From: Rufibacter glacialis
GTDB taxonomy: Bacteria > Bacteroidota > Bacteroidia > Cytophagales > Hymenobacteraceae
Direction: 5' to 3'
DNA: 64,000 nucleotides
NCBI RefSeq assembly: GCF_008271745.1
Contig: NZ_VKKZ01000020.1
Coordinates: forward strand, 310,001-374,000
The position numbers and the translations under genes were made by a program. Below the pieces are notes generated by a model, which was given only the letters and a program-made list of their open reading frames with translations, was not told where the DNA came from and did no database searches. Below are positions 1 through 64,000 of this stretch, piece after piece (position 1 is the stretch's first letter; every line of letters begins with the position of its first letter).

Positions 1-1934
1 TTCTCAGCGGCTTTGAAGTCTCCCTCTGAAGTGATGCGCTGGGTTTCGCGCAGCAGTTGCCCGAAGAGCTCGCGCAGCTTGGCATAGTCATGCACCTTGA
101 AATAGGTTTTGCCGTCTTTGGTCACCCGCTCAATCACGTTGTCTTTCTTGCCTTTCTCATAGGCCCAGCCCGCTACCATCTGGCGGTTGCGCATGTGGTC
201 TTCCTCTATCACCTCGCCGGGCGCTAATCGGGATAATTGGGTCATCAACCCATTCCGGATGTAGGCATCATACTCGGCTTTGCCCACCTCCAATGAAGGC
301 ATCACGCCAATTTCCACTAGCTTGGGATCCATCACATAGTACAGGGCCACCAGGTCAGCGCGGCCTTCTTCCATGGTGCTGGCGTAGTTTTTCAGGGTCT
401 GCTTAGGCGTACCCACGCCAGGGTTGATCTGGCCAGAGGCGTGCCCGATGACCTCGTGCATGTCGGTGTGGAGGTCGCTGGCCAGGGAGCCGTATTTCTT
501 GGCCCGGTCAATCTCTTCCTGGCTGAAAGCGAACTCCGTTAAGGCACTGCCCCCTGTGTTCGCCGATTCATTGTAGGCATGTACAATGTTGCCCAGGTTC
601 ACCGATTTGGAGCCGTGCTCTTTCCTGATCCAGTTCGCATTGGGAAGGTTAATGCCAATCGGAGTAGCCGGAGCAGCATCGCCGCTTTCTACCACGGTGG
701 TGATCACCTTGGCCGTGATGCCCACCACGTTCTTTTTCTTGTGCTGCGGCAGCAAGGGTGAGTTGTCTTCAAACCACTGGGCCTGGTCCCCTATGGCCTT
801 GATGCGTTTGGTGGCTTCCACGTCTTTGAAAGACACCACAGACTCAAAGGAGCCTTTCAAGCCCAGGGGGTCATCATACACTTCAATAAAGCCGTTTACC
901 ACATCAATCTGCGAATCCACGTCCTGCACCCAGGCAATGTTGTATTCATCAAACGTCTTCAGGTCGCCGGTGCGATAGAAGTCTACCAGTTTCTGGAGGG
1001 CCAGGCGCTGCTTGTCGTTCTCGGCCACCATTACGGCTTTCTCCAGCCAGAAGATAATGCGTTGGATGGCCGGGCCGTACATGCCGTCACTTTTCCAGAC
1101 TTTCTCCACCACCTGGCCGTTTTCTTTCACCACCTTGGAATTGAGGCCATGCGACACCGGGCGCGGATCGTTCTTCACGTCCTTTTTGGCGTAGAACGCT
1201 TCTACCTCTTTCTGGCTCACGCCTTCATAGAAGTTCACCGCTGAGGTTTTAATCAAATCTTCGCCCGAAGCTTTGTTCACCTGCTTCGCGTCTAACTTAG
1301 GGTCAAACAAGACGGGGGTGATCCACTTGATGAAGGTCTCTACGGTCTCGCCTTTCTGCAAAGGCAGCCGGTTGGCGGGCACTTTCCTGATGGAAGCCGC
1401 CAAGAAGTCCTGGCTGAACTCGGGCAGCATCTTGTTGGCCGAATAGTGGTGGTGGATGCCATTGGCAAACCATACCCTTTTGGTATAAACCATGAACTTC
1501 TCCCAGTCCGGTGAGGTGGAGCGGTCACGCTTGTTCTGGACAATGGCGTCCAAGGTTCTCCGGATGCGCAGGTTGTGCTTGTAGTTCTGGTCATAGATAA
1601 TGTCACGACCCGACAAAGCGGCTTCATACAGGTAGTACAGCAGTTCCTTTTGCTTGGCGGTCAGGTTGTCAAAGCCAGGCACCTGGTAGCGAAGAATGCG
1701 AAGATCAGCAAACTGCTCGGTTACATACTTGAAATCGGGGTTAGGCGTGATCACCTGCGGCGGTGAAACCTGGGTGGCGCTTATTGTCTCCTGGTTCCGC
1801 ACGATGCTGGCTTCGCCGGGCATCATGGTTTTGGCGGGTGCCGGAGATGTGGTGGCCGTGGTTTTCTTCGTGCAGCTGCTGGCCAGCAAAGACGCCAGCA
1901 ACAGCGCCGAAGCAGCTATTGGGGTGTTTTTCAT
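1..1934 (-). CDS. Dipeptidyl peptidase III (M49), C-terminus outside window
   Basis: This is a zinc metallopeptidase of family M49, which removes dipeptides from the N-terminus of peptides. The start is the ATG at 1934. The protein begins with a lipoprotein-like signal (hydrophobic LLLASLLASSC, then a Thr/Pro-rich linker), so it is probably exported and lipid-anchored. The diagnostic HEVIGH zinc motif lies at 441-458 (about residue 493), and the second motif, EEGRAD, at 354-371 (about residue 522). These match the HExxGH and EExR(A)D motifs known for the family. The reading frame stays open to position 1, so the C-terminal part is missing. It is divergent from the membrane protein at 2167, and nothing in the sequence links the two functionally. 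The family assignment is sure; the substrate is not visible. Confidence 0.93.
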   Translation of the reverse strand, partial: MKNTPIAASALLLASLLASSCTKKTTATTSPAPAKTMMPGEASIVRNQETISATQVSPPQVITPNPDFKYVTEQFADLRILRYQVPGFDNLTAKQKELLYYLYEAALSGRDIIYDQNYKHNLRIRRTLDAIVQNKRDRSTSPDWEKFMVYTKRVWFANGIHHHYSANKMLPEFSQDFLAASIRKVPANRLPLQKGETVETFIKWITPVLFDPKLDAKQVNKASGEDLIKTSAVNFYEGVSQKEVEAFYAKKDVKNDPRPVSHGLNSKVVKENGQVVEKVWKSDGMYGPAIQRIIFWLEKAVMVAENDKQRLALQKLVDFYRTGDLKTFDEYNIAWVQDVDSQIDVVNGFIEVYDDPLGLKGSFESVVSFKDVEATKRIKAIGDQAQWFEDNSPLLPQHKKKNVVGITAKVITTVVESGDAAPATPIGINLPNANWIRKEHGSKSVNLGNIVHAYNESANTGGSALTEFAFSQEEIDRAKKYGSLASDLHTDMHEVIGHASGQINPGVGTPKQTLKNYASTMEEGRADLVALYYVMDPKLVEIGVMPSLEVGKAEYDAYIRNGLMTQLSRLAPGEVIEEDHMRNRQMVAGWAYEKGKKDNVIERVTKDGKTYFKVHDYAKLRELFGQLLRETQRITSEGDFKAAE

Positions 1935-2026
1935 AAAATACGGTAGAATCATTTCTGGATAAAAGTACTCAATTACCCAGTGGATGGCAAAAACCGCACC
2001 GATTGCCATGGGAACCCGCTCCTTCG

Positions 2027-2062
2027 GCTTTTCTGGCCGTTTTCCATAAATCAGGCCTAAAA
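2027..2062. repeat. GGCCTAAAAC-type intergenic palindrome
   Basis: This is a degenerate palindrome with ends CTGGCCGTTTT and AAATCAGGCCTAAAAC. It lies in the divergent spacer between the peptidase and the membrane protein. Similar elements occur at 9835, 9913, 61633, 62212 and 63170, so it belongs to a dispersed family rather than being a one-off hairpin. Confidence 0.45.
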
Positions 2063-2166
2063 CAACCAAAGTTCATCAGTGCCTGGATTGACAAGAACCT
2101 TCCGCCTAGGGTGGTTGAAACCCAACAGAAAGAAATACCTTTAAGGCCAGAAAAACCAGCCGTAGT

Positions 2167-3693
2167 TTGCAACCGACTCCCGCTCCAAAAGCGCTCCTTC
2201 CTCCTGCTTCTGCTTTTCAGCGGCTACTGCCCCTGTTCCTGATCTTAGGCTTAGGGCTGATGTATGTCCTTCTCCCCACGCAGAATTCCTCCTCAGATGC
2301 GTATGATTATGCGGCCAGTGTGCGGTGGCAGGAAGATCTGTGGCAACCGCACCACCTGCTTTACAATGTGACGGGACTGGGGCTTTATACCTTGTTGCAG
2401 AATTTAGGGTTCAAGGTGGCACCGCTGCCCCTCCTCCAGTTCCTGAACGGAGTTTTGGCGGCGGGCAGTCTGGTGGTCCTGTGGCGGGTGTTAGCCCAGC
2501 TGCAGCCCTCAGTAAAGGTGCAGGCAGGCTTGGTGTTACTGGCGGGGGCATCTTTTGGCACTATGCGCTATGCCACGGAAAACGAGACTTACGTACTCCC
2601 TCTTTTCTTCTCTGGGTTGGGGAGCCTGTACTGGCTGCGGTATCACCATAAGGGCCAGGCTTCTGACCTGGTCTGGAGCAGCTTCTGGGCGGCATTTGCG
2701 TGTCTATACCACCAGGTGCACTTCTTCTGGTGGCTGGGTTTATTTTTTTCAAGCGTTTTCTTTTCTACCCATAAGAAAAGGCTGGTCTTGGTTTGGTTCG
2801 GGCTTCCCGCGCTAGTAGTGCCTTTAGGTTACGCGGTGGCCCTGCTTCTACAGGAAATCCCCTTTACCCAAGCGTTGACCTTTGTGTTCAAAGGATTTTA
2901 CCAAGGCCAGGTGGACACTCAAATCACGTACAAGAACTTCCTGCTGACGGGCATCTCCTTTGGCAGGACTTTTCTGGAAGTCCACGGGCGCATCCCTTTC
3001 CTGCTGAAGCATCATTGGGTTTACATAATGTTTGGGATGACGACCCTTGTTCTAGGCGCTCTTTTCTTAAAACGCATCAAAATCGGCAGGAACTGGGAAA
3101 ATTTACGGCACCGACCTGTCTTCAAAACCCACGGGGGAATTATGGGCTTACAGCTGCTTTTCGCTTGGTTTGCAGTGGGCAATGCGGAATTCATGGTGAT
3201 GGTACCTTGGTTAATGGCCGTTCTCTTGGCCTGCGGTACCTATCACCGCTCCAGGGCCCTTTTCCTGGCCGGAAGCGGCTTATTGGTTTGGAACCTGTCC
3301 TTCGGGCTGGTACCGCTTCATTTGTATTCCTTTACCAATTTCCCCTGCCTTTCTCAGGTCGTGCTGCAGCAACCCAAGGCCACCTTTTTTTTACAGGATG
3401 AAAATGGGTTTGACACCTTTTTTTTCTATCACACCGGCCACTACCCTGCCCATACCTATGAAACGGAAGCGGCCCCAGAAGTTCTTACTCAGGCCTTGGC
3501 TGTAGCTCGTGCGCAGGGACAACCTGTGCTCACCGATTTTAACCAAGAACCAGCAGTGCTTTCCCGTAAATGGTTTGTGGCGAGGCCGTTTGCCGCCTCT
3601 TTTTTCAAAAACTACCGGTTAACACCTATCGCCTCCTGCCCTACTTTTTACGGGGCAGGTCCCCTCTACCTGGTTTCCGACTTAACTCCTTAA
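2167..3693 (+). CDS. Polytopic membrane protein, GT-C glycosyltransferase-like (uncertain)
   Basis: This 508-residue integral membrane protein has many hydrophobic helices. It opens with a transmembrane segment (LLPLFLILGLGLMYVLL), followed by an extracytoplasmic stretch rich in Asp, Trp and His (SSSDAYDYA near residues 42-50, then WQPHHLLYN). An acidic first loop after the first helix is typical of GT-C glycosyltransferases and DUF2723-like proteins, but I cannot name a family with certainty. The most likely start is the TTG at 2167. The first ATG in frame, at about 2260, would cut off half of the first helix. The C-terminal part, after about residue 400, looks like a short soluble domain. 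A strong hairpin terminator follows directly. Confidence 0.75.
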   Translation: MQPTPAPKALLPPASAFQRLLPLFLILGLGLMYVLLPTQNSSSDAYDYAASVRWQEDLWQPHHLLYNVTGLGLYTLLQNLGFKVAPLPLLQFLNGVLAAGSLVVLWRVLAQLQPSVKVQAGLVLLAGASFGTMRYATENETYVLPLFFSGLGSLYWLRYHHKGQASDLVWSSFWAAFACLYHQVHFFWWLGLFFSSVFFSTHKKRLVLVWFGLPALVVPLGYAVALLLQEIPFTQALTFVFKGFYQGQVDTQITYKNFLLTGISFGRTFLEVHGRIPFLLKHHWVYIMFGMTTLVLGALFLKRIKIGRNWENLRHRPVFKTHGGIMGLQLLFAWFAVGNAEFMVMVPWLMAVLLACGTYHRSRALFLAGSGLLVWNLSFGLVPLHLYSFTNFPCLSQVVLQQPKATFFLQDENGFDTFFFYHTGHYPAHTYETEAAPEVLTQALAVARAQGQPVLTDFNQEPAVLSRKWFVARPFAASFFKNYRLTPIASCPTFYGAGPLYLVSDLTP

Positions 3694-3709
3694 ATCCCTA
3701 ATGCTTTAA

Positions 3710-3756
3710 ACCACCAAGCGCCTATCTCCTTGGTCAGGAAATAGGCGCTTGGTGGT
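3710..3756. terminator. Bidirectional hairpin terminator
   Basis: A perfect 16-bp inverted repeat (arms ACCACCAAGCGCCTAT at 3710-3725 and its complement at 3741-3756) lies between two convergent genes, the membrane protein and the TonB receptor. The T/A tracts on either side are weak. Confidence 0.75.
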
Positions 3757-3831
3757 ACACTCATTTTATATCTTTAAATAGGCAGTTCCGGGTCTGATGC
3801 TGTATTATTTATAAGCTCCTGAGTCCTTCCG

Positions 3832-6276
3832 TTAGAAAGTATAGCCCATGGACAAGATAAAATTACGAGGTGCTCCCGGAAAAGCCCGCTGGTAATCATA
3901 GCCGCCTACAAAGTAATATTTGTCTAACAAGTTGTTGGCGTTCAGGCTCAGTTTGAATTTATTCACCCGGTAAAAAGCGGCCGCATTTACCACCGTGTAA
4001 GAAGGCCAGTAGGCCCATATCCCTTCACCAGTAAGCACGTCCTGTACCTGTAGCTCCATCCTCCGGTCTCCCACGTAGTTACCGCCCAAGGCCAGTCCAA
4101 AGCCCTCCAGGGCGGTTCCGGTAAAGGTGTATTTAGCCCACAGACCGGCCGAGTGCCGGGGAGCGTTGGCCGTCTGCCGGCCTTGTTCTCCTTTGAGGTC
4201 AGACGCCACCACTTCGGTGTGGTTGAAGGCGTAGTTCAGGCTGAGGTTCAGGGCAGGCGTTAGGCTTCCGGTGGCCTCTAATTCCGCTCCCTGCGACTTG
4301 ACGCGGCCGTTCTGGCGGTAGATGGGGTTACCCGTTTCCGTCAGTTGGCCGGTGTTTACCAGCGTATTCCGCTTCTCAATGTGGAAGAAAGCAAGCGTGG
4401 CGAACAGGCGCTTTTCCAGGAACTCCCCTTTCAGGCCGGACTCTACCTGGAAGCTGTTCTCACTGTCAAAAGGAGAAGTGCCGCCGTAGTTCTGGAAGTT
4501 CCGTACAAAAGCCGGGTCAATGGGTTTGAAGCCCTGGCTGTAGCTGGCAAAGTAGTTAAGGTTTTCTCGTACTTTGTAGGTCAGGCCCAGCCGGGGGAGC
4601 AATACATTCTGGTGTACCTTTTCTTCCCCGCGGCCATACTGCCGCTGGTCTCGGAAGAACTCATAGCGCAAGCCCAGCAGCACCTTCAGCCTATCGGTTA
4701 CTCCTACCTGGTCTTGCACATAAACCCCGGTGCTGCTGTAGCTGGCGTTCAGATAATCCACGAAGAAGGAAGCCAGGGGCCGCCGGATGTACTTGCTGGG
4801 GTCGCGCAGTTCGTAGGAGGGGTTGTGGAGGTCAAAGGTCAGGGGTACCCGTTTCCCAGCAACTTCCATCTCTCGGGCTTCCCACTGGTGCCCCCGTTGG
4901 TCGGTCTGGAACTTGATGTAGTCCAGGCCGGCCACTAGGTTGTGCTGCACCTTTCCGGTGTTAAAGTTGGCAGAAAAATAGGTGGAAAGGTTATCGGTAT
5001 ACTCGTTCACCTTTTTCTCCAGGTAGCGCAGGTTCATGATGGTATTGGCAGGCGCATCTGCGAAGGTATTGAGCGTGCGGTGCTCACTCAATTCCTCGTG
5101 GTACACAAACTTCAGGTAGGCTGCGTTGAAGGTGAGCCAGTCGGTGAGTTTGTGGTGAAGGGACGCATTCAGTGACACATCGTTGACCCGGTAGTAATCA
5201 CTGGGTTGGCTCAACGTGAAAGACCTGGGCAGCGCGTAGAGATCGCCTCCCCGTATGCCCATGCCGCGGTCCAGGTACCCGTCAAATTTGCTAAAAACCA
5301 GCTCGGCGTTCACGGTGGTTTTGTCCGTGGGCCGGAAGGTCACGGTGGGCGCTATCATGAGGGAACTACGGTCGTTCACTTCCCGGAAGGTCTTAGTGTC
5401 TTCGTAACCGATGTTGAGCCGGTAAAGCAAGCTCTTGTCTTCGTTGAGCGGACCCGTCAGGTCTAAAGTTCCGCGCATGGTGTTAAAGCTACCCACCGAA
5501 AAGGTCATCGCTTTCCGGTTTTCTTCCAGGGGCTTTTTGGTCACCAGGTTCACTGTCCCACCCGGATTGATGTCGCCGAAGAGCGCCGCGCCCGGTCCTT
5601 TGAGCACCTCCACGCTTTCCAGGTTAACGGTCAGCGGCACCCGGAAGAAGCTAGTCCCATACCCGTACCCTGACCGTAGTCCGTTTACTAACCGGTATCC
5701 GGTCTCATAGCCGTTCCGGAAGCCCCGGATGGTGAGGTCATCATAGGAGGAGTATTGGTTCACTCCTGCCAGGTTCTGCACCACGTCCGTCACTAGAAAG
5801 GCTTGCTGGTCTTCCATCAGTTCTTTGGTCACCGAAGAGATGGTCTGCGGCACCTCTATCACGCGGCTTTGCAGCTTAGTACCTACAAAGCTATAATCGT
5901 TCACGTAGTTAGTCTCCTTCCGGCCCGTTACCAGCACCTCCTGCATGGCGTGCGTTTGCCGGTCTAGCTGTATCTCCAACTGCACGTGCTCCATTTGTTC
6001 AGTTAAAGTCAAGGCGATTTCCTTCTCCATCAAGCCTATTCCCTTCACCAGCAGCACATACTTCCCGTAGGGTAGCTGAGCTAGGCGGAAAGTGCCATCG
6101 GGTTGGGTGTGCGCGCCTTTGCCCAGGTTTCCTATGGTGACGGATACGCCTACCAAGGCATTCCCTTGCTTATCCAGCACCTTTCCGCTGACGCTTCCCA
6201 ACCCATTGGCCACCGCAGAAACCCGGAACAGGAGTAATACTAACACTACCCCCATCCATTTCATATTCAAGTACAT
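3832..6276 (-). CDS. TonB-dependent metallophore receptor, candidate nickel uptake
   Basis: This 814-residue outer-membrane receptor has a signal peptide, then a carboxypeptidase-regulatory-like domain (about residues 27-110, SVSGKVLDKQGNALVGVSV). A plug domain follows (about 125-255, including VPQTISSVTKELM and LESVEVLKGPGAALFGDINPGG), then a beta-barrel ending in the aromatic signature YTF. The plug motifs are those of the siderophore-receptor class (FhuA/FecA-like). It is the last gene of a minus-strand run with an ABC importer and lies next to the urease operon. I therefore infer that it brings a nickel chelate across the outer membrane. Iron siderophore uptake is the obvious alternative, because the sequence alone does not show metal specificity. 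The start could be ATG 6276 or the ATG four codons later. Confidence 0.88.
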   Translation of the reverse strand: MYLNMKWMGVVLVLLLFRVSAVANGLGSVSGKVLDKQGNALVGVSVTIGNLGKGAHTQPDGTFRLAQLPYGKYVLLVKGIGLMEKEIALTLTEQMEHVQLEIQLDRQTHAMQEVLVTGRKETNYVNDYSFVGTKLQSRVIEVPQTISSVTKELMEDQQAFLVTDVVQNLAGVNQYSSYDDLTIRGFRNGYETGYRLVNGLRSGYGYGTSFFRVPLTVNLESVEVLKGPGAALFGDINPGGTVNLVTKKPLEENRKAMTFSVGSFNTMRGTLDLTGPLNEDKSLLYRLNIGYEDTKTFREVNDRSSLMIAPTVTFRPTDKTTVNAELVFSKFDGYLDRGMGIRGGDLYALPRSFTLSQPSDYYRVNDVSLNASLHHKLTDWLTFNAAYLKFVYHEELSEHRTLNTFADAPANTIMNLRYLEKKVNEYTDNLSTYFSANFNTGKVQHNLVAGLDYIKFQTDQRGHQWEAREMEVAGKRVPLTFDLHNPSYELRDPSKYIRRPLASFFVDYLNASYSSTGVYVQDQVGVTDRLKVLLGLRYEFFRDQRQYGRGEEKVHQNVLLPRLGLTYKVRENLNYFASYSQGFKPIDPAFVRNFQNYGGTSPFDSENSFQVESGLKGEFLEKRLFATLAFFHIEKRNTLVNTGQLTETGNPIYRQNGRVKSQGAELEATGSLTPALNLSLNYAFNHTEVVASDLKGEQGRQTANAPRHSAGLWAKYTFTGTALEGFGLALGGNYVGDRRMELQVQDVLTGEGIWAYWPSYTVVNAAAFYRVNKFKLSLNANNLLDKYYFVGGYDYQRAFPGAPRNFILSMGYTF

Positions 6277-6300
6277 TTCGCTTAGAACAATTAAAAATGA

Positions 6301-6840
6301 TTAGGTAACCCCATGGCCGTATGCTCTGGCATTCACCGTTTGCAGGAGGGCCAAGTCCATGTGAATGGTGCGGAAAACTTCGGTATCATCCTGACATACC
6401 ATCTGGAACCCCTGCTTCGTCCAGAATTCCTTGGCCCCGGACAAAAACGGGTGGGTGTGCAGGTAGAGCGTTTCTACCCCTCGGCGGGTAGCCTCTTCCT
6501 TCAAGGCATTGACCAGGCTTCTACCCAGCCCCATTTTGCGGTAAGCGGGCTCCACGAATAGTTTCAGCACCTCATTAGCCACCTGCCCGGAATAGTCCAA
6601 GTGGGGAAAACGGTGGTCATACCTTCGCATGCCAATGGTACCTATGATGGTTCCGTCCGCTTCGGAAGCCACCAGAAAAACCGCCTTTTCATCCTGCACA
6701 TAACATGCTTCAAAATTCGCCAGGTCTTCGGGGATCACGCTGTGGTCAATCATGGGGAACAGCCCTTTCCGGAACTCCCGCACGTAGGTCACCAGCTCTG
6801 GTATTCTCCCCTGCTCAATTTCTTTTATCTCTATTTCCAT
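6301..6840 (-). CDS. GNAT family N-acetyltransferase
   Basis: This 179-residue protein has the GNAT fold signature. It shows a central strand followed by the acetyl-CoA pyrophosphate loop (LFVEPAYRKMGLGRSLVNAL, the R/Q-x-x-G-x-G/A pattern, about residues 93-112) and then a YLHTHPFLSGAKEFWTKQGF segment typical of the last helix and strand. It lies six bases after the ABC ATPase gene and 24 bases before the TonB receptor gene, so it is probably in the same transcript. The substrate is unknown. An acetylation step on a secreted chelator would suit the context, but that is only a guess. Confidence 0.85.
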   Translation of the reverse strand: MEIEIKEIEQGRIPELVTYVREFRKGLFPMIDHSVIPEDLANFEACYVQDEKAVFLVASEADGTIIGTIGMRRYDHRFPHLDYSGQVANEVLKLFVEPAYRKMGLGRSLVNALKEEATRRGVETLYLHTHPFLSGAKEFWTKQGFQMVCQDDTEVFRTIHMDLALLQTVNARAYGHGVT

Positions 6841-6846
6841 AGCTCC

Positions 6847-7608
6847 TTAAAGCGTGGGGACTACAATGGTTTTATCCTTTACCTGCACGGCCGTAAACTG
6901 CACGTTGTACACGTAATGCAGCAGCTCGCTGTCATGGTTGCTCAAGTTCGTCTTCACCACCGTTTTGTTCTTCATGAAAAAGCAGTGGTCGGCGTACAGG
7001 AAAGCCAGGTTGGGGTCGTGCATGATGGCAATGACCGTGAACTTATCCTGCGACAGCTTGCGCAGCTTTTCCAGCACAAAGGTCTGGTAGTACACGTCCA
7101 GGTGGTTCGTGGGCTCATCCAACAAAATGATGGACGGGTTCTGCACCAGCACCCTCGCAATCATCACCAGTTGCTGCTCCCCGCCTGAAAGCTCGGTATA
7201 GGGCCGGTTGAGGAGGTGGGTGATTTCCAGTTCCTCAATGGCTTGCTCCACTTTTTCCAGGTCTGCTTTTTTGGGGCTGAAAGAAGAAAAGGCCGCCCGC
7301 CCCGTCAACACCACATCCCGCACCTGAAAGGGGAATACCGATTTATGGAACTGCGGCAGAAACCCCATCAAGGGGGCGCAGTCAGCGAAGGACAATTCCT
7401 TCCGTTCCCGGCCCATCAGCTTCACTGAGCCCTGGCGGTAGGTAGCCATTCCAGAAAGGATATTGAAGAGCGTTGATTTCCCGCTTCCGTTCCTGCCTAG
7501 CACCACCGAGAATTTCCCCTCCGGGAAAGAAACGTTCACCTCCTCCAGAATGGAGGTATTCCCGTAACTGAAACTCAGGTCTCTTACCTCTATCGCCTGC
7601 TTTGTCAT
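6847..7608 (-). CDS. ABC transporter ATP-binding protein (metal-chelate importer)
   Basis: This 253-residue ATPase belongs to the FepC/BtuD/FecE class. It has Walker A GRNGSGKST (about residues 38-46), signature LSGGEQQLVMIARVL (about 140-154), Walker B IILLDEPTNHLD (about 160-171) and the switch histidine in IAIMHDP. The gene overlaps the permease gene upstream by four bases (ATGA), so the two are translationally coupled. Together with the permease and the lipoprotein it forms a complete type II importer. Because the block follows the urease operon on the same strand, nickel is a likely cargo. Iron-siderophore, haem or cobalamin are alternatives. Confidence 0.92.
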   Translation of the reverse strand: MTKQAIEVRDLSFSYGNTSILEEVNVSFPEGKFSVVLGRNGSGKSTLFNILSGMATYRQGSVKLMGRERKELSFADCAPLMGFLPQFHKSVFPFQVRDVVLTGRAAFSSFSPKKADLEKVEQAIEELEITHLLNRPYTELSGGEQQLVMIARVLVQNPSIILLDEPTNHLDVYYQTFVLEKLRKLSQDKFTVIAIMHDPNLAFLYADHCFFMKNKTVVKTNLSNHDSELLHYVYNVQFTAVQVKDKTIVVPTL

Positions 7609-8609
7609 ACCCAGTTTATTTTGTTTTTCTTCATTAAAAAGATAAAGAAAGGCGCCCCCAACAGCATGGTGAAAATCCCGATCGGGATCTCGAACTCCAT
7701 CAAAGACCGGGAGAAATTATCAATGATGACCAGGAAGGAGCCCCCGAAGAGGATATTGGCCGGCATGGCCTTCCGGTTATCTGGCCCCACCATCATGCGG
7801 GTGAGGTGGGGCACAAACAAGCCGTACAAGCTGATGATGCCCGCGGCCGCCACCGAGGAAGAAGTAGTCAGGGTTGCCAACACCACCAGAATGATTTTGT
7901 CCCGGTTGGGGTTGACGCCCACGGCTCTGGCCTCCTGGTCACCCAGGGCCAGCAGGTTTAGCCGCCAGCGCAGCAAGTACATGCCCCCCACGCCCACGGC
8001 GATGGGCAGCGCGGCACTGTTGATCTTGTCCCAGGAGGCGTGGTGCAGGTTGCCCATGGTCCACTGCACAATCGCCTGCAATTTGTATGGGTCGCTGATG
8101 TACTGCACAATGGTGAGCAGGGCGGTGAATATCCCAGACACGATCATGCCCGATAGGATCACCGCTACCAGGGAGGCCTTTTTATCAGAAAAGGCAAAAG
8201 AATAGGTCAGAATCACCGATACCACCCCCAGCACAAAGGCCGAGATATTGATATTGATCAGCGGAAACGCAATGGCCAGTGCCGCCCCAAAGGCCGAGCC
8301 GGAAGAGATGCCCAACACATAAGGGTCTACCAGCGGGTTGCGGAAAATGCCCTGTAGCGCTCCCCCCGAGGAGGCCAAACCAGCCCCAATGATGAAGGTC
8401 AGAAGCACCCTTGGTAGCCGAATGTTTTCAATGATGTTATTGATCATGTTGAGCCTTGTATTGCTCTCCTGGGTACCTGACCAAACCGCTTTGCCCCAAT
8501 CCCAAAAATCCGCCAGACCCACTTCCTGCGAGGGCCCGACGGTCAACGAATACAGCAAGAGCGGAATAGGCAGGCCATAAATGACGAATGCGATCAGGGC
8601 CTTTCTCAT
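7605..8609 (-). CDS. FecCD/BtuC family ABC permease
   Basis: This 334-residue inner-membrane permease has about ten hydrophobic helices. It carries the family signatures RLPRVLLTFIIGAGLASSGGALQGIFRNPLVDPYVLGISSGSAFGA in pieces near residues 68-112, and a C-terminal GLFVPHLTRMMVGPDNRKAMP segment (about 262-283), where the coupling helix contacts the ATPase. It overlaps the binding-protein gene by four bases upstream and the ATPase gene by four bases downstream. The length is normal for the family. It presumably works as a dimer with the ATPase encoded next. Confidence 0.93.
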   Translation of the reverse strand: MRKALIAFVIYGLPIPLLLYSLTVGPSQEVGLADFWDWGKAVWSGTQESNTRLNMINNIIENIRLPRVLLTFIIGAGLASSGGALQGIFRNPLVDPYVLGISSGSAFGAALAIAFPLININISAFVLGVVSVILTYSFAFSDKKASLVAVILSGMIVSGIFTALLTIVQYISDPYKLQAIVQWTMGNLHHASWDKINSAALPIAVGVGGMYLLRWRLNLLALGDQEARAVGVNPNRDKIILVVLATLTTSSSVAAAGIISLYGLFVPHLTRMMVGPDNRKAMPANILFGGSFLVIIDNFSRSLMEFEIPIGIFTMLLGAPFFIFLMKKNKINWV

Positions 8610-9616
8610 TGGAACAAAGCCGTAGCTTTGGCCCCATATAGGTTCATCATGATCTCCTTGCGGCTCTCTTCCAAATCAAAGCTTCCTTTGTCAGCGTAGC
8701 AGAACTTGTTCAAGAGAATAGCGGCACTGAGAATCTTTAAGGTGTGGGGGTCATAATAGAAGGAAGGCTCCAGGACATACACCTCCTTGTTCTGGACGGC
8801 TTTCAACACCCTTAGCTCCTTTTTGCTGTAAACCGCCTGTGGGTCTGTGCCCCAGAGAAGGATCAGGTCTGGGTCCCAGGAGATCAGCGTCTCCGGGTTC
8901 ACGTTAGGCTGGTCTATGGCAAAGGTGCAGGCATTCACGGCCCCGGCCAGCTCAAGGCAATCGTTCATCCGGCTGTTTCTGCCCGAGGTAGAGTAAATGC
9001 GCCCGCCCGACCACGCATAGTACACCGATTTTTTGGGCGAGATATCCTGGGTTTTCGCTTTGATCTCCTCCAGTTTCGATTGCGTATAGGCCAGGAGTTC
9101 CTTTGCCCGAGCCTGCGTGCCGGTTAGTTTTCCAATTCCTTCCAGTTCCAGGAACAGCTCTTCGTTGGTATTGGAGGACACAGCGAATACATTGATGTCC
9201 AGGTTTTCCAGCAGGCTGATCGCATCGGTCTGCCGGGCATCCACAATGACTAAGTCTGGGTTGAGTGCTATCACGCTTTCCATGTTGGCCGAATTCTCCC
9301 AGTTCCCGGGAGTAGCCAACTCTTTCCTGGCAATGCGCGGATCCAGCTTGCTGAAATAATGAAACGATTCAGGATTTGAGTAAATCCGGCTCTGGATTCC
9401 TATGATGGTATGCTCGGCATTCAGCATGTACATGCCATCCAGGGCAGCCTGAAAGAGCACGATGACCCGCTGGGCCGGCTCCTGCAGGCGCACTTCCTTC
9501 CCCCGGATATCAGTGGCCACGATGTCCTTTTCAGACCTTGTGTTTTCCTGGCCCTGCTTGTTGCAGGAACTGAGCAACAGGAGGCACACGCTTAAAAAAG
9601 TTATTACTTTAGTCAT
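8606..9616 (-). CDS. Periplasmic metal-chelate binding lipoprotein of ABC importer
   Basis: This 336-residue protein has a lipoprotein signal (VCLLLLSSC, lipobox Cys at residue 18) and a PeriplasmicBP_2/TroA-like fold. The motif RVIVLFQAALDGMYML lies at about residues 48-63, a NPDLVIVDARQ strand at about 119-129 and DPDLILLWG at about 250-258. The segment YSTSGRNSRMNDCLELAGAVN is the usual ligand-domain signature of this family. It is the first gene of the importer run, 467 bases beyond the end of the urease operon. A nickel or nickelophore role follows from context only. Confidence 0.88.
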   Translation of the reverse strand: MTKVITFLSVCLLLLSSCNKQGQENTRSEKDIVATDIRGKEVRLQEPAQRVIVLFQAALDGMYMLNAEHTIIGIQSRIYSNPESFHYFSKLDPRIARKELATPGNWENSANMESVIALNPDLVIVDARQTDAISLLENLDINVFAVSSNTNEELFLELEGIGKLTGTQARAKELLAYTQSKLEEIKAKTQDISPKKSVYYAWSGGRIYSTSGRNSRMNDCLELAGAVNACTFAIDQPNVNPETLISWDPDLILLWGTDPQAVYSKKELRVLKAVQNKEVYVLEPSFYYDPHTLKILSAAILLNKFCYADKGSFDLEESRKEIMMNLYGAKATALFQ

Positions 9617-9834
9617 TTCTATTTTACCTCCACTTCACAATGTCTTTGCCACCATCTGGTTCTCAGGCTACCTTTTAGCAGTAATCATTTAGAGTTTTCC
9701 TTTACCGGCTTTTTAAGCTTTCCCCTTGGTACTCTCGGATTTGCCGGCGGCTTCGTTTTGATACTACTTTCATTAAAACAGCTCCAAAATAAGGTGTTTA
9801 TTAATTCTATGGGAAGCTTCAGAGGGAGCGATCC

Positions 9835-9868
9835 TTTAGAGGCTATTTTTCCGAAAACAGCCTCTAAA
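9835..9868. repeat. Intergenic palindrome (15-bp stem)
   Basis: The arms are TTTAGAGGCTATTTT and AAAACAGCCTCTAAA with a four-base loop and one A/C mismatch. It belongs to the same structural family as other TTTTAGGCC...GGCCTAAAA elements in the window and may act as a terminator or RNA stabiliser. Confidence 0.6.
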
Positions 9869-9912
9869 TGAGACTTAATCTTTCTCTGTCGAAAACGGCT
9901 GCTATGGCCACC

Positions 9913-9948
9913 GTTTTAAGGCTGCATTTCTGAAAACCCGCCTAAAAC
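9913..9948. repeat. GGCCTAAAAC-type intergenic palindrome
   Basis: The outer arms are GTTTTAAGGCTG and CCGCCTAAAAC and the centre is imperfect. It is a degenerate copy of the dispersed palindrome family, 45 bases from the copy at 9835-9868. Confidence 0.45.
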
Positions 9949-10000
9949 ACCCAACAAATTCTTCTGGTGAATTCCCCAGAACCTGGATTCATGAGAAGGA

Positions 10001-10035
10001 GGCAGCCAAACCAGGTAATTCCTAGTTTGGCTGCC
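10001..10035 (-). terminator. Terminator of the urease operon
   Basis: A perfect 11-bp inverted repeat (GGCAGCCAAAC at 10001-10011, complement at 10025-10035) lies 48 bases past the stop codon of the last urease-operon gene. The U-tract is poor (CTCCTTCT), so efficiency is uncertain. Confidence 0.6.
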
Positions 10036-10082
10036 AATTCACTAACTCCCCTTAAAAAAATAATCTTCTCGTTTTAAATGGC

Positions 10083-10544
10083 TCAGGCTATGTTTCCGTA
10101 GGCTTTCACCATTTGGTAAGGGTACAGCACCCGCTCCTCTATGGTGGGGAAGAAATTTCCGCTCTGGAGCATCTGGTACAAATACCCGTCATAGGCCACG
10201 CAAACCTCTTGTTCATCGGTCATGAAAATGGGCACGTGTTTGTTGCCTATCTCAAAACAGAGGGTACCCACTTCCTGCAAGCTGTTGGGGCGCAGCACAA
10301 TGCAATCGCAGGGCTTTATGCGAAGAAGAATGGCCATTTCCTCTGACAGATAAAGCACATCTCCATCCTGAAAAGTACCTCTGTCCGCCCGGTTGATGAG
10401 CACCTGCTGGCCGCCCACGGTCTTGCGCCGCAGCCGCGACTTGGCCGTTTCATGCCACTCCACTTCCAGCACATCAACGCTTCTCTGGCCTACCTCCAGG
10501 CCTCTGCCCAGCGCAGCTGAAATTTCAATGGGTTGATGCATCAT
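10083..10544 (-). CDS. ureE: Second UreE-like urease nickel metallochaperone
   Basis: This 153-residue UreE paralogue is read from the ATG at 10544 (the next codon is also ATG). The frame can be extended upstream, but the extension lies inside hypB. It shares with the first UreE (13978-14457) the core KTxxGQxV...DGDVLYL...PCDCIVLRPN...GTLCFEIGNKHVPIF. His103 in GNKH matches the interdomain nickel ligand His96 of Klebsiella UreE. Like the first copy it lacks a His-rich tail. It is the last gene of the operon, 30 bases after hypB, so it is grouped with the Hyp proteins rather than with ureF/ureG. It may hand nickel between HypA/HypB and the UreEFGD complex. The family is clear; the special role is an inference. 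Confidence 0.85.
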   Translation of the reverse strand: MMHQPIEISAALGRGLEVGQRSVDVLEVEWHETAKSRLRRKTVGGQQVLINRADRGTFQDGDVLYLSEEMAILLRIKPCDCIVLRPNSLQEVGTLCFEIGNKHVPIFMTDEQEVCVAYDGYLYQMLQSGNFFPTIEERVLYPYQMVKAYGNIA

Positions 10545-10573
10545 CGTCAAAAGAAAAAGGTTTAATGGATGAT

Positions 10574-11290
10574 CTAGGCGGTCTCTAAGCTGGCTTTCTT
10601 CTCGGCTACTTTGGCCATCAACCAATCGCACCATTCGTCCATGCCATCGCCTTTCAGGCTGCTGATGGCCATCACGTCAATGGCGGGGTTTACCTCCCGG
10701 GCATCCTGGGTCACGGCTTCCACCGAGAACGGCACGTAAGGCAGCAGGTCTGCCTTAGAAACCACCATCAGCTCGCTGGTCAGGAACATGCGCGGGTACT
10801 TCTTGGGCTTGTCATCACCCTCTGTGGCCGCCAACACCGTCACCCGGATGTCCTCGCCCAGGTCAAAGGCCGCCGGACACACCAGGTTGCCCACGTTCTC
10901 GATAAAAAGCAGATCCACGCCGGTCAGGTCAATGTGATCCAGGGCCTGGAGAATCATCTGGGCCTCAATGTGGCACATGCCGCCCGTCACGATCTGCAGC
11001 GCGTTGATCCCTACCTCTTTCATGCGCACCGCGTCGCGGTCGGTTTCCGGGTCACCCACCAGCACGGCCAGGTTCAGCTTGTCGCTCAGGCGCTTGCCCG
11101 TTTCCTGCATGAGAGTGGTCTTGCCGCTCCCCGGCGACGAACACACGTTGATGACCAGCACATCGGACAGTTTCTCGCGGATGGCTTTGGCTACGAAGTC
11201 GTTAGCCTTCAATAGGTTCAGCGTGGTATTATCACATTGGATGGAACCTACGGACATTTGGTTGCTTTTTGGATATTTTGGCGTACTCAT
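10574..11290 (-). CDS. hypB: HypB, GTPase nickel chaperone
   Basis: This 238-residue G3E/SIMIBI GTPase has the P-loop CSSPGSGKTTL (residues 50-60), TGGMCHIEA (Cys106, His107), ENVGNLVCPA (Cys138) and the guanine-specificity motif VSKAD. Cys106, His107 and Cys138 correspond to the metal site of the G domain known in E. coli HypB. The N-terminal CxxCGC motif of E. coli and a His-rich stretch are both absent, so it would transfer rather than store nickel. HypB normally delivers nickel to NiFe-hydrogenase, but no hydrogenase gene is visible here. In Helicobacter pylori HypA/HypB also serve urease maturation, and the operon position argues for that role here. Confidence 0.95.
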   Translation of the reverse strand: MSTPKYPKSNQMSVGSIQCDNTTLNLLKANDFVAKAIREKLSDVLVINVCSSPGSGKTTLMQETGKRLSDKLNLAVLVGDPETDRDAVRMKEVGINALQIVTGGMCHIEAQMILQALDHIDLTGVDLLFIENVGNLVCPAAFDLGEDIRVTVLAATEGDDKPKKYPRMFLTSELMVVSKADLLPYVPFSVEAVTQDAREVNPAIDVMAISSLKGDGMDEWCDWLMAKVAEKKASLETA

Positions 11291-11309
11291 ATCTTTCTCT
11301 TTTATCTGT

Positions 11310-11654
11310 TTAATTCCCGAAGAATTCTACTTTACTTATCTGTAACTCCTCTCCCTGCACAATCTTTTTGGAGGGAGTTCCGCAGGCGCATACGAACCGG
11401 TGCCGCACAACTTCAAAGTCTTGCCCGCAGGCATCGCAATGCGCGATGATGGGTAGCTGCACCACCTCCAGTTCAATGTCGGCCAGACCGGGTTCCTCCA
11501 AAATCAAGGCCTCAAAAGCATTCTGGATCAGGATGGGTTGGATGTTACTCAGCAAACCTGCCTCCATCTGCACCTTGGTGATCTGGTCAAACTTATCTGG
11601 GTAGGTTTCCTGCAAGGTGTCAAACACGTTCCTCACAATGGATATCTCATGCAT
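11310..11654 (-). CDS. hypA: HypA, nickel-binding maturation protein
   Basis: This 114-residue protein starts MHE, the N-terminal nickel-binding motif of HypA. Its zinc site is Cys73-x2-Cys76 and Cys89-x-Cys91, so the second pair is CxC instead of the usual CxxC. It sits 19 bases before hypB and 63 bases after ureD. HypA passes nickel to HypB and, in Helicobacter, to UreE. Its placement between ureD and hypB suggests that the pair works on urease in this organism. Confidence 0.94.
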   Translation of the reverse strand: MHEISIVRNVFDTLQETYPDKFDQITKVQMEAGLLSNIQPILIQNAFEALILEEPGLADIELEVVQLPIIAHCDACGQDFEVVRHRFVCACGTPSKKIVQGEELQISKVEFFGN

Positions 11655-11717
11655 TTTCGCTTCTCCTTTCCTTTTGCCTCGGTATTAGCTTGCGGCCTCT
11701 TCTTGTTGCAAATAGGG

Positions 11718-12626
11718 CTAAACCGCGTCTACTATCAGTGGCTCAGCAACAGTCTCTAAAGCCTCTGCTTGTGCTTCGGGTGCCAGCGCATCTACCACGG
11801 CTAACTCCTCGCCTGCCTCGTTTTCCTCGTCCTCAGGCTGCGCCTTGTGTTTGGTGAACTCCCAGCACAGTTGCCCCATGGTACTGAGCCAGTCATGCAG
11901 CACTCCTCCGTCTTTGCCCATGCCCCGCAACATGACCGCATTGGGAGCGCATTGCGTGAAGCCAAAGTCTATGTGGTCAAATTTCTCTACCAGAATCTCG
12001 TCCAGTTCGGCTTTCAACTCCTCTGCATAAGGCGACACATAAATCAAAGTGGCCTGGTGGGTATAGCCCTCATAGAAAAGGATAGATTCCATGGGCTGCC
12101 GGCCCGGCTCCAGCAACTGATTGTCCAGCAAGACCAGCTTTTTGCCGCAGGTTACCTTGGTGACGCTGTGGAACCGCTTGAAGGCAAACGACTCCCCGGA
12201 ATACACCCTGCCTGAGGCAATAATGTCGCCCCAGATCAGCGTGGCGCTGTCATCCATCTGGATCTCGTTGACGGTCTTGAAGATGGAATTGGCGAAGGGC
12301 GTTACCGGATGCGGAATGTATTTGAACACACCACCTTTTTTAATATTCACGGTCGTTTTCTGCACCGCCCCCTTTTTCATAGGATGCAGTTTGCTGAACG
12401 ACTGCGTGAACAGCTTGAGGTGGGCATTTTCGTGCACATCTACGGTAATGGTGACTTCGTCCTCATCCATGAGCCCCGGGGAGGAACTCATCAGGATCAG
12501 TTCCAGGTGCTTCTGCAAATGACGGGAACCATAATGCACCACCTTGTAGGGTGCATTATGGTAGCTGTCTTTCAACAAGGTAAGCTCCCCCTCTTTCTCC
12601 GCGTTTATGACTATTTTACTAAGCAT
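11718..12626 (-). CDS. ureD: Urease accessory protein UreD (UreH)
   Basis: UreD is the scaffold that binds apo-urease together with UreF and UreG and forms a tunnel for nickel. I chose the ATG at 12626, which overlaps the ureG stop in an eight-base ATGCTTAG junction. An ATG 18 bases upstream is possible. The family core ([65 protein letters not shown]) is intact. The last 40 or so residues form an unusual acidic, Ala-rich tail (many Glu and Asp), which makes the protein longer than typical UreD. Confidence 0.94.
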
Positions 12627-13245
12627 GCTCTTCTTGTTTTTCAAGTAAGGCGTAGGTCTTGATCCACTGAATCACCTCGTCCAGTCCCTCTAGCTTCATC
12701 AGGTTGGTGAAAATGAAGGGACGCTCCCCCCGCATTTTTTTAGAATCCCGGTCCATCATGGCCAGGTCGGCGTTCACGTAGGGGGCCAGGTCGGTTTTGT
12801 TGATGATGAGCAAGTCTGAGCGCGTGATGCCCGGTCCGCCTTTACGAGGCATCTTGTCTCCTTCGGCCACGTCAATCACGAAGATGGTCACGTCGGCCAA
12901 ATCGGGGCTGAAAGTGGCGGAAATGTTGTCGCCGCCGCTCTCCACAAAAACGATCTCGGTATCTGGGTGGCGTTCCACCAGCTCTTCCACGGCCTCAATG
13001 TTCATGGATGCGTCTTCGCGAATGGCGGTGTGGGGGCAGCCGCCAGTCTCTACGCCAATGATCCGGTCGGCCGGAAGGCTGGAATTCTTGATCAGGAAAT
13101 CAGCATCTTCCCGGGTGTAAATGTCATTCGTTACCACACAGATGCTATAGTCACCTGACAGTTTGCGGGTCAACCTTTCTATCAAAGCCGTCTTTCCAGA
13201 GCCTACCGGCCCTGCCACCCCTATTCTCACATGTGTTTTTGACAT
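12619..13245 (-). CDS. ureG: Urease accessory GTPase UreG
   Basis: This 208-residue GTPase has P-loop GPVGSGKT (residues 11-18), the metal-binding CPH motif in [15 protein letters not shown] (about 68-82), [15 protein letters not shown] and NKTDLAPYV. All catalytic and nickel-binding residues known for the family are present. It couples GTP hydrolysis to nickel delivery into the UreA/B/C apoprotein. The end overlaps ureD by eight bases, and ureF lies 36 bases upstream. Confidence 0.97.
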
Positions 13246-13281
13246 AGGTTCTATCTTTAGGTCAATCGTTGGAAGGAATTA

Positions 13282-13968
13282 TTAAGAAATGTAAAGTCTT
13301 GAATACTGCTTCTCATGCTGCATGCACCGGATCTCCTGGCCTATGCAGCAAAGCCCCACCAGTTCCTCGTCCAGTTCCTCCTGCTTCTCCACCAGTTGGC
13401 TGATGGTAGGCTGCAGGTTAAAAAGGATCTTCTGGGCATCGTTCTGGCTGATGGGCACCAGCTTGGCACAGTTGGTTACTATGCCGTTGAGGGTATTGTA
13501 ATAAAAGGCCATGAGGGCATCTTTCAGAGAAATACCGTGGGCAAAGGCATACATGGCAAAAGCCACCGGGTAGTGCCCGTGCAGCTTTCCTTCCTGGATT
13601 TTGCTCAGGTAGTTGCTGCAGCGTTTCACTTCCTGCAAACCCTGCGTGAGCTTCAGGAACCGGATGGCTAACTTCTTGCTGGCCATCCTGATCTCAGAAG
13701 GAGCCTTGAGGGCCGTGATCAACTCATCCAGTTTCTGGAATTCCCGGGCTGATTTTTTTGCTTCCAGCAGCTTCCAGGCCATTTGCAGGAAGGCGGCGTC
13801 ATTGTAGTAAATGTTATGCGAGAGCATGTCTCGGGCATAGACGGTGGCAGAGGGCGTATCTTTTACGATGCCCTGGCTTACATAAGACTCCAGCCCGTAC
13901 GACTGCGTGAAGCCCCCAATAGGGAACATGGAATCGTTGATCTGGAGCAGGGTTAACAATGGCTGCAT
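13282..13968 (-). CDS. ureF: Urease accessory protein UreF
   Basis: This 228-residue all-helical protein opens with LLTLLQINDSMFPIGGFTQSYGLESYV, the UreF signature in which PIGGFTQSxGLE is diagnostic. A GHYPVAFAMYAFAHGI helix lies near residue 130. UreF bridges UreD and UreG and gates GTP hydrolysis during nickel insertion. It starts ten bases after ureE. Confidence 0.93.
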   Translation of the reverse strand: MQPLLTLLQINDSMFPIGGFTQSYGLESYVSQGIVKDTPSATVYARDMLSHNIYYNDAAFLQMAWKLLEAKKSAREFQKLDELITALKAPSEIRMASKKLAIRFLKLTQGLQEVKRCSNYLSKIQEGKLHGHYPVAFAMYAFAHGISLKDALMAFYYNTLNGIVTNCAKLVPISQNDAQKILFNLQPTISQLVEKQEELDEELVGLCCIGQEIRCMQHEKQYSRLYIS

Positions 13969-13977
13969 GTGCGTACC

Positions 13978-14457
13978 TTATTTGATGGTGATGACCCGAT
14001 TGTATTTGTTTTCATGTCTGCGCACGGTCAAGGCGTGCGTCTTCAATAGCTTTCTCACTTCCCTTCGGGGTTGGTAGCCATATTTTTCCAGTAGCCGGTA
14101 GAGCGGGTTCTCAAACTCCACACTTACCTCGGCCTCCTCATTGATGAAGATGGGAATGTGTTTGTTCCCTATTTCAAAGCAGATGGTGCCCATCTCCCTG
14201 AAGTTTTGCGGTTTGAAGACAATGCACTCGCAGGGCAGGATATTGACCGCGATGGCCCGCTCCTGGTCCAGGTACAGCAGGTCGCCGTCTTCCAGCGGAG
14301 TTGTATCTTTCCGGATACCTACCTCCTGACCCGCCCTGGTTTTCTTCCGGAGCGTGGTCTTGCCGGTGTCAAACCAATCCAGGTCCAGCACATCCACGGT
14401 TCTGCCGTTTGTCTCTGTGCCTGCCAGATTGCCTAGTATCTTTTCTACCAGAATCAT
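13978..14457 (-). CDS. ureE: UreE, urease nickel metallochaperone (first copy)
   Basis: This 159-residue protein has an N-terminal peptide-binding domain (RTVDVLDLDWFDTGKTTLRKKTRAGQ in parts, residues 19-44) and a C-terminal metal-binding domain with GNKHIPIF. His100 matches the conserved UreE nickel ligand. The C-terminus is basic with only a few His, so it is not a His-tail storage form. It sits in the classical place between ureC and ureF. A paralogue lies at the end of the same operon. Confidence 0.93.
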   Translation of the reverse strand: MILVEKILGNLAGTETNGRTVDVLDLDWFDTGKTTLRKKTRAGQEVGIRKDTTPLEDGDLLYLDQERAIAVNILPCECIVFKPQNFREMGTICFEIGNKHIPIFINEEAEVSVEFENPLYRLLEKYGYQPRREVRKLLKTHALTVRRHENKYNRVITIK

Positions 14458-14519
14458 AGTGGGGTAATAGTATTGCCAGCCTACCCCGGCGTGGGGCCAG
14501 CTGGCAACACGTTGAAAAA

Positions 14520-16355
14520 CTAGAACAGGAAGTAGCGCTGCGCCATGGGCACCACACTCAGGGGCTCACAGGTCAGCACCACGCCATCGGCGGTTACGGT
14601 GTAGGTTTCCGGATCCACGGCCAGCTTTGGCATGGCGTTGTTATGGATCATATCCTTCTTGGTCACCTTGCGGCAACCCTTCACCGGCAGCGAGTTTTTG
14701 GACAAGCCCAGGCGCCCGATGTTGCCGTTTTCAAGCGAAATACCGGAAACGAAGTTGAAACCGGCGCGTCTGACAGCCTTACCCAGCGTACCGAACATAG
14801 GGCGGTAGATCACAGGCTGCGGCAGGGAAATGGAGCCGTTGGGGTCACCCATCTTCGCGCCTACAATGAAACCGTTTTTCAGGATCATGTCAGGCTTCAC
14901 CCCAAACAGAGCAGTATCCCATAACACCAGATCCGCATACTTGCCTACTTCAATAGACCCCACGTAGTGGTCTATTCCCTGGGCCAAGGCCGCATTGATG
15001 GTATACTTGGCGATGTAGCGCTTCACGCGGAAGTTATCGGAGTCTTTGCCTTTATCCGGGGCCAAAGGTCCTCTCTGGATCTTCATCTTGTGGGCCGTTT
15101 GCCAGGTTCTGCAAATCACCTCTCCCACCCGACCCATGGCCTGGCTGTCAGAAGACATGATACTGAACACGCCCATGTCCTGCAGGATATCCTCGGCGGC
15201 AATGGTGGCCGGACGGATTCGGGAATCAGCGAAAGCCACATCCTCCGGGATCTTCTTGTCCAGGTGGTGCACGGACATCAGCATGTCCAGGTGCTCATCT
15301 ACTGTATTGATGGTAAAAGGCTTGGTGGGGTTGGTAGAGGCCGGCAGCACGTTGGGGTACATGGCGATCTTGATGATGTCCGGCGCGTGCCCACCCCCGG
15401 CACCCTCGGTATGGAAGGTGTGGATGGTGCGGCCATTTATGGCTCTCATGGTGTCTTCCAGGAAGCCCGCCTCGTTCAGCGTATCGGTGTGGATGGCAAT
15501 CTGCACATCATACTTATCAGCTACCCGCAGGGCGTTGTCAATGGTGGAAGGCGTGGCTCCCCAGTCCTCGTGGATTTTCAGGCCCAGGGCTCCGGCTTCC
15601 ACATGCTCAGCGGCCGCCTTGAAAGAAGAGGTGTTGCCTTTCCCGAAGAACCCTAAGTTCATAGGAGTACTTTCAGAGGCCTCCAGCATGCTTTCAATCC
15701 ACCATTTACCCGGAGTAACCGTGGTGGCCAGGGTACCGTCGGCCGGACCTGTACCCCCGCCAATCATGGTGGTGGTACCGCTGTACAGGGCCACATCAAT
15801 CTGCTGGGGGGCAATGAAGTGGATGTGCGTGTCAATGGCACCTGCCGTCACAATCTTGCCGGCGCAGCCATGTACTTCCGTAGAAGCCCCAATGATCATG
15901 CCTTTGGTCACCCCTTCCTGGGTATCTGGGTTACCGGCTTTGCCAATGCCCACGATCTTGCCGTTCTTGATACCTATATCACCCTTGACGATGCCCCAGT
16001 GGTCTATGATGATGGCGTTGGTCAACACCAGATCCAGCACATCGTCCTGGGTGGCCGAGGTGGATTGGCCCATACCGTCCCGGATGGTTTTCCCGCCCCC
16101 GAACTTGTTTTCCTCCCCGTACACGTTGAAGTCCTTCTCTATCTCAATGAACAGCTCGGTATCTGCCAGGCGCACCTTATCCCCCGTGGTTGGGCCGAAA
16201 AGGGCGGCGTAGCGGTCTCTGGGGATATAGAGTTCGCCATTAATATATTTTACAGAAGAAGAGTCGCTTCCCAGCGCGTCCAGCCCCAGAAGGGAAAGCC
16301 CGGCCGTGGAAAGGCCAACTACTTTTATCCATTCGCGTCTACTCCAATTTGACAT
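14520..16355 (-). CDS. ureC: Urease subunit alpha with N-terminal twin-arginine signal-like extension
   Basis: This 611-residue catalytic subunit hydrolyses urea to ammonia and carbamate. All nickel ligands are present: His177 and His179 (DTHIH), carbamylated Lys260 (GLKIHEDWG), His289, His315 and Asp403, plus His262 and His363. In contrast, the flap cysteine (Cys319 of Klebsiella) is Val362 in MSVHHLD. About 40 extra residues precede the normal N-terminus. They hold SRREWIK at residues 5-11 and then a hydrophobic run [14 protein letters not shown], which fits the Tat consensus S/T-R-R-x-F-L-K. There is no other Met before residue 95 and no GTG or TTG codon in the extension, so a shorter start is not available. 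I infer export by Tat, or a Tat-type membrane anchor, with UreA and UreB carried along. A cytoplasmic enzyme with a vestigial tag is the alternative. Confidence 0.97.
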
Positions 16356-16381
16356 GGTTTCTTATTAAATGGTGATTCGTT

Positions 16382-16807
16382 CTATTTCTTTTTAGCAGGC
16401 TTAGGAGCATTGGGGGCCTTGGTGGTAGAAGCTCCCTTGTATCCCTCCTTCTGCGCCTTTTTAAGGGCATTTTCGCGGACGCTCTTCTTGGTCACATCCC
16501 CTTCGGTGAGGTTATTGAAACCATGGATGATTCTCTGCCCGCCAATCTCTACCAGGATCACATTCTTCTTCTCTCCCGGTTCAAACCGTACCGCCGTACT
16601 GGCAGGGATATTCAGGCGCATGCCAATGGTTGCGGCCCGGTCAAACTCCAGGGCTTTATTGGTCTCAAAGAAATGATAGTGGGAACCTACCTGGATAGGA
16701 CGATCACCGGTGTTGGCCACTGTCACATGAAGGGTCTTGCCCTTCTCATTCATTTTAATCTCCCCCTTTTTCAGGATGTATTCACCTGGTACCATAGTTG
16801 TGGTCAA
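16382..16807 (-). CDS. ureB: Urease subunit beta
   Basis: This 141-residue structural subunit starts [17 protein letters not shown]. It carries the family motifs [17 protein letters not shown] and RVF-like [18 protein letters not shown]. The tail after about residue 115 is long and basic (Lys, Ala and Pro rich, ending PAKKK), longer than the compact beta subunit of Klebsiella. It has no signal peptide of its own, so if UreC is exported by Tat this subunit would have to travel with it. It is 26 bases upstream of ureC. Confidence 0.96.
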
Positions 16808-16826
16808 TTATTGCGTTGGACTTTAT

Positions 16827-17132
16827 TTAGCGGATAGGGTGGTCAACCGTAATGAGCTTCACCCCATCCGGGAAAGTTGCCTCAATCTGTACAAAGTGAA
16901 GCATCTCGGGCACCCCCTGCATTACCTGGTTCTTTTTCAGCAGCTGAGCGCCGTATTTCATGAGTTCGGCCACGGTTTTCTTTCCGTCGCGGGCTTCTTC
17001 CATCAAAACGCCACAGATGTAGGCAACGGACTCAGGGTAGTTGAGCTTTACACCTCTTTTCAACCTTTTTGCCGCCAGCTCTCCAGCCATATGCAGCAAT
17101 AGTTTCTCGGTTTCAACTGGGTTTAAGTGCAT
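16827..17132 (-). CDS. ureA: Urease subunit gamma
   Basis: This 101-residue gamma subunit has the typical start [23 protein letters not shown] (in part), then [10 protein letters not shown] and the C-terminal [17 protein letters not shown] region. Its length is that of a separate bacterial gamma subunit (about 100 residues). It has no signal peptide. It is the second gene of the operon, 30 bases after the porin gene. Confidence 0.97.
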
Positions 17133-17162
17133 AGTTATTAATTGGTTATAAAAGGAAATTCT

Positions 17163-18560
17163 TTACAGAAATGTCTGAAACTGGACGATAAACTCTCCCC
17201 GGTTACCGTCAATTTGATCGGTGGCCAGGTAGTTAGGCCGGAGCGAGTATTGGAAGGATACCTTGGCGTTGTGCTGCTGAATGAACAGGTTGCTGCCAAA
17301 ATCCCAGTAGTTTCCCCCCTTCTCCAGGGCCTCCAGGTTCTTGCGGGTATAGGCCATAAAGGGCTGAAGCCGAAGCTTGTCCTGTTGCCCTAGGCGGGGC
17401 AGCAAAAGGCCCGCCTGCGAGTAGTAAATGTCACCAGTTCCCTGCATGGGACGGGCGTTGCCGGGACCGGAGATGGATCTTGGTCCGTCATAGGCCGGGT
17501 TTGCCGTGCCCAGGTTCATGGTGCCAGAGTGGCGCAGGTAGTTCGGCCCGAAATCATAGCGGTATGCCCCGGAATAGGACGTCAGGGCCATTTCTTTGGA
17601 ACCCAGGTAAAAGGGCAGGTCTATAAAAACATCACCCGCCAAAAGAGCGATGTCATGGGATTTCAGGTGGTCGTTCTGCAAGCTTTTGGTTCCGTCTTGT
17701 TGGGTATAGAACCCGACTCCCAGGTTGAACATTCGCTTCTGCCCCAGGTAGGTACCCACCTTGAAAGGCAACGTGTTAGACTCCTGGTCCAGGAACTGGT
17801 ACTCAAAGTAGCCTGCCACCGAAGGTTTGCTTACTCCGTTGTTATCCACGGCCACATTTTCCTGCTCCGGCACCAGGTTGGTGGCAAAAGGTTTGTTCAC
17901 GCTCAGCCGGTATTCCAGCTTGTCTACCTTGCCTTTGGCATATACCCCATACATGCGCACGAACTGGTCGCTCTGGTCCACGGTGGGGAAAGAGAAGATA
18001 GGAGAATCAAGGGTGAGGAAGTTGGTGGTGCTGGCCATGGTGAGCCTAGACACCCCCAGCCAGTAATGCAACCCGGCCCCAAAAGTCAGGGAGAAGGTAT
18101 TTTTCTCCCCCGTTAGAGCATTGACCGCCGGGAAAAGGGTATACTCACTCGTAAAGTCATGGAAGAACATGCCCGGCTTTTTTCCGGCTCCGTAATTGCC
18201 GGTGCCACCGCTTCCGGCAGCGCCGCCCCCTACAAAGGTCTGGCTATTGATGCCAAAGTGGGTCATGATCATGAACCGCGGCGACAGTTGCGCCATGGCC
18301 AGCAGGCGCAGGCGGCGGGCCCCAATGTCAAAAGACCTTTCCTGGGGGGTATTGTTTACCAGGGTGCCCGGGTTCTGCTCTGTGTGACGGGCCCAGATCT
18401 GGTTCCAGAACATAAAGCGCACATAGTAGTCTTCCTTGTCATTCAGTTTGATTTTAAGGCCACCGTTATACTCGGGCGCATTTTGCCCCTGTACAGATAA
18501 CACCCCTACACAATAAGCACCTACCGCACACAGAATAGTCTTTTTGAAACGCCTGAACAT
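17163..18560 (-). CDS. Outer-membrane porin, first gene of urease operon
   Basis: This 465-residue protein has a signal peptide (ILCAVGAYCVGVLSVQGQ) and then alternating aromatic/polar strands of a beta-barrel, ending GEFIVQFQTFL with a C-terminal aromatic residue. It resembles phosphate-selective or general porins, though I cannot name a subfamily. There is a Gly-rich loop near residue 120. The stop codon is only 30 bases from the ureA start, on the same strand, and no terminator lies between, so it is probably the first cistron. A channel for urea (or a nickel compound) would fit an exported urease; this is inference from position. Confidence 0.82.
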   Translation of the reverse strand: MFRRFKKTILCAVGAYCVGVLSVQGQNAPEYNGGLKIKLNDKEDYYVRFMFWNQIWARHTEQNPGTLVNNTPQERSFDIGARRLRLLAMAQLSPRFMIMTHFGINSQTFVGGGAAGSGGTGNYGAGKKPGMFFHDFTSEYTLFPAVNALTGEKNTFSLTFGAGLHYWLGVSRLTMASTTNFLTLDSPIFSFPTVDQSDQFVRMYGVYAKGKVDKLEYRLSVNKPFATNLVPEQENVAVDNNGVSKPSVAGYFEYQFLDQESNTLPFKVGTYLGQKRMFNLGVGFYTQQDGTKSLQNDHLKSHDIALLAGDVFIDLPFYLGSKEMALTSYSGAYRYDFGPNYLRHSGTMNLGTANPAYDGPRSISGPGNARPMQGTGDIYYSQAGLLLPRLGQQDKLRLQPFMAYTRKNLEALEKGGNYWDFGSNLFIQQHNAKVSFQYSLRPNYLATDQIDGNRGEFIVQFQTFL

Positions 18561-18683
18561 GTCTCACTTGCCTTTAGAGAATCCAAGGACTTACCCCTTA
18601 TTGATCTAACTGGATCATTTACAGGGGAAAACCTCCTAAACGGCTCGAAATTAGGTACCACTTATTAAGCTCATTTAAGAGAA

Positions 18684-18702
18684 AGATTAGAATGAGATTA
18701 GA
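18684..18702. promoter_or_regulatory. Direct repeat AGATTAGA, candidate OmpR-type regulator site
   Basis: Two copies of AGATTAGA start 11 bases apart (18684-18691 and 18695-18702), about 125-140 bases upstream of the porin start. One helical turn between half-sites is the usual spacing for OmpR/PhoB regulators. Such a regulator is encoded just upstream at 20363-21040. No footprint evidence exists in the sequence itself. Confidence 0.4.
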
Positions 18703-18776
18703 AAATCGTTTGGCTGGGAATGTGAAACTTTAAGATTTGGTATTGCTTACCGCCAGGAAGAAGGCTCAATAAAAAA

Positions 18777-18801
18777 GCCCTTCCAGAAAGGCTGGAAGGG
18801 C
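18777..18801 (-). terminator. Rho-independent terminator of the two-component operon
   Basis: The arms are GCCCTTCCAG (18777-18786) and CTGGAAGGGC (18792-18801). On the minus strand the stem is followed by a run of six T. It ends the regulator/kinase transcript and separates it from the porin-urease operon. Confidence 0.85.
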
Positions 18802-18966
18802 GAAAGGTGGGGTAGCAGCACTTGTAGCCTATTACTACTACCAGGTACCGTCAATGGTAAAGCCAAGCAGTAAACAGGGCTCCTTAAATGGATATTCTAA
18901 TAAACTTAAATAAATGGCCAATAATTATTTAACACCTTTATTCAACAGTAAAGCAAGAGGATAACG

Positions 18967-20361
18967 CTATGCCTCCTGGCCTTCCCTTTGCAGTAATTTT
19001 GCCACGGGCAGCATGATCATAACCGTGGTGCCTTTTCCCTGTTTGGAGTCCACCTGAATATCCCCGTTGTGCATTCTGATGATCTCTAAGGCAAGGGGAA
19101 GCCCAATACCAAATCCTTCAAATCCCTCGGTATTGGAAGCTCTGAAATATGGGGTGAAAATTAATTCTTTTTCCTCCTCCGGAATGCCGATGCCGTAGTC
19201 CGTTACCCGAACGCGGATGGTATCTGTTTGGGAGATCAGCTTTACCCATACCTCTTTGTTACCGGAGTATTTAAACCCATTCAGGATGATGTTGGAAAGG
19301 GCCAGGCTCAATAAATGCTCATTGGCACTGACCATAAGCTGAGATTCATTCTCCGGCAGGTCACTGTAATCGATCTTAAGCCTGAAGCTCCCGTCCATCT
19401 TACCCACCGTCTGCAGCACCTCATGCAAAACCTCGTCCAGACGGGTGACTTTCCAGGTGTCTTTTTGGCCGCTCCCTGTTACTTTGACCAGCTCCAGCAA
19501 AGTGTTGACGGTATGTTTCAGCTTCACGGTTTCCTGCATGATCATTTGTAGCGAATGCTTGGCTTTATGGCCTGGTTCAATGGCAGCCAGGGCGATTTCT
19601 GCCTCTCCGGCAATGATGGTCAGCGGAGTGCGTAAGGAATGGGACGTATTGCTTACATAATCCTGCTGGGCCTTGAAAGCGGATTCTATCCGGTTCAGCA
19701 TCTCATTGAGGGTGCTCTGGAGCTCACTGATCTCATCAAGGCTATGCTCCTTGTCCAGCCGGTCGTTCAGGTTAAAGGCATTGATGCTGTTTACCTTCTG
19801 AATGATCTGGACCATGGGCCCGAACAGCTTTTTAGAGAAAAAGATGCTGGTCAGGGTCATCAATAAGAGAGCTCCCAGATAGGTAGCGGCCAGCGTGGTT
19901 TTCAGCCTTTTGCGGTAGGCATCCCCCTCATAGTCGCGGGCAGTGGAAATAACCAGAATGTCATCTTCGCTGTTGCTGTTATGGATAAAGAGCCCCACAT
20001 AATACACCCCATCCTGGTAATGGTGGGCGCGTCCGTTTTTGATGGCTTCCCAGTAAAAGGCTTTTTCCAAAGGAAGCGATTCAGGGAATTTAAGGTTGGT
20101 TTTATCCCTCCTTACCCTGATAATGTACTCCTCTTCGTCTTCCAGGTGTTGCAGGATGCTGTTTTTGATTTCATAGTAATCCTCTGCTTTCTCCTGCTGC
20201 AATACCGCCCTGGCCACAATAGTGGCACTGTTTTCCATGCTAAGGTAAAACCCGTGCTTCCGGTAGCCCGATGACATGGAATACATCACCAAGTTGATGC
20301 CTAACAAAATCAAGGCCATGAGGCCCGTGAAGATCAGGATAAGGGAATATTGTAATTTCAT
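18967..20361 (-). CDS. Sensor histidine kinase
   Basis: This 464-residue membrane kinase has TM1 at about residues 8-28, a periplasmic sensor of about 125 residues, TM2 at about 155-175 and a HAMP region. The HisKA box is VSNTSHSLRTPLT (His241) and the HATPase_c domain has N, G1 (DYGIGIPEEE) and G2 (GFGIGLPLA) boxes. The residue after the phospho-accepting His is Ser242, not the usual Glu or Asp. The overall design is like CusS-type metal or envelope sensors. One base separates it from the response regulator gene. The target may be the porin-urease operon that follows. Confidence 0.92.
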   Translation of the reverse strand: MKLQYSLILIFTGLMALILLGINLVMYSMSSGYRKHGFYLSMENSATIVARAVLQQEKAEDYYEIKNSILQHLEDEEEYIIRVRRDKTNLKFPESLPLEKAFYWEAIKNGRAHHYQDGVYYVGLFIHNSNSEDDILVISTARDYEGDAYRKRLKTTLAATYLGALLLMTLTSIFFSKKLFGPMVQIIQKVNSINAFNLNDRLDKEHSLDEISELQSTLNEMLNRIESAFKAQQDYVSNTSHSLRTPLTIIAGEAEIALAAIEPGHKAKHSLQMIMQETVKLKHTVNTLLELVKVTGSGQKDTWKVTRLDEVLHEVLQTVGKMDGSFRLKIDYSDLPENESQLMVSANEHLLSLALSNIILNGFKYSGNKEVWVKLISQTDTIRVRVTDYGIGIPEEEKELIFTPYFRASNTEGFEGFGIGLPLALEIIRMHNGDIQVDSKQGKGTTVMIMLPVAKLLQREGQEA

Positions 20362-20362
20362 G

Positions 20363-21040
20363 TTACTGGGCGCGCATCACATAGCCCATACCTACCACCG
20401 TATGGATCAGCTTGGGGCTAAAGTCTTTGTCAATTTTCTTCCGCAGGTAGTTGATGTAAACATCTACCACGTTGGTTCCCATGTCAAGATCTGCTCCCCA
20501 CACATTCTCCAGTATATCCAGCCGAGGCAAGACCTTCCTTTTGTTTTTCAGGAGGTACTCCAGCAGCCTGAACTCAGTGCCAGTCAAAGAGATAAGCTTG
20601 TTGTTCCGGGTGACTTCCAGGGTGTCTAAGTCTACCTTCAGATCAGCGATGGTCATGATGTTCTGCTCAGAAACGTTTCTGTTGGACCTCCTGATCAGGC
20701 TTTGCATCCTAACCCGGAGTTCGGCCAGGTTGAAGGGCTTGACCATGTAATCATCCGCGATGCTGTTGAAGCCCTCCACAATATTTTCAGTAGAGCCCAG
20801 GGCCGACAGGATAAGGATAGGTGTGGTACGGTCTGATTCCCTGATCTGCTTACAGACCTCCAAACCATTGAGGCCAGGCACCATAATATCCAGGATAATT
20901 ATGTCATAATGGTTGAGGCCCACCATCTTCAGGGCTGTGTACCCGTCCATGGCCACAGAAAACTCATAGCCTTCGCCATCTAGCCCTCTTTTTATAAGGG
21001 ACACCACTTTGGGCTCATCCTCTAACAGTAAAACCTTCAT
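20363..21040 (-). CDS. OmpR/PhoB-type response regulator
   Basis: This 225-residue protein has a receiver domain (acidic pocket ED at residues 7-8, phospho-Asp51 in IILDIMVPG, Lys in MVKPF) and a C-terminal winged helix (LTGTEFRLLEYLLKNKRKVLPR, then VDVYINYLRKKID and a GMGYVM wing). It is the first gene of the two-gene operon with the kinase. Direct repeats typical of its binding class occur in front of the porin gene. Confidence 0.95.
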   Translation of the reverse strand: MKVLLLEDEPKVVSLIKRGLDGEGYEFSVAMDGYTALKMVGLNHYDIIILDIMVPGLNGLEVCKQIRESDRTTPILILSALGSTENIVEGFNSIADDYMVKPFNLAELRVRMQSLIRRSNRNVSEQNIMTIADLKVDLDTLEVTRNNKLISLTGTEFRLLEYLLKNKRKVLPRLDILENVWGADLDMGTNVVDVYINYLRKKIDKDFSPKLIHTVVGMGYVMRAQ

Positions 21041-21785
21041 GCGTGTATCATTTACATAGGCCTCCAGAAAAGCATGTGGAGGCCAGAAAAAAAGTGAAGT
21101 TTAGTTTATGATGTAGGAAAGTGCCCTTAGCTGTAAACCCAAAAAAATGAGAATAGGATTTACAGGATATCTTCTGACCCAGCACCTGGTTAGGTTAAGC
21201 TGACGCTACAAGAAGCAGGCGCTACGGCTGGGGTTCCCCCGAATCTGCCAAAACCGGAAGCAGCCGTCCGATCAGGTGGAGAACAGTAAGGGAAAGAGTT
21301 TTAAGCCTCTTACTAGGAAAAGGGGTCAAAAGGGAGAATCCTCAGCCCAACCTTTTGGTTCCAACCTTACCGCTCATCGCGGGTTCCGTCTTAGAACCTG
21401 CCCGTCGGTTTCTCCGGAAGGGCAAAGGTACGATATGATTCAATGGTGTTTTATAAAAAACAGATCAGAAACTTCCAGAGTACAAAAAGGATCTTCTTTT
21501 AAAATTAACAAAAGGGCCTGAAGCGGTTCAAATCTTTGCTGGTCTACCTTCCTGAATTATATCTAAGAAGATACTCAACCAGCAACTTTCTCTTTGAGCA
21601 AAGACCGAATTCGGTTTCCGGCCTCATTTTTAAAATAGGACCCGAAACGGTTACTGTTCCCTAGATCTAGCTTTACAAAGAAGAAAACACAACAAGTGGA
21701 GCTGCGGCCTTAATTTTCAGTAATCCCTGAAAGAAAGCACTTTACTTCCTGTGGCAGAAATTGTACCTTAAAGTAAAAAACTGCC
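21041..21785. other. Long divergent spacer, no confident gene
   Basis: These 745 bases separate the response regulator from the DUF962 gene. Right behind the regulator start is an 8-bp palindrome (GGCCTCCA at 21059-21066 and its complement at 21077-21084). The part from about 21180 to 21440 is more GC-rich and full of short complementary words, so a structured RNA is possible. I could not match it to SRP RNA, tmRNA or a known riboswitch. The open frame at 21276-21521 looks non-coding in composition. Confidence 0.4.
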
Positions 21786-22256
21786 ATGGCTGCCATTCAC
21801 CTTTTACTGGAAGAGTACGCCGAAAGCCACCGCAACGGCACGAACAAACTCATTCACTGGATCTGCGTTCCGGCCATCATGATCAGCCTGGTGGGGTTGG
21901 TGTGGTCCATTCCCGTCCCAGAGTTTCTGCAGAACCTTCCGTTTCTGGTGAATTGGGGCATTCTCTTTGTGCTGCTGTGCATGGTCTATTATTTCGCCCT
22001 CTCCCCTAGTCTGGCGCTGGGCATGGTTGTGGTCACTTCCTTCTTTCTTTGGGTGGTGTACCAGCTGGACCAAGTGCAGCGCTTGCCGCTCTGGGCCCTG
22101 TGCCTCCTCATTTTTGTGCTAGCTTGGGTGGGGCAGTCCATAGGGCATAAAATTGAAGGCAAGAAACCCTCCTTCCTCAAGGACCTGCAGTTCCTATTGA
22201 TTGGGCCGGTTTGGCTGTTAAGCTTTATCTACCAAAAAATAGGCATCAGGTATTAG
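21786..22256 (+). CDS. DUF962/Mpo1-like membrane protein
   Basis: This 156-residue protein has the family pattern: an N-terminal EEYAESHRNGTNKLIHWICVPAIM segment with conserved His, several hydrophobic helices, then GQSIGHKIEGKKPSFLKDLQFLLIGPVWLL. The last segment carries the conserved GHxxEGxxP motif. The yeast member Mpo1 is a 2-hydroxy fatty acid dioxygenase using conserved His. A fatty acid alpha-oxidation role is therefore possible. It appears to be transcribed alone. Confidence 0.88.
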   Translation: MAAIHLLLEEYAESHRNGTNKLIHWICVPAIMISLVGLVWSIPVPEFLQNLPFLVNWGILFVLLCMVYYFALSPSLALGMVVVTSFFLWVVYQLDQVQRLPLWALCLLIFVLAWVGQSIGHKIEGKKPSFLKDLQFLLIGPVWLLSFIYQKIGIRY

Positions 22257-22424
22257 GTCTAGAAGTACCGAGAATTTGGTTTGTTTTTAAAAAAGGCCTA
22301 AATCAGCTTTACCTGAAATCAGCTAAGTTCAGAAGCAGGAAAAGCCGGGGGAAGTTTGGTATCTGGTGGTGAAGCAAAGGAAACCGGACCAGGCATTTGT
22401 ATTCGGTATTTTCCATTGATATAG

Positions 22425-22460
22425 TGTTTCAAGGATGTTTTCATGAAAGCACCCTTGAAA
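22425..22460. repeat. Palindrome GTTTCAAGG...CCTTGAAAC
   Basis: A 16-bp imperfect stem (one G/T pair, one mismatch) spans 22425-22460, downstream of the DUF962 gene. It could serve as its terminator, although the T-tract is broken. Confidence 0.5.
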
Positions 22461-22580
22461 CGCTCTTTTGTTGTTGGTACTATCAATGTTCTACCGATAG
22501 AAGATGCTGATGCGATAAGATGGCTAATAGCTAAACCTACCTCCTATCATTATCATGAGCTTAATCAGTTGGAAAGAAAG

Positions 22581-22796
22581 GCATGCGTGGGAGACAAGGC
22601 AGTGCCGTTGTCTCTACAGGGTGTTCCAGTCTTTCCCAAGCGCGCCTCGCTTTTGGCCCTAGATATACAGTTACTAAGAAAGAAGAACAACTCAGGCCGA
22701 AAGGGCAGTGCGAGAGGGGAAGACGGGGCCTCGCGGCCGAGAGCGCTTATCGGTTACTATGCAAAGAGCCGTACTTGGATCATTGCTAGAAGCAGT
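22581..22796 (+). repeat. Dispersed 220-bp repeat, copy 1
   Basis: This segment is repeated on the opposite strand at 43014-43258. By eye the shared parts are nearly nine tenths identical, and the second copy carries about 33 extra bases. It begins GCATGCGTGGGAGACAAGGC and contains a hairpin GAGACAA...TTGTCTC. Frames through it (for example 22443-22799) give Arg/Gly-rich products and are probably not genes. No transposase or terminal duplication is visible. Confidence 0.75.
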
Positions 22797-22923
22797 TAAG
22801 CCAAGGGAACTGCACAAGGCTAGCACTAAAAAGCAAGCACCAAAAGCAATCTTCCAAAATGATGAAATATTAAAAATAATTTCTGCCTTGCTTTCTGAAA
22901 AAGCAAGGCAGAAACAGGCTCTA

Positions 22924-25461
22924 TTATCCTTCTGACCGAAGCACTTCCAGCGGAGATTGCTGCACCACCGCGCGGCTGTTGAACAACCCTATCAATACGG
23001 TGAGGCCGGAAATCAGGAGGAAGAGCACCACCACCGGCCAAAGCTGCGGCGTAAAGCTGGTCTCAAAGCTGAATTTGGCCAGCGCCCAGCTTCCGGCCAG
23101 CGAAAGCACAATGCCCGTGCCCGCCGCCAAAGCGCCCAGGAAGAAGTATTCCAGCGCGGTGATGGCGAAAATCTGCGAACGGCTGGCGCCCAGGGTACGG
23201 AGCAGCACGCTTTCCTGCATGCGCTGGTATTTGCTGATGAGCACCGAAGAAATCAATACCACCAATCCGGTGATGATGCTGAAAGCCGCCATGAACCGGA
23301 TCACAAAGCCGATCTTGTCCAGCAGTTCATCCATCACGCTCAGGATCAACTCCAGGTCTATGATAGAGATGTTGGGGAATTCCCGCACCACCTCCTGCTG
23401 AAATTGAGCCGACTCTTCGGCGGTCCCTACTTTGGTCATAAGCACATGGAACTGCGGGGCCGCCTCCAGCACGCCCACCGGGAATACCACCCTGAAGTTC
23501 GTCTGGATCCGATTCCAGTCTACTTCCCGCAAACTGCCTACCACCGTGGGGATGAGGGCGCCCTGCACGTTAAATACGATTTTATCGCCCACCTCTACTT
23601 TAATCCGTTCGGCATAGCCGGCATCCAGAGACACGTACACGGTATCTTCTGGCGAATTCACTTTACCCTGCCAGGTGCCTTGGGTGATCTTCTCAGAATC
23701 GGTGAGGTTTCCCCGGAAGGTGGTTCTGATTTCCCGCTGGAAAGCCCGGGGCGAGATTCCGGAGGTGCTGTCTTCTTTTACTTCCTCTGCGGTGAGGCCA
23801 TTGATTTCCTCCATGCGCATGGTCACAATGGGCACCTCGTCTATCACCGGCAAGCCCTGCCGGCGGGTGAGGTCGGCCACTGCTTCCCGTTGCCCCCCTT
23901 GAATGTCAAACAGCACCATGTTGGGCTGGTTCTCGCTCGCTGACAGCGTGACCTGGTTCAGCAAGATGGTCTGCACAAAGTACAGGGTGCTGATAAAGGC
24001 GGTGCCCAGGCCAATGGAGATGATGAGGATGAGGGTTTGGTTGTTCGGCCTGAAGAGGTTGGCCAGGCCTTGCCGCCAGATGTAGCTCAGAGACTCCGGG
24101 AAGAACCGGCGCACGGTCCACATCAAGGCCCAGGCAATTCCGGCCAACACCAAAAAGCCCACCAATACCCCCAGGGTGAAGTAGCCGGCCTCTTTCATTT
24201 TTTGGGTCTGCAGGTAAGTAAACCCGAAGATGAATACCAGGATCAGGGCGTAAACCGCCCATTTCAAAGGATCTTTGAATAAACTGGTGCTCTCATAAGA
24301 AATGCGCAGCGTGTTGAGGGGCGACACGTTCCGGATGCTCACCAGCGGCAACAGGGCAAACAGCAGCGAGATGATCAACCCCAACCCAATGCCTTGCAGA
24401 ATAGCCAACCAGGAAATACCCACGGTGATTTGCACGGGCAGCAGGTCTTGCAGCACCTGGGGTAATAACTGTTGCACCACCGTTCCCAGAGCAGCCCCAA
24501 TAATGGAACCCAACAACCCGATGCCCATGATCTGGATGAGGTAAATCAGGAAGGCTTGGGCAGCGCTCACGCCCAGGCACCGCAGGATGGCAATGGACCG
24601 AAGCTTCTCTCTTATGTATACATGGATGGCACTAGCCACGCCAATACTGCCCAGCAACAGGGCAATGAACCCCACCAGGGCCAGGAAACTAGTCAAATCC
24701 CGGAACGAACGCCCCATGTCTTCCCGCTGGGTTTCAATGGTTTCGGTGTTCAGGTATTCCTTCTCCAAGCGAGGCTCCAACTTCTCTACCAGTTGTTTGA
24801 TGTCTACGCGGGTGTCATACTTGTAGTAGTAGAGGTAGTTGATGCGGCTGCCTTTCTGTTCCAACCCCGTCTGCGGAAGATACCGCAACGGGATGTACAC
24901 GGCAGGTGCCACCGTTGCCGAAATCCCTGTTTGGCCCGGCGCTTTGTTCAGGATGCCGGCAATCTCAAAGGTAACCTCCCCTACTTTGATAGAGTCGCCT
25001 ACCTCCACCCCAAACTGTAGCATAAGGGTTTTGTCTACCAGCGCCTGTTGCCCTTCCCGGAAGGTTTGGGCAGCCGCCACTGGCAAGGTTTCTAAGGCTC
25101 CGTAGTAGGGGAATTCTCCGGCCAAGGCCCTGATCTGCACCAGCCGGGTTCCCTGGCTTTTCGGGAACAGCACCATAGAGGCAAAGCTCCGCTCCTGCGA
25201 CCGCCGGTTGCCCAGGGAATCAAGGAGCGGCTTCATGGTGGGGTTCACGGGGCGGTTGCTGGTGATCACCAAATCTGCCCCGATCATTTCCTTTGCCTGG
25301 TCGTCAATGTCTTCCTTCAGGTTATAGCCAAAGGAGAAAATGGCCACCAACGCGGCTATGCCCAAAATGATAGAGGAAATAAAGAGGAACAACCGTGACC
25401 GGTTCCGGCGGCTGTCTCGCCAGGCCATCTTTACCAACCATGGGAAGCTGAGTTTATTCAT
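22924..25461 (-). CDS. FtsX-like ABC permease (YbbP type)
   Basis: This 845-residue permease has an N-terminal TM helix, a long periplasmic domain (about 50-260) and a block of three helices around 265-400. Further helices follow at about 415-480, then a second periplasmic domain and a last block of three helices (about 725-840). It therefore has two FtsX domains, as in E. coli YbbP and LolC/E-like exporters. It lies near an ATPase of the LolD/MacB class and a divergent TesA-type lipase. The same trio (ybbA, ybbP, tesA) is conserved in Proteobacteria. It may move lipids or lipoproteins across the envelope. Confidence 0.9.
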   Translation of the reverse strand: MNKLSFPWLVKMAWRDSRRNRSRLFLFISSIILGIAALVAIFSFGYNLKEDIDDQAKEMIGADLVITSNRPVNPTMKPLLDSLGNRRSQERSFASMVLFPKSQGTRLVQIRALAGEFPYYGALETLPVAAAQTFREGQQALVDKTLMLQFGVEVGDSIKVGEVTFEIAGILNKAPGQTGISATVAPAVYIPLRYLPQTGLEQKGSRINYLYYYKYDTRVDIKQLVEKLEPRLEKEYLNTETIETQREDMGRSFRDLTSFLALVGFIALLLGSIGVASAIHVYIREKLRSIAILRCLGVSAAQAFLIYLIQIMGIGLLGSIIGAALGTVVQQLLPQVLQDLLPVQITVGISWLAILQGIGLGLIISLLFALLPLVSIRNVSPLNTLRISYESTSLFKDPLKWAVYALILVFIFGFTYLQTQKMKEAGYFTLGVLVGFLVLAGIAWALMWTVRRFFPESLSYIWRQGLANLFRPNNQTLILIISIGLGTAFISTLYFVQTILLNQVTLSASENQPNMVLFDIQGGQREAVADLTRRQGLPVIDEVPIVTMRMEEINGLTAEEVKEDSTSGISPRAFQREIRTTFRGNLTDSEKITQGTWQGKVNSPEDTVYVSLDAGYAERIKVEVGDKIVFNVQGALIPTVVGSLREVDWNRIQTNFRVVFPVGVLEAAPQFHVLMTKVGTAEESAQFQQEVVREFPNISIIDLELILSVMDELLDKIGFVIRFMAAFSIITGLVVLISSVLISKYQRMQESVLLRTLGASRSQIFAITALEYFFLGALAAGTGIVLSLAGSWALAKFSFETSFTPQLWPVVVLFLLISGLTVLIGLFNSRAVVQQSPLEVLRSEG

Positions 25462-25483
25462 TGGGGTAAGGTGCTGATTTTTA

Positions 25484-25730
25484 ATTTGAAGATTTGGAGA
25501 TGTGGAGATTTGGGAATTTGAAGATTTGGAAAGAAGTAGATGTGAAAATGGAGCAATATGTAGGGTACAGTAGTCTAAGTATTTGATGAGAAAGTGTGCC
25601 TTTGAAATGAAGTAGCGAATGCTAATAGAGGAAAGGCTCTTTTCTTAAGCTTCCAATTATTTAACAAAAACAGGTTTATTTCATTTCCACATCTCCAAAT
25701 TTTCACATCTACAAATCTTAAAATCAGCAC
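25484..25730. repeat. AT-rich inverted arms flanking a 140-bp core
   Basis: The left arm (about 25468-25545) repeats words such as GATTTGGAGATGTGGAG. The right arm (about 25681-25730) carries the same words inverted (CATCTCCAAATTTTC). The outermost bases GGTGCTGATTTT and AAAATCAGCACC are exact complements. A similar pair of arms surrounds 34476-34651. The element lies between the permease and the ATPase genes. Confidence 0.6.
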
Positions 25731-25731
25731 C

Positions 25732-26424
25732 TTAACCAACCGTTCTTTCATCTGAGATGAGTTTGCCGCCTTTCATCCGGAGAATGCGTTGGGTTTTAGC
25801 GGCGAGCTCGGCGTCATGGGTCACGAGGACCAAGGTGGTGCCGGCTTCCCGGTTCAGGTCGAAGATGAGTTTGACCACTTTTTCACTGGTTTCGGCATCC
25901 AGGTTACCGGTGGGCTCATCGGCGAAGAGGATTTTTGGTTTGTTGGAGAAGGCCCGCGCCAGGGAAACCCGTTGCTGCTCCCCGCCCGATAATTGAGTGG
26001 GATAGTGGTGGGCCCGGTCGGCGAGGCCAACTTTGTCCAGCAGGTCCATGGCCTGCGGTTTGATGTTTTTGGCGCCGCGCAGTTCCATCGGCACCATCAC
26101 GTTCTCCAGGGCGGTGAGCGTGGGCAACAGCTGGAAGTTCTGGAAGATGAAGCCCACATGCTGGTTCCTGACCTGTGCGCGCGCATCTTCGTTGAGGTTG
26201 TCCAGTCGGATCCCGTTCAATTCCACCAGCCCGGCACTGGAGCGGTCTAACCCGGCACACAAGCCCAGCAGCGTAGTTTTGCCGCTTCCGGAGGGCCCTA
26301 TAATGGCTAAAGTAGATCCTTCCTCCACAGAGAAATTGATAGAATCTAACACGGTTAAGGTGTGGCCGGTACTTTGGTAGGTTTTGGTTAAGTCTTGGAT
26401 ATGCAGAATGGGCGTCACAAGCAA
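25732..26424 (-). CDS. ABC transporter ATPase (LolD/YbbA class)
   Basis: This 230-residue ATPase has Walker A GPSGSGKTT (about residues 38-46), signature LSGGEQQRVSLARAF (about 143-157), Walker B ILFADEPTGNLD (about 163-174) and the H-loop VTHD. The LSGGEQQRV signature with DEPTGNLD is typical of the MacB/LolD branch. It is encoded upstream of the FtsX-like permease at 22924-25461 on the same strand, and the two should form one transporter. The spacer between them contains a repeat element. It is divergent from the TesA-like gene. Confidence 0.94.
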   Translation of the reverse strand: MLVTPILHIQDLTKTYQSTGHTLTVLDSINFSVEEGSTLAIIGPSGSGKTTLLGLCAGLDRSSAGLVELNGIRLDNLNEDARAQVRNQHVGFIFQNFQLLPTLTALENVMVPMELRGAKNIKPQAMDLLDKVGLADRAHHYPTQLSGGEQQRVSLARAFSNKPKILFADEPTGNLDAETSEKVVKLIFDLNREAGTTLVLVTHDAELAAKTQRILRMKGGKLISDERTVG

Positions 26425-26571
26425 ATGGGTCTAATGGGGCAGAAAAGAGATGGAAATCGTAAAGAAGCTGGTAAGTTACAGAACCCGTGTTAATTTCCAT
26501 TGTTTAAACCTCAAACGGTTTTAAAGAGTTATAAGTACTTTCTTTGCAGTAGAACAAGAAAAAGGAATACC

Positions 26572-27252
26572 ATGTATAAGCATTCATTCATGTTCCTGTT
26601 GCTAGTGGTGTGGTGGTGTGTGGGTTGCTCTGGCAAGGGAGAGACCTCTCAGGAAACCGGTACCGCCACCGCTCAGGAAACAGGCAAAAAGGCCCCCACT
26701 CCTATGAAAAACATTCTTTTCTTTGGCAATAGCCTCACCGCCGGCTACGGGTTAAACCCTTCAGAGTCATTTCCGTCACTGATCCAGAAGAAGATAGACT
26801 CATTGGGCTTGAACTACAAGGCCATCAACGCGGGCCTGAGCGGGGAAACCTCCGCCGGGGGCAAGAACCGCATTGACTGGCTTTTGCGCCAACCGGTAGA
26901 CGTGTTTGTGTTGGAACTGGGCGCCAACGACGGGTTACGGGGCATCCCTCCTTCTGAAACCAAGAAAAACCTGCAAGCCATAGTAGACAAAGTAAGGGCC
27001 AAATACCCCGAAGCCAAACTGGTGATGGCCGGCATGGAGGTTCCTCCCAGCATGGGCGGCAAATACGCGGGTGAGTTCAGGGTTATCTTCCGGGAACTGG
27101 CCAATGAGAACAACATGGCGCTGGTGCCTTTCCTGCTGGAAGGCGTAGGCGGGGTTCAATCCTTGAACCAGCAAGATGGTGTTCACCCTACCGCTGAAGG
27201 TCAGAAGATACTGGCAAATAACGTGTGGCAGGTTTTGAAAGGTATTCTGTAA
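26572..27252 (+). CDS. TesA-like SGNH/GDSL lysophospholipase-esterase, lipoprotein
   Basis: This 226-residue SGNH hydrolase starts at the ATG at 26572. It has a lipoprotein signal (LLVVWWCVGC, Cys19), a Thr-rich linker, block I FFGNSLTAGYG with nucleophile Ser54 (GNSL rather than GDSL), block III GANDGLRG and block V DGVHPTAEGQ with the catalytic Asp and His. E. coli TesA hydrolyses acyl-CoA and lysophospholipids in the periplasm. It is divergent from the YbbA-like ATPase, as in Proteobacteria. A strong terminator follows. Confidence 0.92.
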   Translation: MYKHSFMFLLLVVWWCVGCSGKGETSQETGTATAQETGKKAPTPMKNILFFGNSLTAGYGLNPSESFPSLIQKKIDSLGLNYKAINAGLSGETSAGGKNRIDWLLRQPVDVFVLELGANDGLRGIPPSETKKNLQAIVDKVRAKYPEAKLVMAGMEVPPSMGGKYAGEFRVIFRELANENNMALVPFLLEGVGGVQSLNQQDGVHPTAEGQKILANNVWQVLKGIL

Positions 27253-27275
27253 AAGAAACCCTTCTCCTGTTTTCT

Positions 27276-27317
27276 CTCCTTTTCGGGGTGTTTTTCTAGA
27301 AACGCCCCGAAAAGGAG
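27276..27317 (+). terminator. Terminator after the TesA-like gene
   Basis: An 18-bp stem (CTCCTTTTCGGGGTGTTT at 27276-27293 and its complement at 27300-27317, one G/T pair) is followed by ATTTTCTATTTT. Confidence 0.85.
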
Positions 27318-27814
27318 ATTTTCTATTTTAGGGGCTTGATTAATAAGACCTAACCTGAAAAATTTAGTAAACTTAAATACTAAGTCCACCTACCTGTCCC
27401 TCTGTTGCCCAACGGACCCTCCCATAAAGGCACTATTTTTTTCGACATTCTAAACACCAAGGAAAAAGGTATCTTGATCAATATTTTGGCATTGGTAAAC
27501 ACTAGGCAATAGGCGATGGGCCTCCATTTCATGGAAGTTTATTCAGCAGTTGAATAATTGAATTCATGAAAAAGCTAGGCTAAACTTGAATAGTGAGCTG
27601 GTTAAGAATTAATCAGGTAGAAAAGGTTTCATATGCCTCCCTAAAGAAGTAGAAATTCACAAACTTGAAATGGGTTAAAAAGGCAGGTAAAAGCCTATTG
27701 GGATGAAGGCTTATAACCTTAGTGATAAACCCCTTTAATAATTTCTCCAAACGGATAAAGGTTTGGAGAAAAACTGCCTAATATCCATCCTGAGGTCATT
27801 ATATAAAATTAAAT
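27318..27814. other. AT-rich spacer without recognisable gene
   Basis: Nothing coding is apparent. The base composition is clearly more AT-rich than the genes to the left. A perfect 11-bp inverted repeat (TTTCTCCAAAC at 27742-27752, complement at 27761-27771) lies about 45 bases before the lipoprotein gene and may be an operator or a small terminator. Confidence 0.5.
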
Positions 27815-28484
27815 ATGAAATCTAGTAGAGCCCTCCTTCTCCTATTATCCCTGGCAGGGTGCCAATCAGTTCTTTCTCCATCTTTAATTCCAACAACGGA
27901 AGAGGAAAAAAACAGAATACGCCTTCTTGAGAAAAGAACTGGAAGAATTATATGACATTGACCAAAACGCCAGAAAGAACCTAGACTGGAATACCGTGAC
28001 CAGCCCAGAAGAAAGCGTAGCAATGTCTAAAAAGATGATGGCTATTGATTCTTTGAACCAAACAAAAATACTTCCTATTCTTGAGGAATACGGTTGGCTG
28101 CCAAAAAGCAAGGTGGGCGAAAAGGCAGCAAGAGCTCTCTTTTATGTGGTGCAGCATTCCAACTCTAAAACCATAGAAAAATATCTTCCCCAAATGGAGG
28201 CATTGGCAAAACAAGGCGAATCAAATGCCTTGGATGCAGCAAAAATGAGGGACAGGCTACTCATGTTTCAAGGTAAGAAACAAATGTATGGGACCCAGGC
28301 CGCAGGATGGGTAAGACCAGAAGGAGGGCAAGTCATCTGGCCCATTGAAGACGTAAAGAACGTGAACAAACGCAGGAAAGAGATAGGCTTTACCACAACC
28401 GTTGAAGAGGATGCCAAACGGCTTGGGGCTGAGTTTAACCCCAAAGAAGAACTCCCAAAGAAAAAAAGCATCCCTCAAAATTAA
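27815..28484 (+). CDS. DUF6624-like lipoprotein, frameshifted at an A7 tract
   Basis: An ATG at 27815 starts a lipoprotein signal (RALLLLLLSLAGC) that runs into a stop after 47 residues. The body of the protein (RKELEELYDIDQNARKN... to 28484) is in another frame, usable alone only from a TTG at 27927. Removing one A from the run of seven A at 27906-27912 joins the two parts into one lipoprotein without a stop. The body resembles DUF6624 proteins (acidic N-terminal helix, LPILEEYGWLPKSKVGEKAARALFYVVQHS in parts). It may be a sequencing error, a true null, or slippage-controlled expression. The function is unknown. Confidence 0.7.
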
Positions 28485-28541
28485 CTTTCGCTTACCTTCG
28501 CCCCCATAGCTATTTTATTAATCCATATAACTAATATTAAA

Positions 28542-29099
28542 TTGAAAATTCCTTTACTAATCTTTACACTTTTAGGAGTCCCCTTTTTATCTAAAGCACA
28601 GGAGGCCAGCGTGGATAAATCTACCTCGGGCCTTCAAGTAGGCGTAAAAGGCATGTGGTTGCATAATGAAGGTAAAATAGGAAACCGGTTTGCTTTACGT
28701 TCTGAATTGGGGTTTGACACCAATTTTTATGGGGGTGGTGCCTATGACAAAAATACCTTCGTTATGGCCCTGGTATTAACCTTAGAGCCAAGATGGTACT
28801 ATAACCTCAACAAAAGAAGCTTAAAGGGTAAAGATATTTCAGGAAACAGCGGGAATTTCTTTTCTTTAAAATCAAGCTATACGCCTGATTGGTTTCAAAT
28901 AGCAAACCATGATAATATCACTATACCCAATCAGGTATCAGTAATTCCTACCTGGGGAATCAGAAGAAACCTAGGAACAAAATTCAACTATGAAACAGGG
29001 ATTGGTGTGGGAATTAGGGTTATTTATTGGGAAAGTATATCTTACTGGGAACGTGATACGGTCTTGAATTTACACCTGAGAATAGGATATCGGTTCTAA
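28542..29099 (+). CDS. Hypothetical outer-membrane beta-barrel protein
   Basis: This 185-residue protein has a signal peptide ending LSKAQ. Amphipathic strands follow and the last residues are LHLRIGYRF, a typical barrel C-terminus. There is no ATG; the TTG at 28542 is the only start that keeps the signal peptide. It follows the frameshifted lipoprotein by 57 bases and shares its low GC content. I do not recognise the family. Confidence 0.65.
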   Translation: MKIPLLIFTLLGVPFLSKAQEASVDKSTSGLQVGVKGMWLHNEGKIGNRFALRSELGFDTNFYGGGAYDKNTFVMALVLTLEPRWYYNLNKRSLKGKDISGNSGNFFSLKSSYTPDWFQIANHDNITIPNQVSVIPTWGIRRNLGTKFNYETGIGVGIRVIYWESISYWERDTVLNLHLRIGYRF

Positions 29100-29368
29100 A
29101 AATAGCTTGCTACAAAAATCCTCCTTCAGGTCAATTCCCTTTCTGTTTTTTCACCTGTCTTAGATCAGCCTTTCTCCTTGTCGCTCAACCAAACTAAAAA
29201 AGTCAAAAAGGGGATGAAGGGCGGCAGCCATAAGTCCATCCAATCTTAATCCGCTGGAAGGCTTCTTTTTATGATCGGCAGGTAGTGGTGGTATTCAGTA
29301 AGAAAAAAGTATCTTGGTTTTTCCTGTGGCAGCACCTCTACCATTCTTCATGATCACCCCTAAGGCAT

Positions 29369-29815
29369 ATGGAAGGAAATACCCAAAAAGACAATTCTAA
29401 TCCAATAGCAGAGAGCCAACAGCCCTCGCGGTTCTACCATGGCACCAAGGCGGACCTCAAGCCTGGGGATCTGATCCTGCCTGGTTTTAACTCAAACTAC
29501 GGCAAGAGAAAGAAAGCAGCATATGTGTATCTAACCCAAACTATGGAGGCCGCTATCTGGGGAGCCGAGTTAGCCTTGGGCGAAGGAGCCGGCAAAATTT
29601 ACCTGGTGGAACCCACCGGCCCCATAGAAGATGACCCCAATTTGACCGACAAAAAGTACCCCGGCAACCCCACCAAGTCTTACCGCACCCAGCACCCGCT
29701 CAGGATAGTGGGAGAAGTCACCCCTTGGCAGGGACATTCCCCGGAGCAACTCAAGGCCATGCAGGAACACCTGGAAAGCTTAAAGCAGCTAGGGATTGAA
29801 GCCCTTGAGGACTAA
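29369..29815 (+). CDS. arr: NAD+-rifampin ADP-ribosyltransferase Arr
   Basis: This 148-residue protein aligns by eye with Arr enzymes, which inactivate rifamycins by ADP-ribosylation. It shows FYHGTKADLKPGD with the NAD-binding His24, YVYLTQTMEAAIWGAELA (in part), IYLVEPTGPIEDDPN and LTDKKYPGNPTKSYRT, then PLRIVGEV. All core motifs are intact, and there is a short extra N-terminus of about 15 residues. No integron, transposase or recombination site is seen, so it looks like a chromosomal, possibly intrinsic, resistance gene. It appears to be transcribed alone. Confidence 0.93.
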   Translation: MEGNTQKDNSNPIAESQQPSRFYHGTKADLKPGDLILPGFNSNYGKRKKAAYVYLTQTMEAAIWGAELALGEGAGKIYLVEPTGPIEDDPNLTDKKYPGNPTKSYRTQHPLRIVGEVTPWQGHSPEQLKAMQEHLESLKQLGIEALED

Positions 29816-30190
29816 ACTAGAGTTAATCAATTCTTTTGCTCTCTACTTGCCCTTCAGAAAATCCATATCCTTATTTGGGAAGAACCCGAACTACCGACTT
29901 TCTAGTTTTCCTTGAGGTAGGTTCTTACGCCCCTGGATCGTAGTAATTCGAATCTTCGTCAGTCGGCTCCTATTTACTTCTACTAGTAGAGAACTGCTTC
30001 TTTTCCAGTGTAAAGCTCAGAGGTGAAAGAGAAAACCAAGTCCACCCTTGGGCAAGAAAGTGGACTACTTGCCCCATATCCTCCCCTTCTCTTACCTGCC
30101 ACAGAATCTGCTAGTTCTAACAATAATTTCATAATGGAAGGCTTAACGTTACATATTTCGCATGTTTTAATAATTTATGTTGCAACTTTT
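29816..30190. other. Spacer before asnB, nothing recognised
   Basis: No coding frame of plausible composition is visible, and I see no strong hairpin. Confidence 0.4.
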
Positions 30191-30193
30191 TAG

Positions 30194-30221
30194 TTTGTTA
30201 GAAGTTTTATCAATACATTTG
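30194..30221 (+). promoter_or_regulatory. Bacteroidota-type promoter of asnB
   Basis: TTTG at 30194-30197 and TACATTTG at 30214-30221 match the -33 and -7 elements of the primary sigma factor of Bacteroidota. The spacing of 16 is slightly short. The start of transcription would be about 24 bases before the GTG. Confidence 0.5.
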
Positions 30222-30250
30222 ATAATCATTAAATTTAAATCTGACGTATT

Positions 30251-31936
30251 GTGTGTGGAATTGTTTGTGCATTCGATCTAAAGGAGCCAGTAGAGGCGCT
30301 TAGGCCTCAGTTACTGGAAATGGCTAAATGTATCCGTCACCGCGGCCCAGACTGGAGCGGGATTTACAGCAATGAGAACGCCATCTTAGCGCATGAGCGC
30401 CTGGCCATTGTGGATCCTACCTCAGGCAAGCAGCCTTTGTTCAGCGAAGACGGTAACCTCGTTTTGGCCGCTAACGGGGAAATCTATAACCACCTTGAAC
30501 TTCGAAATCAGCTTACCACTTCCTATAACTTCCAGACAAAATCTGACTGTGAGATCATTCTGGCCTTGTACAAAGAGAAGGGTACCCAATTCTTAGATGA
30601 CCTGAACGGGATCTTCGGCTTTGCCATTTATGACGTAGCCAATGATGCCTATCTCATAGCCCGTGACCACATGGGCATTATTCCGCTGTACATTGGCTGG
30701 GACCAGAACGGCACCTTCTACGTGGCTTCTGAACTGAAGGCCCTGGAAGGCAAATGCGCTAAAATTGAGTTGTTCCCGCCGGGTCATTACCTGTCTAGCC
30801 ACGAAGAAGGATTCCAGAAATGGTATTCCCGTGATTGGATGGAGTACGAGAACGTGGCCGAAAACGAGACCAGCATCCAGGAACTGAGAGAAGCCCTGGA
30901 AGCCGCCGTTCACCGGCAGCTCATGAGCGACGTTCCTTACGGGGTTTTGCTTTCCGGGGGATTGGATTCTTCTATCACTTCGGCCATTGCCAAAAAATAC
31001 GCCGAAAAACGCATTGAAAGCAATGACCAGGAAACCGCCTGGTGGCCGCAACTCCACTCCTTCGCGATTGGCCTGGAAGGTTCCCCAGATTTAGCCGCTG
31101 CCCAAAAGGTAGCGGATCATCTGGGAACGGTACACCATGAGGTGAAATTCACCATTCAGGAAGGGATTGACGCCATCAAAGACGTGATCTACCACCTGGA
31201 AACCTATGACGTGACCACCGTGCGTGCCTCTACTCCTATGTACCTGCTGGCGCGCGCCATCAAGTCCATGGGCATCAAGATGGTGTTGTCGGGGGAAGGC
31301 TCAGATGAGATCTTTGGCGGGTACCTGTATTTCCACAAGGCCCCTAACGCGAAGGAGCTCCATCAGGAGACTGTCCGGAAACTGGACAAGCTGCACATGT
31401 ATGACTGCCTCCGTGCGAACAAATCGTTGAGCGCCTGGGGCATTGAAGGCCGTGTACCATTCCTGGACAAAGAGTTCATGGACGTGGCCATGCGCCTGAA
31501 CCCGCAGGACAAAATGATCAACGGGGAACGCATGGAGAAGTGGGTGCTGCGCAAAGCATTTGAAGACTACCTGCCGGCCAGCGTGGCGTGGCGCCAGAAA
31601 GAGCAGTTCTCTGACGGAGTAGGCTACAACTGGATTGACACCCTCAAAGAGATGGTGAACCAAAAGGTATCCGATGAGCAGTTGGCCAATGCTAGCCAGG
31701 TTTTCCCTATCCAGCCGCCCTCCAGCAAAGAGGAATTCTATTACCGGTCTATCTTCGCGAAACACTTCCCAAGTGATGCGGCCGCCTTATCGGTGCCTTC
31801 GGTGCCTTCCGTGGCTTGCAGCAGCCCTGTGGCTTTGGCCTGGGATGAATCCTTCCGGAACCTGAACGATCCTTCGGGCCGGGCCGTGGCCAGCGTGCAT
31901 GCAGATGCCTATGTCCAGGTACAGATAGCCGAATAG
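30251..31936 (+). CDS. asnB: Asparagine synthase B (glutamine-hydrolysing)
   Basis: This 561-residue enzyme makes asparagine from aspartate, ATP and glutamine. The N-terminal glutaminase domain needs Cys2 (MCGIVCAF), so the start is fixed at the GTG at 30251, just before the TGT codon. RHRGPDWSG and NGEIYNH are the glutamine-site motifs. The synthetase domain has the pyrophosphate loop LLSGGLDSS (about residues 233-241) and LSGEGSDEIFGGY. The C-terminal 35 residues are Ser/Pro/Val rich and look less conserved. It has its own promoter and terminator. Confidence 0.97.
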   Translation: MCGIVCAFDLKEPVEALRPQLLEMAKCIRHRGPDWSGIYSNENAILAHERLAIVDPTSGKQPLFSEDGNLVLAANGEIYNHLELRNQLTTSYNFQTKSDCEIILALYKEKGTQFLDDLNGIFGFAIYDVANDAYLIARDHMGIIPLYIGWDQNGTFYVASELKALEGKCAKIELFPPGHYLSSHEEGFQKWYSRDWMEYENVAENETSIQELREALEAAVHRQLMSDVPYGVLLSGGLDSSITSAIAKKYAEKRIESNDQETAWWPQLHSFAIGLEGSPDLAAAQKVADHLGTVHHEVKFTIQEGIDAIKDVIYHLETYDVTTVRASTPMYLLARAIKSMGIKMVLSGEGSDEIFGGYLYFHKAPNAKELHQETVRKLDKLHMYDCLRANKSLSAWGIEGRVPFLDKEFMDVAMRLNPQDKMINGERMEKWVLRKAFEDYLPASVAWRQKEQFSDGVGYNWIDTLKEMVNQKVSDEQLANASQVFPIQPPSSKEEFYYRSIFAKHFPSDAAALSVPSVPSVACSSPVALAWDESFRNLNDPSGRAVASVHADAYVQVQIAE

Positions 31937-31956
31937 GGCCTTAATCCAATGTAATA

Positions 31957-31998
31957 AAAGAAGCCCCACTGGTTATAAATACCGGTGGGGCTTCTTTT
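31957..31998 (+). terminator. Terminator of asnB
   Basis: The stem of AAAAGAAGCCCCACTGGT (31957-31973 region) with ACCGGTGGGGCTTCTTTT (31981-31998) includes one G/T pair and ends in a T-run. Confidence 0.9.
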
Positions 31999-32142
31999 TG
32001 CCTGGGCTTCTAATAAATGATGAATACAAGAAGAAGTACGACCCTGCCCTACTTCATCAGGGCAAGGAGAAAAAGGCCAGCAAAGCCTGTTTTAAAGGTT
32101 TGGTTTGAGGCTTCTTTTTGAAAAAGAAGCCTCAAACAGTTC

Positions 32143-32895
32143 CTACCCTACCAAGGCCTGCCATTGGGCGGGGATTTCTACCAACGGAACTCCTTCTTTC
32201 TCTAACTGGTCAATCAACCTGGTCAAATCCTCCCATCCTTCCAGCACGAAATACACCTCTGGTGATTCCTCCTCTTTGAAAGGTTGCCCCAGGATCTCTT
32301 CCAGCACAATCGGGTGCCAGGCATTTTCTCTCCGTAAGGCCTCGGCTGCGGCTTGCCCGTTAGCCACCAGGTTGGCACCTAACAAAGTCACCTTGCCTTC
32401 CCCATCTCGAATCAGTCCGTTGCCCAACAAGTGCTGGGCCAGACGCCACAGCAATTCTGTGGCCGCAGGGTCTTTTACCTGTACAGACAGTTGCCCCACC
32501 CGCTGCATGAAGTCGGCCACTTCTGGTTGAAGCATCCAGGGCAAGAAGCCAAAGGCATTGTGGAAAAGATCAGTGGTTGAGGAGCCTGAGTTAATGTCTG
32601 GCTTTTCCCGCAAGTTAGCTACCACGGGTAATTTCTTCTGCGCCCAGCGGGCCAGCACCTGCCGTGGCCGCAGGGCCTCCTCTACCGCTACCACTTCCCA
32701 ACCCATCAGGCGCTTCAACAGGAAATTGATTTTCTGCAGGTCAGGAATAAAATAAGCCTTCAGTTCCAGCGCATCTATTCCGGCCCAGAATGGGGCAGAA
32801 ACCGTGGCAGAAAGTGCTTCTGCCCGCTTGGTGTACAAGATGTTCCAGGTCTGTTGCTGCTGGATGGTGTACTGGTGGTACTGTTGCTGATACAT
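32143..32895 (-). CDS. Degenerate aromatic amino acid hydroxylase homologue
   Basis: This 250-residue protein matches biopterin-dependent phenylalanine 4-hydroxylases along much of its length. IPDLQKINFLLKRLMGWEVV corresponds to the conserved IPxFxxLsxxLxxxTGWxVV, and TTDLFHNAFGFLPWM to EPDIFHDVFGHVPLL. Here the first iron-binding His is kept (His112) but the second is Phe117. The third ligand, Glu in the WYTVEFGLI block, is also not evident (WRLAQHLLGNGLI). It therefore probably cannot hold iron in the usual way and may be a regulatory or binding protein. It is the last gene of the aromatic block, after trpEGDCFBA and DAHP synthase, and has its own leader with a terminator hairpin right before the ATG. 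Confidence 0.75.
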   Translation of the reverse strand: MYQQQYHQYTIQQQQTWNILYTKRAEALSATVSAPFWAGIDALELKAYFIPDLQKINFLLKRLMGWEVVAVEEALRPRQVLARWAQKKLPVVANLREKPDINSGSSTTDLFHNAFGFLPWMLQPEVADFMQRVGQLSVQVKDPAATELLWRLAQHLLGNGLIRDGEGKVTLLGANLVANGQAAAEALRRENAWHPIVLEEILGQPFKEEESPEVYFVLEGWEDLTRLIDQLEKEGVPLVEIPAQWQALVG

Positions 32896-32912
32896 GGTTT
32901 TGGTACATAAAA

Positions 32913-32946
32913 AAAGCCTGGCTTCGTTTTACCGAAGCCAGGCTTT
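32913..32946 (-). promoter_or_regulatory. Leader terminator hairpin before the hydroxylase homologue
   Basis: The arms are AAAGCCTGGCTTCG (32933-32946 on the minus strand) and its exact complement (32913-32926). A run of seven T follows, ending about ten bases before the start codon. A full terminator inside the 5' leader implies transcription attenuation, as at trpE and pheA. Confidence 0.7.
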
Positions 32947-32975
32947 ATAGTGGGTTATTGAATTTCTAGGTTAGG

Positions 32976-33068
32976 TCACTTAGATTCAGCCCATAAAGTC
33001 TCCGCTCCGGTATGCAGTGCATACGGTTTGCAGGTGACCATAATTAGATTCAGGGCGAATGCTTTCAT
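32976..33068 (-). CDS. Possible leader peptide of the hydroxylase homologue
   Basis: An open frame of 30 codons starts at ATG 33068, with an inner ATG at about 33041. It ends 30 bases before the terminator hairpin. Near its end it contains a single Trp codon (TLWAESK), and it also has one Tyr and one Phe. I could not find a strong antiterminator, so translation and a role in attenuation are uncertain. Confidence 0.4.
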   Translation of the reverse strand: MKAFALNLIMVTCKPYALHTGAETLWAESK

Positions 33069-33211
33069 AACTGGAACGAATATAGACTTCCTTTATCTAT
33101 AAAGCAAGATATTCCCGCTTTATTTTACCTAAGGGCTTTTCAGGTGCCTTTTCCTAAGAAGAGCTTAAAACCTTAGTTGGATGAAGGCACGGTTAGGCCT
33201 TTTCTTTTGCC

Positions 33212-33281
33212 CTTGTTGGTGTTCTCACCAACAAGCAGATTAGCCGCTGCACTTGGGTTTGTTGGTGATAACACCAACAAA
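33212..33281 (-). repeat. Paired CACCAACAA hairpin unit, copy A (inverted)
   Basis: This unit has two 24-base palindromes with 10-bp perfect stems, at 33212-33235 (arms CTTGTTGGTG, CACCAACAAG) and 33258-33281 (arms TTTGTTGGTG, CACCAACAAA), separated by 22 bases. The same unit occurs twice in the opposite orientation at 34476 and 34583, on the other side of the DAHP synthase gene. Confidence 0.9.
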
Positions 33282-33377
33282 GGCGGCCTAATTGCTCATT
33301 GATTTTTCTATCCTAAACAGGTTCTTGATAGTCTTTTCCTAAAACAAGGCTTAAAACTGAACCTGGCAGGATGGCGT

Positions 33378-34391
33378 TTAGGCCAGTTCTTTCCGCAGTT
33401 CAAAAGTCTTCCGCATTTTCCTGATGAGCCGCTCACTCTCCGAGAAACTCAGGGTCTGCGCCCCGTCTGAGGCGGCTTCCTCCGGTTTCTCGTGGGTTTC
33501 ATAGATGATGCCATCGGCCCCGGCCATGATGGCGGCCAGTGCCATGGGCTCCACGTATTCCCTGATGCCTATGCCGTGTGACGGGTCTACAATGACAGGC
33601 AAGTGGGTTTTCTCCTTTAGGATAGGGATAGCGTTCAGGTCAAGGGTATTGCGGCTGGCGGTCTCATACGTCCGGATGCCCCGTTCACAGAGCATCAGTT
33701 TTTCATTGCCGCCTGAAAAGATATATTCAGCGGAGTACAGCAGTTCATCTATGGTGCCGGAGATGCCGCGTTTTAAAAGCACCGGTTTGTCTACCTTACC
33801 CAGTTCATCCAGCAGGTTGAAGTTCTGGGTGTTGCGGGCTCCTACTTGAAACACATCCGTGTAGGGCTCCATATCCGCTATCTGGGACACTTGCATCACT
33901 TCGGTGACTACCTTGATCCCATTGGCGCGGCACATGCTGTAAAACAGCTGAAGGCCTTCTATGCCCAATCCCCGGAAAGAATAGGGTGAAGACCGCGGCT
34001 TGAACACGCCGCCTCGCATGAACCGCACATTCTGCGCCACCAAATGCTGGATGGTTTTCTCTATTTGGTCTTCGTTTTCAATGGAGCAGGGCCCGGCCAT
34101 GATAGTAAACTCCCCTTCTTTCACCCGCAGACCATCCCCGAAATCAATGACAGTGGGGTTTACCTTCCATTTCCTGGAAACCAGCCGGTAATCATCTGAC
34201 ACGATGTGGATGTCTTTGATGCCCGGCAACTGGCCAAGAGCCCGAACATCAAATTCCGCCTTCCCGGTGCCCACCAGGTAATGCCCCGCCTGGGTCACCA
34301 CCTCAGTGGTTTTGTACTTCAATTCCCTGGCTTTGGCCTCAATAGCCGCTTTGTCCTCGGGCCGTATATCTGGTTGCAGTTGGATGAGCAT
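33378..34391 (-). CDS. aroF: 3-deoxy-7-phosphoheptulonate (DAHP) synthase with N-terminal regulatory domain
   Basis: This 337-residue enzyme condenses phosphoenolpyruvate and erythrose 4-phosphate, the first step of the shikimate pathway. The start is the ATG at 34391; the open frame reaches further but only through repeat DNA. Residues 1-70 form a ferredoxin-like ACT-type domain (LIQLQPDIRPEDK, VRALGQLPGIKDIHIV), as in type I-beta enzymes of Thermotoga. The catalytic barrel follows, with MAGPCSIEN, FMRGGVFKPRSSPYSFRG, QVGARNTQNFNLL, KRGISGT and VDPSHGIG. It follows trpA in the same direction, so it probably supplies chorismate for Trp. The second DAHP synthase, at 53090-54193, has a different accessory domain. 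Confidence 0.95.
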   Translation of the reverse strand: MLIQLQPDIRPEDKAAIEAKARELKYKTTEVVTQAGHYLVGTGKAEFDVRALGQLPGIKDIHIVSDDYRLVSRKWKVNPTVIDFGDGLRVKEGEFTIMAGPCSIENEDQIEKTIQHLVAQNVRFMRGGVFKPRSSPYSFRGLGIEGLQLFYSMCRANGIKVVTEVMQVSQIADMEPYTDVFQVGARNTQNFNLLDELGKVDKPVLLKRGISGTIDELLYSAEYIFSGGNEKLMLCERGIRTYETASRNTLDLNAIPILKEKTHLPVIVDPSHGIGIREYVEPMALAAIMAGADGIIYETHEKPEEAASDGAQTLSFSESERLIRKMRKTFELRKELA

Positions 34392-34475
34392 GTTTTCTTG
34401 ATTTGAAGATTTGGGGATGTGGAGATTTGAAGATTGGGAATTTAGGTATTGGGATATGTGAAGAGGAATGCCGCC

Positions 34476-34545
34476 TTTGTTGGTGTTATCACCAACAAAC
34501 CCAAAAGTAGGCGCTAATCTGCTTGTTGGTGAGAACACCAACAAG
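34476..34545 (+). repeat. Paired CACCAACAA hairpin unit, copy B
   Basis: The palindromes are 34476-34499 (arms TTTGTTGGTG/CACCAACAAA, loop TTAT) and 34522-34545 (arms CTTGTTGGTG/CACCAACAAG, loop AGAA type), with a 22-base spacer ending in CTG. All ten pairs are intact in each stem. Confidence 0.9.
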
Positions 34546-34582
34546 GGCAAAGTATAGAAAATCAACGAGGAAATAAGCCACC

Positions 34583-34651
34583 TTTGTTGGTGTTCTCACC
34601 AACAAACCCAAAGGAAGGGCTATTCTGCTTGTTGGTGAAAACACCAACAAG
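34583..34651 (+). repeat. Paired CACCAACAA hairpin unit, copy C
   Basis: The palindromes are 34583-34606 (loop TTCT) and 34628-34651 (loop AAAA), 21 bases apart. It is in direct orientation to copy B, 37 bases downstream. Loops and spacer differ between copies while the stems do not. Confidence 0.9.
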
Positions 34652-34717
34652 GGCACAACATCATCTCATTTTCAAATTTTCTCATCACCAAATTTCCAAA
34701 TCTTAAAATCTCCAAAT

Positions 34718-35495
34718 TTACCTAAGTGTTTTCAGGAACGACCTTACATTTTCACGTACCTCAGCGGGTTTCTGCAGCGCTTTGATGAAGGCACTGCCAA
34801 TGATAGCTCCGTGGGCTGATTGGCACGCCAGTTCAAAGGAGGGCTTGTCGCTGATGCCGAAACCGATAAGCACCGGGTTTTTCAGGCCCAGGCTGCGCAC
34901 TTTGGCATAATACGCCTGTTGGGCATCACTGGCCTGTACCTGGCTGCCGGTGGTGCTGGCGCTGGAGACCATGTAGATAAAGGAATTAGTCAACCCGTCA
35001 ATCTGCCGGATGCGGGCCTCTGAGGTCTGGGGCGTGATAAGAAAAATGAGGCTGAGGCCGTGTTTCTCCAGCACCGGCTTGTATTCCTCCTCGTACTCGG
35101 CAAACGGAAGGTCAGGTAGAATAAGGCCGTCAACCCCAACCCGGGCGGCCTCTTCACAAAAGCGCTCAAAGCCGTACTGCATGACCGGGTTCAAGTAACC
35201 CATCAGGATAATGGGGAAAGAAACCCGCTCCCGCACTTGAGCCAGTTGGCTCAATAACATCTTGATAGACATCCCATTCTCCAAGGCCACCTGATTACTG
35301 GCTTGAATAGTCGGCCCATCGGCAAGCGGGTCAGAGAAAGGCATACCGATCTCCACCAGATCAGCGCCGGCGGCTTCCAGTTCCTCCAAAATGGTCACCG
35401 TGTCTTCCAACTTGGGGTAACCGGCGGTGAAGTAGATATTGAGTAGATTTCCGCTTTTCTCCTGGAACAGGCGCGTGAGTCTATTTTGAGGCATC
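34718..35495 (-). CDS. trpA: Tryptophan synthase alpha chain
   Basis: This 258-residue subunit cleaves indole-3-glycerol phosphate to indole. The start is the ATG at 35495 ([10 protein letters not shown]), overlapping the trpB stop by 15 bases. Catalytic Glu lies in [19 protein letters not shown] and the Asp in [11 protein letters not shown]. The phosphate site is GFGISDKP and the C-terminus is GSAFIKAL. It pairs with TrpB as in the usual alpha2-beta2 enzyme. It is the last gene of the trp cluster proper. Confidence 0.97.
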
Positions 35496-36677
35496 TTGTT
35501 GTTCAAAGTAAGTGAGAATGGTAGAAAGGTCTTTGTCGCCACGGCCCGATAGGTTCAGTACCACCACCTCGTCTGGGCCGGCGTTTATCTCTTTGAGGGC
35601 CGCCAGGGCGTGTGAGCTTTCAATGGCAGGGATGATCCCTTCCAGGCGGCTCAGCTCCCGCAGGGCTTCCATGGCATCCGCGTCTGTGATGGCGATAAAG
35701 CGGGCGCGGCCGGTTTGGGCAAGGTGCGCGTGCTGCGGCCCCACCCCGGGGTAATCAAGACCCGCGGAGATGGAATAAGGCTCGGTGATCTGGCCGTCTT
35801 CGGTTTGCATGAGCAAGGTCTTGCTGCCGTGGATAATGCCTGTTTTGCCTAACATGGAGGTAGCCGCCGAGTGCCCGGAATCTACGCCTAGGCCTGCCGC
35901 TTCCACGGCCACTAGTTTCACCGATGGGTCATCCAGGAAATGATAGAAAGCCCCGGCCGCGTTGGAACCGCCGCCCACGCAGGCTACAACATAATCCGGT
36001 AACTCGCGCCCTTCCTTCTCCAGCAGCTGTTTTCTGATCTCCTCTGAGATAACGGCCTGAAAACGGGCTACCATGTCGGGGTATGGGTGCGGCCCCACCA
36101 CTGAACCGATGATGTAGTGCGTGTCTTCGGGGTGGTTGATCCAGTCCCGGATGGCCTCATTGGTGGCGTCTTTCAAGGTTTGGGAACCAGAGGTCACCGG
36201 CACCACAGTGGCACCCAGCAGCCGCATTTTCTCCACGTTGGGGCGCTGCCGCTCGGTGTCAATCTTGCCCATGTACACAATGCACTCCAGCCCCGCCAGC
36301 GCGCAGACGGTGGCGGTGGCCACGCCGTGCTGCCCGGCCCCGGTCTCCGCGATGATGCGGGTCTTGCCCAGCCGTTTCGCCAGCAAAATCTGCCCAACCG
36401 TGTTGTTGATTTTATGGGCCCCGGTATGGTTCAGGTCTTCGCGCTTGAGGTAGATTTTGGTGTTGTATTTCTCTGACAGACGCTTGGCGTGGTACAAGGG
36501 TGTGGGCCGGCCCACGTAATCTCGCAGCAGCTCCTGCAACTCCTCCTGGAAGTCCGGCTCCTGCAGTATGCCCAAGTACTTGTCCCGCAGCTCTTCCACG
36601 TTGGGGTACAGCATCTCAGGAATGAAGGCCCCGCCAAATTGGCCATAGTAGCCACGGTCATTTACTCTGTATTCCAT
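35481..36677 (-). CDS. trpB: Tryptophan synthase beta chain
   Basis: This 398-residue PLP enzyme joins indole and serine. The start is taken at the ATG at 36677 ([21 protein letters not shown]). The PLP lysine is in [14 protein letters not shown], the indole tunnel region is [14 protein letters not shown] and the phosphate loop is [10 protein letters not shown]. It is the TrpB1 type that works with TrpA. It overlaps trpA and lies 69 bases after trpF. Confidence 0.97.
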
Positions 36678-36746
36678 GTAAGTAAAGTATATTGCACAGG
36701 AAGGAAAACTTTCATTCACTTCCTATAACGTATTCAAAAACAAATA

Positions 36747-37382
36747 TTAAGCACGCAATCCTTCCATAAATCCTTTCAACCGATCAATGTCCTTCAAGCC
36801 CGGCTGCACCTCAAATTTGCTATTCAGGTCAACCCCGTACAGGTGGGGTAAACGAAGGGCTTTGATCTCTTCCAGGTGCTCCAGGCCAATGCCGCCGCTT
36901 AAAAAATAAGGCGTATCCAGAGGGTACTCCCGAAGCAATTCCCAGTTGAACCGAACCCCGTTCCCCCCCGGATGGGCGCCGCTGGCGTCAAAGAGGAAGT
37001 AGTTGCAGCAGTCCTGGTACGCGCGCAGTTCCTCAAAATCAAAATCAGCCTCTACCCGGAAGGCCTTCATAACCGTAAGTCCGGCGTCCTGCAATTCCAG
37101 GCACATCTGCGGAGACTCCTGCCCGTGCAGCTGCACCACTTCCAGGCCCATCTCCGTCACTTTGTGTAAGATCACCTCCACTTCCTCGTCTACAAAGACC
37201 CCCACCTTGCGGGTATCTTCCGGAAAGACGGACGAGAAAACCGCCCATTGCGTGGTGATGAACCGGGGGGACTTCTCATAAAAGATAAAGCCCACGAAAT
37301 CTGGCTGGAGCAACAGGAGTTCTTCAATGTTCTCACTGTACTTCATGCCGCATACCTTTATTTTAAGGTTTCTATTTGGCAT
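36747..37382 (-). CDS. trpF: Phosphoribosylanthranilate isomerase
   Basis: This 211-residue TIM-barrel enzyme has the catalytic Cys in KIKVCGMKYSENI, FVGFIFYEKSPRFIT, VQLHGQESP with the catalytic region, DASGAHPGGNG and the C-terminal SKFEVQPGLKDIDRL with DLNSxxE. It is monofunctional, not fused to TrpC. It is separated from trpC by 214 bases, the largest gap in the operon. The Bacteroidota-style gene order trpE-G-D-C-F-B-A is complete. Confidence 0.95.
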   Translation of the reverse strand: MPNRNLKIKVCGMKYSENIEELLLLQPDFVGFIFYEKSPRFITTQWAVFSSVFPEDTRKVGVFVDEEVEVILHKVTEMGLEVVQLHGQESPQMCLELQDAGLTVMKAFRVEADFDFEELRAYQDCCNYFLFDASGAHPGGNGVRFNWELLREYPLDTPYFLSGGIGLEHLEEIKALRLPHLYGVDLNSKFEVQPGLKDIDRLKGFMEGLRA

Positions 37383-37596
37383 TCTATGTTGTATTTGTTT
37401 GTTTGTCTGGTTCTGTGGAAAGCGGTACCAGAGCAGGACTCTGGGGCGGCTGGGTGGTATGGTGGTGGGGCGGTTTTCCGCCTCTTTTTGTCTGAAGAGG
37501 CTGAAAGCAAAGGTAATAACGGCAGGGGAAGAATCTAGGGGTGGCTTGTCAGGCCTGGTTTTTCCCGTAATTTTTCAGAAACCGCCGCAAAACGGA

Positions 37597-38421
37597 TCAG
37601 ATAGAGAAAGTGGCCGCAGCGGCCTCCAGTTTTTTCAGGTCCTCCACAAAGGCGGCGCAGGCTTTCTCGGGCCGGCTTTGGCGCATGAAGGCCTCTCCCA
37701 TCAGAAAGCCCTCATATCCGTGCTGCCGAAGCTCCAGGATACTGGCCGGTTCGCTCAACCCGCTTTCTGATACTTTCACGAACTCGTCAGGAATAAAACC
37801 GGCCAGTTCCACGGAGGTTTTCAGGTCTACGCTGAAATCATGCAAGTTGCGGTTGTTCACACCTATCAGATCTACGTGCGGAGTGAGGGTGCGCTCCAGT
37901 TCCTCGCGGTTGTGCACCTCTAGCAGCACCTCCAGCCCCAGGGAATGGGCGAACTGGGCCAGCTGGCTCACTTCCTCTTTGGAAAGCACCGACGCAATGA
38001 GCAGGATGGCGTCGGCCCCGATAGACTTGGCTTCCAGGATCTGGTATTCCTCCACCACGAAGTCTTTGCGCAGAATAGGGCAGAAATTGAACTTCCGGGC
38101 GGTGGTGAGGTCTTCGTTCTTGCCGCCAAAAAAGGTGGTATCCGTTAAGATAGACAAAGCCGAAGCCCCCGCCTGCATATACCCGATAGAGGTACGCTCT
38201 ACCGGGGCGTAGGCATTGATGACTCCTTTGGAGGGGGAATTGCGCTTGTACTCGGCAATGATGCCAGTCAGGTCTGGGCGCTGCACATACTTGCGCATGG
38301 ACACCGGTTGAGCAGGGAAATACAGGCTGCGTTCTAACAGGGCAGTAGGCACCAGGCTTTTCTTGTCGGCTACTTCCTGCCTTTTGTGGGCGATGATCTT
38401 ATCTAAAATGGTCAAAGACAT
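37597..38421 (-). CDS. trpC: Indole-3-glycerol phosphate synthase
   Basis: This 274-residue enzyme closes the indole ring. Conserved motifs are ILDKIIAHKRQEV at the N-terminus, IIAEYKRNSPSKG (catalytic Lys and Ser-Pro-Ser-Lys type motif), SILTDTTFFGG, ILRKDFVVEEYQ, IGVNNRNLHDF and VSESGLSEP. It starts eight bases after trpD. It is monofunctional. Confidence 0.96.
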   Translation of the reverse strand: MSLTILDKIIAHKRQEVADKKSLVPTALLERSLYFPAQPVSMRKYVQRPDLTGIIAEYKRNSPSKGVINAYAPVERTSIGYMQAGASALSILTDTTFFGGKNEDLTTARKFNFCPILRKDFVVEEYQILEAKSIGADAILLIASVLSKEEVSQLAQFAHSLGLEVLLEVHNREELERTLTPHVDLIGVNNRNLHDFSVDLKTSVELAGFIPDEFVKVSESGLSEPASILELRQHGYEGFLMGEAFMRQSRPEKACAAFVEDLKKLEAAAATFSI

Positions 38422-38428
38422 AAAAAAG

Positions 38429-39415
38429 TTAAGCTAATAACGCGTGAAAGGTTTTCAAAGCCAATCCGTTGTTGAGCGACTGGCGGGCTTTCTGCAAAGA
38501 TTCCTGCAAGGTAAGGCGTTCATCTGAACAATAAATACCCAAACCAGCATTGACTACTACGGCATCTTGCTGGGCGGGGGTTCCCCGGCCCTCCAGCACG
38601 TTCATGAAGATGGCTGCTGAGGCTTCAATGGTGCTGCCCCCCGACAGGTCACTTTCCTGGTAGGTGGGCAAGCCCAGGTCTGAAGGTTGCAGAATCTGCT
38701 CGCCTTGTGGGGTCACCATTTTAAAGGCGCCCGTCAAGGAAACCTCATCATAACCGTCCAGGGCGTGCAGCAGCACAAAGCGCTTGCCGGTCTGTTGGTA
38801 CAGGTAGGTGTACAACCGAAGCAACTCCAGGCTGAAAACGCCCACCATCTGGAACTTCGGCTTGGCCGGGTTGATCATGGGGCCCAGCATGTTAAAGAAC
38901 GTCTTCACCCCCAGGTCTTTCCGGATGGGGGCTACCTCTTTCATGGCCGGGTGGAACAAGGGCGCGTGTAAAAAGCAGATATTCGTTTCTTCCAGCTTTT
39001 GCCGCAGGGTGGCGCTGTCATTGGTGAAGGTGAAGCCCAGATGCGCCATCACGTTAGAAGAGCCGCAGATAGAGGACACCCCGGTGTTGCCATGCTTGGC
39101 CACTTTGTACCCGGCGCCGGCCACCACAAAAGAAGCCAGCGTAGAGATATTGAAGGTGTCTTTGCCATCGCCGCCGGTGCCGCAGAGGTCAATTACCTGG
39201 TCGGTACCTAGTTCCGGCACCAGGCACAGTTCCAGCATGGCCTCCCGGAACCCTTCCAGTTCCTGCACGGTGATGTTGCGCATGAGGTACACGGTCATGA
39301 AGGCCGCCATCTGGCTGGGGTTGTATTGGTTGCGCCCAATGTTCAGGAGCACCTGCTTTGCAGTGTCTTTGGAAAGGGCTTTGTGTTCTATCAATTGTTG
39401 CAGTACCTGTTTCAT
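38429..39415 (-). CDS. trpD: Anthranilate phosphoribosyltransferase
   Basis: This 328-residue enzyme transfers phosphoribose to anthranilate. The start is the ATG at 39415, overlapping the trpG stop as ATGA. Family motifs are DLCGTGGDGKDTFNIST (PRPP binding), KHGNTGVSS, HPAMKEVAPIRKDLGVKTFFNMLGPMINPA (in part) and GYDEVSLTG. The length is normal. Confidence 0.96.
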   Translation of the reverse strand: MKQVLQQLIEHKALSKDTAKQVLLNIGRNQYNPSQMAAFMTVYLMRNITVQELEGFREAMLELCLVPELGTDQVIDLCGTGGDGKDTFNISTLASFVVAGAGYKVAKHGNTGVSSICGSSNVMAHLGFTFTNDSATLRQKLEETNICFLHAPLFHPAMKEVAPIRKDLGVKTFFNMLGPMINPAKPKFQMVGVFSLELLRLYTYLYQQTGKRFVLLHALDGYDEVSLTGAFKMVTPQGEQILQPSDLGLPTYQESDLSGGSTIEASAAIFMNVLEGRGTPAQQDAVVVNAGLGIYCSDERLTLQESLQKARQSLNNGLALKTFHALLA

Positions 39416-40035
39416 AGAGTTAGGGAGGCGGCAAAGGTGGTCCATTGTTTTTTACGCTTGGTGGGGTTCTGCAACCAGTTCTGCATCATCTCCTTGCCGT
39501 AGTCGGTGAGGATGGATTCCGGGTGGAACTGCACGCCGCACACATCGTACTGGCTGTGCCGAAGGGCCATGACCTCCCCCGTCTCGTCTACCGCCGTAAT
39601 AGATAAGGCAGAAGGCACCGACTCCGGCACCACGGTCCAGGAATGGTAGCGGGCCACCTTGAAGGTGGGTGGCAGCTGGTGGAACATAGGTTCTTTGCTG
39701 TTCACCACCCGCATGGTGGCAGAAACCCCGTGGAAAACCTCCTGCAGGTTGGCCAGCTGAGCCCCGAAGGCTTCGCCAATGGCCTGGTGCCCCAGGCACA
39801 CGCCCATGATCCGTTTGGTAGGCGCGTACCGCTGCAGGAGCGCCGGCATAATACCCGCCTCACTGGGCACCCCCGGCCCCGGCGAAAGCAGGATGATCTC
39901 AAACCGCTCTACCTCTTCCAGGCTGATTTGGTCATTGCGGTGCACCTCCAGCTGTTCCCCGTAGCCCAACTCCCGAAGCAGTTGCACCAGGTTGTAGGTA
40001 AAGGAATCGTAGTTATCTAAGACAAGTATTTTCAT
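39412..40035 (-). CDS. trpG: Anthranilate synthase component II (glutamine amidotransferase)
   Basis: This 207-residue class I amidotransferase starts MKILVLDNYDSFTYNLVQ. Its oxyanion loop is SPGPGVPSEAG, nucleophile Cys lies in GVCLGHQAIGEAFG, and the catalytic His-Glu are in QFHPESI. It supplies ammonia to TrpE. The last 20 residues (PTKRKKQW and on) are an extra basic tail. It overlaps trpD and lies 100 bases after trpE. Confidence 0.96.
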   Translation of the reverse strand: MKILVLDNYDSFTYNLVQLLRELGYGEQLEVHRNDQISLEEVERFEIILLSPGPGVPSEAGIMPALLQRYAPTKRIMGVCLGHQAIGEAFGAQLANLQEVFHGVSATMRVVNSKEPMFHQLPPTFKVARYHSWTVVPESVPSALSITAVDETGEVMALRHSQYDVCGVQFHPESILTDYGKEMMQNWLQNPTKRKKQWTTFAASLTL

Positions 40036-40134
40036 GATAGGAATAGGTCTGCCGTTATCTGTAAAATTTAGGTACTTCTTATTTTAGGCCTCTATAGTTA
40101 AAGAAAGGCTTTAAACATGATTCTGTTTATTTCC

Positions 40135-41547
40135 TTAAATGGTGGCGGCTTTCTCCAGGGCTTTGCGGAGGGCGGCCAATTTGTGGTGCACCTCATTAAG
40201 CTCACTGTGGGTGTCTGATTTGGCCACCACCCCTGCCCCAGCCTGGAAGTACAGTTTGTTCTTTACGCTCATAAACGAACGGATCATGATGGCGTGGTTA
40301 AAATCGCCCCCGAACCCCAGGTAACCCAGGCACCCCCCGTAGAACCCGCGCCCGGTGGGCTCCAGTTCATCAATCAAGGTAAGCGCCCGGTGCTTAGGAG
40401 CCCCCGACAGCGTACCCGCCGGAAACGTATCGGCCACCATCTGCACTGAGCCTTGGGGGTTGGATAACTGGGCCGTTACCTTAGACACCAGGTGAATCAC
40501 GTGTGAGTAATACTGCACTTCTTTGAACACCTCCACCTTTACCTGGTCACCGTGGCGGCTGAGGTCGTTGCGGGCCAGGTCTACCAGCATCACGTGCTCT
40601 GAATTCTCCTTGGGGTCATCATAGAGTTTCTGCGCCAGCTCGGCGTCTTGCAGGTCATTGCCAGTGCGCTTGAAGGTGCCCGCAATGGGAAAGATGGTGG
40701 CGGTGTCTTTTTTGATGGTCAACTGCGCCTCGGGCGAAGACCCAAAGATCTTAAAGTTGCCGTAGTCAAAGAAGAACAGGTACGGCGAAGGGTTGATGGA
40801 GCGCAGCGCACGGTATACGTTGAACTCATCGCCCTGAAAGCCCTGCGAGAACCGCCGCGAGAGCACAATCTGGAACACGTTGCCCAGGTGGCAGTGGCGC
40901 TTGCCTTCCTCAATCACCCGCAGGAACTCCTCATCGGTGAAGTTGGTGGTTTCCTGGCCGGTGGTGGAAAAATGGAAGGACGGGATGTTCTTGTTCCGGA
41001 TGTTGGTCTCCAGTTCATCCAGCCCGTCGGTTTCCGGGGCATTTTCCAGGGAATGCTCAAAAATGTAGAGCTGGTTTTTGAAGTGGTCAATGGCAATGAC
41101 AAACCGGAAGGCCTGGTACAGGATCTCGGGCATCTCGGGGTGGGCTGTTTCTTTCTGCCGCAGGTTCAGCTGCTCATAGTACTGCACCGCCTCAAACGAC
41201 ATATAGCCGAACAACCCATTCTGGATAAACCCAAACGGCCCCTGCTCTGATTTAAACTTGCCGCAATAGGCCTGCAGCAAAGCCACCGCCTCGCGCTTCT
41301 CCACCAGTTCCTGCTCCTCTACCGTCCCGTCTGGGTACGACTGGCGCAGTACACTGTCTTTCAACCGGAACTCGGCGATGGGCTCACAGCAGATGTAGGT
41401 GAAGCTGTTCTCGTGGCCGTGGTAGTCGGAGCTTTCCAGCAGCAGGCAGTTGCGGTATTTGTCGCGGAGCTGCAGGTAAATGCCTACCGGGGTAACGGTA
41501 TCAGCGAGCAGTTGGCGGTATTTGGTTTGTAAGGTGTAGGTCTTCAT
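40135..41547 (-). CDS. trpE: Anthranilate synthase component I
   Basis: This 470-residue chorismate-using enzyme has an N-terminal domain that carries the allosteric Trp site (LLESSDYHGHENSFTYIC corresponds to the LLES motif). The catalytic C-terminal domain contains GNVFQIVLSRRF, FPIAGTFKRTG, EHVMLVDLARNDLSRH, DTFPAGTLSGAPK and QAGAGVVAKSD. It is the first structural gene of the operon, and its expression is set by two tandem attenuators upstream. Feedback inhibition by Trp is expected from the family. Confidence 0.97.
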   Translation of the reverse strand: MKTYTLQTKYRQLLADTVTPVGIYLQLRDKYRNCLLLESSDYHGHENSFTYICCEPIAEFRLKDSVLRQSYPDGTVEEQELVEKREAVALLQAYCGKFKSEQGPFGFIQNGLFGYMSFEAVQYYEQLNLRQKETAHPEMPEILYQAFRFVIAIDHFKNQLYIFEHSLENAPETDGLDELETNIRNKNIPSFHFSTTGQETTNFTDEEFLRVIEEGKRHCHLGNVFQIVLSRRFSQGFQGDEFNVYRALRSINPSPYLFFFDYGNFKIFGSSPEAQLTIKKDTATIFPIAGTFKRTGNDLQDAELAQKLYDDPKENSEHVMLVDLARNDLSRHGDQVKVEVFKEVQYYSHVIHLVSKVTAQLSNPQGSVQMVADTFPAGTLSGAPKHRALTLIDELEPTGRGFYGGCLGYLGFGGDFNHAIMIRSFMSVKNKLYFQAGAGVVAKSDTHSELNEVHHKLAALRKALEKAATI

Positions 41548-41561
41548 AAAAAAGTATAAAA

Positions 41562-41636
41562 AAAGGCTTGCTGTTTAGGTGGAACAGCAAGCCTTTATAA
41601 AATAGGCAAGTTTAGTCTAGGCAAAGGCCTGCTGTT
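41562..41636 (-). promoter_or_regulatory. trp attenuator 2 (antiterminator and terminator)
   Basis: On the minus strand, segment 2 (AACAGCAGGCCTTT, from 41636 to 41623) can pair with segment 3 (AAAGGCTTGCTGTT, 41596-41583) over 14 bp with one G/U. Segment 3 can instead pair with segment 4 (AACAGCAAGCCTTT, 41575-41562), a perfect 14-bp stem followed by T-rich DNA. Segments 2 and 4 differ at one base. Segment 2 begins at the stop codon of leader peptide 2, so a ribosome finishing that peptide would cover it. Confidence 0.85.
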
Positions 41637-41695
41637 CACACATCATCTGATGAGTGCCACCAATAGTTCTTCACGATTAGATGTACCTGCTTCAT
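41636..41695 (-). CDS. trpL: trp leader peptide 2 (19 residues, tandem Trp)
   Basis: The peptide is MKQVHLIVKNYWWHSSDDV, read from ATG 41695 to TGA 41636-41638. The two Trp codons lie at 41657-41662, about 20 bases before segment 2 of the attenuator. Stalling there in Trp shortage would free segment 2 and prevent termination. It resembles peptide 1 only in the WWH core. Confidence 0.85.
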   Translation of the reverse strand: MKQVHLIVKNYWWHSSDDV

Positions 41696-41738
41696 TCTGG
41701 TTTGATTCAACGGTTAGTAGAACGGTTTAAAAACACCA

Positions 41739-41762
41739 AAGGCCCGGGTGAATCCGAGCCTT
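41739..41762 (-). promoter_or_regulatory. trp attenuator 1 terminator hairpin
   Basis: On the minus strand the stem is AAGGCTCGG with CCCGGGCCTT (one mismatch), followed by TGGTGTTTTT. Just after the stop codon of leader peptide 1 lies GGGTGAA (around 41795), which pairs with TTCACCC inside this hairpin and offers an antiterminator. This makes a second, weaker attenuator upstream of attenuator 2. Confidence 0.7.
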
Positions 41763-41801
41763 GTTATTTATTGCATTTCTGCACAGCAAGTGGTTCACCC
41801 A

Positions 41802-41855
41802 TCAGTTTTGACGTGTGTGCCACCAGGCGATGTGCGTGAATTGCGTATTGTTCAT
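41802..41855 (-). CDS. trpL: trp leader peptide 1 (17 residues, tandem Trp)
   Basis: The peptide is MNNTQFTHIAWWHTRQN, with Trp codons at 41820-41825, 18 bases before the stop codon ends. The start codon is only four bases from the -7 element, so the message may begin at or near this ATG without an untranslated leader. Confidence 0.8.
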   Translation of the reverse strand: MNNTQFTHIAWWHTRQN

Positions 41856-41859
41856 GTTG

Positions 41860-41890
41860 CAAATGTAGGAGCCAGAAAATGATTTGCAAA
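41860..41890 (-). promoter_or_regulatory. trp operon promoter
   Basis: On the minus strand TTTG (41890-41887) and TACATTTG (41867-41860) are 19 bases apart, an exact fit to the Bacteroidota consensus TTTG-N19-TAnnTTTG. Using the spacing seen at rnpB, transcription would start close to 41855. Confidence 0.8.
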
Positions 41891-41960
41891 TAAACCCCGA
41901 AAAAAATGTCTGTTTTTCAAAAAGAAGGCGAAAAGCAGATTCATTCCGTATTTTTACCCT

Positions 41961-42902
41961 GTGCCCAAACAGCCTTACCGCTTTTCCTATCTTCTGCTCA
42001 CCAGGTTGCTACTTCTGTGGGTCTCCGCTACCTTTCCGGCCCAGGCGCAATCGGTATATACCCAGGAAACAGCCCTTGCCAGAGACACTGTGCCTTCGTT
42101 TAAAAGGCACCTTCCATGGTTGGCGGCCGGCGCGGCTACGGTCTACGTAGGTGGGCTCGTCTACCTGAACCACACCTGGTATGAAAAGGAAAAAACCCGT
42201 TTCCATTGGTTTAATGATTCGCATGAATGGAAACAGCTGGACAAGGCCGGCCATTTCTGGGGTGCTTTCCATGAAAGCCGGCTGGGGGCGGATCTCCTGC
42301 GGAAAGCGGGCGTTTCTGAGAAGAAGGCCATCTGGTATGGCGGCGCCCTGGGGTTTGTGCTCCAGACCCCTATTGAATACTTTGACGGCCGCTCCCCTGC
42401 CTATGGCGCCTCGTTCACGGACATCGCCGCAAATACCGCGGGCTCTTTAGCGGTCATTGGCCAGCAACTGGCCTGGGGGGAACTGCGGGTGCTTCCCAAA
42501 TATTCCTTCCATCGAACTCCTTATGCTCCCCTGCGCCCCAATGTCTTGGGAAACGGGCTCTCAGAAGAATTCCTGAAAGACTATAATGGCCACACCTACT
42601 GGCTTAGTGTAGACCTGGCTAAGTTTCTCTCCCCTACCTCCCGGTTCCCTAAATGGCTGAACCCTGCTTTAGGGTATGGGGTTGAGGAAATGGTATTTAA
42701 TGACGCCGCGGCCAACCGGACGCTGGGCTTGCACGCTTATCGGCAGTATTATCTCAGCGTAGACCTGAACTGGCAGGCTATTCACACCCGTAGCAAATTC
42801 CTGAAAAGTGCTTTTTATGTGTTGTCCATCTTTAAGTTTCCGGCCCCGGCGTTGGAGTATAATGGAAGGCAGGGATGGAAGATGCATGGGTTGTATTTTT
42901 GA
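41961..42902 (+). CDS. DUF2279 family protein
   Basis: This 313-residue protein has a signal peptide ending in FPAQAQ, a TM-like stretch at about residues 51-68, and the DUF2279 core. The core has a WFNDSHEWKQLDKAGHFWGAFHESRLG segment, then YGGALGFVLQTPIEYFDGRSPAYGASFTDIAANTAGS (in parts) with the conserved E-x-x-D-G and D-x-x-A-N-x-x-G motifs. The function of the family is unknown; YfiM of E. coli is a distant relative. The start is GTG. It is divergent from the trp leader. Confidence 0.85.
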   Translation: MPKQPYRFSYLLLTRLLLLWVSATFPAQAQSVYTQETALARDTVPSFKRHLPWLAAGAATVYVGGLVYLNHTWYEKEKTRFHWFNDSHEWKQLDKAGHFWGAFHESRLGADLLRKAGVSEKKAIWYGGALGFVLQTPIEYFDGRSPAYGASFTDIAANTAGSLAVIGQQLAWGELRVLPKYSFHRTPYAPLRPNVLGNGLSEEFLKDYNGHTYWLSVDLAKFLSPTSRFPKWLNPALGYGVEEMVFNDAAANRTLGLHAYRQYYLSVDLNWQAIHTRSKFLKSAFYVLSIFKFPAPALEYNGRQGWKMHGLYF

Positions 42903-43013
42903 GGCAGTTTAAGGTTCCTCAAATTCCTTTGTGGTGGTTGTTTTCGTGAGCGCTCTGCCTATTTTTGATAATAAGCGGTGTAATGCATGCCTTCTGCTAT
43001 TCCCTCGGCATTT
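42903..43013. other. Start of a 745-bp non-coding region
   Basis: No gene lies between 42903 and 43648. Apart from this stretch, the region is taken up by the dispersed repeat (43014-43258), a long palindrome (43298-43348) and about 300 bases in which I see nothing. Confidence 0.5.
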
Positions 43014-43258
43014 CCGCTGCTAGCGGTGGCCCAGGCACGGCTCTTTCCATAGCTGCCGGTAAGCGCTCACGGCCGCGAGGCCCCGTCTTCCCCTCTCGCA
43101 CTGCCCTTTCGGCCTGAGCTGTTTGTCTCTCTTAGTAACTGTATATCTAGGGCCAAAAGCGAGGCGCGCTCGGGGAAGACTGGAACAAGGGAAAGTAGCA
43201 GAAACGGTGGTGTTTAAACCCTTGTAGAGACAAGGGCACCGCCTTGTCTCCCACGCAT
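43014..43258 (-). repeat. Dispersed 220-bp repeat, copy 2
   Basis: This is the second copy of the repeat at 22581-22796, in inverse orientation, with about 33 additional bases after the first hairpin. The hairpin (GAGACAAGG...CCTTGTCTC) is perfect here and weaker in copy 1. The reading frame through it (43020-43325) is probably fortuitous. Confidence 0.75.
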
Positions 43259-43297
43259 TCCTATTTTTTGCAAAGGTTTTTCCCTCTGGAAAAGGGT

Positions 43298-43348
43298 GGT
43301 AGTGGCAGACCTCACAAGTTTTCAAAACCTGTGAGGTCTGCCACTACC
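43298..43348. repeat. 51-base near-perfect palindrome
   Basis: The two arms are GGTAGTGGCAGACCTCACA and its exact complement (43298-43316, 43330-43348). The interior, AAGTTTTCAAAACCT-like, also pairs except for one position, so almost the whole element folds. It lies 40 bases from the dispersed repeat. From memory, sequences with the core CCTCACAGGTTTT recur in many Bacteroidota genomes. Confidence 0.9.
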
Positions 43349-43648
43349 TCTATGGCGCGGATTTACTACCGTGACTAGCGATTCAGAGGCTGCCGGGTAT
43401 CAGGCGTTCAAGTGATAGGCTGGGATAGGCTTTCCGTAGAAAGGAAAGGTCTTTTAAGACCCCAATCTTTAAGGTACCCTCAGGCTGGAAGTATAACAGA
43501 AGTAATATTTAAGCATTTTCCCCCCTTAGCTAAGATTTTCCTTTCGGTAGCTAATTAAATGGAGGCATTCTTAGGATTAACCGTTTTCAAATACCTTTCC
43601 CTCAGGCTGGGAAGCAAGGTGGATTATGTTTTAAAATCTTATAAAAAC

Positions 43649-44371
43649 TTATAAATCCTCTTTATCAATTAGGGCTAGTATTTTGTTATTTTTTGCGATT
43701 ACCTTTTCGTACTGCCCTATTACCTCTTTAAAGTTCGAAAACTGCCATAATAAGTTTTGAACCTTGGGTTCCCGGAATGCGCTCTCCCAGTTGCCATTTT
43801 GATTCTTATCCAGAATCAAATGAGTAAACATAGCAGGTTCCAGCTTCTCCGATTTATACGTGTTGTGATCAGCGTTCAGGCTTATCAGCCATGGTATGTC
43901 TTCTTGATATAACTCCAGAATACTGGTAAGCAATTCTTTGTTCTCTATTATACCTAATTTGCCAGAAGCCTTCAATCCTTCAAAACGACTGTTATTTGAA
44001 TTAAACTGGGTAGTGTTGTAGAGGATCCATCGGTATTTTTTCAAACTGTCCTGCTGCAACGGTGTTCCATAGGCTACACTATAAAAGTAGCCAAACCCAT
44101 CATGTACAAACCTATAGGTCTTTGCATCTCCTTTCAATTCTTCCAGATCCTTTTCGAGGTCTATTTTTAGACCGGTCAAAAACTCCTTTTCCTCCTGTCT
44201 TACATGGTTTTGCTCACTCCAGTTATGCAGCCATAAAGACAAGGTGATAGCAAAGACAATGATCCCAATTTCAATGAAAGTCTCTTTTAATTTGTGCTTC
44301 CAATCTGTTTTGGAATCTTTCATGATTTTAAAAACTGCTTTGGTGTGTTTAACAACTTCTAATTCTGCCAT
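43649..44371 (-). CDS. DUF6090-like single-pass membrane protein
   Basis: This 240-residue protein has a basic N-terminus, one TM helix (FIEIGIIVFAITLSLWLHNW, about residues 30-50) and then a Lys/Glu-rich soluble domain. The pattern of a helix ending in LxNWxE followed by EEKEFLTGLKIDLEKDLEELK matches DUF6090 proteins, common and uncharacterised in Bacteroidota. The DNA is more AT-rich than its neighbours. It seems to be transcribed alone. Confidence 0.75.
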   Translation of the reverse strand: MAELEVVKHTKAVFKIMKDSKTDWKHKLKETFIEIGIIVFAITLSLWLHNWSEQNHVRQEEKEFLTGLKIDLEKDLEELKGDAKTYRFVHDGFGYFYSVAYGTPLQQDSLKKYRWILYNTTQFNSNNSRFEGLKASGKLGIIENKELLTSILELYQEDIPWLISLNADHNTYKSEKLEPAMFTHLILDKNQNGNWESAFREPKVQNLLWQFSNFKEVIGQYEKVIAKNNKILALIDKEDL

Positions 44372-44731
44372 TATTCAAGATTTGATCGCTCAAGTTAGGT
44401 GAATCCATAATTTTCTCAAGAAATAAATTTAAAATAATTTAAAAAGGAGAGTGTTAAGATGCTGAGGAGGTGTGAACTTACCTAATCATTCCTACCTTAT
44501 ATGAGCTTGGTTCCTTAGGTTAAAGATACCTTCCACCTACCTCCCCACCTTTTTTAAGTGAAATCCCAAACCGTCAAATGGTTAGCTAAGGCCATAAAGA
44601 TCTTGAATAGAGGAACATACTCTAGGGAAGTAATGGAAAGGATCAACAACTCTCTATCCCCTACCTTTTGCGTACCTTTGTGGAAAGGCTCTGTTTATGG
44701 CCTTTTTTATTAAAATCTGACTTAAAGCAAC

Positions 44732-45694
44732 ATGAATATAGGAGACCGCGTGCGGTTGATGCACGGAAAAGAACAAGGCGTGATCACCCGCTTCCTGGAC
44801 AACAACCTGGTGGAAGTGGCCATTGACAATGATTTCACTATTCCGGTTATGCGCCGCGAGGTGGTGGTGATTGCCCCTGAAGAAGCGGAGATGTTCCGGA
44901 CTGGCCCGGCTGCCCCTGAACCGCCTAAGAAGAAGGAAGCCCCTGTGGTTCCTTCCACGGCCGTGGCGGGCATCTACGTGGCCTTGGTGCACCAAACGCC
45001 GGAACTGTTGGCCGTGCACCTGGTGAACAATTCGGAGTTCGACCTGCTGTTCACCTTTGGCGAGGAAACCGAGAAAGGCTACCGCGCCCTGAACAACGAC
45101 AAACTCACCCCTAAGAAAACCAAACCGGTAACGCACCTGCACCTCAATGATTTTGAGAAATGGCCCGACCTGGTGGTGCAATACCTGCAGCATAAAACCG
45201 GCACCAGCACCTTGTTGGAACCCATTACCCGTAAGCTGAAATTCAAAGCCTCTTCTTTCTATAAGAGCAAGAAAACCGCCCCGGTCCTGCAGAAAGAAGG
45301 CTATGTGTTCCAGCTGGACGCCAAACCGGTCTTGGTGAACCCAGATAAGATCCAGGAGCAGTTAACCGAAGCCGGCGGCCAAACAGATCCCACCAAAGTG
45401 GCCGCACCCAACCATGAGGTAGACCTCCATATAGAAGTATTGTTGCCCAATGAGGACCCAAAATTGATGAGCAACTCAGAGATCCTGCGCCACCAGTTAA
45501 GTGTTTTCCAGGACAACCTGGACCGCGCCCTGGCCGCCAACATGCACGAGATCATCTTCATCCACGGCACAGGCAACGGTGTCCTGAAAAAGGAAATCCA
45601 GAAACTGCTCAGCCGCAACCCGCACATCAAGTTCTATGAAGATGCCCGCAAGGAGAAGTTCGGGTACGGGGCTACCAAAGTATCTCTGAAGTAG
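44732..45694 (+). CDS. DUF2027 and Smr domain protein
   Basis: This 320-residue protein has an N-terminal SH3-like DUF2027 domain (MNIGDRVRLMHGKEQGVITRFLDNNLVEV, in parts). A central domain of about 150 residues follows, then a C-terminal Smr domain (VDLHIEVLLP near residue 230, IIFIHGTGNGVLKKEIQKLL and FGYGATKVSL). The Smr motif HGxGxG is present. Smr domains act as nucleases in MutS2-type proteins and others, but the role of this architecture is not known. A bidirectional terminator follows. Confidence 0.9.
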   Translation: MNIGDRVRLMHGKEQGVITRFLDNNLVEVAIDNDFTIPVMRREVVVIAPEEAEMFRTGPAAPEPPKKKEAPVVPSTAVAGIYVALVHQTPELLAVHLVNNSEFDLLFTFGEETEKGYRALNNDKLTPKKTKPVTHLHLNDFEKWPDLVVQYLQHKTGTSTLLEPITRKLKFKASSFYKSKKTAPVLQKEGYVFQLDAKPVLVNPDKIQEQLTEAGGQTDPTKVAAPNHEVDLHIEVLLPNEDPKLMSNSEILRHQLSVFQDNLDRALAANMHEIIFIHGTGNGVLKKEIQKLLSRNPHIKFYEDARKEKFGYGATKVSLK

Positions 45695-45704
45695 TTGCCT
45701 ATGG

Positions 45705-46146
45705 TTAGTTGCTAGTGTTTAGTTTTTAGTGATTAGTTGTTAGTTGTTAGTGATTAGTTGTAGCCTGCTGGAAATTTGAAAGTTTTCAGCTTGGTTTCTT
45801 TATAACAGCTCCAAAACAGATGAAGCCCCTGTATGGAATTCAATCCTACAGGGGCTTCATCTGTTTTCTAAGACGTGGAGGTTTCTTCCATGCCTATCTA
45901 ACTCTTTTAAGGCTCGGAAGTAATTCCTGAGCCTTGAAAAAAGTTTTCCTTATGCTGGCAGGAGGAGGTTTACCACCTGTTTTCTAAGAAGTGGATTCAA
46001 AATGAATGATACATGCCTAGAAAATTCTACCATTTATTTAAATCATAGCGGGAGTCTGGAGACTCCCCTCATCCGCCAGCCCAAATCCGGTGACTTGCGC
46101 TAGTTTAAGACAGGCAGGTCTTCCTCCTAATAACTAACAACTAACC
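45705..46146. repeat. TTAGTTGTTAGT-type arms around a spacer
   Basis: The left arm (about 45711-45766) is built from the words TTAGTTGTTAG and TGATTAGTTG. The right arm (46126-46146) has CTAATAACTAACAACTAA. The right arm runs into the stop end of the pyruvate kinase-like gene. It resembles other AT-rich inverted-arm elements in the window in design but not in sequence. Confidence 0.45.
45813..45867. terminator. Bidirectional terminator
   Basis: A perfect 21-bp stem (45813-45833 and 45847-45867; arms contain CAGATGAAGCCCCTGTA) is flanked by A and T tracts. It lies between the convergent Smr and pyruvate kinase-like genes. Confidence 0.9.
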
Positions 46147-47994
46147 CATCAATTGGCCTCCTACTTCTGAGACGTGCAGCATCCGGAGCAGGGAGGTTTT
46201 TTTGTGCTGGTGTTCCTGCATGCGTTTCATGATATCGTCTAACAGGGAAATGGATTTCAGGATGAAGGGGCCTTTGTTCAACATGACACAGTCGGCGCGC
46301 TGGGCCATGGCGGCATCCGTGATTTCTGCGCGCGAAGGCCGGCCTTTCTTGGTTAGTTTCTCCAGTACCTGGGTGGCCCACACCACCGGCAGATGGGCGG
46401 CCTCGGTGATCCAGAGAATTTCCTCCTGTACTTCGGCCAGGCGTTTCCAGCCCAATTCTACGGCCAGGTCGCCGCGGGCGATCATGATGCCGGCCGGGTG
46501 CTTGCGCATGAGAGTGAGCAGCAGGTGAGGCAAGTGGGCAAAAGCGGCCTTCGTTTCAATCTTGAGCATAATGCCAATGTGCTCAGCACCGTGCTGCACC
46601 AGGGCCTCCTGCAACTCCTCCACCATACCCGGGTGACTCACAAAGGAGAGGTTCACCACATCGGCGTGCGGTACCACCTTGGCCAGGTCTTCGCGGTCTT
46701 TCTCGGTGAGCTTGTGCAGTTGCAGGTCACTCTCCGGCAGGTTGATGCCTTTGTCGGGCCGAAGTTTGCTGCCAGCCTCATCGGCGGCGGTGATGCGCAC
46801 GCGTAACAGGTCTGGGGTTACCTCTTCAATCACGCCTTCTATCTCCCCATCGTCAAACAGGATGGGTTCCCCTGGCTTCACCCGGGCAAAGACCTCAGGC
46901 AAGGTGCAGGAAATGTGGGCCGGCTCCAGTTCATAGCCGGCGTGGTCATAGCGGGCAGCTTCGCCGGGAATGTTCTCGCGGTGCAGCACAAGCTCCTGCC
47001 CTATTCTCAGGTTCAGCGGGACCATCATAGAAGGTAATTCTCCTATGGCCTGTTTGAATTTCTTGCCGGTTTTGGTGGTCAGCATGAGTTGCGTGCCGGT
47101 GCTCAGGAACGCCGATTTAAGCAGATGCACCAGCAGACCGTCTTCCCGCTTTTTCACCACCGTAAAGGCCCTTTTCCTTTTGCGGGTATCTTTGAAGAAG
47201 ATAGTATCCCCTTCGCTGGCGTTCGCCAACCAATCGGCTGGCATTTCCAACGAAAGGTCTACCGAGCTTGGGCTAGTGGCGCCTTTGGGCGCCAACCACA
47301 CTTTGGCGGGCGCCAGGATCTCCCCTACCTCGTTGAACCGCGGGTGAATAGCCACCACCTGGGGCCCCGGTTTTAAGACACCGGTCCGAAGCTTGGGTCC
47401 CATCAAATCAAACAAGATGCTGCACCGGAGGCCGGTTTCCTGTTCGGCTCTTTTGATATGCCCTACCATTTTCTCCCACACGGTGATGTCATCATGGGCG
47501 CAGTTGATGCGGGCGCAGTTCATGCCACTCAGCAACAAGTCGCGCACAATGGTATAGTCCTCGGCAATGTCGGAGGAAAACGTGATCATGATGCGGCCTT
47601 TCCGGCCAGGCGAGGCTTCCCCCAGCAAGGCAGTGATGTGGGAAGAAAGGTGGGTATTGGCTGGCGGAAAAGGTACCAGATCAGGCGTGGTGTGGGTTGT
47701 ATAGGCCCAGAGCAGCCGCAACTGGTTGCGTACCGCCATCAGGTTGGCCAGCACGTGGCTTTCGGCCCGCCCTAAGGAGGAAAGCCCCAGCGCCGACAAC
47801 TGCATTTGAAGAACCCTGATGTCGTGTTTGCGCAGGGCCAGGTAGTGGATCAGGTTTCTGGCGCCCTCAGCAAACACCGGGTGCACCTTCTGTAAGGGAG
47901 ATGCGAAGGTTTCTTCCAGCGCCGCCCCTTCCTGCAGCAGGCCTTCTATTTGATCCAGCAGGTGAGCCAGGTCATTATCAGCTATTCTTTCCAT
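46141..47994 (-). CDS. Pyruvate kinase-like protein with N-terminal extension, no C-domain
   Basis: The start is either the ATG at 47994 (MERIADNDLAHLL) or the ATG at 48018. The first 135 residues or so are helical and unlike pyruvate kinase. The kinase barrel then begins (RIMITFSSDIAEDYTIVRDLLLSGMNCARINCAH). It carries the B-domain, ILFDDGEIEG, the catalytic KIETKAAF, MIARGDLAVELGW and WATQVLEKLTKKGRPSRAEITDAA (in parts). The usual C-terminal allosteric domain is missing. The active-site motifs argue for catalysis or at least phosphoenolpyruvate binding. It is not the standard PykF/PykA type. Confidence 0.85.
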   Translation of the reverse strand: MERIADNDLAHLLDQIEGLLQEGAALEETFASPLQKVHPVFAEGARNLIHYLALRKHDIRVLQMQLSALGLSSLGRAESHVLANLMAVRNQLRLLWAYTTHTTPDLVPFPPANTHLSSHITALLGEASPGRKGRIMITFSSDIAEDYTIVRDLLLSGMNCARINCAHDDITVWEKMVGHIKRAEQETGLRCSILFDLMGPKLRTGVLKPGPQVVAIHPRFNEVGEILAPAKVWLAPKGATSPSSVDLSLEMPADWLANASEGDTIFFKDTRKRKRAFTVVKKREDGLLVHLLKSAFLSTGTQLMLTTKTGKKFKQAIGELPSMMVPLNLRIGQELVLHRENIPGEAARYDHAGYELEPAHISCTLPEVFARVKPGEPILFDDGEIEGVIEEVTPDLLRVRITAADEAGSKLRPDKGINLPESDLQLHKLTEKDREDLAKVVPHADVVNLSFVSHPGMVEELQEALVQHGAEHIGIMLKIETKAAFAHLPHLLLTLMRKHPAGIMIARGDLAVELGWKRLAEVQEEILWITEAAHLPVVWATQVLEKLTKKGRPSRAEITDAAMAQRADCVMLNKGPFILKSISLLDDIMKRMQEHQHKKTSLLRMLHVSEVGGQLMG

Positions 47995-48370
47995 AAAAAT
48001 CTTTCCGTTTTCACGCATGGCGGATTATTATAGGTCTCCTCAGGGTTCAAGTGCTTACCCCCTTTTTTACTGGAAGGTAAAGAACCTCCCTGGGGCTACT
48101 CCTTCTTCCATACGTACCTTAGCTATTGGCGGCGTAGGAAGCAGGGAAAGCCCGGGATACCCAGACCTAAGACCTGAATTTAAGTTAGGGAATTCCCTGC
48201 GAAGGAACCAGCGGAAGCCCGACTTGTAAGGAAAGAATTCCTGCTTCCATGCTTGAGGCTTAGACATTAGACAGGAAAGGCAAGGCTTCAGGCCTGTTAT
48301 AGGGAAAACGAAGCTAAAACAGAACCGCCGGGTACCGCAGATGCGGGCAGAAAGCGTTACCTTTGTCAAA

Positions 48371-48830
48371 AATCGGCAAGCCGGCTTATCGCTGCGCCTT
48401 CGGGCGGGGAGGAAAGTCCGGGCAACGCAGAGCATCCTGCTTCCTAACGGGAAGGCACCTGGCGGGCGACGGCCAGGTGACAGCCAGTGCCACAGAAAAT
48501 AACCGCCCTCTTTTTAATTAGGAATTAAAAATTAGGAATTACGAATTGATTCTTAATTCTAAATTGCCAATTCTTAATTAAAAGAGGGTAAGGGTGAAAA
48601 GGTGCGGTAAGAGCGCACCAGCGGTTAGGCGACTAGTCCGGCTGGGTAAACCTCAGGAGTTGAAAGACCAAATAGGCTGACAGCGCCTCGCCTTCGGGAG
48701 AGGCTAAGGGCTGCTCGTCCGATGTCAGTGGGTAGGTTGATGGAGCCCCTCCGTGAGGGCGGGCCTAGATAAATGATAAGCCATCTGCCTTTGGGCAGAG
48801 GACAAAACCCGGCTTACAGGCTTGCCGATT
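48371..48830 (+). ncRNA. rnpB: RNase P RNA
   Basis: This is the catalytic RNA of ribonuclease P (bacterial type A-like). Conserved strings are GAGGAAAGTCCGGGC (48410s), ACAGAAAATAACCGCC, GTAAGGGTGAAAAGGTGCGGTAAGAGCGCACC and GATAAATGATAAGCC with GACAAAACCCGGCTTA. P1 is closed by AATCGGCAAG (48371-48380) and CTTGCCGATT (48821-48830). A -7 element TACCTTTG lies at 48358-48365, six bases before the 5' end, and a T-run follows the 3' end. It is about 80 bases longer than usual because of an AT-rich hairpin at 48506-48588. Confidence 0.97.
48506..48588. repeat. AT-rich hairpin inserted in RNase P RNA
   Basis: Between the conserved ACCGCC and GTAAGGGTGAAA strings, where E. coli has a short GC-rich hairpin of about 20 bases, there is an 83-base imperfect hairpin. 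Its base is CCCTCTTTT paired with AAAAGAGGG. The upper part consists of repeated AATTAGGAATT and inverted AATTCTTAATT words, strongly AT-rich compared with the rest of the RNA. By position it caps the P8/P9 region (my assignment). Confidence 0.8.
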
Positions 48831-49317
48831 TTTTACTTTTTTTTCAGAGACGAGCCTTCTCCCTGCCATTCCCGCCAGTTCCTATTCCTTATATTCCAGT
48901 GGCAAAAGATAAGCAAGCCCAAGCCTTATTTTGCCTCGTTCTGGAACTCCTCCATCACTTGTAAGGGCGGCTATTCCTAGAAAGACCTCATTGTTCTTTG
49001 TCTGCCCCACCTACCTCCTGATACAGCTTTTGGCAATTCATTGGTTTGTCCTCTTCATTCGTTTTCTTTGCGGGAAGTGGAGCTGGTGTTTGAGCTTCCT
49101 TTGCTCTAGGTGTTTTTGTCTATCTTTTTTCTGTGGGAGAAATCTGCCTTTTATTTACAGGGCCCGTTTCGGAACCGGCGCAGTAATCTTGCGCCCTTGA
49201 CTACCATTGCCAAAATCCTTGAAACCAACCTGAAGCAAATGCTCCCACAAGAAAGACATTCCGTACAGGTACCTTTCGGCTTCTATATTTTATAATCCTT
49301 CCTAAGACTGCTATTGC
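48831..49317. other. Spacer after RNase P RNA, nothing recognised
   Basis: After the T-rich end of rnpB I see no gene. The frame at 48931-49200 gives a Cys/Phe/Trp-rich product of unlikely composition. The promoter of the carbonic anhydrase gene must lie here. A TACCTTTC at about 49270 is a weak -7 candidate. Confidence 0.4.
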
Positions 49318-49944
49318 ATGTATACCCAATCTAAAGAAACCCAGAATCAATTAACCCCAGACCAGGCGTTCCAGCTCTTGAAAGAAGGCAACGGGCGTTT
49401 CATCAAAAACCTGAAAGCCCAACGCAACCTGTTGCAGCAGGTGAACGAAACCAAGGAAGGGCAACACCCTTTCGCCACCATCCTGAGTTGCATGGACTCC
49501 CGCACCTCAGCGGAACTGATCTTTGACCAGGGCCTGGGCGACATCTTCAGCATCAGGATTGCGGGCAATATCCTGAACGAGGACATTCTGGGCAGCATGG
49601 AGTTTGGCACCAAGGTGGTAGGCACCAAGATTGTTCTGGTGCTGGGCCATACCCGGTGCGGCGCCATCTCGGGGGCCTGTAACAAGGTGGAACTGGGTTA
49701 CCTCACAGGGTTGCTTCATAAAATACAACCGGCCATTGACCAGGTCAGCGCCAATCCTCCGCATGACTCCGGCAGCACCCCTGATTTTGTATACCAGGTC
49801 ACCGAGGCCAATGTGCATTTAACCCTGCAAAGAATCAGGACCGAAAGCCCTATTATCGCTGACCTGGAACAGCAGGGCCTCATCAAAGTGGTTGGCGGCA
49901 TGTATGACGTGGAAACCGGTTTAGTGACCTTTTTTGAAAAATAA
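49318..49944 (+). CDS. Beta-class carbonic anhydrase
   Basis: This 208-residue zinc enzyme interconverts CO2 and bicarbonate. The zinc ligands are Cys58 (SCMDSR, with Asp60 and Arg62), His111 and Cys114 (GHTRCG). IRIAGNI and the C-terminal GGMYDVETGLVTF are also typical. No signal peptide is seen, so it is cytoplasmic. It could cooperate with urease products, but it is 32 kb from that operon. Its end overlaps an upstream extension of the next frame, although the real start of that gene is further down. Confidence 0.95.
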   Translation: MYTQSKETQNQLTPDQAFQLLKEGNGRFIKNLKAQRNLLQQVNETKEGQHPFATILSCMDSRTSAELIFDQGLGDIFSIRIAGNILNEDILGSMEFGTKVVGTKIVLVLGHTRCGAISGACNKVELGYLTGLLHKIQPAIDQVSANPPHDSGSTPDFVYQVTEANVHLTLQRIRTESPIIADLEQQGLIKVVGGMYDVETGLVTFFEK

Positions 49945-50029
49945 ACCTAAATCCAGTAGCGCCCTGTCTTTCTTTCCTCACGGGACAGCAGGCCTTTTCA
50001 AAGGGGCCTGCCCCTCTTTTATCCTGGGC

Positions 50030-50662
50030 ATGAACAAGTACCGCCTTCTTCTTTTCCTCTTTTTGGCTCCCTGGTTTCTTTCCCCTTCCCACGGCCAGGA
50101 AACCTGGCAACTCCGGAAAAACCAGGACGGCATTGCCGTGTACACCAAAAACCTGGAAAAGGCCCAGTTAAAGCAGCTAAAGGTAGTGTGCGAATTGCCT
50201 GGTACCACCCAGAACCTGGTGCAGGTGCTGAAGAACGTGGAGCACCACCCAGATTGGGTTTACCTGAACCGGAAGACCACCCTTTTGAAAAAGAAGAGCG
50301 AAAACGCCCTGGTTTATTATACCCAAGCCGACATGCCCTGGCCCCTCACCGACCAGGACCTGGTGGTAGAGGCCCTTTTCTTCCCCGTGGCCAGAGACAA
50401 CGCCGCGCGGGTAGAGGTCCGCAGCCTGCCCGGGTATCTGCCCAACCAGGAAGGGTTTGTCCGGATTCCCTCCTCCCTGGCCACCTGGGACATCAGGCAG
50501 CTGCCGGGCAACAAGATCAAGGTGGAATACCAGTTCTCCGTTGACCCGGGCGGGGCCATTCCCAGCTGGCTCGTGAACGCCACCGCCGACATAGGTACCT
50601 TAAAGACGTTCCAGAAACTGAGGGCTCTTTTAGCCCAGAAAGCCAAAAAGCAAACCCAATAG
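50030..50662 (+). CDS. START-domain protein, exported
   Basis: The start is the ATG at 50030 (MNKYRLLLFLFLAPWFLSPSHGQ), which gives a clean signal peptide; the frame is open upstream into the carbonic anhydrase gene. The 210-residue protein shows the lipid-binding START pattern: WQLRKNQDGIAVYTKN, LVQVLKNVEHHPDWVYL, VYYTQADMPWPLTDQDLVVE and a C-terminal TLKTFQKLRALL helix. The ligand is unknown. Confidence 0.88.
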   Translation: MNKYRLLLFLFLAPWFLSPSHGQETWQLRKNQDGIAVYTKNLEKAQLKQLKVVCELPGTTQNLVQVLKNVEHHPDWVYLNRKTTLLKKKSENALVYYTQADMPWPLTDQDLVVEALFFPVARDNAARVEVRSLPGYLPNQEGFVRIPSSLATWDIRQLPGNKIKVEYQFSVDPGGAIPSWLVNATADIGTLKTFQKLRALLAQKAKKQTQ

Positions 50663-50823
50663 ACCAACCATCCAATTCTTGCCTGTTTTTAGAAAAAGGC
50701 CTTTAAAAGAAGCTGAAGGCGGAGAATTCCTTAATACTTTTCAAACGAATGATTGACTATGGGGTAAATCCTTCAAACTAACAAGCGTTTTAGTAAATTT
50801 TTTTAATTATTTTTCCCCAAAGG

Positions 50824-50855
50824 TTTGGAAGTAAAAGAGGCGGCACGTAAGTTTG
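50824..50855 (+). promoter_or_regulatory. Promoter of the pheA operon
   Basis: TTTG (50824-50827) and TAAGTTTG (50848-50855) are separated by 20 bases and match the Bacteroidota -33/-7 consensus. Transcription should start near 50860, about 15 bases before the leader peptide. Confidence 0.75.
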
Positions 50856-50875
50856 AGCATCCTTACAGCAAGACA

Positions 50876-50944
50876 ATGATTCAGCGCAATTCTTACTTTT
50901 ACGGTTTTTACTTTTTTGGACCTCAGCCGGGGCTCAACAGGTAA
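50876..50944 (+). CDS. Phe/Tyr-rich leader peptide (22 residues)
   Basis: The short frame carries seven Phe or Tyr codons in eight positions around YFYGFYFF (residues 7-14), then GPQPGLNR and TAA. It lies between a consensus promoter and a terminator directly in front of prephenate dehydratase, so it is the sensor of Phe/Tyr supply in an attenuator. Its last codons contain the antiterminator segment. Confidence 0.88.
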   Translation: MIQRNSYFYGFYFFGPQPGLNR

Positions 50945-51000
50945 GACTTTGCGTTAACATACAAAAAGAAAAACCTCAGAGCCCCGCCATTAGCGGGGCT
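50928..51000 (+). promoter_or_regulatory. pheA attenuator
   Basis: The terminator stem is AGCCCCGC (50980-50987) with GCGGGGCT (50993-51000), followed by TTTTTTCG, ending ten bases before the pheA ATG. Within the end of the leader peptide, CGGGGCTC (50928-50935) is exactly complementary to GAGCCCCG (50979-50986) and would block the terminator. A ribosome reading to the stop codon covers the first segment; one stalled at the Phe/Tyr run leaves it free. Confidence 0.85.
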
Positions 51001-51009
51001 TTTTTCGTT

Positions 51010-51903
51010 ATGAACAGAGCCTTAAAAATCGCCATCCAGGGAGGCCCCGCCTCTTTCCACGAAACTGCCGCCAAACAACTGTTCCCAGCCTCTTCGGTGA
51101 GCACGCTTTCCTGCGCCTCTTTTACCGAACTGTGCCAAACGCTGGCCTCTGGCCTGGCAGACTTCGCGGTCATGGCGGTTCAGAATTCCCTGGCCGGCCC
51201 CCTGCTGCCCAACTACCGGCTCATGGACCAGTTTAACTTCTCCATCACCGCCGAGTGCTGGTTATTGCTGGACCAGACCCTCATGGCCTTACCCGGACAG
51301 AAACTGGAAGACATCAAAGAAGTGTGGTCGCACCCCATTGCCTTGCTGCAGTGCTGTGATTACCTGGAGGGCATGGCTGGCGTCAGCACGAAGGAAACCT
51401 CAGACACGGCAGACACGGCCCGGTTGCTGAAAGAAGACCACATTACCGGCGTGGCCGCCATTGCGAGCCAGAAAGCCGCCGAGTTATACGGGCTGGAGGT
51501 CTTGCACCACAACGTGGCCAATGACGTGGAGAATTACACCCGATTTGTGGTATTAACCCGCGAAACCCAACCCAAGGCCGCTACCAAAGCTACCTTGCTG
51601 CTGCCCTACCCCGTGGTACAGTTCTCTTTGGAGAGCATCCTGGAGAAACTGGAGCCCTGCGCATTGGACGTGACCATGCTGCAACTGCTTCCTTCGCCTA
51701 ACCCCGGCCAGCCGGAAGAATGGGTGTTGGAGTTGGAAAGCGATCAGGCGGCCTGCATCACCCAGGCCTTGGCCGCCCTCCAGACGGTGGCCCCTACGCA
51801 CACCATTCTGGGCGTGTACCCTAAAGCCGAGGCTCCCCTTCCGCAGGACCGGATGGCCGGTTGCCTGTCAGATATTTTAAAAGCCCAACCAGAACTAGCA
51901 TGA
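51010..51903 (+). CDS. pheA: Prephenate dehydratase
   Basis: This 297-residue enzyme converts prephenate to phenylpyruvate. It has IAIQGGPASFHETAAKQLF at the N-terminus, a VQNSLAGPLLPNYRLM substrate loop, HPIALLQC and the catalytic-type NYTRFVVL motif. It is monofunctional; chorismate mutase is fused to another enzyme of this operon. The C-terminal ACT domain is shorter and divergent (no clear GALxxxL / ESRP), so feedback control by Phe is uncertain. The stop overlaps the next start as ATGA. Confidence 0.94.
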   Translation: MNRALKIAIQGGPASFHETAAKQLFPASSVSTLSCASFTELCQTLASGLADFAVMAVQNSLAGPLLPNYRLMDQFNFSITAECWLLLDQTLMALPGQKLEDIKEVWSHPIALLQCCDYLEGMAGVSTKETSDTADTARLLKEDHITGVAAIASQKAAELYGLEVLHHNVANDVENYTRFVVLTRETQPKAATKATLLLPYPVVQFSLESILEKLEPCALDVTMLQLLPSPNPGQPEEWVLELESDQAACITQALAALQTVAPTHTILGVYPKAEAPLPQDRMAGCLSDILKAQPELA

Positions 51904-53093
51904 TCATACCCAGCGCAGACCGCTTGCAGCAGGTGCAGGAATACTACTTCTCCCGCAAACTGGCCGAAGTACGCGCCCTCAACGCCCAGGGCCGCAACAT
52001 CATCAACCTGGGCATAGGCGACCCGGACATGGACCCGTCTGAAGAGACCGTGCAGGCTTTGGTGAACACAAGCCAAACGGCCGGGGTGCACGGCTACCAA
52101 CCGTACAACTCCATTGCCCCGCTGCGGCAGGCCATTGCCCGCTGGTACCAGCAAACGTACGCGGTGGAGCTGGACCCCGAAAAGGAAATCCTGCCCCTGA
52201 TGGGCTCCAAGGAAGGCATCTTCCACGTGTCTATGGCGTTCCTGAACCCCGGCGACAAGGTGCTGGTGCCCAACCCTGGCTACCCGGCCTACGCCGCCAC
52301 CGCCAAATTGGTGGGCGCAGTGCCCGTGGCTTATACCTTGAAAGAAGAAAACGGCTGGCTGCCAGACCCGCAGGAACTACAGGAATTGCTGGCCGAAGGC
52401 GGCGTGAAACTGATGTGGGTGAATTACCCGCACATGCCCACCGGCGCCGAGGCCACGGCCGAAGCCCTGCAAAACTTGGTGCAACTAGCCCTGGAACACC
52501 AGTTCCTGCTGGCCAACGACAACCCTTACAGCCTGGTGCTGCCCCACGGCAAACCCCTGAGTCTGCTTTCGCTGCCCCAGGCCAGTGAGTGCTGCCTGGA
52601 ATTCAACTCCCTGAGCAAATCCCACAACATGGCGGGTTGGCGCGTGGGCATGGTGCTGGGCCGCCAGGATTACCTCCAGAACGTGCTGCGGGTTAAAAGC
52701 AACCTGGATTCCGGTATGTTCCAGCCGGTGCAGCACGCCGCTATTAAAGCCTTGTCTAACCCAGAAAGCTGGCACCAGGCCCGCAACGCCGTGTATGCCC
52801 AGCGCCGCCAGAAGGTTTATGAACTGTTAGAACTCCTGGGGTGTTCTTTCCAAAAAAACGCGGTGGGCATGTTTGTCTGGGCCCGGGTGCCCCAAACAGT
52901 CACCGACGTGGAAGCCTTTCTAGACGAGATCCTCTACGAAGCGGGCGTGTTCCTCACCCCCGGAAAAATATTCGGGACCCAGGGAGAAAGATACCTCAGG
53001 GTGTCCCTCTGCCTCCCCGAAAACAAGATTGAAGAAGCTACAAACAGAATTTCAACCCATTTAACCTCGGCCAAGCCCGAACTTTCCTTATGA
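51900..53093 (+). CDS. Class I aminotransferase (aromatic or aspartate type)
   Basis: This 397-residue PLP enzyme starts at the ATG at 51900, within the pheA stop. It has INLGIGDPDMDPSEET, HGYQPYNSIAPLRQAIA, PNPGYPAYAA, NYPHMPTGAEAT (the P-x-x-P-T-G pattern, though the usual NPNNPTG is changed), a PLP-lysine segment SLSKSHNMAGWRVG and RVSLCLPE. The operon position suggests that it transaminates phenylpyruvate or 4-hydroxyphenylpyruvate. Relatives include LL-diaminopimelate aminotransferases. Confidence 0.92.
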   Translation: MIIPSADRLQQVQEYYFSRKLAEVRALNAQGRNIINLGIGDPDMDPSEETVQALVNTSQTAGVHGYQPYNSIAPLRQAIARWYQQTYAVELDPEKEILPLMGSKEGIFHVSMAFLNPGDKVLVPNPGYPAYAATAKLVGAVPVAYTLKEENGWLPDPQELQELLAEGGVKLMWVNYPHMPTGAEATAEALQNLVQLALEHQFLLANDNPYSLVLPHGKPLSLLSLPQASECCLEFNSLSKSHNMAGWRVGMVLGRQDYLQNVLRVKSNLDSGMFQPVQHAAIKALSNPESWHQARNAVYAQRRQKVYELLELLGCSFQKNAVGMFVWARVPQTVTDVEAFLDEILYEAGVFLTPGKIFGTQGERYLRVSLCLPENKIEEATNRISTHLTSAKPELSL

Positions 53094-54193
53094 GTACAAA
53101 GCATTTAAACCTCGCGCCTAAATCAGTCTTTAAACGGGCCGACGGCCAACCCTTGATTATTGCGGGGCCTTGCAGCGCCGAGAGCGAAGAGCAGATGTTG
53201 GCCACCGCCCGCGGTTTGCAGTCGGTGCCTGAAGTCACCATTTTCCGGGCCGGTATCTGGAAACCAAGAACCCGGCCAGGCGCATTTGAGGGGATAGGGA
53301 AACAGGGCCTGAAATGGCTGAAGACCGTGAAAGAGGAAACTGGCCTGCTCACCGCCTGTGAGGTAGCCACCGCTGAGCACGTGAATGATGCCCTCAAACA
53401 AGGCGTGGATATTCTGTGGGTAGGCGCCCGTACCACGGTGAACCCCTTCTCAGTGCAGGAGATCGCAGATGCGCTGGAAGGCGTTGACGTTCCCGTGTTG
53501 GTGAAAAACCCGGTTAACCCTGACCTGCAACTGTGGCTGGGAGCGCTGGAGCGACTGAACCGCGCCGGCATCACAGACCTGGCCGCTATCCACCGGGGCT
53601 TCTCCTCTTTTGACAGCCGTCCGTACCGCAACCACCCCAAGTGGAACATGGCCTACGAATTCAAGAAACTGTTACCGGAGATTCCGTTGATCTGTGACCC
53701 TAGCCACATTGCCGGCAAACGCTCTTTACTGCAGCAAATCAGCCAGGAGGCCTTGAACCTGCAGGTAGACGGCCTTATGATTGAGACCCACTGCAACCCT
53801 GACGTAGCCTTGAGTGACGCTTCTCAGCAGGTGACCCCGGAAGGATTGGCGCAACTGCTGGCCTCCCTGGTGGTGGAGCGGGTTTCCCTGGAATCTACCC
53901 AAAACGAAGAAGAACTGAGCGAGCTCCGGAACCTGATTGATTACCTGGACAATGAGCTGATCAACGTGTTGGCGCGCCGGTCAGCGGTGGCCAAGCAGAT
54001 TGGTATCCTGAAGAAAGAAAACAAGATGAACCTGCTGCAGACGGGCCGTTGGGAGCAGGTGATGGACCTTCGCCTGAAAGCCGCCGCCCGCGAAGGGTTG
54101 GAGGAGGTTTTTGTGAAAGCGATCTTCCAGGAAATCCACCAGCACTCCCTGCACGTGCAGGCTGCCTCAGAGCCAACTAAAGTGGTTCTCTAA
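53090..54193 (+). CDS. DAHP synthase fused to chorismate mutase
   Basis: This 367-residue bifunctional enzyme has a DAHP synthase barrel (residues 20-270: IIAGPCSAES, FRAGIWKPRTRPGAFEG, LWVGARTTVNPFSVQ, VKNPVNPDLQLW, CDPSHIAGK, THCNPDVALSDA). A C-terminal AroQ chorismate mutase helix bundle follows (about 275-355: LRNLIDYLDNELINVLARRSAVAKQIG, KKENKMNLLQTGRW, in parts). It overlaps the aminotransferase gene as ATGA. This fusion is known in Bacteroidota and steers carbon towards prephenate. No prephenate dehydrogenase (tyrA) gene lies in the operon. Confidence 0.96.
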   Translation: MSTKHLNLAPKSVFKRADGQPLIIAGPCSAESEEQMLATARGLQSVPEVTIFRAGIWKPRTRPGAFEGIGKQGLKWLKTVKEETGLLTACEVATAEHVNDALKQGVDILWVGARTTVNPFSVQEIADALEGVDVPVLVKNPVNPDLQLWLGALERLNRAGITDLAAIHRGFSSFDSRPYRNHPKWNMAYEFKKLLPEIPLICDPSHIAGKRSLLQQISQEALNLQVDGLMIETHCNPDVALSDASQQVTPEGLAQLLASLVVERVSLESTQNEEELSELRNLIDYLDNELINVLARRSAVAKQIGILKKENKMNLLQTGRWEQVMDLRLKAAAREGLEEVFVKAIFQEIHQHSLHVQAASEPTKVVL

Positions 54194-54225
54194 CCTCCTG
54201 AAAGTATTGACTTTCCCTACTTTTT

Positions 54226-54259
54226 TACAAACCCCGGCCACACCAGCCGGGGTTTTGTA
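54226..54259 (+). terminator. Terminator of the pheA operon
   Basis: The stem ACAAACCCCGGC / GCCGGGGTTTTGT spans about 54226-54259 with a seven-base loop. The T-run is inside the 3' arm. Confidence 0.8.
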
Positions 54260-54691
54260 TGTTCCCGTATGGGTGACCACAAGCTTCTCTCCCCTTTAAG
54301 GAAGCAGAATTCAGCATCTGTTACCACAGCCAAGCGGTGCAAGCAGAATCAAGGTTTGCTCCTATTGAAAGAATCAGAAGGCAAGCGAATGAAGGATTCC
54401 TCCTACAAAAAGAGGAAAAAGACTGGTTTTTGGTCCTATTTATTTAAAAACGGCCTTAAACCAGAGGGTTTCTCAAAAATATGGCGCTACCTCCCCTCCA
54501 ACTAACTTAACCGAATAATCCATAGATAGGCAGGCACCGGCGCGTATATCTACTTAAGAAAAACCCGGAGGCCGCTAGGGGCGTCTGGGGCTAGGATCAA
54601 CGGCAACGGAACACCTTCCGCATTCTGAGGATTAGGATCTTGTACTTCGGGCTTATTTCACAAATAATGGGCCTTAAACGGTAGCACGGCG
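54260..54691. other. Spacer, nothing recognised
   Basis: The frame at 54269-54505 is Lys/Ser-rich and has no recognisable features; I regard it as non-coding. A degenerate GGCCTTAAACC palindrome lies near 54435-54475. Confidence 0.4.
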
Positions 54692-54997
54692 ATGGAGAGA
54701 AAGGAAACAACGACGGAGGCTCTCCAAGATCTTCTGGCAAAGCTGGAAAACCTGGAGGTGACGGCGCAGGAGGAGCAAGGAATCAGCCTGGAGTTACTGG
54801 GTTATCTGAAGGAGGCCCTGGCTCTTTTGCAGGAGGTCTATGAAGACAAGGCGATGGAGGCAATCCACGGGCACGTGATCAACTACTGCATCATGAAACT
54901 GGAATTTGCCAAAACCCAGGTAGAGTACGGCGATGTAGAGGAAGGATTGAAATTCACGCAGCACGTGCTGCATTATTATTTGAAGGAAATTGGGTGA
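54692..54997 (+). CDS. Small helical hypothetical protein
   Basis: This 101-residue acidic protein (many Glu and Leu) has no signal or TM segment. Heptad-like Leu spacing at residues 10-50 suggests a helical or coiled-coil fold. I do not recognise a family. The codon use resembles the neighbouring genes, which supports it being real. Confidence 0.6.
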   Translation: MERKETTTEALQDLLAKLENLEVTAQEEQGISLELLGYLKEALALLQEVYEDKAMEAIHGHVINYCIMKLEFAKTQVEYGDVEEGLKFTQHVLHYYLKEIG

Positions 54998-55037
54998 ACC
55001 ACGCTTCTCCAAAAATAGGCAAAAGGAAAGGTTCTCG

Positions 55038-55286
55038 CTATTGGTTCCGTTGCCGCCGGGCGCGGGCCACTCCCGGAATTGTTAAATACAGCAAGGGCGG
55101 ATCATGCAGCGTACTGATGGTGACAAATCCTTCTTCCGCGAGTTCTTCACTAAGGGAAATCACGTGGTGTACCGGAAGTTGGGTCACGTCTGAAACCAGA
55201 TGACAAGACGTAGGATGATCCTCTGGCTCAGCGGTACCCTCCACGTTGTCCAGGAGCGTTGTCAGTATTACATCCTTTCTTCTCAT
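55038..55286 (-). CDS. Small winged-helix-like protein
   Basis: This 82-residue protein has the pattern SDVTQLPVHHVISLSEELAEEGFVTISTLHDPPLLYLTIPG, matching a recognition helix (xLPxxxVxxxLxxLxxEGFV), a beta wing and a short C-terminus. It lies convergent to the helical protein at 54692. Two spaced copies of TATAAACCGTTTAC lie 93-128 bases upstream of its start and could be its own operators. This is a prediction by pattern only. Confidence 0.6.
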   Translation of the reverse strand: MRRKDVILTTLLDNVEGTAEPEDHPTSCHLVSDVTQLPVHHVISLSEELAEEGFVTISTLHDPPLLYLTIPGVARARRQRNQ

Positions 55287-55378
55287 AAGTAAATTATTAT
55301 TCCAGAACCAGTATACGGAAGTTGCCCTCTCATCTATGAATCCTTCTTAGAGAAAGCGTATTTTCCCGTAAAGAACAG

Positions 55379-55414
55379 TATAAACCGTTTACCTTCTCAT
55401 TATAAACCGTTTAC
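55379..55414. promoter_or_regulatory. Direct repeat TATAAACCGTTTAC, candidate operator
   Basis: Two exact 14-base copies (55379-55392 and 55401-55414) start 22 bases apart, two helical turns. Each contains the odd palindrome TAAACCGTTTA. A dimeric regulator could bind both on one face of the DNA. The nearest gene is the winged-helix-like protein. Confidence 0.55.
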
Positions 55415-56054
55415 TTCCCCGTAAGGGAAAGGCACGGCTAATCTTAAATGGAAAAAGCCTGGGGCTCCTTATGCTCAGTAGGTACCCCACCCCCGCCATC
55501 CTCCATAATTATCCTATTTTTCAGACTTTCAACCAAGGTGATTAGGTACCCCTGGAAAAGAAGCTACAGGCCCCTCATCCACCAAATTCATCCCTTGAAT
55601 GCAAGCACTTGATTTCTCGCACTGAGCCAGGTTGCATCTTGAACGGACTTTTAAACAAAGGACTGCCCCTGCCAAGGCTTCGGTCTGTTTTTGTCTTATT
55701 TTTCAATAAAAGCATTTGCTCCAGCGCAGTTATAGGATAAAAAATACTTATACTTTTTCTGTTAGCAGAAAGATTCCTTTATTCTTCCACTTTTAATGAC
55801 CTCAGGAAGTTGAACCCCAGCGGAGAAAACGATCCGGGAAGCAGTAGAGGACACTAGTGCCAGGGGTATTCTTGCGGTGTAGTCTATCACCCCTGAGCCC
55901 CTCTGAACTTTGGTACCCGGAGATTACTGCCTATTTTTGGCCTTATTCGGTGAAAACGGTCCTGAATCCTGGGGAGGTTGGAGTGGGCCTAGGGGCTTGT
56001 TTTAACTTCCTGGGGAAAGCACGTATACAACCTCATTTACGGTCTCCTCTTTTT
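55415..56054. other. Spacer before the PQQ dehydrogenase, nothing recognised
   Basis: No plausible gene is visible. The PQQ dehydrogenase frame stays open from 55857, but the real start is the ATG at 56055 at its lipoprotein signal. Confidence 0.4.
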
Positions 56055-57365
56055 ATGAAATTATACCAGATCCCCGGCGCCTGCCTGCTGGTGGGAAGTA
56101 TGCTCGCGGCCTGTAACACTTCCTCAAACAAAGAAAAGGCTGCCGGCACCCCAGCCTTGAACCAGATCAACCTGCCTGCTCCCTATGCCACGGAGTCGGT
56201 TACCAACTACAGCGAGGTCATTGGCTGGCGCGACGGGAAAATGCCCCAGGCCCCAGCGGCCTTCACCGTCACGGAGTTCGCCAGGAACCTGGCCAACCCC
56301 CGTTGGATTTACGTGGCCCCTAACGGCGATATTTTCGTGGCCGAAGCCACCACGGAGAAAAGAGGCAAGGAGCGGATAGAGGCCAAACGGTCGGGGTTAG
56401 CCAAATCACAGAACATTGGCCGAAGCGCCAACCGCATCACCCTGCTGCGCGATGCAAACGAAGACGGCGTGCCCGAGGTGCAAACCATTTTCCTGAGCGG
56501 CCTGAACCGCCCCTTCGGGATGCTGGTGTTGAACAACTACTTCTACGTAGCCAATACCGATGGCCTTTGGCGCTACCCTTACCAGCCGGGGCAAACCAGG
56601 ATCAAAGGCCGGGGCACCAAAATCATGGACTTACCCGCCGGTGGCTATAACAACCACTGGACCCGCAACCTTATCTCCAACGCAGACGGCTCCAAAATTT
56701 ACGTAGCGGTTGGCTCTGGCAGCAACAACGGCGAGAACGGCATGGAACACGAGGTGCGGCGGGCCAATATCCTGGAGATCAACCCAGACGGCACCGGCGA
56801 GCGCGTGTACGCCAGCGGCCTCCGCAATCCGGTAGGCATGGGCTGGGCGCCGGGCACCACCACCCTTTGGACCGCCGTGAACGAGCGCGATGAACTAGGC
56901 GATGACCTGGTCCCCGATTTCCTAACCAGCGTGAAGGACGGCGGGTTCTATGGCTGGCCTTATGCTTATTTCGGGCCCAATGAAGACCCCAGAATGAAAG
57001 GCCAGCGCCCAGACCTGGTAAAGAAAACCCTGGTTCCTGATGTTCCCCTGGGGGCGCACACCGCCTCTCTGGGATTGGCCTTCTATGACCGGGCCGCCTT
57101 TCCGGCCAAGTACCGGGGCGGGGCCTTCATTGGGCAGCACGGTTCCTGGAACAGGTCTGTGCTGTCAGGGTATAAGGTGGTGTTCGTTCCTTTCCATAAC
57201 GGCAAGCCCGCCGGTCCACCTGAGGACTTCCTGACCGGCTTTGTCTCAGAGGCCGACCACAAAAAAGTGCATGGTCGGCCTGTGGGGGTGGCGGTTCTCA
57301 AAGACGGGGCCCTGCTGGTGGCAGATGATGCCAGCGGCTCGCTTTGGCGCGTGGCCGCCAAATAG
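56055..57365 (+). CDS. PQQ-dependent sugar dehydrogenase-like lipoprotein
   Basis: This 436-residue protein starts at the ATG at 56055, with a lipoprotein signal (CLLVGSMLAAC). A six-bladed propeller of the soluble glucose dehydrogenase/sorbosone dehydrogenase type follows. RWIYVAPNGDIFVAE, LNRPFGMLVLNNYFYVANTDGLWRY, VAVGSGSNNGENG, YASGLRNPVGMGWAPGT and HGSWNRSVLSGYKV contain the conserved GLRNPxGxxW and HGSWNR motifs. The enzyme would oxidise aldoses or sorbosone in the periplasm. No PQQ biosynthesis genes are visible here. Confidence 0.92.
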   Translation: MKLYQIPGACLLVGSMLAACNTSSNKEKAAGTPALNQINLPAPYATESVTNYSEVIGWRDGKMPQAPAAFTVTEFARNLANPRWIYVAPNGDIFVAEATTEKRGKERIEAKRSGLAKSQNIGRSANRITLLRDANEDGVPEVQTIFLSGLNRPFGMLVLNNYFYVANTDGLWRYPYQPGQTRIKGRGTKIMDLPAGGYNNHWTRNLISNADGSKIYVAVGSGSNNGENGMEHEVRRANILEINPDGTGERVYASGLRNPVGMGWAPGTTTLWTAVNERDELGDDLVPDFLTSVKDGGFYGWPYAYFGPNEDPRMKGQRPDLVKKTLVPDVPLGAHTASLGLAFYDRAAFPAKYRGGAFIGQHGSWNRSVLSGYKVVFVPFHNGKPAGPPEDFLTGFVSEADHKKVHGRPVGVAVLKDGALLVADDASGSLWRVAAK

Positions 57366-57521
57366 CCTCCCTCCGCCGCCAGGGCCACCTGAATACCAGG
57401 AGCCGAAACGGCGCGTTGAGCTTTGGGGCCCTTTTGGCAAAAACAGGCAAAAAAAAAAACGCTACCCGCCGGGGCCTTTGCCGCTGCCAGTATTTTACCT
57501 GGCTTACCTGACCACTTAACC

Positions 57522-58517
57522 ATGAAACGTTTCAGAACCTCCCTCCTCTTTCTCTTCCTGTTTAGCGCTTTCTTTTCCCAGGCGCAGCTAAAACCGTTAG
57601 ACGCTGAGTTAACGAATTATACCTATCCTTTCCCGGTGGCTTTCCATCCGGTGAAGGTGCAGAAGCAAGCCTTCAAAATGGCCTTCATGGACGTAAAGCC
57701 CCAGAAGCCGAACGGCCAAACGGTGGTGCTCCTGCACGGGAAAAACTTCAATGGGGCTTATTGGGAACAGACGGCGCAGGACCTGGCTAAAAATGGCTTC
57801 CGGGTCATCATACCAGACCAGATTGGGTTTGGCAAATCGTCAAAGCCCCAGAACATCCAGTACACCTTCCAGATGCTGGCCCAGAACACCAAAGGTTTGT
57901 TGGATAGTCTGGGGGTTAAAAAAGCCGCCGTGTTGGGGCACTCCATGGGCGGGATGCTGGCCACCCGTTTTGCCCTCATGTACCCAGAATTCACCGAGAA
58001 ACTTATTCTGGAGAATCCCATCGGGCTGGAAGACTGGAAGCGGTGGGTGCCGTACCAATCGGTGGAGAAATGGTACGCCGGTGAGTTGAAGCAGACGCAG
58101 GCAGGCATTAAGAAATACCAGCTGGAGAATTACTACGGCGGCCAATGGAAACCAGCCTACGACCAATGGGCCAACCTGCTGGCCGGCTGGATCACCGGAC
58201 CAGATTATCCTCAGGTAGCCTGGAATGCGGCCTTGACCTATGACATGATTTTCACCCAGCCGGTGGTGTATGAGTTTGACCAGCTCCAAATGCCCGTGCT
58301 CCTGATCATGGGCCAACGCGACCGCACCGCCCTGGGCAAAGCCAACGCCCCAGCCGCCGTGCGCGAGAAATTGGGCAATTACCCCCTGTTGGGCAAAGAG
58401 ACCGCCAAAAAAATTAAGAACGCAAAATTGGTGGAACTGGAGAACGTGGGGCACCTGCCGCACATAGAAGCTTACGAGCGATTTATCCAGCCGCTGCTGG
58501 CCTTTTTGAGAGGTTAA
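57522..58517 (+). CDS. Alpha/beta hydrolase, exported
   Basis: The start is the ATG at 57522 (signal peptide LLFLFLFSAFFSQAQ). The 331-residue hydrolase has the oxyanion region VVLLHGKNFNGAYWE, nucleophile elbow GHSMGG (Ser near residue 146), acid region LLIMGQRDRT and His in NVGHLPHIE. The triad is therefore complete. It looks like a lipase or esterase of the epoxide-hydrolase-like branch. The substrate is unknown. It follows the PQQ dehydrogenase in the same direction at 156 bases. Confidence 0.92.
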   Translation: MKRFRTSLLFLFLFSAFFSQAQLKPLDAELTNYTYPFPVAFHPVKVQKQAFKMAFMDVKPQKPNGQTVVLLHGKNFNGAYWEQTAQDLAKNGFRVIIPDQIGFGKSSKPQNIQYTFQMLAQNTKGLLDSLGVKKAAVLGHSMGGMLATRFALMYPEFTEKLILENPIGLEDWKRWVPYQSVEKWYAGELKQTQAGIKKYQLENYYGGQWKPAYDQWANLLAGWITGPDYPQVAWNAALTYDMIFTQPVVYEFDQLQMPVLLIMGQRDRTALGKANAPAAVREKLGNYPLLGKETAKKIKNAKLVELENVGHLPHIEAYERFIQPLLAFLRG

Positions 58518-58570
58518 AAAGCCCTTCCCGCCTTCGGCCGAAGGCTTACGTTAGCCTATTATCTTCTACC

Positions 58571-58612
58571 AGATGGAAGGCTCCCGTTTACCGGAACAGG
58601 AGCCTTCCATCT
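58571..58612 (+). terminator. Terminator after the alpha/beta hydrolase
   Basis: A 14-bp perfect stem (AGATGGAAGGCTCC at 58571-58584, complement at 58599-58612) is followed by eight T. Confidence 0.93.
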
Positions 58613-58674
58613 TTTTTTTGTTGCCTGGTTAAACCAAAGGCCGGCGGTCTGGTCTAAATCCAAACCATTAGGCA

Positions 58675-61611
58675 ATGAAAAAAACATCTTTACTCTTTCT
58701 CTTCTTTTTCACGCTCTCTTTTCTAGGGCATAGCCAGACTACTTCCATCAAGGGTCAGGCCGTGGGAGGCGGTTCTCCCCTGATTGCGGCCACCGTGGCG
58801 CTGCTGAACGCGCAGGATTCTTCGGTCTATAAAGGGGCCTCCACGGACATGGAGGGCAGATTTGAGGTGGCTGGGGTGCGCAACGGGCGCTTTATCCTGA
58901 AGGTTTCCTACCTGGGCTTCCGTGATTTATTTAGGCCGGTTACGGCCACCGGGGCTCCTATTGACCTAGGCACTCTTACCCTGAACCAAGGGGCCACCAA
59001 TCTGCGGGAAGTGGAAGTGGTGGGCCGGGCGGCCACGGTGATCCAGAAACAGGACACCGCCGAGATGAACTCAGCGGCCTTTAAAGTAAACAAAGACGCC
59101 AACGCCGAGAACCTGCTCCAGAAAATGCCCGGCATCACCATCCAGAACGGACAGGTGCAGGCCCAGGGTGAGCGCGTGCAGCGCGTATTGGTAGACGGAA
59201 AAGAATTCTTCGGGGAAGACCCTAGCGCCGTGCTGAAAAACCTGCCAGCTGAGGTGATCTCCAAAATACAGGTGTTTGACCGCCAGAGTGACCAATCGCA
59301 GTTCACAGGCTTCAGTGACGGTAACGAGCAGAAAACGATTAACATCGTGACCAAGCCTGAATTCAGAACCGGCCGGTTCGGTCGGATCAGCGCGGGGGCC
59401 GGATCAGACGGGCGCTACCGCATCAGCGGGAACATCAACCAGTTTGAAGGCGACCGCCGCATCTCTATTGTGGGCCTGAGCAACAACGTGAATGAGCAGA
59501 ACTTCTCCTCAGAAGACCTGGTAGGCGTGGCCAGTGCCTCTAGCCGGGGCGGCGGCGGAAACCGCGGCGGCGGCGGTGGTGGTGGTCCCCGTGGGGGCGG
59601 TGGCGGACCAGGGGGCTGGGGCGGTGGTAACAACACCGGCGACTTTCTGGTGAACTCCAGCAACGGCATTGCCGCTACCAACGCCATAGGAATCAACTAC
59701 CTGGACAAGTGGGGCAAGAAAGTAGACGTGCAGGGCAGTTACTTCTTCAACCACACCAACAATGACTACAACTATTCTTCTAACCGTTTCTACTCCCGGG
59801 CTTCTGAGAATGGCAGAACGGTGCGGGAATTAGGGGCTTCTGATGCCCAGAACCAGAACCACCGGTTCAACCTGCGCCTTACCTATAACATTGACTCGGC
59901 TAACTCCATCATCATCCGGCCTCGCCTGAGCTTCCAGAAAAACGAGGGAACCAGTTTCACGGAGTCGCGCCTTTTGGCCGGCACTACTCTGTCGGATAAC
60001 CTGGACAACACCTTCGCCTCTGACTTGACGGGTCTGAACTTCAACAACAACATTCTGTACCGCCACAGCTTTGCCAAGCGCGGCCGTACCATCAGTTTGG
60101 ATGTGAATACTGGCTACAACCAGAACAAAGGTAATAGCCGTTCTTCCTTCTCTTTCCTGAGAGACTTGGTAAACGAAGGGGATGACTCCCTGGCCATGTT
60201 CAATTCCAACCTGGACAACAACGGGTATACCTTGGGCGCCAACGTGAACTACACGGAGCCTCTGACCAAAAACACCCAGTTACAACTCACCTACGGTACC
60301 AACCACAGCAACTCTGACGGTGATAAAAGCACCATCCAGTACCGCCCTGAATTTGATGCCTATGACAGCTTGGTGGCTAACCAGTCCAGCTCGGTGGAAA
60401 ACCGGACCCTGACCCAGGAGTTTGGCGGGGGCTGGCGCTACAATACCAAAGACTTTCAGGTAATGTTAAATGCCCGGTACCAGTGGCTCCAACTGACCAC
60501 CGACCAGCTTTACCCTACCATTGTAGACACCACCAGAACCTACCACAATGTGGTGCCTTTTGCCATGCTGCGGTACAATTTCAATGCAGACCGGAACGTG
60601 CGGGTTTTCTATAATGGCCGTTCACAGACTCCTTCTGTAGAGCAGTTGCAGAGTGCCATTGACAATTCTAACCCTAACTTGCTGTCACAGGGGAATCCCA
60701 CCCTGGGCCAAAGCTTCAACCACAACCTGAACATCCGGTATTCCGCCGCTAACCCGGGCAAATCTTCCTCCTTTTTTGCGGTGCTGGGTGGCTCAGCGGC
60801 CCAGGACTACATTGGCCGCCTTACCATTATGAACTCCAGCCCAGACCTAAATGGCCCCAATGAAGCTGATCCGCCTTATATCACCCCAGACAGCGTGTCA
60901 CTCTTGAGAGGGCAACAGCTTTCCAGACCGGTGAACCTGGGTGGGCAGCATTCTTTCCGTTCTTTCCTGAATTATGGCCTGCCTATTGGTTTCATCAAGT
61001 CTAACCTGAACCTGAACGTGAATGCCACCTACTCCAAGAACCCAGCCCTTTACAGTGATTTCCAAACGGGGTTCCAGTCGGTTTCCAATGCCACTAAGAA
61101 TGTTAACCTGGGTGCCGGGGTAGTGATCAGCAGTAACATCAGCGAGAATTTTGACTTTTTGGTATCTACCAATGCCTCTTACAACAAGGTGAAGTACGAG
61201 TACCTGGTAGCCCAGAACAACACCTACCACAACCAAAGCAGCATGCTACGGTTGAACTGGGTGGCTTGGAAAGGTCTTACATTCACCTCAGAGTTGAACC
61301 ACCAATACAACGGCGGGCTTTCCAGTAACATTGACCCTACCTTCATGCTATTAAACGGAAGCGTGGGATATAAATTCATGAAAGACCGCCAGGCTGAGAT
61401 TCGCTTGTCTGCCTTTGATATCCTGGGAGAGAACAAAAGCATTCAGCGGGTAAATAATAGCGCTTACACAGAGGATATTCAGACCACCGTGTTGCAGCGT
61501 TATTTCATGCTGAGCTTTAACTACAACCTGCGTCAGTTTGGTTCAGCCCGGGGCAATACCCCACCTGCTATGCCAAGCAGTGGATACCCAGGCGGCGGCA
61601 GAGGTTTCTAA
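58675..61611 (+). CDS. TonB-dependent receptor-like outer-membrane protein
   Basis: This 978-residue protein has a signal peptide (LLFLFFFTLSFLGHSQ) and a carboxypeptidase-regulatory-like domain (about residues 23-105, IKGQAVGGGSPLIAATVAL). The plug domain follows (about 115-230, ENLLQKMPGITIQNGQVQAQGERVQRVLVDGKEFFGEDPS in parts), then a long barrel of the OMP_b-brl_3 type with a C-terminal extension ending GGGRGF. Soon after the plug there is a Gly/Arg/Pro-rich stretch of about 35 residues (about 293-325) that should be disordered or lie in a loop. There is no SusD partner. The substrate is unknown. Confidence 0.92.
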   Translation: MKKTSLLFLFFFTLSFLGHSQTTSIKGQAVGGGSPLIAATVALLNAQDSSVYKGASTDMEGRFEVAGVRNGRFILKVSYLGFRDLFRPVTATGAPIDLGTLTLNQGATNLREVEVVGRAATVIQKQDTAEMNSAAFKVNKDANAENLLQKMPGITIQNGQVQAQGERVQRVLVDGKEFFGEDPSAVLKNLPAEVISKIQVFDRQSDQSQFTGFSDGNEQKTINIVTKPEFRTGRFGRISAGAGSDGRYRISGNINQFEGDRRISIVGLSNNVNEQNFSSEDLVGVASASSRGGGGNRGGGGGGGPRGGGGGPGGWGGGNNTGDFLVNSSNGIAATNAIGINYLDKWGKKVDVQGSYFFNHTNNDYNYSSNRFYSRASENGRTVRELGASDAQNQNHRFNLRLTYNIDSANSIIIRPRLSFQKNEGTSFTESRLLAGTTLSDNLDNTFASDLTGLNFNNNILYRHSFAKRGRTISLDVNTGYNQNKGNSRSSFSFLRDLVNEGDDSLAMFNSNLDNNGYTLGANVNYTEPLTKNTQLQLTYGTNHSNSDGDKSTIQYRPEFDAYDSLVANQSSSVENRTLTQEFGGGWRYNTKDFQVMLNARYQWLQLTTDQLYPTIVDTTRTYHNVVPFAMLRYNFNADRNVRVFYNGRSQTPSVEQLQSAIDNSNPNLLSQGNPTLGQSFNHNLNIRYSAANPGKSSSFFAVLGGSAAQDYIGRLTIMNSSPDLNGPNEADPPYITPDSVSLLRGQQLSRPVNLGGQHSFRSFLNYGLPIGFIKSNLNLNVNATYSKNPALYSDFQTGFQSVSNATKNVNLGAGVVISSNISENFDFLVSTNASYNKVKYEYLVAQNNTYHNQSSMLRLNWVAWKGLTFTSELNHQYNGGLSSNIDPTFMLLNGSVGYKFMKDRQAEIRLSAFDILGENKSIQRVNNSAYTEDIQTTVLQRYFMLSFNYNLRQFGSARGNTPPAMPSSGYPGGGRGF

Positions 61612-61632
61612 GCGTTCCGGACCCTTCTTATT

Positions 61633-61681
61633 GAAAGCCGTTTCGGGCCTGTTTTAAAAAAACGGGGCCGGAACGGCTTTC
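61633..61681 (+). terminator. Terminator palindrome after the TonB-type receptor
   Basis: Long arms (61633-61655 and 61659-61681) include GAAAGCCGTTTCGGGCC and its complement with two imperfect positions. The centre TTTTAAAAAAA and the GGGCCTGTTTT word place it in the GGCCTAAAAC palindrome family. Confidence 0.75.
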
Positions 61682-62172
61682 TTGCGTTCAGGCCTTGTCT
61701 TAACGCTGTTCACACCAACCCTTATCCAGGCTCCCGTTGAGCGCTGCTTTGACCTTTCCCGGAGCATTGACTTGCACATCCTTTCCACCCATCAAACAGA
61801 CGCGAAAGCCGTGGCGGGTGTAGTTGCTGGCATGATTGACTTGCATGAGAAAGTCACTTGGGAAGCTGTGCATTTTGGGGTCCGGCAGCAACTCACCAGT
61901 AGGATCACAGCCATGGAAAGGCCGCATTGGTTTGTAGATGAAATGGAGAAAGGAGCCTTTAAATGTATCTGGCACGAGCACCGTTTTGAAGCCATATCGC
62001 CGGATGAAACCCGCATGACGGACACTTCCGACTACATTTCTCCCTTGAGTTTCCTGGGATATTTTCCAAAGTTGTGTTTCTGGAAAGATTCATGACGCGC
62101 CTGCACCAGCAGAACCAAGTCATCAAAAAAGGAGTGGAATCAATTCAATGGAAAGCCGTCTTGCAACAGTAA
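61682..62172 (+). pseudogene. SRPBCC family protein with frameshift near its C-terminus
   Basis: The first 130 residues match SRPBCC/ligand-binding proteins (FDLSRSIDLHILSTHQTDAKAVAGV, KVTWEAVHFGVRQQLTSRITAMERPHWFVDEMEKGAFK, in parts). The frame then ends early at 62095. One base lacking at about 62066-62070 (CCAAAG) would restore a normal C-terminus (VVFLERFMTRLHQQNQVIKKG and on) to TAA at 62172. The start is probably the TTG at 61682 or close to it. It may be a sequencing error or a genuine truncation of the last helix. Confidence 0.7.
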
Positions 62173-62211
62173 AAGATTTTAAAGTAGTCACAACCCTATA
62201 AGGTTTTGAAC

Positions 62212-62247
62212 TCTTTAGGTCCTGGTTTAAAAAATCAGGCCTAAAAC
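62212..62247. repeat. GGCCTAAAAC-type intergenic palindrome
   Basis: The arms are CTTTAGGTCCTGGTTT and AAATCAGGCCTAAAAC, imperfect at two positions, with an A-rich loop. It lies just past the SRPBCC gene. Confidence 0.6.
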
Positions 62248-62354
62248 GATGTAGGCAGGTTCTTTCTATTAGAAAAGAGTAAATTCAATATAGGATTTTC
62301 CTAATTTTTGAGTAACATTAGACCAAAATAAGCCACTCCTCACCTGCCTTCACC

Positions 62355-63164
62355 ATGGACAAACTTACCACCTACAACCAAAGACTTCTAGCCATCATAG
62401 GGACCTTGATTGTGGGTAGCTTGTTAGTGATTGTCCTTATTGGGGTTTTTCTTTTAGGATCAGATTTGTTCAGATCCCGCAGTTCAGATGATTCTGAAGA
62501 AAGTAGTTCCCGGGATTCTTTTAGCCTCAGAACTTCCGCCACCAGGCCCGAAGAAACGAAAAAACAGCAGACAGTAACTTTTGAATCTCCCGACCTTCTG
62601 GACTCGGCGAAACAACTCTACCTCATTCCGGTTTCCATGACCAACCCTGACCAGGAAAATGACACCGACACTTACACAGAAATCGTCACCTCAGAAGTAA
62701 GCTCTTCCAGATCAGAATATAGGAATTACCAAGGCACTTACCGCAACATCATTATCTACAACCAACCTGCCGGAAATAACCAAGTGGTATTTAATAAGCT
62801 GGTCCATATCAATGATTTCAGAAGCTACCAGCTCAAAGGCAATTACTTCCTCCTGATCAAGGCCTCAGCCCAGGACACTGACAAAAATGGCAGTCTGAAC
62901 AATAATGACTTGCAGGCTTTCTATCTCTATGACGTAGAAGCCAAACAACTCCAGGAAATCAGCTTTCCCCACATGGGACTAAAGGAATACACCATCTTGC
63001 ACGGATCAGACGAGATCTCCCTCACCTTTGGCGTAGACCAGAACCAGAACGGAAAGCTGCGGGAGGAGCCTACCGTGCTCAAGAAGTACTCACTCACCAC
63101 CAGAAACGCTACAGATCTCCTAGACACAAGACTAGTGAAGCAGTTGCAGCAGATAGGCATTTAG
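62355..63164 (+). CDS. Hypothetical single-pass protein with calcium-loop-like motifs
   Basis: This 269-residue protein has one N-terminal TM helix (LLAIIGTLIVGSLLVIVLIGVFLL in part, residues 10-35), a Ser/Asp/Glu-rich linker and an extracytoplasmic domain. In that domain DTDKNGSLNNNDLQ and DQNQNGKLREEP resemble EF-hand or dockerin-type DxDxNG calcium loops. I do not recognise the family. The start at ATG 62355 is well supported by the TM helix. Confidence 0.75.
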   Translation: MDKLTTYNQRLLAIIGTLIVGSLLVIVLIGVFLLGSDLFRSRSSDDSEESSSRDSFSLRTSATRPEETKKQQTVTFESPDLLDSAKQLYLIPVSMTNPDQENDTDTYTEIVTSEVSSSRSEYRNYQGTYRNIIIYNQPAGNNQVVFNKLVHINDFRSYQLKGNYFLLIKASAQDTDKNGSLNNNDLQAFYLYDVEAKQLQEISFPHMGLKEYTILHGSDEISLTFGVDQNQNGKLREEPTVLKKYSLTTRNATDLLDTRLVKQLQQIGI

Positions 63165-63169
63165 ATTCT

Positions 63170-63205
63170 GTTTAGGGCCTGTTATTCAAAAAAGGGCCAT
63201 AAAAC
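63170..63205. repeat. GGCCTAAAAC-type intergenic palindrome
   Basis: The arms are GTTTAGGGCCTG and AGGGCCATAAAAC around an A-rich centre, five bases after the preceding stop codon. It may be the terminator of that gene. Confidence 0.6.
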
Positions 63206-63453
63206 AATTGGCGATTTCCGCCTCTGAAATGGTGAACGAGCCTATTTCTCTTTTGACTTTCCCCTATCCTGCATTACATTGGGAATTCTTCTTTCTGCCA
63301 GCATAATATCTGTTCATCCCATCAGGTTTTGGGAGTAATAGAGATTGTTTTCAGCAGAAAAAGAGCTTTGTTTGCCTATTAATTCGGTGTACAGGAGGCA
63401 ACCTGCTAGGTCTTATTGACCAGCCAAAGACCTACTGAAACCGACCTTTTCCC

Positions 63454-64000
63454 ATGAGCCCAGAGAAATTACAGTACCTTGCCAGTAAGCTGGAGGGAGA
63501 ATTCCACTTTGACAACACCATGCGTACGCTTTACGCGACAGACGCCTCGGCTTACCGCGAGGTGCCCTTGGCCGTGGCATTCCCCAAAAACATAGCCGAC
63601 CTTAAAACCCTTATTTCCTTTGCCCGGCTGGAAGGTACTTCCTTAATTCCGCGCACGGCAGGCACGTCTTTGGCGGGTCAGGTAGTGGGCAGCGGCATAG
63701 TAGTGGACGTTTCGCGCACGTTCACCAAGATTCTGGAAGTAAACCCTGAAGAAGGCTGGGTGCGCGTGGAGCCGGGCGTGATACGCGATGAACTGAACCT
63801 GTTCCTGCGGCAGCATGGCCTGTACTTCGGGCCGGAGACGTCAACCGCTAACCGTGCCATGATTGGCGGTATGGTGGGCAACAACTCCTGCGGCTCTAAC
63901 TCTATTGTGTACGGCAGTGCGCGCGAACACCTGCTCAGCGTGAAAGCGATTCTGAGCGATGGTACTGAAGCCGAGTTCAGCGCATTGACTTTAGAAGAGT
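63454..64000 (+). CDS. FAD-binding oxidase (GlcD/D-lactate dehydrogenase type), C-terminus outside window
   Basis: The first 182 residues of an FAD_binding_4 protein are present. RTLYATDASAYREVPLAVAFPKN and LIPRTAGTSLAGQVVGSGIVVDVSRTF (in parts) carry the PCMH FAD site. VEPGVIRDELNLFLRQHGLYFGPETSTANRAMIGGMVGNNSCGSNSIVYG (in parts) is typical of glycolate or D-lactate dehydrogenases, often fused to Fe-S domains. The frame is open to the window end, so the second half cannot be judged. Confidence 0.93.
   Translation, partial: MSPEKLQYLASKLEGEFHFDNTMRTLYATDASAYREVPLAVAFPKNIADLKTLISFARLEGTSLIPRTAGTSLAGQVVGSGIVVDVSRTFTKILEVNPEEGWVRVEPGVIRDELNLFLRQHGLYFGPETSTANRAMIGGMVGNNSCGSNSIVYGSAREHLLSVKAILSDGTEAEFSALTLEE

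Follow-up and report, generated by a model that had tools for sequence, protein, structure and literature searches.

The usual view places ureases in the cytoplasm, and the Tat system exports enzymes that are already folded and loaded with their cofactor. The urease cluster described here lies in a stretch of 64,000 nucleotides of Rufibacter glacialis DNA (the window), and the N-terminus of its alpha subunit, UreC, raises the question of whether a urease can itself be a Tat substrate.

The N-terminal signal of UreC

Residues 5–11 of the window UreC read SRREWIK and are followed by an uncharged stretch of 14 residues. The first-pass annotation had placed this motif and its hydrophobic run ahead of the conserved core and had seen no alternative start codon between the two, and both statements held. 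The urease alpha models align to the protein only from residue 43–44 on, with scores of 929.8 bits for TIGR01792 (curated cut-off 680) and 190 bits for PF00449 (cut-off 23), and the alignments of 32 solved urease sequences (E up to 1e-50) start at residue 42–45. The sole ATG, GTG or TTG among the first 60 codons is codon 1. Residues H177, H179, K260, H289, H315, H363, R379, and D403 do not vary across two alignments, one of 11 and one of 22 sequences; we take these eight to be the nickel ligands, the carbamylated lysine, the catalytic histidine, and other residues of the active site.

The R. glacialis genome contains three ureC genes. One of the two others (C23) encodes a protein 80% identical to the window UreC and has the signal (MANWNRREWIK...); the product of the other (C2) is 67% identical, lacks the signal, begins MSLPIDKVRYAQLFGP, and is 38 residues shorter. 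The N-terminus of a urease is able to bear an extension, as indicated by the 840-residue chains of the solved ureases 3la4 and 4g7e, presumably jack bean and other plant or fused ureases, in which about 270 residues precede the part corresponding to UreC. With 22 sequences as input, the predicted structure of UreC had a mean pLDDT of 66.2, with values of about 50 over the first 30 residues, and was set aside as poor. The N-terminal signal on the window UreC is confirmed as real and beyond chance.

The genes of the cluster lie on the minus strand in the order regulator and kinase, porin-like gene, ureABC, ureE, ureF, ureG, ureD, hypA, hypB, second ureE, and uptake genes (Table 1). UreA, UreB, and the window's accessory proteins show no signal of the UreC type where they begin. 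The porin-like protein has no Pfam match and a weak match to ExtI (NF040900, 1.7e-7, below the cut-off). The uptake genes probably serve a metal or a metallophore, the metal presumably being nickel.

Table 1. Features of the urease cluster, in positions of the window
Feature	Position	Strand	Basis
Histidine kinase and response regulator	18967..21040	-	Sequence reading
Outer-membrane porin-like protein, N-terminus of Sec type as judged by eye, 30 bp ahead of ureA	17163..18560	-	ORF, weak ExtI match
ureA, 101 residues, without signal	16827..17132	-	Pfam
ureB, without signal; ORF opens at TTG 16807, likely ATG start at 16795; lysine-rich basic C-terminal tail, no Cys	16382..16807	-	Pfam
ureC, urease alpha subunit, 611 residues, N-terminal Tat-type signal	14520..16355	-	ORF, ATG start, urease models
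Tat-type signal, residues 1–30, ends DALGS; possible signal peptidase site between ALG and S	16266..16355	-	Predicted cleavage site
Twin-arginine codons AGA CGC (R6 R7)	16335..16340	-	Read in sequence
ureE	13978..14457	-	Own model, sequence reading, position
ureF	13282..13968	-	Own model, sequence reading, position
ureG	12619..13245	-	Own model, sequence reading, position
ureD	11718..12644	-	PF01774
hypA-like nickel chaperone	11310..11654	-	Sequence reading
hypB-like nickel GTPase	10574..11290	-	PF02492 cobW/HypB/UreG
Second ureE-like gene	10083..10634	-	Own UreE model
TonB receptor, GNAT protein, ABC ATPase, FecCD-type permease, periplasmic binding protein	3832..9616	-	Profile matches for binding protein and TonB receptor; rest sequence reading

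Conservation and origin of the signal

A set of 177 distinct near-full UreC proteins was assigned by nearest core, with the N-terminus ignored, giving 48 proteins in the window's clade and 129 others. All 48 carry W-x-R-R-x-W-[IM]-K at the N-terminus. RRxW is found in none of the 129 others, and neither is a pair of arginines followed by ten uncharged residues ahead of the core (0/129). The motif reads WNRREWIK in 32 proteins and WNRRDWIK in 11, with five others; position by position, W, I or M, and K are each found in 48 of 48 signals, and F stands after RRx in none. The uncharged stretch behind the motif is 12–23 residues long in the 48 proteins (12–19 in 47 of them), and this region is modestly hydrophobic, as judged from the hydropathy of 11 proteins and the length over 48. 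Two further loci, L101 at a contig end and L108 with a broken frame, have the motif and stand outside these counts; in L108, from Chitinophaga sp. E66, the signal is present (about 9001–9205) and the reading frame breaks just behind it.

The codon for R7 is CGC in 24, AGA in 22, and CGT in 1 of 47 proteins, a set chosen by RRxW itself, and that for R6 is always AGA; the varied R7 codons indicate that the arginine is conserved and not the DNA. Across 14 proteins of the window's order, pN/pS is 0.137 for the signal, 0.030 for the motif, and 0.130 for the core. The Sphingobacteriaceae give 0.191 for the signal versus 0.076 for the core in the 616-residue set (n = 15) and 0.274 versus 0.100 in the 617-residue set (n = 10). 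The signal is kept, at a rate of change that in the Sphingobacteriaceae exceeds that of the enzyme. In two Chitinophagaceae (L106 and L107; Chitinophaga eiseniae and Pseudoflavitalea) the signals end in AYA-Q and AFA-Q, and elsewhere the −3/−1 column is mostly [AGS]-L-[GA], with V-T-G in L071. Together, the A-x-A sites and this recurrent pattern would favor cleavage of the signal.

A tree of 90 UreC cores, thinned by similarity and with the signal columns excluded, was built from 35 of the 48 signal-bearing proteins, 47 signal-less proteins of Bacteroidota, and 8 others as outgroup (quick IQ-TREE, LG+G4, without bootstrap). All 35 signal-bearing cores fall on one side of one branch (SH-aLRT 99), for which a single state change suffices; one outgroup row is placed on the wrong side of the tree. 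This grouping indicates that the signal, which is old and of single origin, goes with a distinct type of core.

Distribution of signal-bearing UreC

That the extension would be conserved in relatives, as the first-pass annotation had considered, proved true for several families but not within the window's own genus. Of 204 genomes of the family searched, 109 have any match to UreC, some of these being weak and to other amidohydrolases. Thirteen matches in 10 genomes, R. glacialis included, span residues 1–611, all with at least 80% identity. None of the remaining matches among those listed starts before residue 24, and those close to full length have at most 70% identity. The nine other signal-bearing genomes of the family all belong to one other genus, and the 15 further genomes by which the window's own genus is represented among the matches listed all lack a signal-bearing UreC, which points to either sideways arrival in R. 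glacialis or loss by its kin. A sample of 390 genomes of the order added two signal-bearing cases, in two other families. In a sample of 395 genomes of the phylum, 13 with a urease match, the signal was found in R. glacialis only, suggesting that the trait is concentrated in few families.

Urease is present in 42 of 301 genomes of the Sphingobacteriaceae, the family of S. multivorum. A signal-bearing UreC is found in 32 of them (31 over residues 1–611 and one split across two contigs) and a signal-less UreC in 26, with both types in 16, as in R. glacialis. Among 244 genomes of the Chitinophagaceae, the family of C. eiseniae, 26 have urease and 2 are signal-bearing. A pattern scan with one genome per species recovered, among the matches listed, Pontibacter chinhatensis, Sphingobacterium, Pedobacter, Chitinophaga, and Pseudoflavitalea. 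In plasmid records, the best 10 of 164 with a match align from residue 44–46, without the signal region.

Tat machinery and fit to Tat signal models

The first-pass reading had proposed a look for tatABC, and the R. glacialis genome contains tatC and one tatA/B-type gene. TatC is found in all 23 signal-bearing genomes tested; TatC and a tatA/B-type gene are each also found in 11 of 14 control genomes, which were not genomes with signal-less urease only, and so common a protein is a weak test of export. In the TatC of R. glacialis (L004 1411–2307), HLEVLR stands at the site of E. coli Glu15, the first-arginine contact, and the positions of Phe94, Tyr100, and Glu103 look kept by comparison with the E. 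coli sequence.

The curated Tat-signal model TIGR01409 does not match the UreC signals at E up to 10, probably because of the W where F is usual, and the other NCBIfam models likewise give no match. In the R. glacialis genome, TIGR01409 has 20 matches at E up to 10, 11 of them above the cut-off, with UreC not among them, and the other readable Tat candidates are nearly all RRxF. An RRxW-like pattern matches 20 times in this genome, and of these hits only the two signal-bearing ureC have the motif close to a start with a hydrophobic run behind it. According to the portion of PMC13323110 available to us, the consensus F of the E. coli Tat signal sits in a pocket of TatC. The accessible portion of PMC7317946 describes only RR as essential, with hydrophobicity mattering at the F position, so W may be acceptable there in principle.

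Gene neighborhood of signal-bearing and signal-less ureases

A urea transporter (PF03253) was sought within 8 kb of ureC in 66 hand-chosen genomes, which are not a random draw. It lies beside none of 38 signal-bearing ureC genes and 17 of 42 signal-less ones (Fisher 2.8e-6, a value that overstates the difference because the loci are related). Two of the 17 linked transporters are broken (G898, G089), and three signal-bearing genomes have a transporter elsewhere (G903, G1181, G1140). In 11 genomes with both ureases, the transporter lies by the signal-less copy in six and by the signal-bearing copy in none.

Neighbors on the same strand within 9 kb were surveyed with our own models at 43 signal-bearing and 42 signal-less loci, with 0/43 versus 17/42 for the urea transporter. 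A porin is found at 38 of the 43 signal-bearing loci (34 whole, meaning 300 residues or more, and 4 fragments; absent from 5) versus 5 of the 42 signal-less ones, counts obtained with porin models built mostly from signal-bearing loci, the resulting bias of which was roughly checked. A crude look for other β-barrel-like proteins at the signal-less loci gave 25 candidates, many the size of TonB receptors and few the size of porins. Signal-bearing and signal-less loci likewise differ in relatives of the kinase (34/43 versus 0/42) and the regulator (34/43 versus 3/42), HypA (36/43 versus 5/42), HypB (35/43 versus 8/42), and the NicO-type transporter (1/43 versus 18/42). When near-identical UreC proteins are clustered, the urea transporter is found in 0/18 versus 11/25 and the porin in 15/18 versus 3/25. 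The kind of porin differs, being weakly ExtI-like in the window's order and Porin_O_P in the Sphingobacteriaceae; that of the Chitinophagaceae is also Porin_O_P, at another place in the cluster. The porin was rejected as a clean divider, since 5 of the 42 signal-less loci have one, two of them (L233, L236) together with a urea transporter; the transporter is the cleaner divider. Independently of the signal, the lack of a linked inner-membrane urea transporter together with the linked porin fits a periplasmic enzyme.

One of the four porin fragments, of 72 residues, is that of the second signal-bearing cluster of R. glacialis (L005 6237–6455); this cluster contains a NicO-type transporter, and ABC uptake genes were not found in it. 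The signal-less clusters of R. glacialis and its relatives G148 and G157 (L006 5173–9851, L050, L245) have ureF and ureD, and no ureE or ureG was found within 9 kb, so these clusters may borrow UreG from the signal-bearing ones. In two-urease genomes of the Sphingobacterium family (L299–L303 versus L093–L099, L331), the signal-less urease is accompanied by hypB, in some cases hypA, a second ureE, and metal ABC genes, and hypA and hypB were not found in the signal-bearing cluster; the two ureases may thus share a nickel supply. A NikR-type nickel regulator ends the signal-bearing Chitinophagaceae cluster (L106 15982–16383, PF08753; L107 16215–16616, own model).

Composition of the urease subunits

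The flap cysteine corresponds to Cys319 of the Klebsiella enzyme and is too distant to be the general acid, according to the accessible part of PMC7433671. It is replaced by Val in 18 of the 48 signal-bearing UreC proteins, the window's included, with losses in three places of the tree, and is kept in the other 30 and in all 128 readable signal-less proteins. A branch-length test gives a probability of 0.019 for these losses by chance, a modest value, and the loss was rejected as a general mark of export, given that only this part of the signal-bearing proteins has undergone it. The mean number of core cysteines is 4.6 in the 48 signal-bearing UreC proteins versus 7.6 in 71 signal-less ones of Bacteroidota, and 4.3 versus 5.7 when only representatives of the sister clade are compared. 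UreB has 0.07 cysteines at 43 signal-bearing loci versus 0.88 at 40 signal-less loci, whereas UreA shows the opposite trend (0.72 versus 0.35). The C-terminal tail of UreB, long and lysine-rich in the signal-bearing type (16382–16510 at the 3' end of the window ureB), has a mean net charge of +6.1 versus +0.4 in the signal-less type. This make-up fits life outside the cytoplasm in part.

Discussion

Judged from the signal and its genomic context, the window very probably encodes a periplasmic urease that is exported by the Tat pathway. In such a route, UreEFGD and HypA/HypB, all without signals, would load nickel in the cytoplasm, and folded UreC would enter the Tat translocase via its N-terminal RR signal, taking along the signal-less UreA and UreB. 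The signal is probably removed by signal peptidase behind [AGS]-L-[GA], or behind A-Y-A or A-F-A in the Chitinophagaceae. Urea would cross the outer membrane, helped by the cluster-encoded porin, and would be hydrolyzed in the periplasm, so that no inner-membrane urea importer would be needed. The computed mass is 92.5 kDa for the UreABC heterotrimer and 277.6 kDa for the usual trimer of it; a trimer of about 278 kDa would be very large for a Tat cargo.

The Tat system might also use the signal without cutting it, a sub-form of Tat export that would leave the urease anchored by its N-terminus at the periplasmic face of the inner membrane. The Sphingobacteriaceae signals, with their amphipathic-looking end (such as LDALGLEKLGLDK) and mostly without a classic A-x-A site, are in line with such an anchor. 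We nevertheless consider anchoring unlikely, given the A-Y-A and A-F-A sites in C. eiseniae and Pseudoflavitalea, the mostly [AGS]-L-[GA] residues at the same column in other signals, and an uncharged stretch that, at 12–19 residues in all but one of the 48 proteins, is in many cases short for anchoring in a membrane. Less probable again is a reading without export, in which the extension docks the urease to the cytoplasmic side of the membrane or to a partner and is only incidentally like a Tat signal. Such docking would account for the lack of any score with the Tat-signal model, the W instead of F, and the conservation, beyond the needs of Tat, of the first W and mostly of the N ahead of RR, but it is at odds with an RR that is kept beside a variable x, a hydrophobic stretch that varies in length and sequence, the cleavage-like sites, the absence of linked urea importers, and the presence of linked porins.

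There is very little chance that the extension is untranslated or an artefact of the start site. By eye, no strong ribosome-binding site precedes the ureC ATG; such a lack is common in this phylum. Most other members have further in-frame start codons within the extension, but the window copy has none, and the frame and residues of the extension are under purifying selection across several families.

The predicted Tat-exported urease can be set beside three known systems. It has the same subunits, the same kind of accessory set, and the same active-site residues as UreABC of the Klebsiella aerogenes type, from which it differs in the Tat-type signal, the basic UreB tail, the linked porin and kinase/regulator, and the lack of a linked urea importer in any locus examined. 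NiFe hydrogenases are exported by Tat with the cofactor inserted inside the cell and a signal-less partner carried along. The window urease resembles them in bearing the signal on one subunit and, presumably, in receiving its cofactor inside the cell, but it is a different enzyme and would carry two partner subunits, possibly as a trimer of heterotrimers. The surface urease of Helicobacter pylori acts outside the cytoplasm, for which lysis is the usual explanation, and we know of no export signal on that enzyme. The window urease, as predicted from genes alone, would share this site of action, and differs in that its ureC encodes a signal. In the accessible open-licence literature, with most subscription journals and bioRxiv preprints outside its coverage, we found neither an account of a urease that has a Tat signal or is periplasmic nor a localization experiment on such a urease; the available parts of PMC11327836, PMC7433671, PMC6497324, PMC13323110, and PMC7317946 describe no Tat-signal urease.

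It is possible, if rather doubtful, that the Bacteroidota contain a class of periplasmic ureases, often beside a cytoplasmic urease, in which Tat moves the nickel-loaded, assembled enzyme up to the size of the UreABC trimer. If true, few folded Tat cargoes would match this trimer of about 278 kDa in size. An exported urease would offer a naturally occurring Tat cargo that brings two passenger subunits along, of interest for size limits and cofactor proofreading, genomes with both urease forms would serve as natural controls, and RRxW would be a type of Tat signal overlooked by a standard model. Current thinking has urease acting in the cytoplasm and depending on the entry of urea into the cell, and an exported form would alter the view of urea nitrogen use in Bacteroidota, as well as that of the alkalinization of their surroundings and the access of urease inhibitors.
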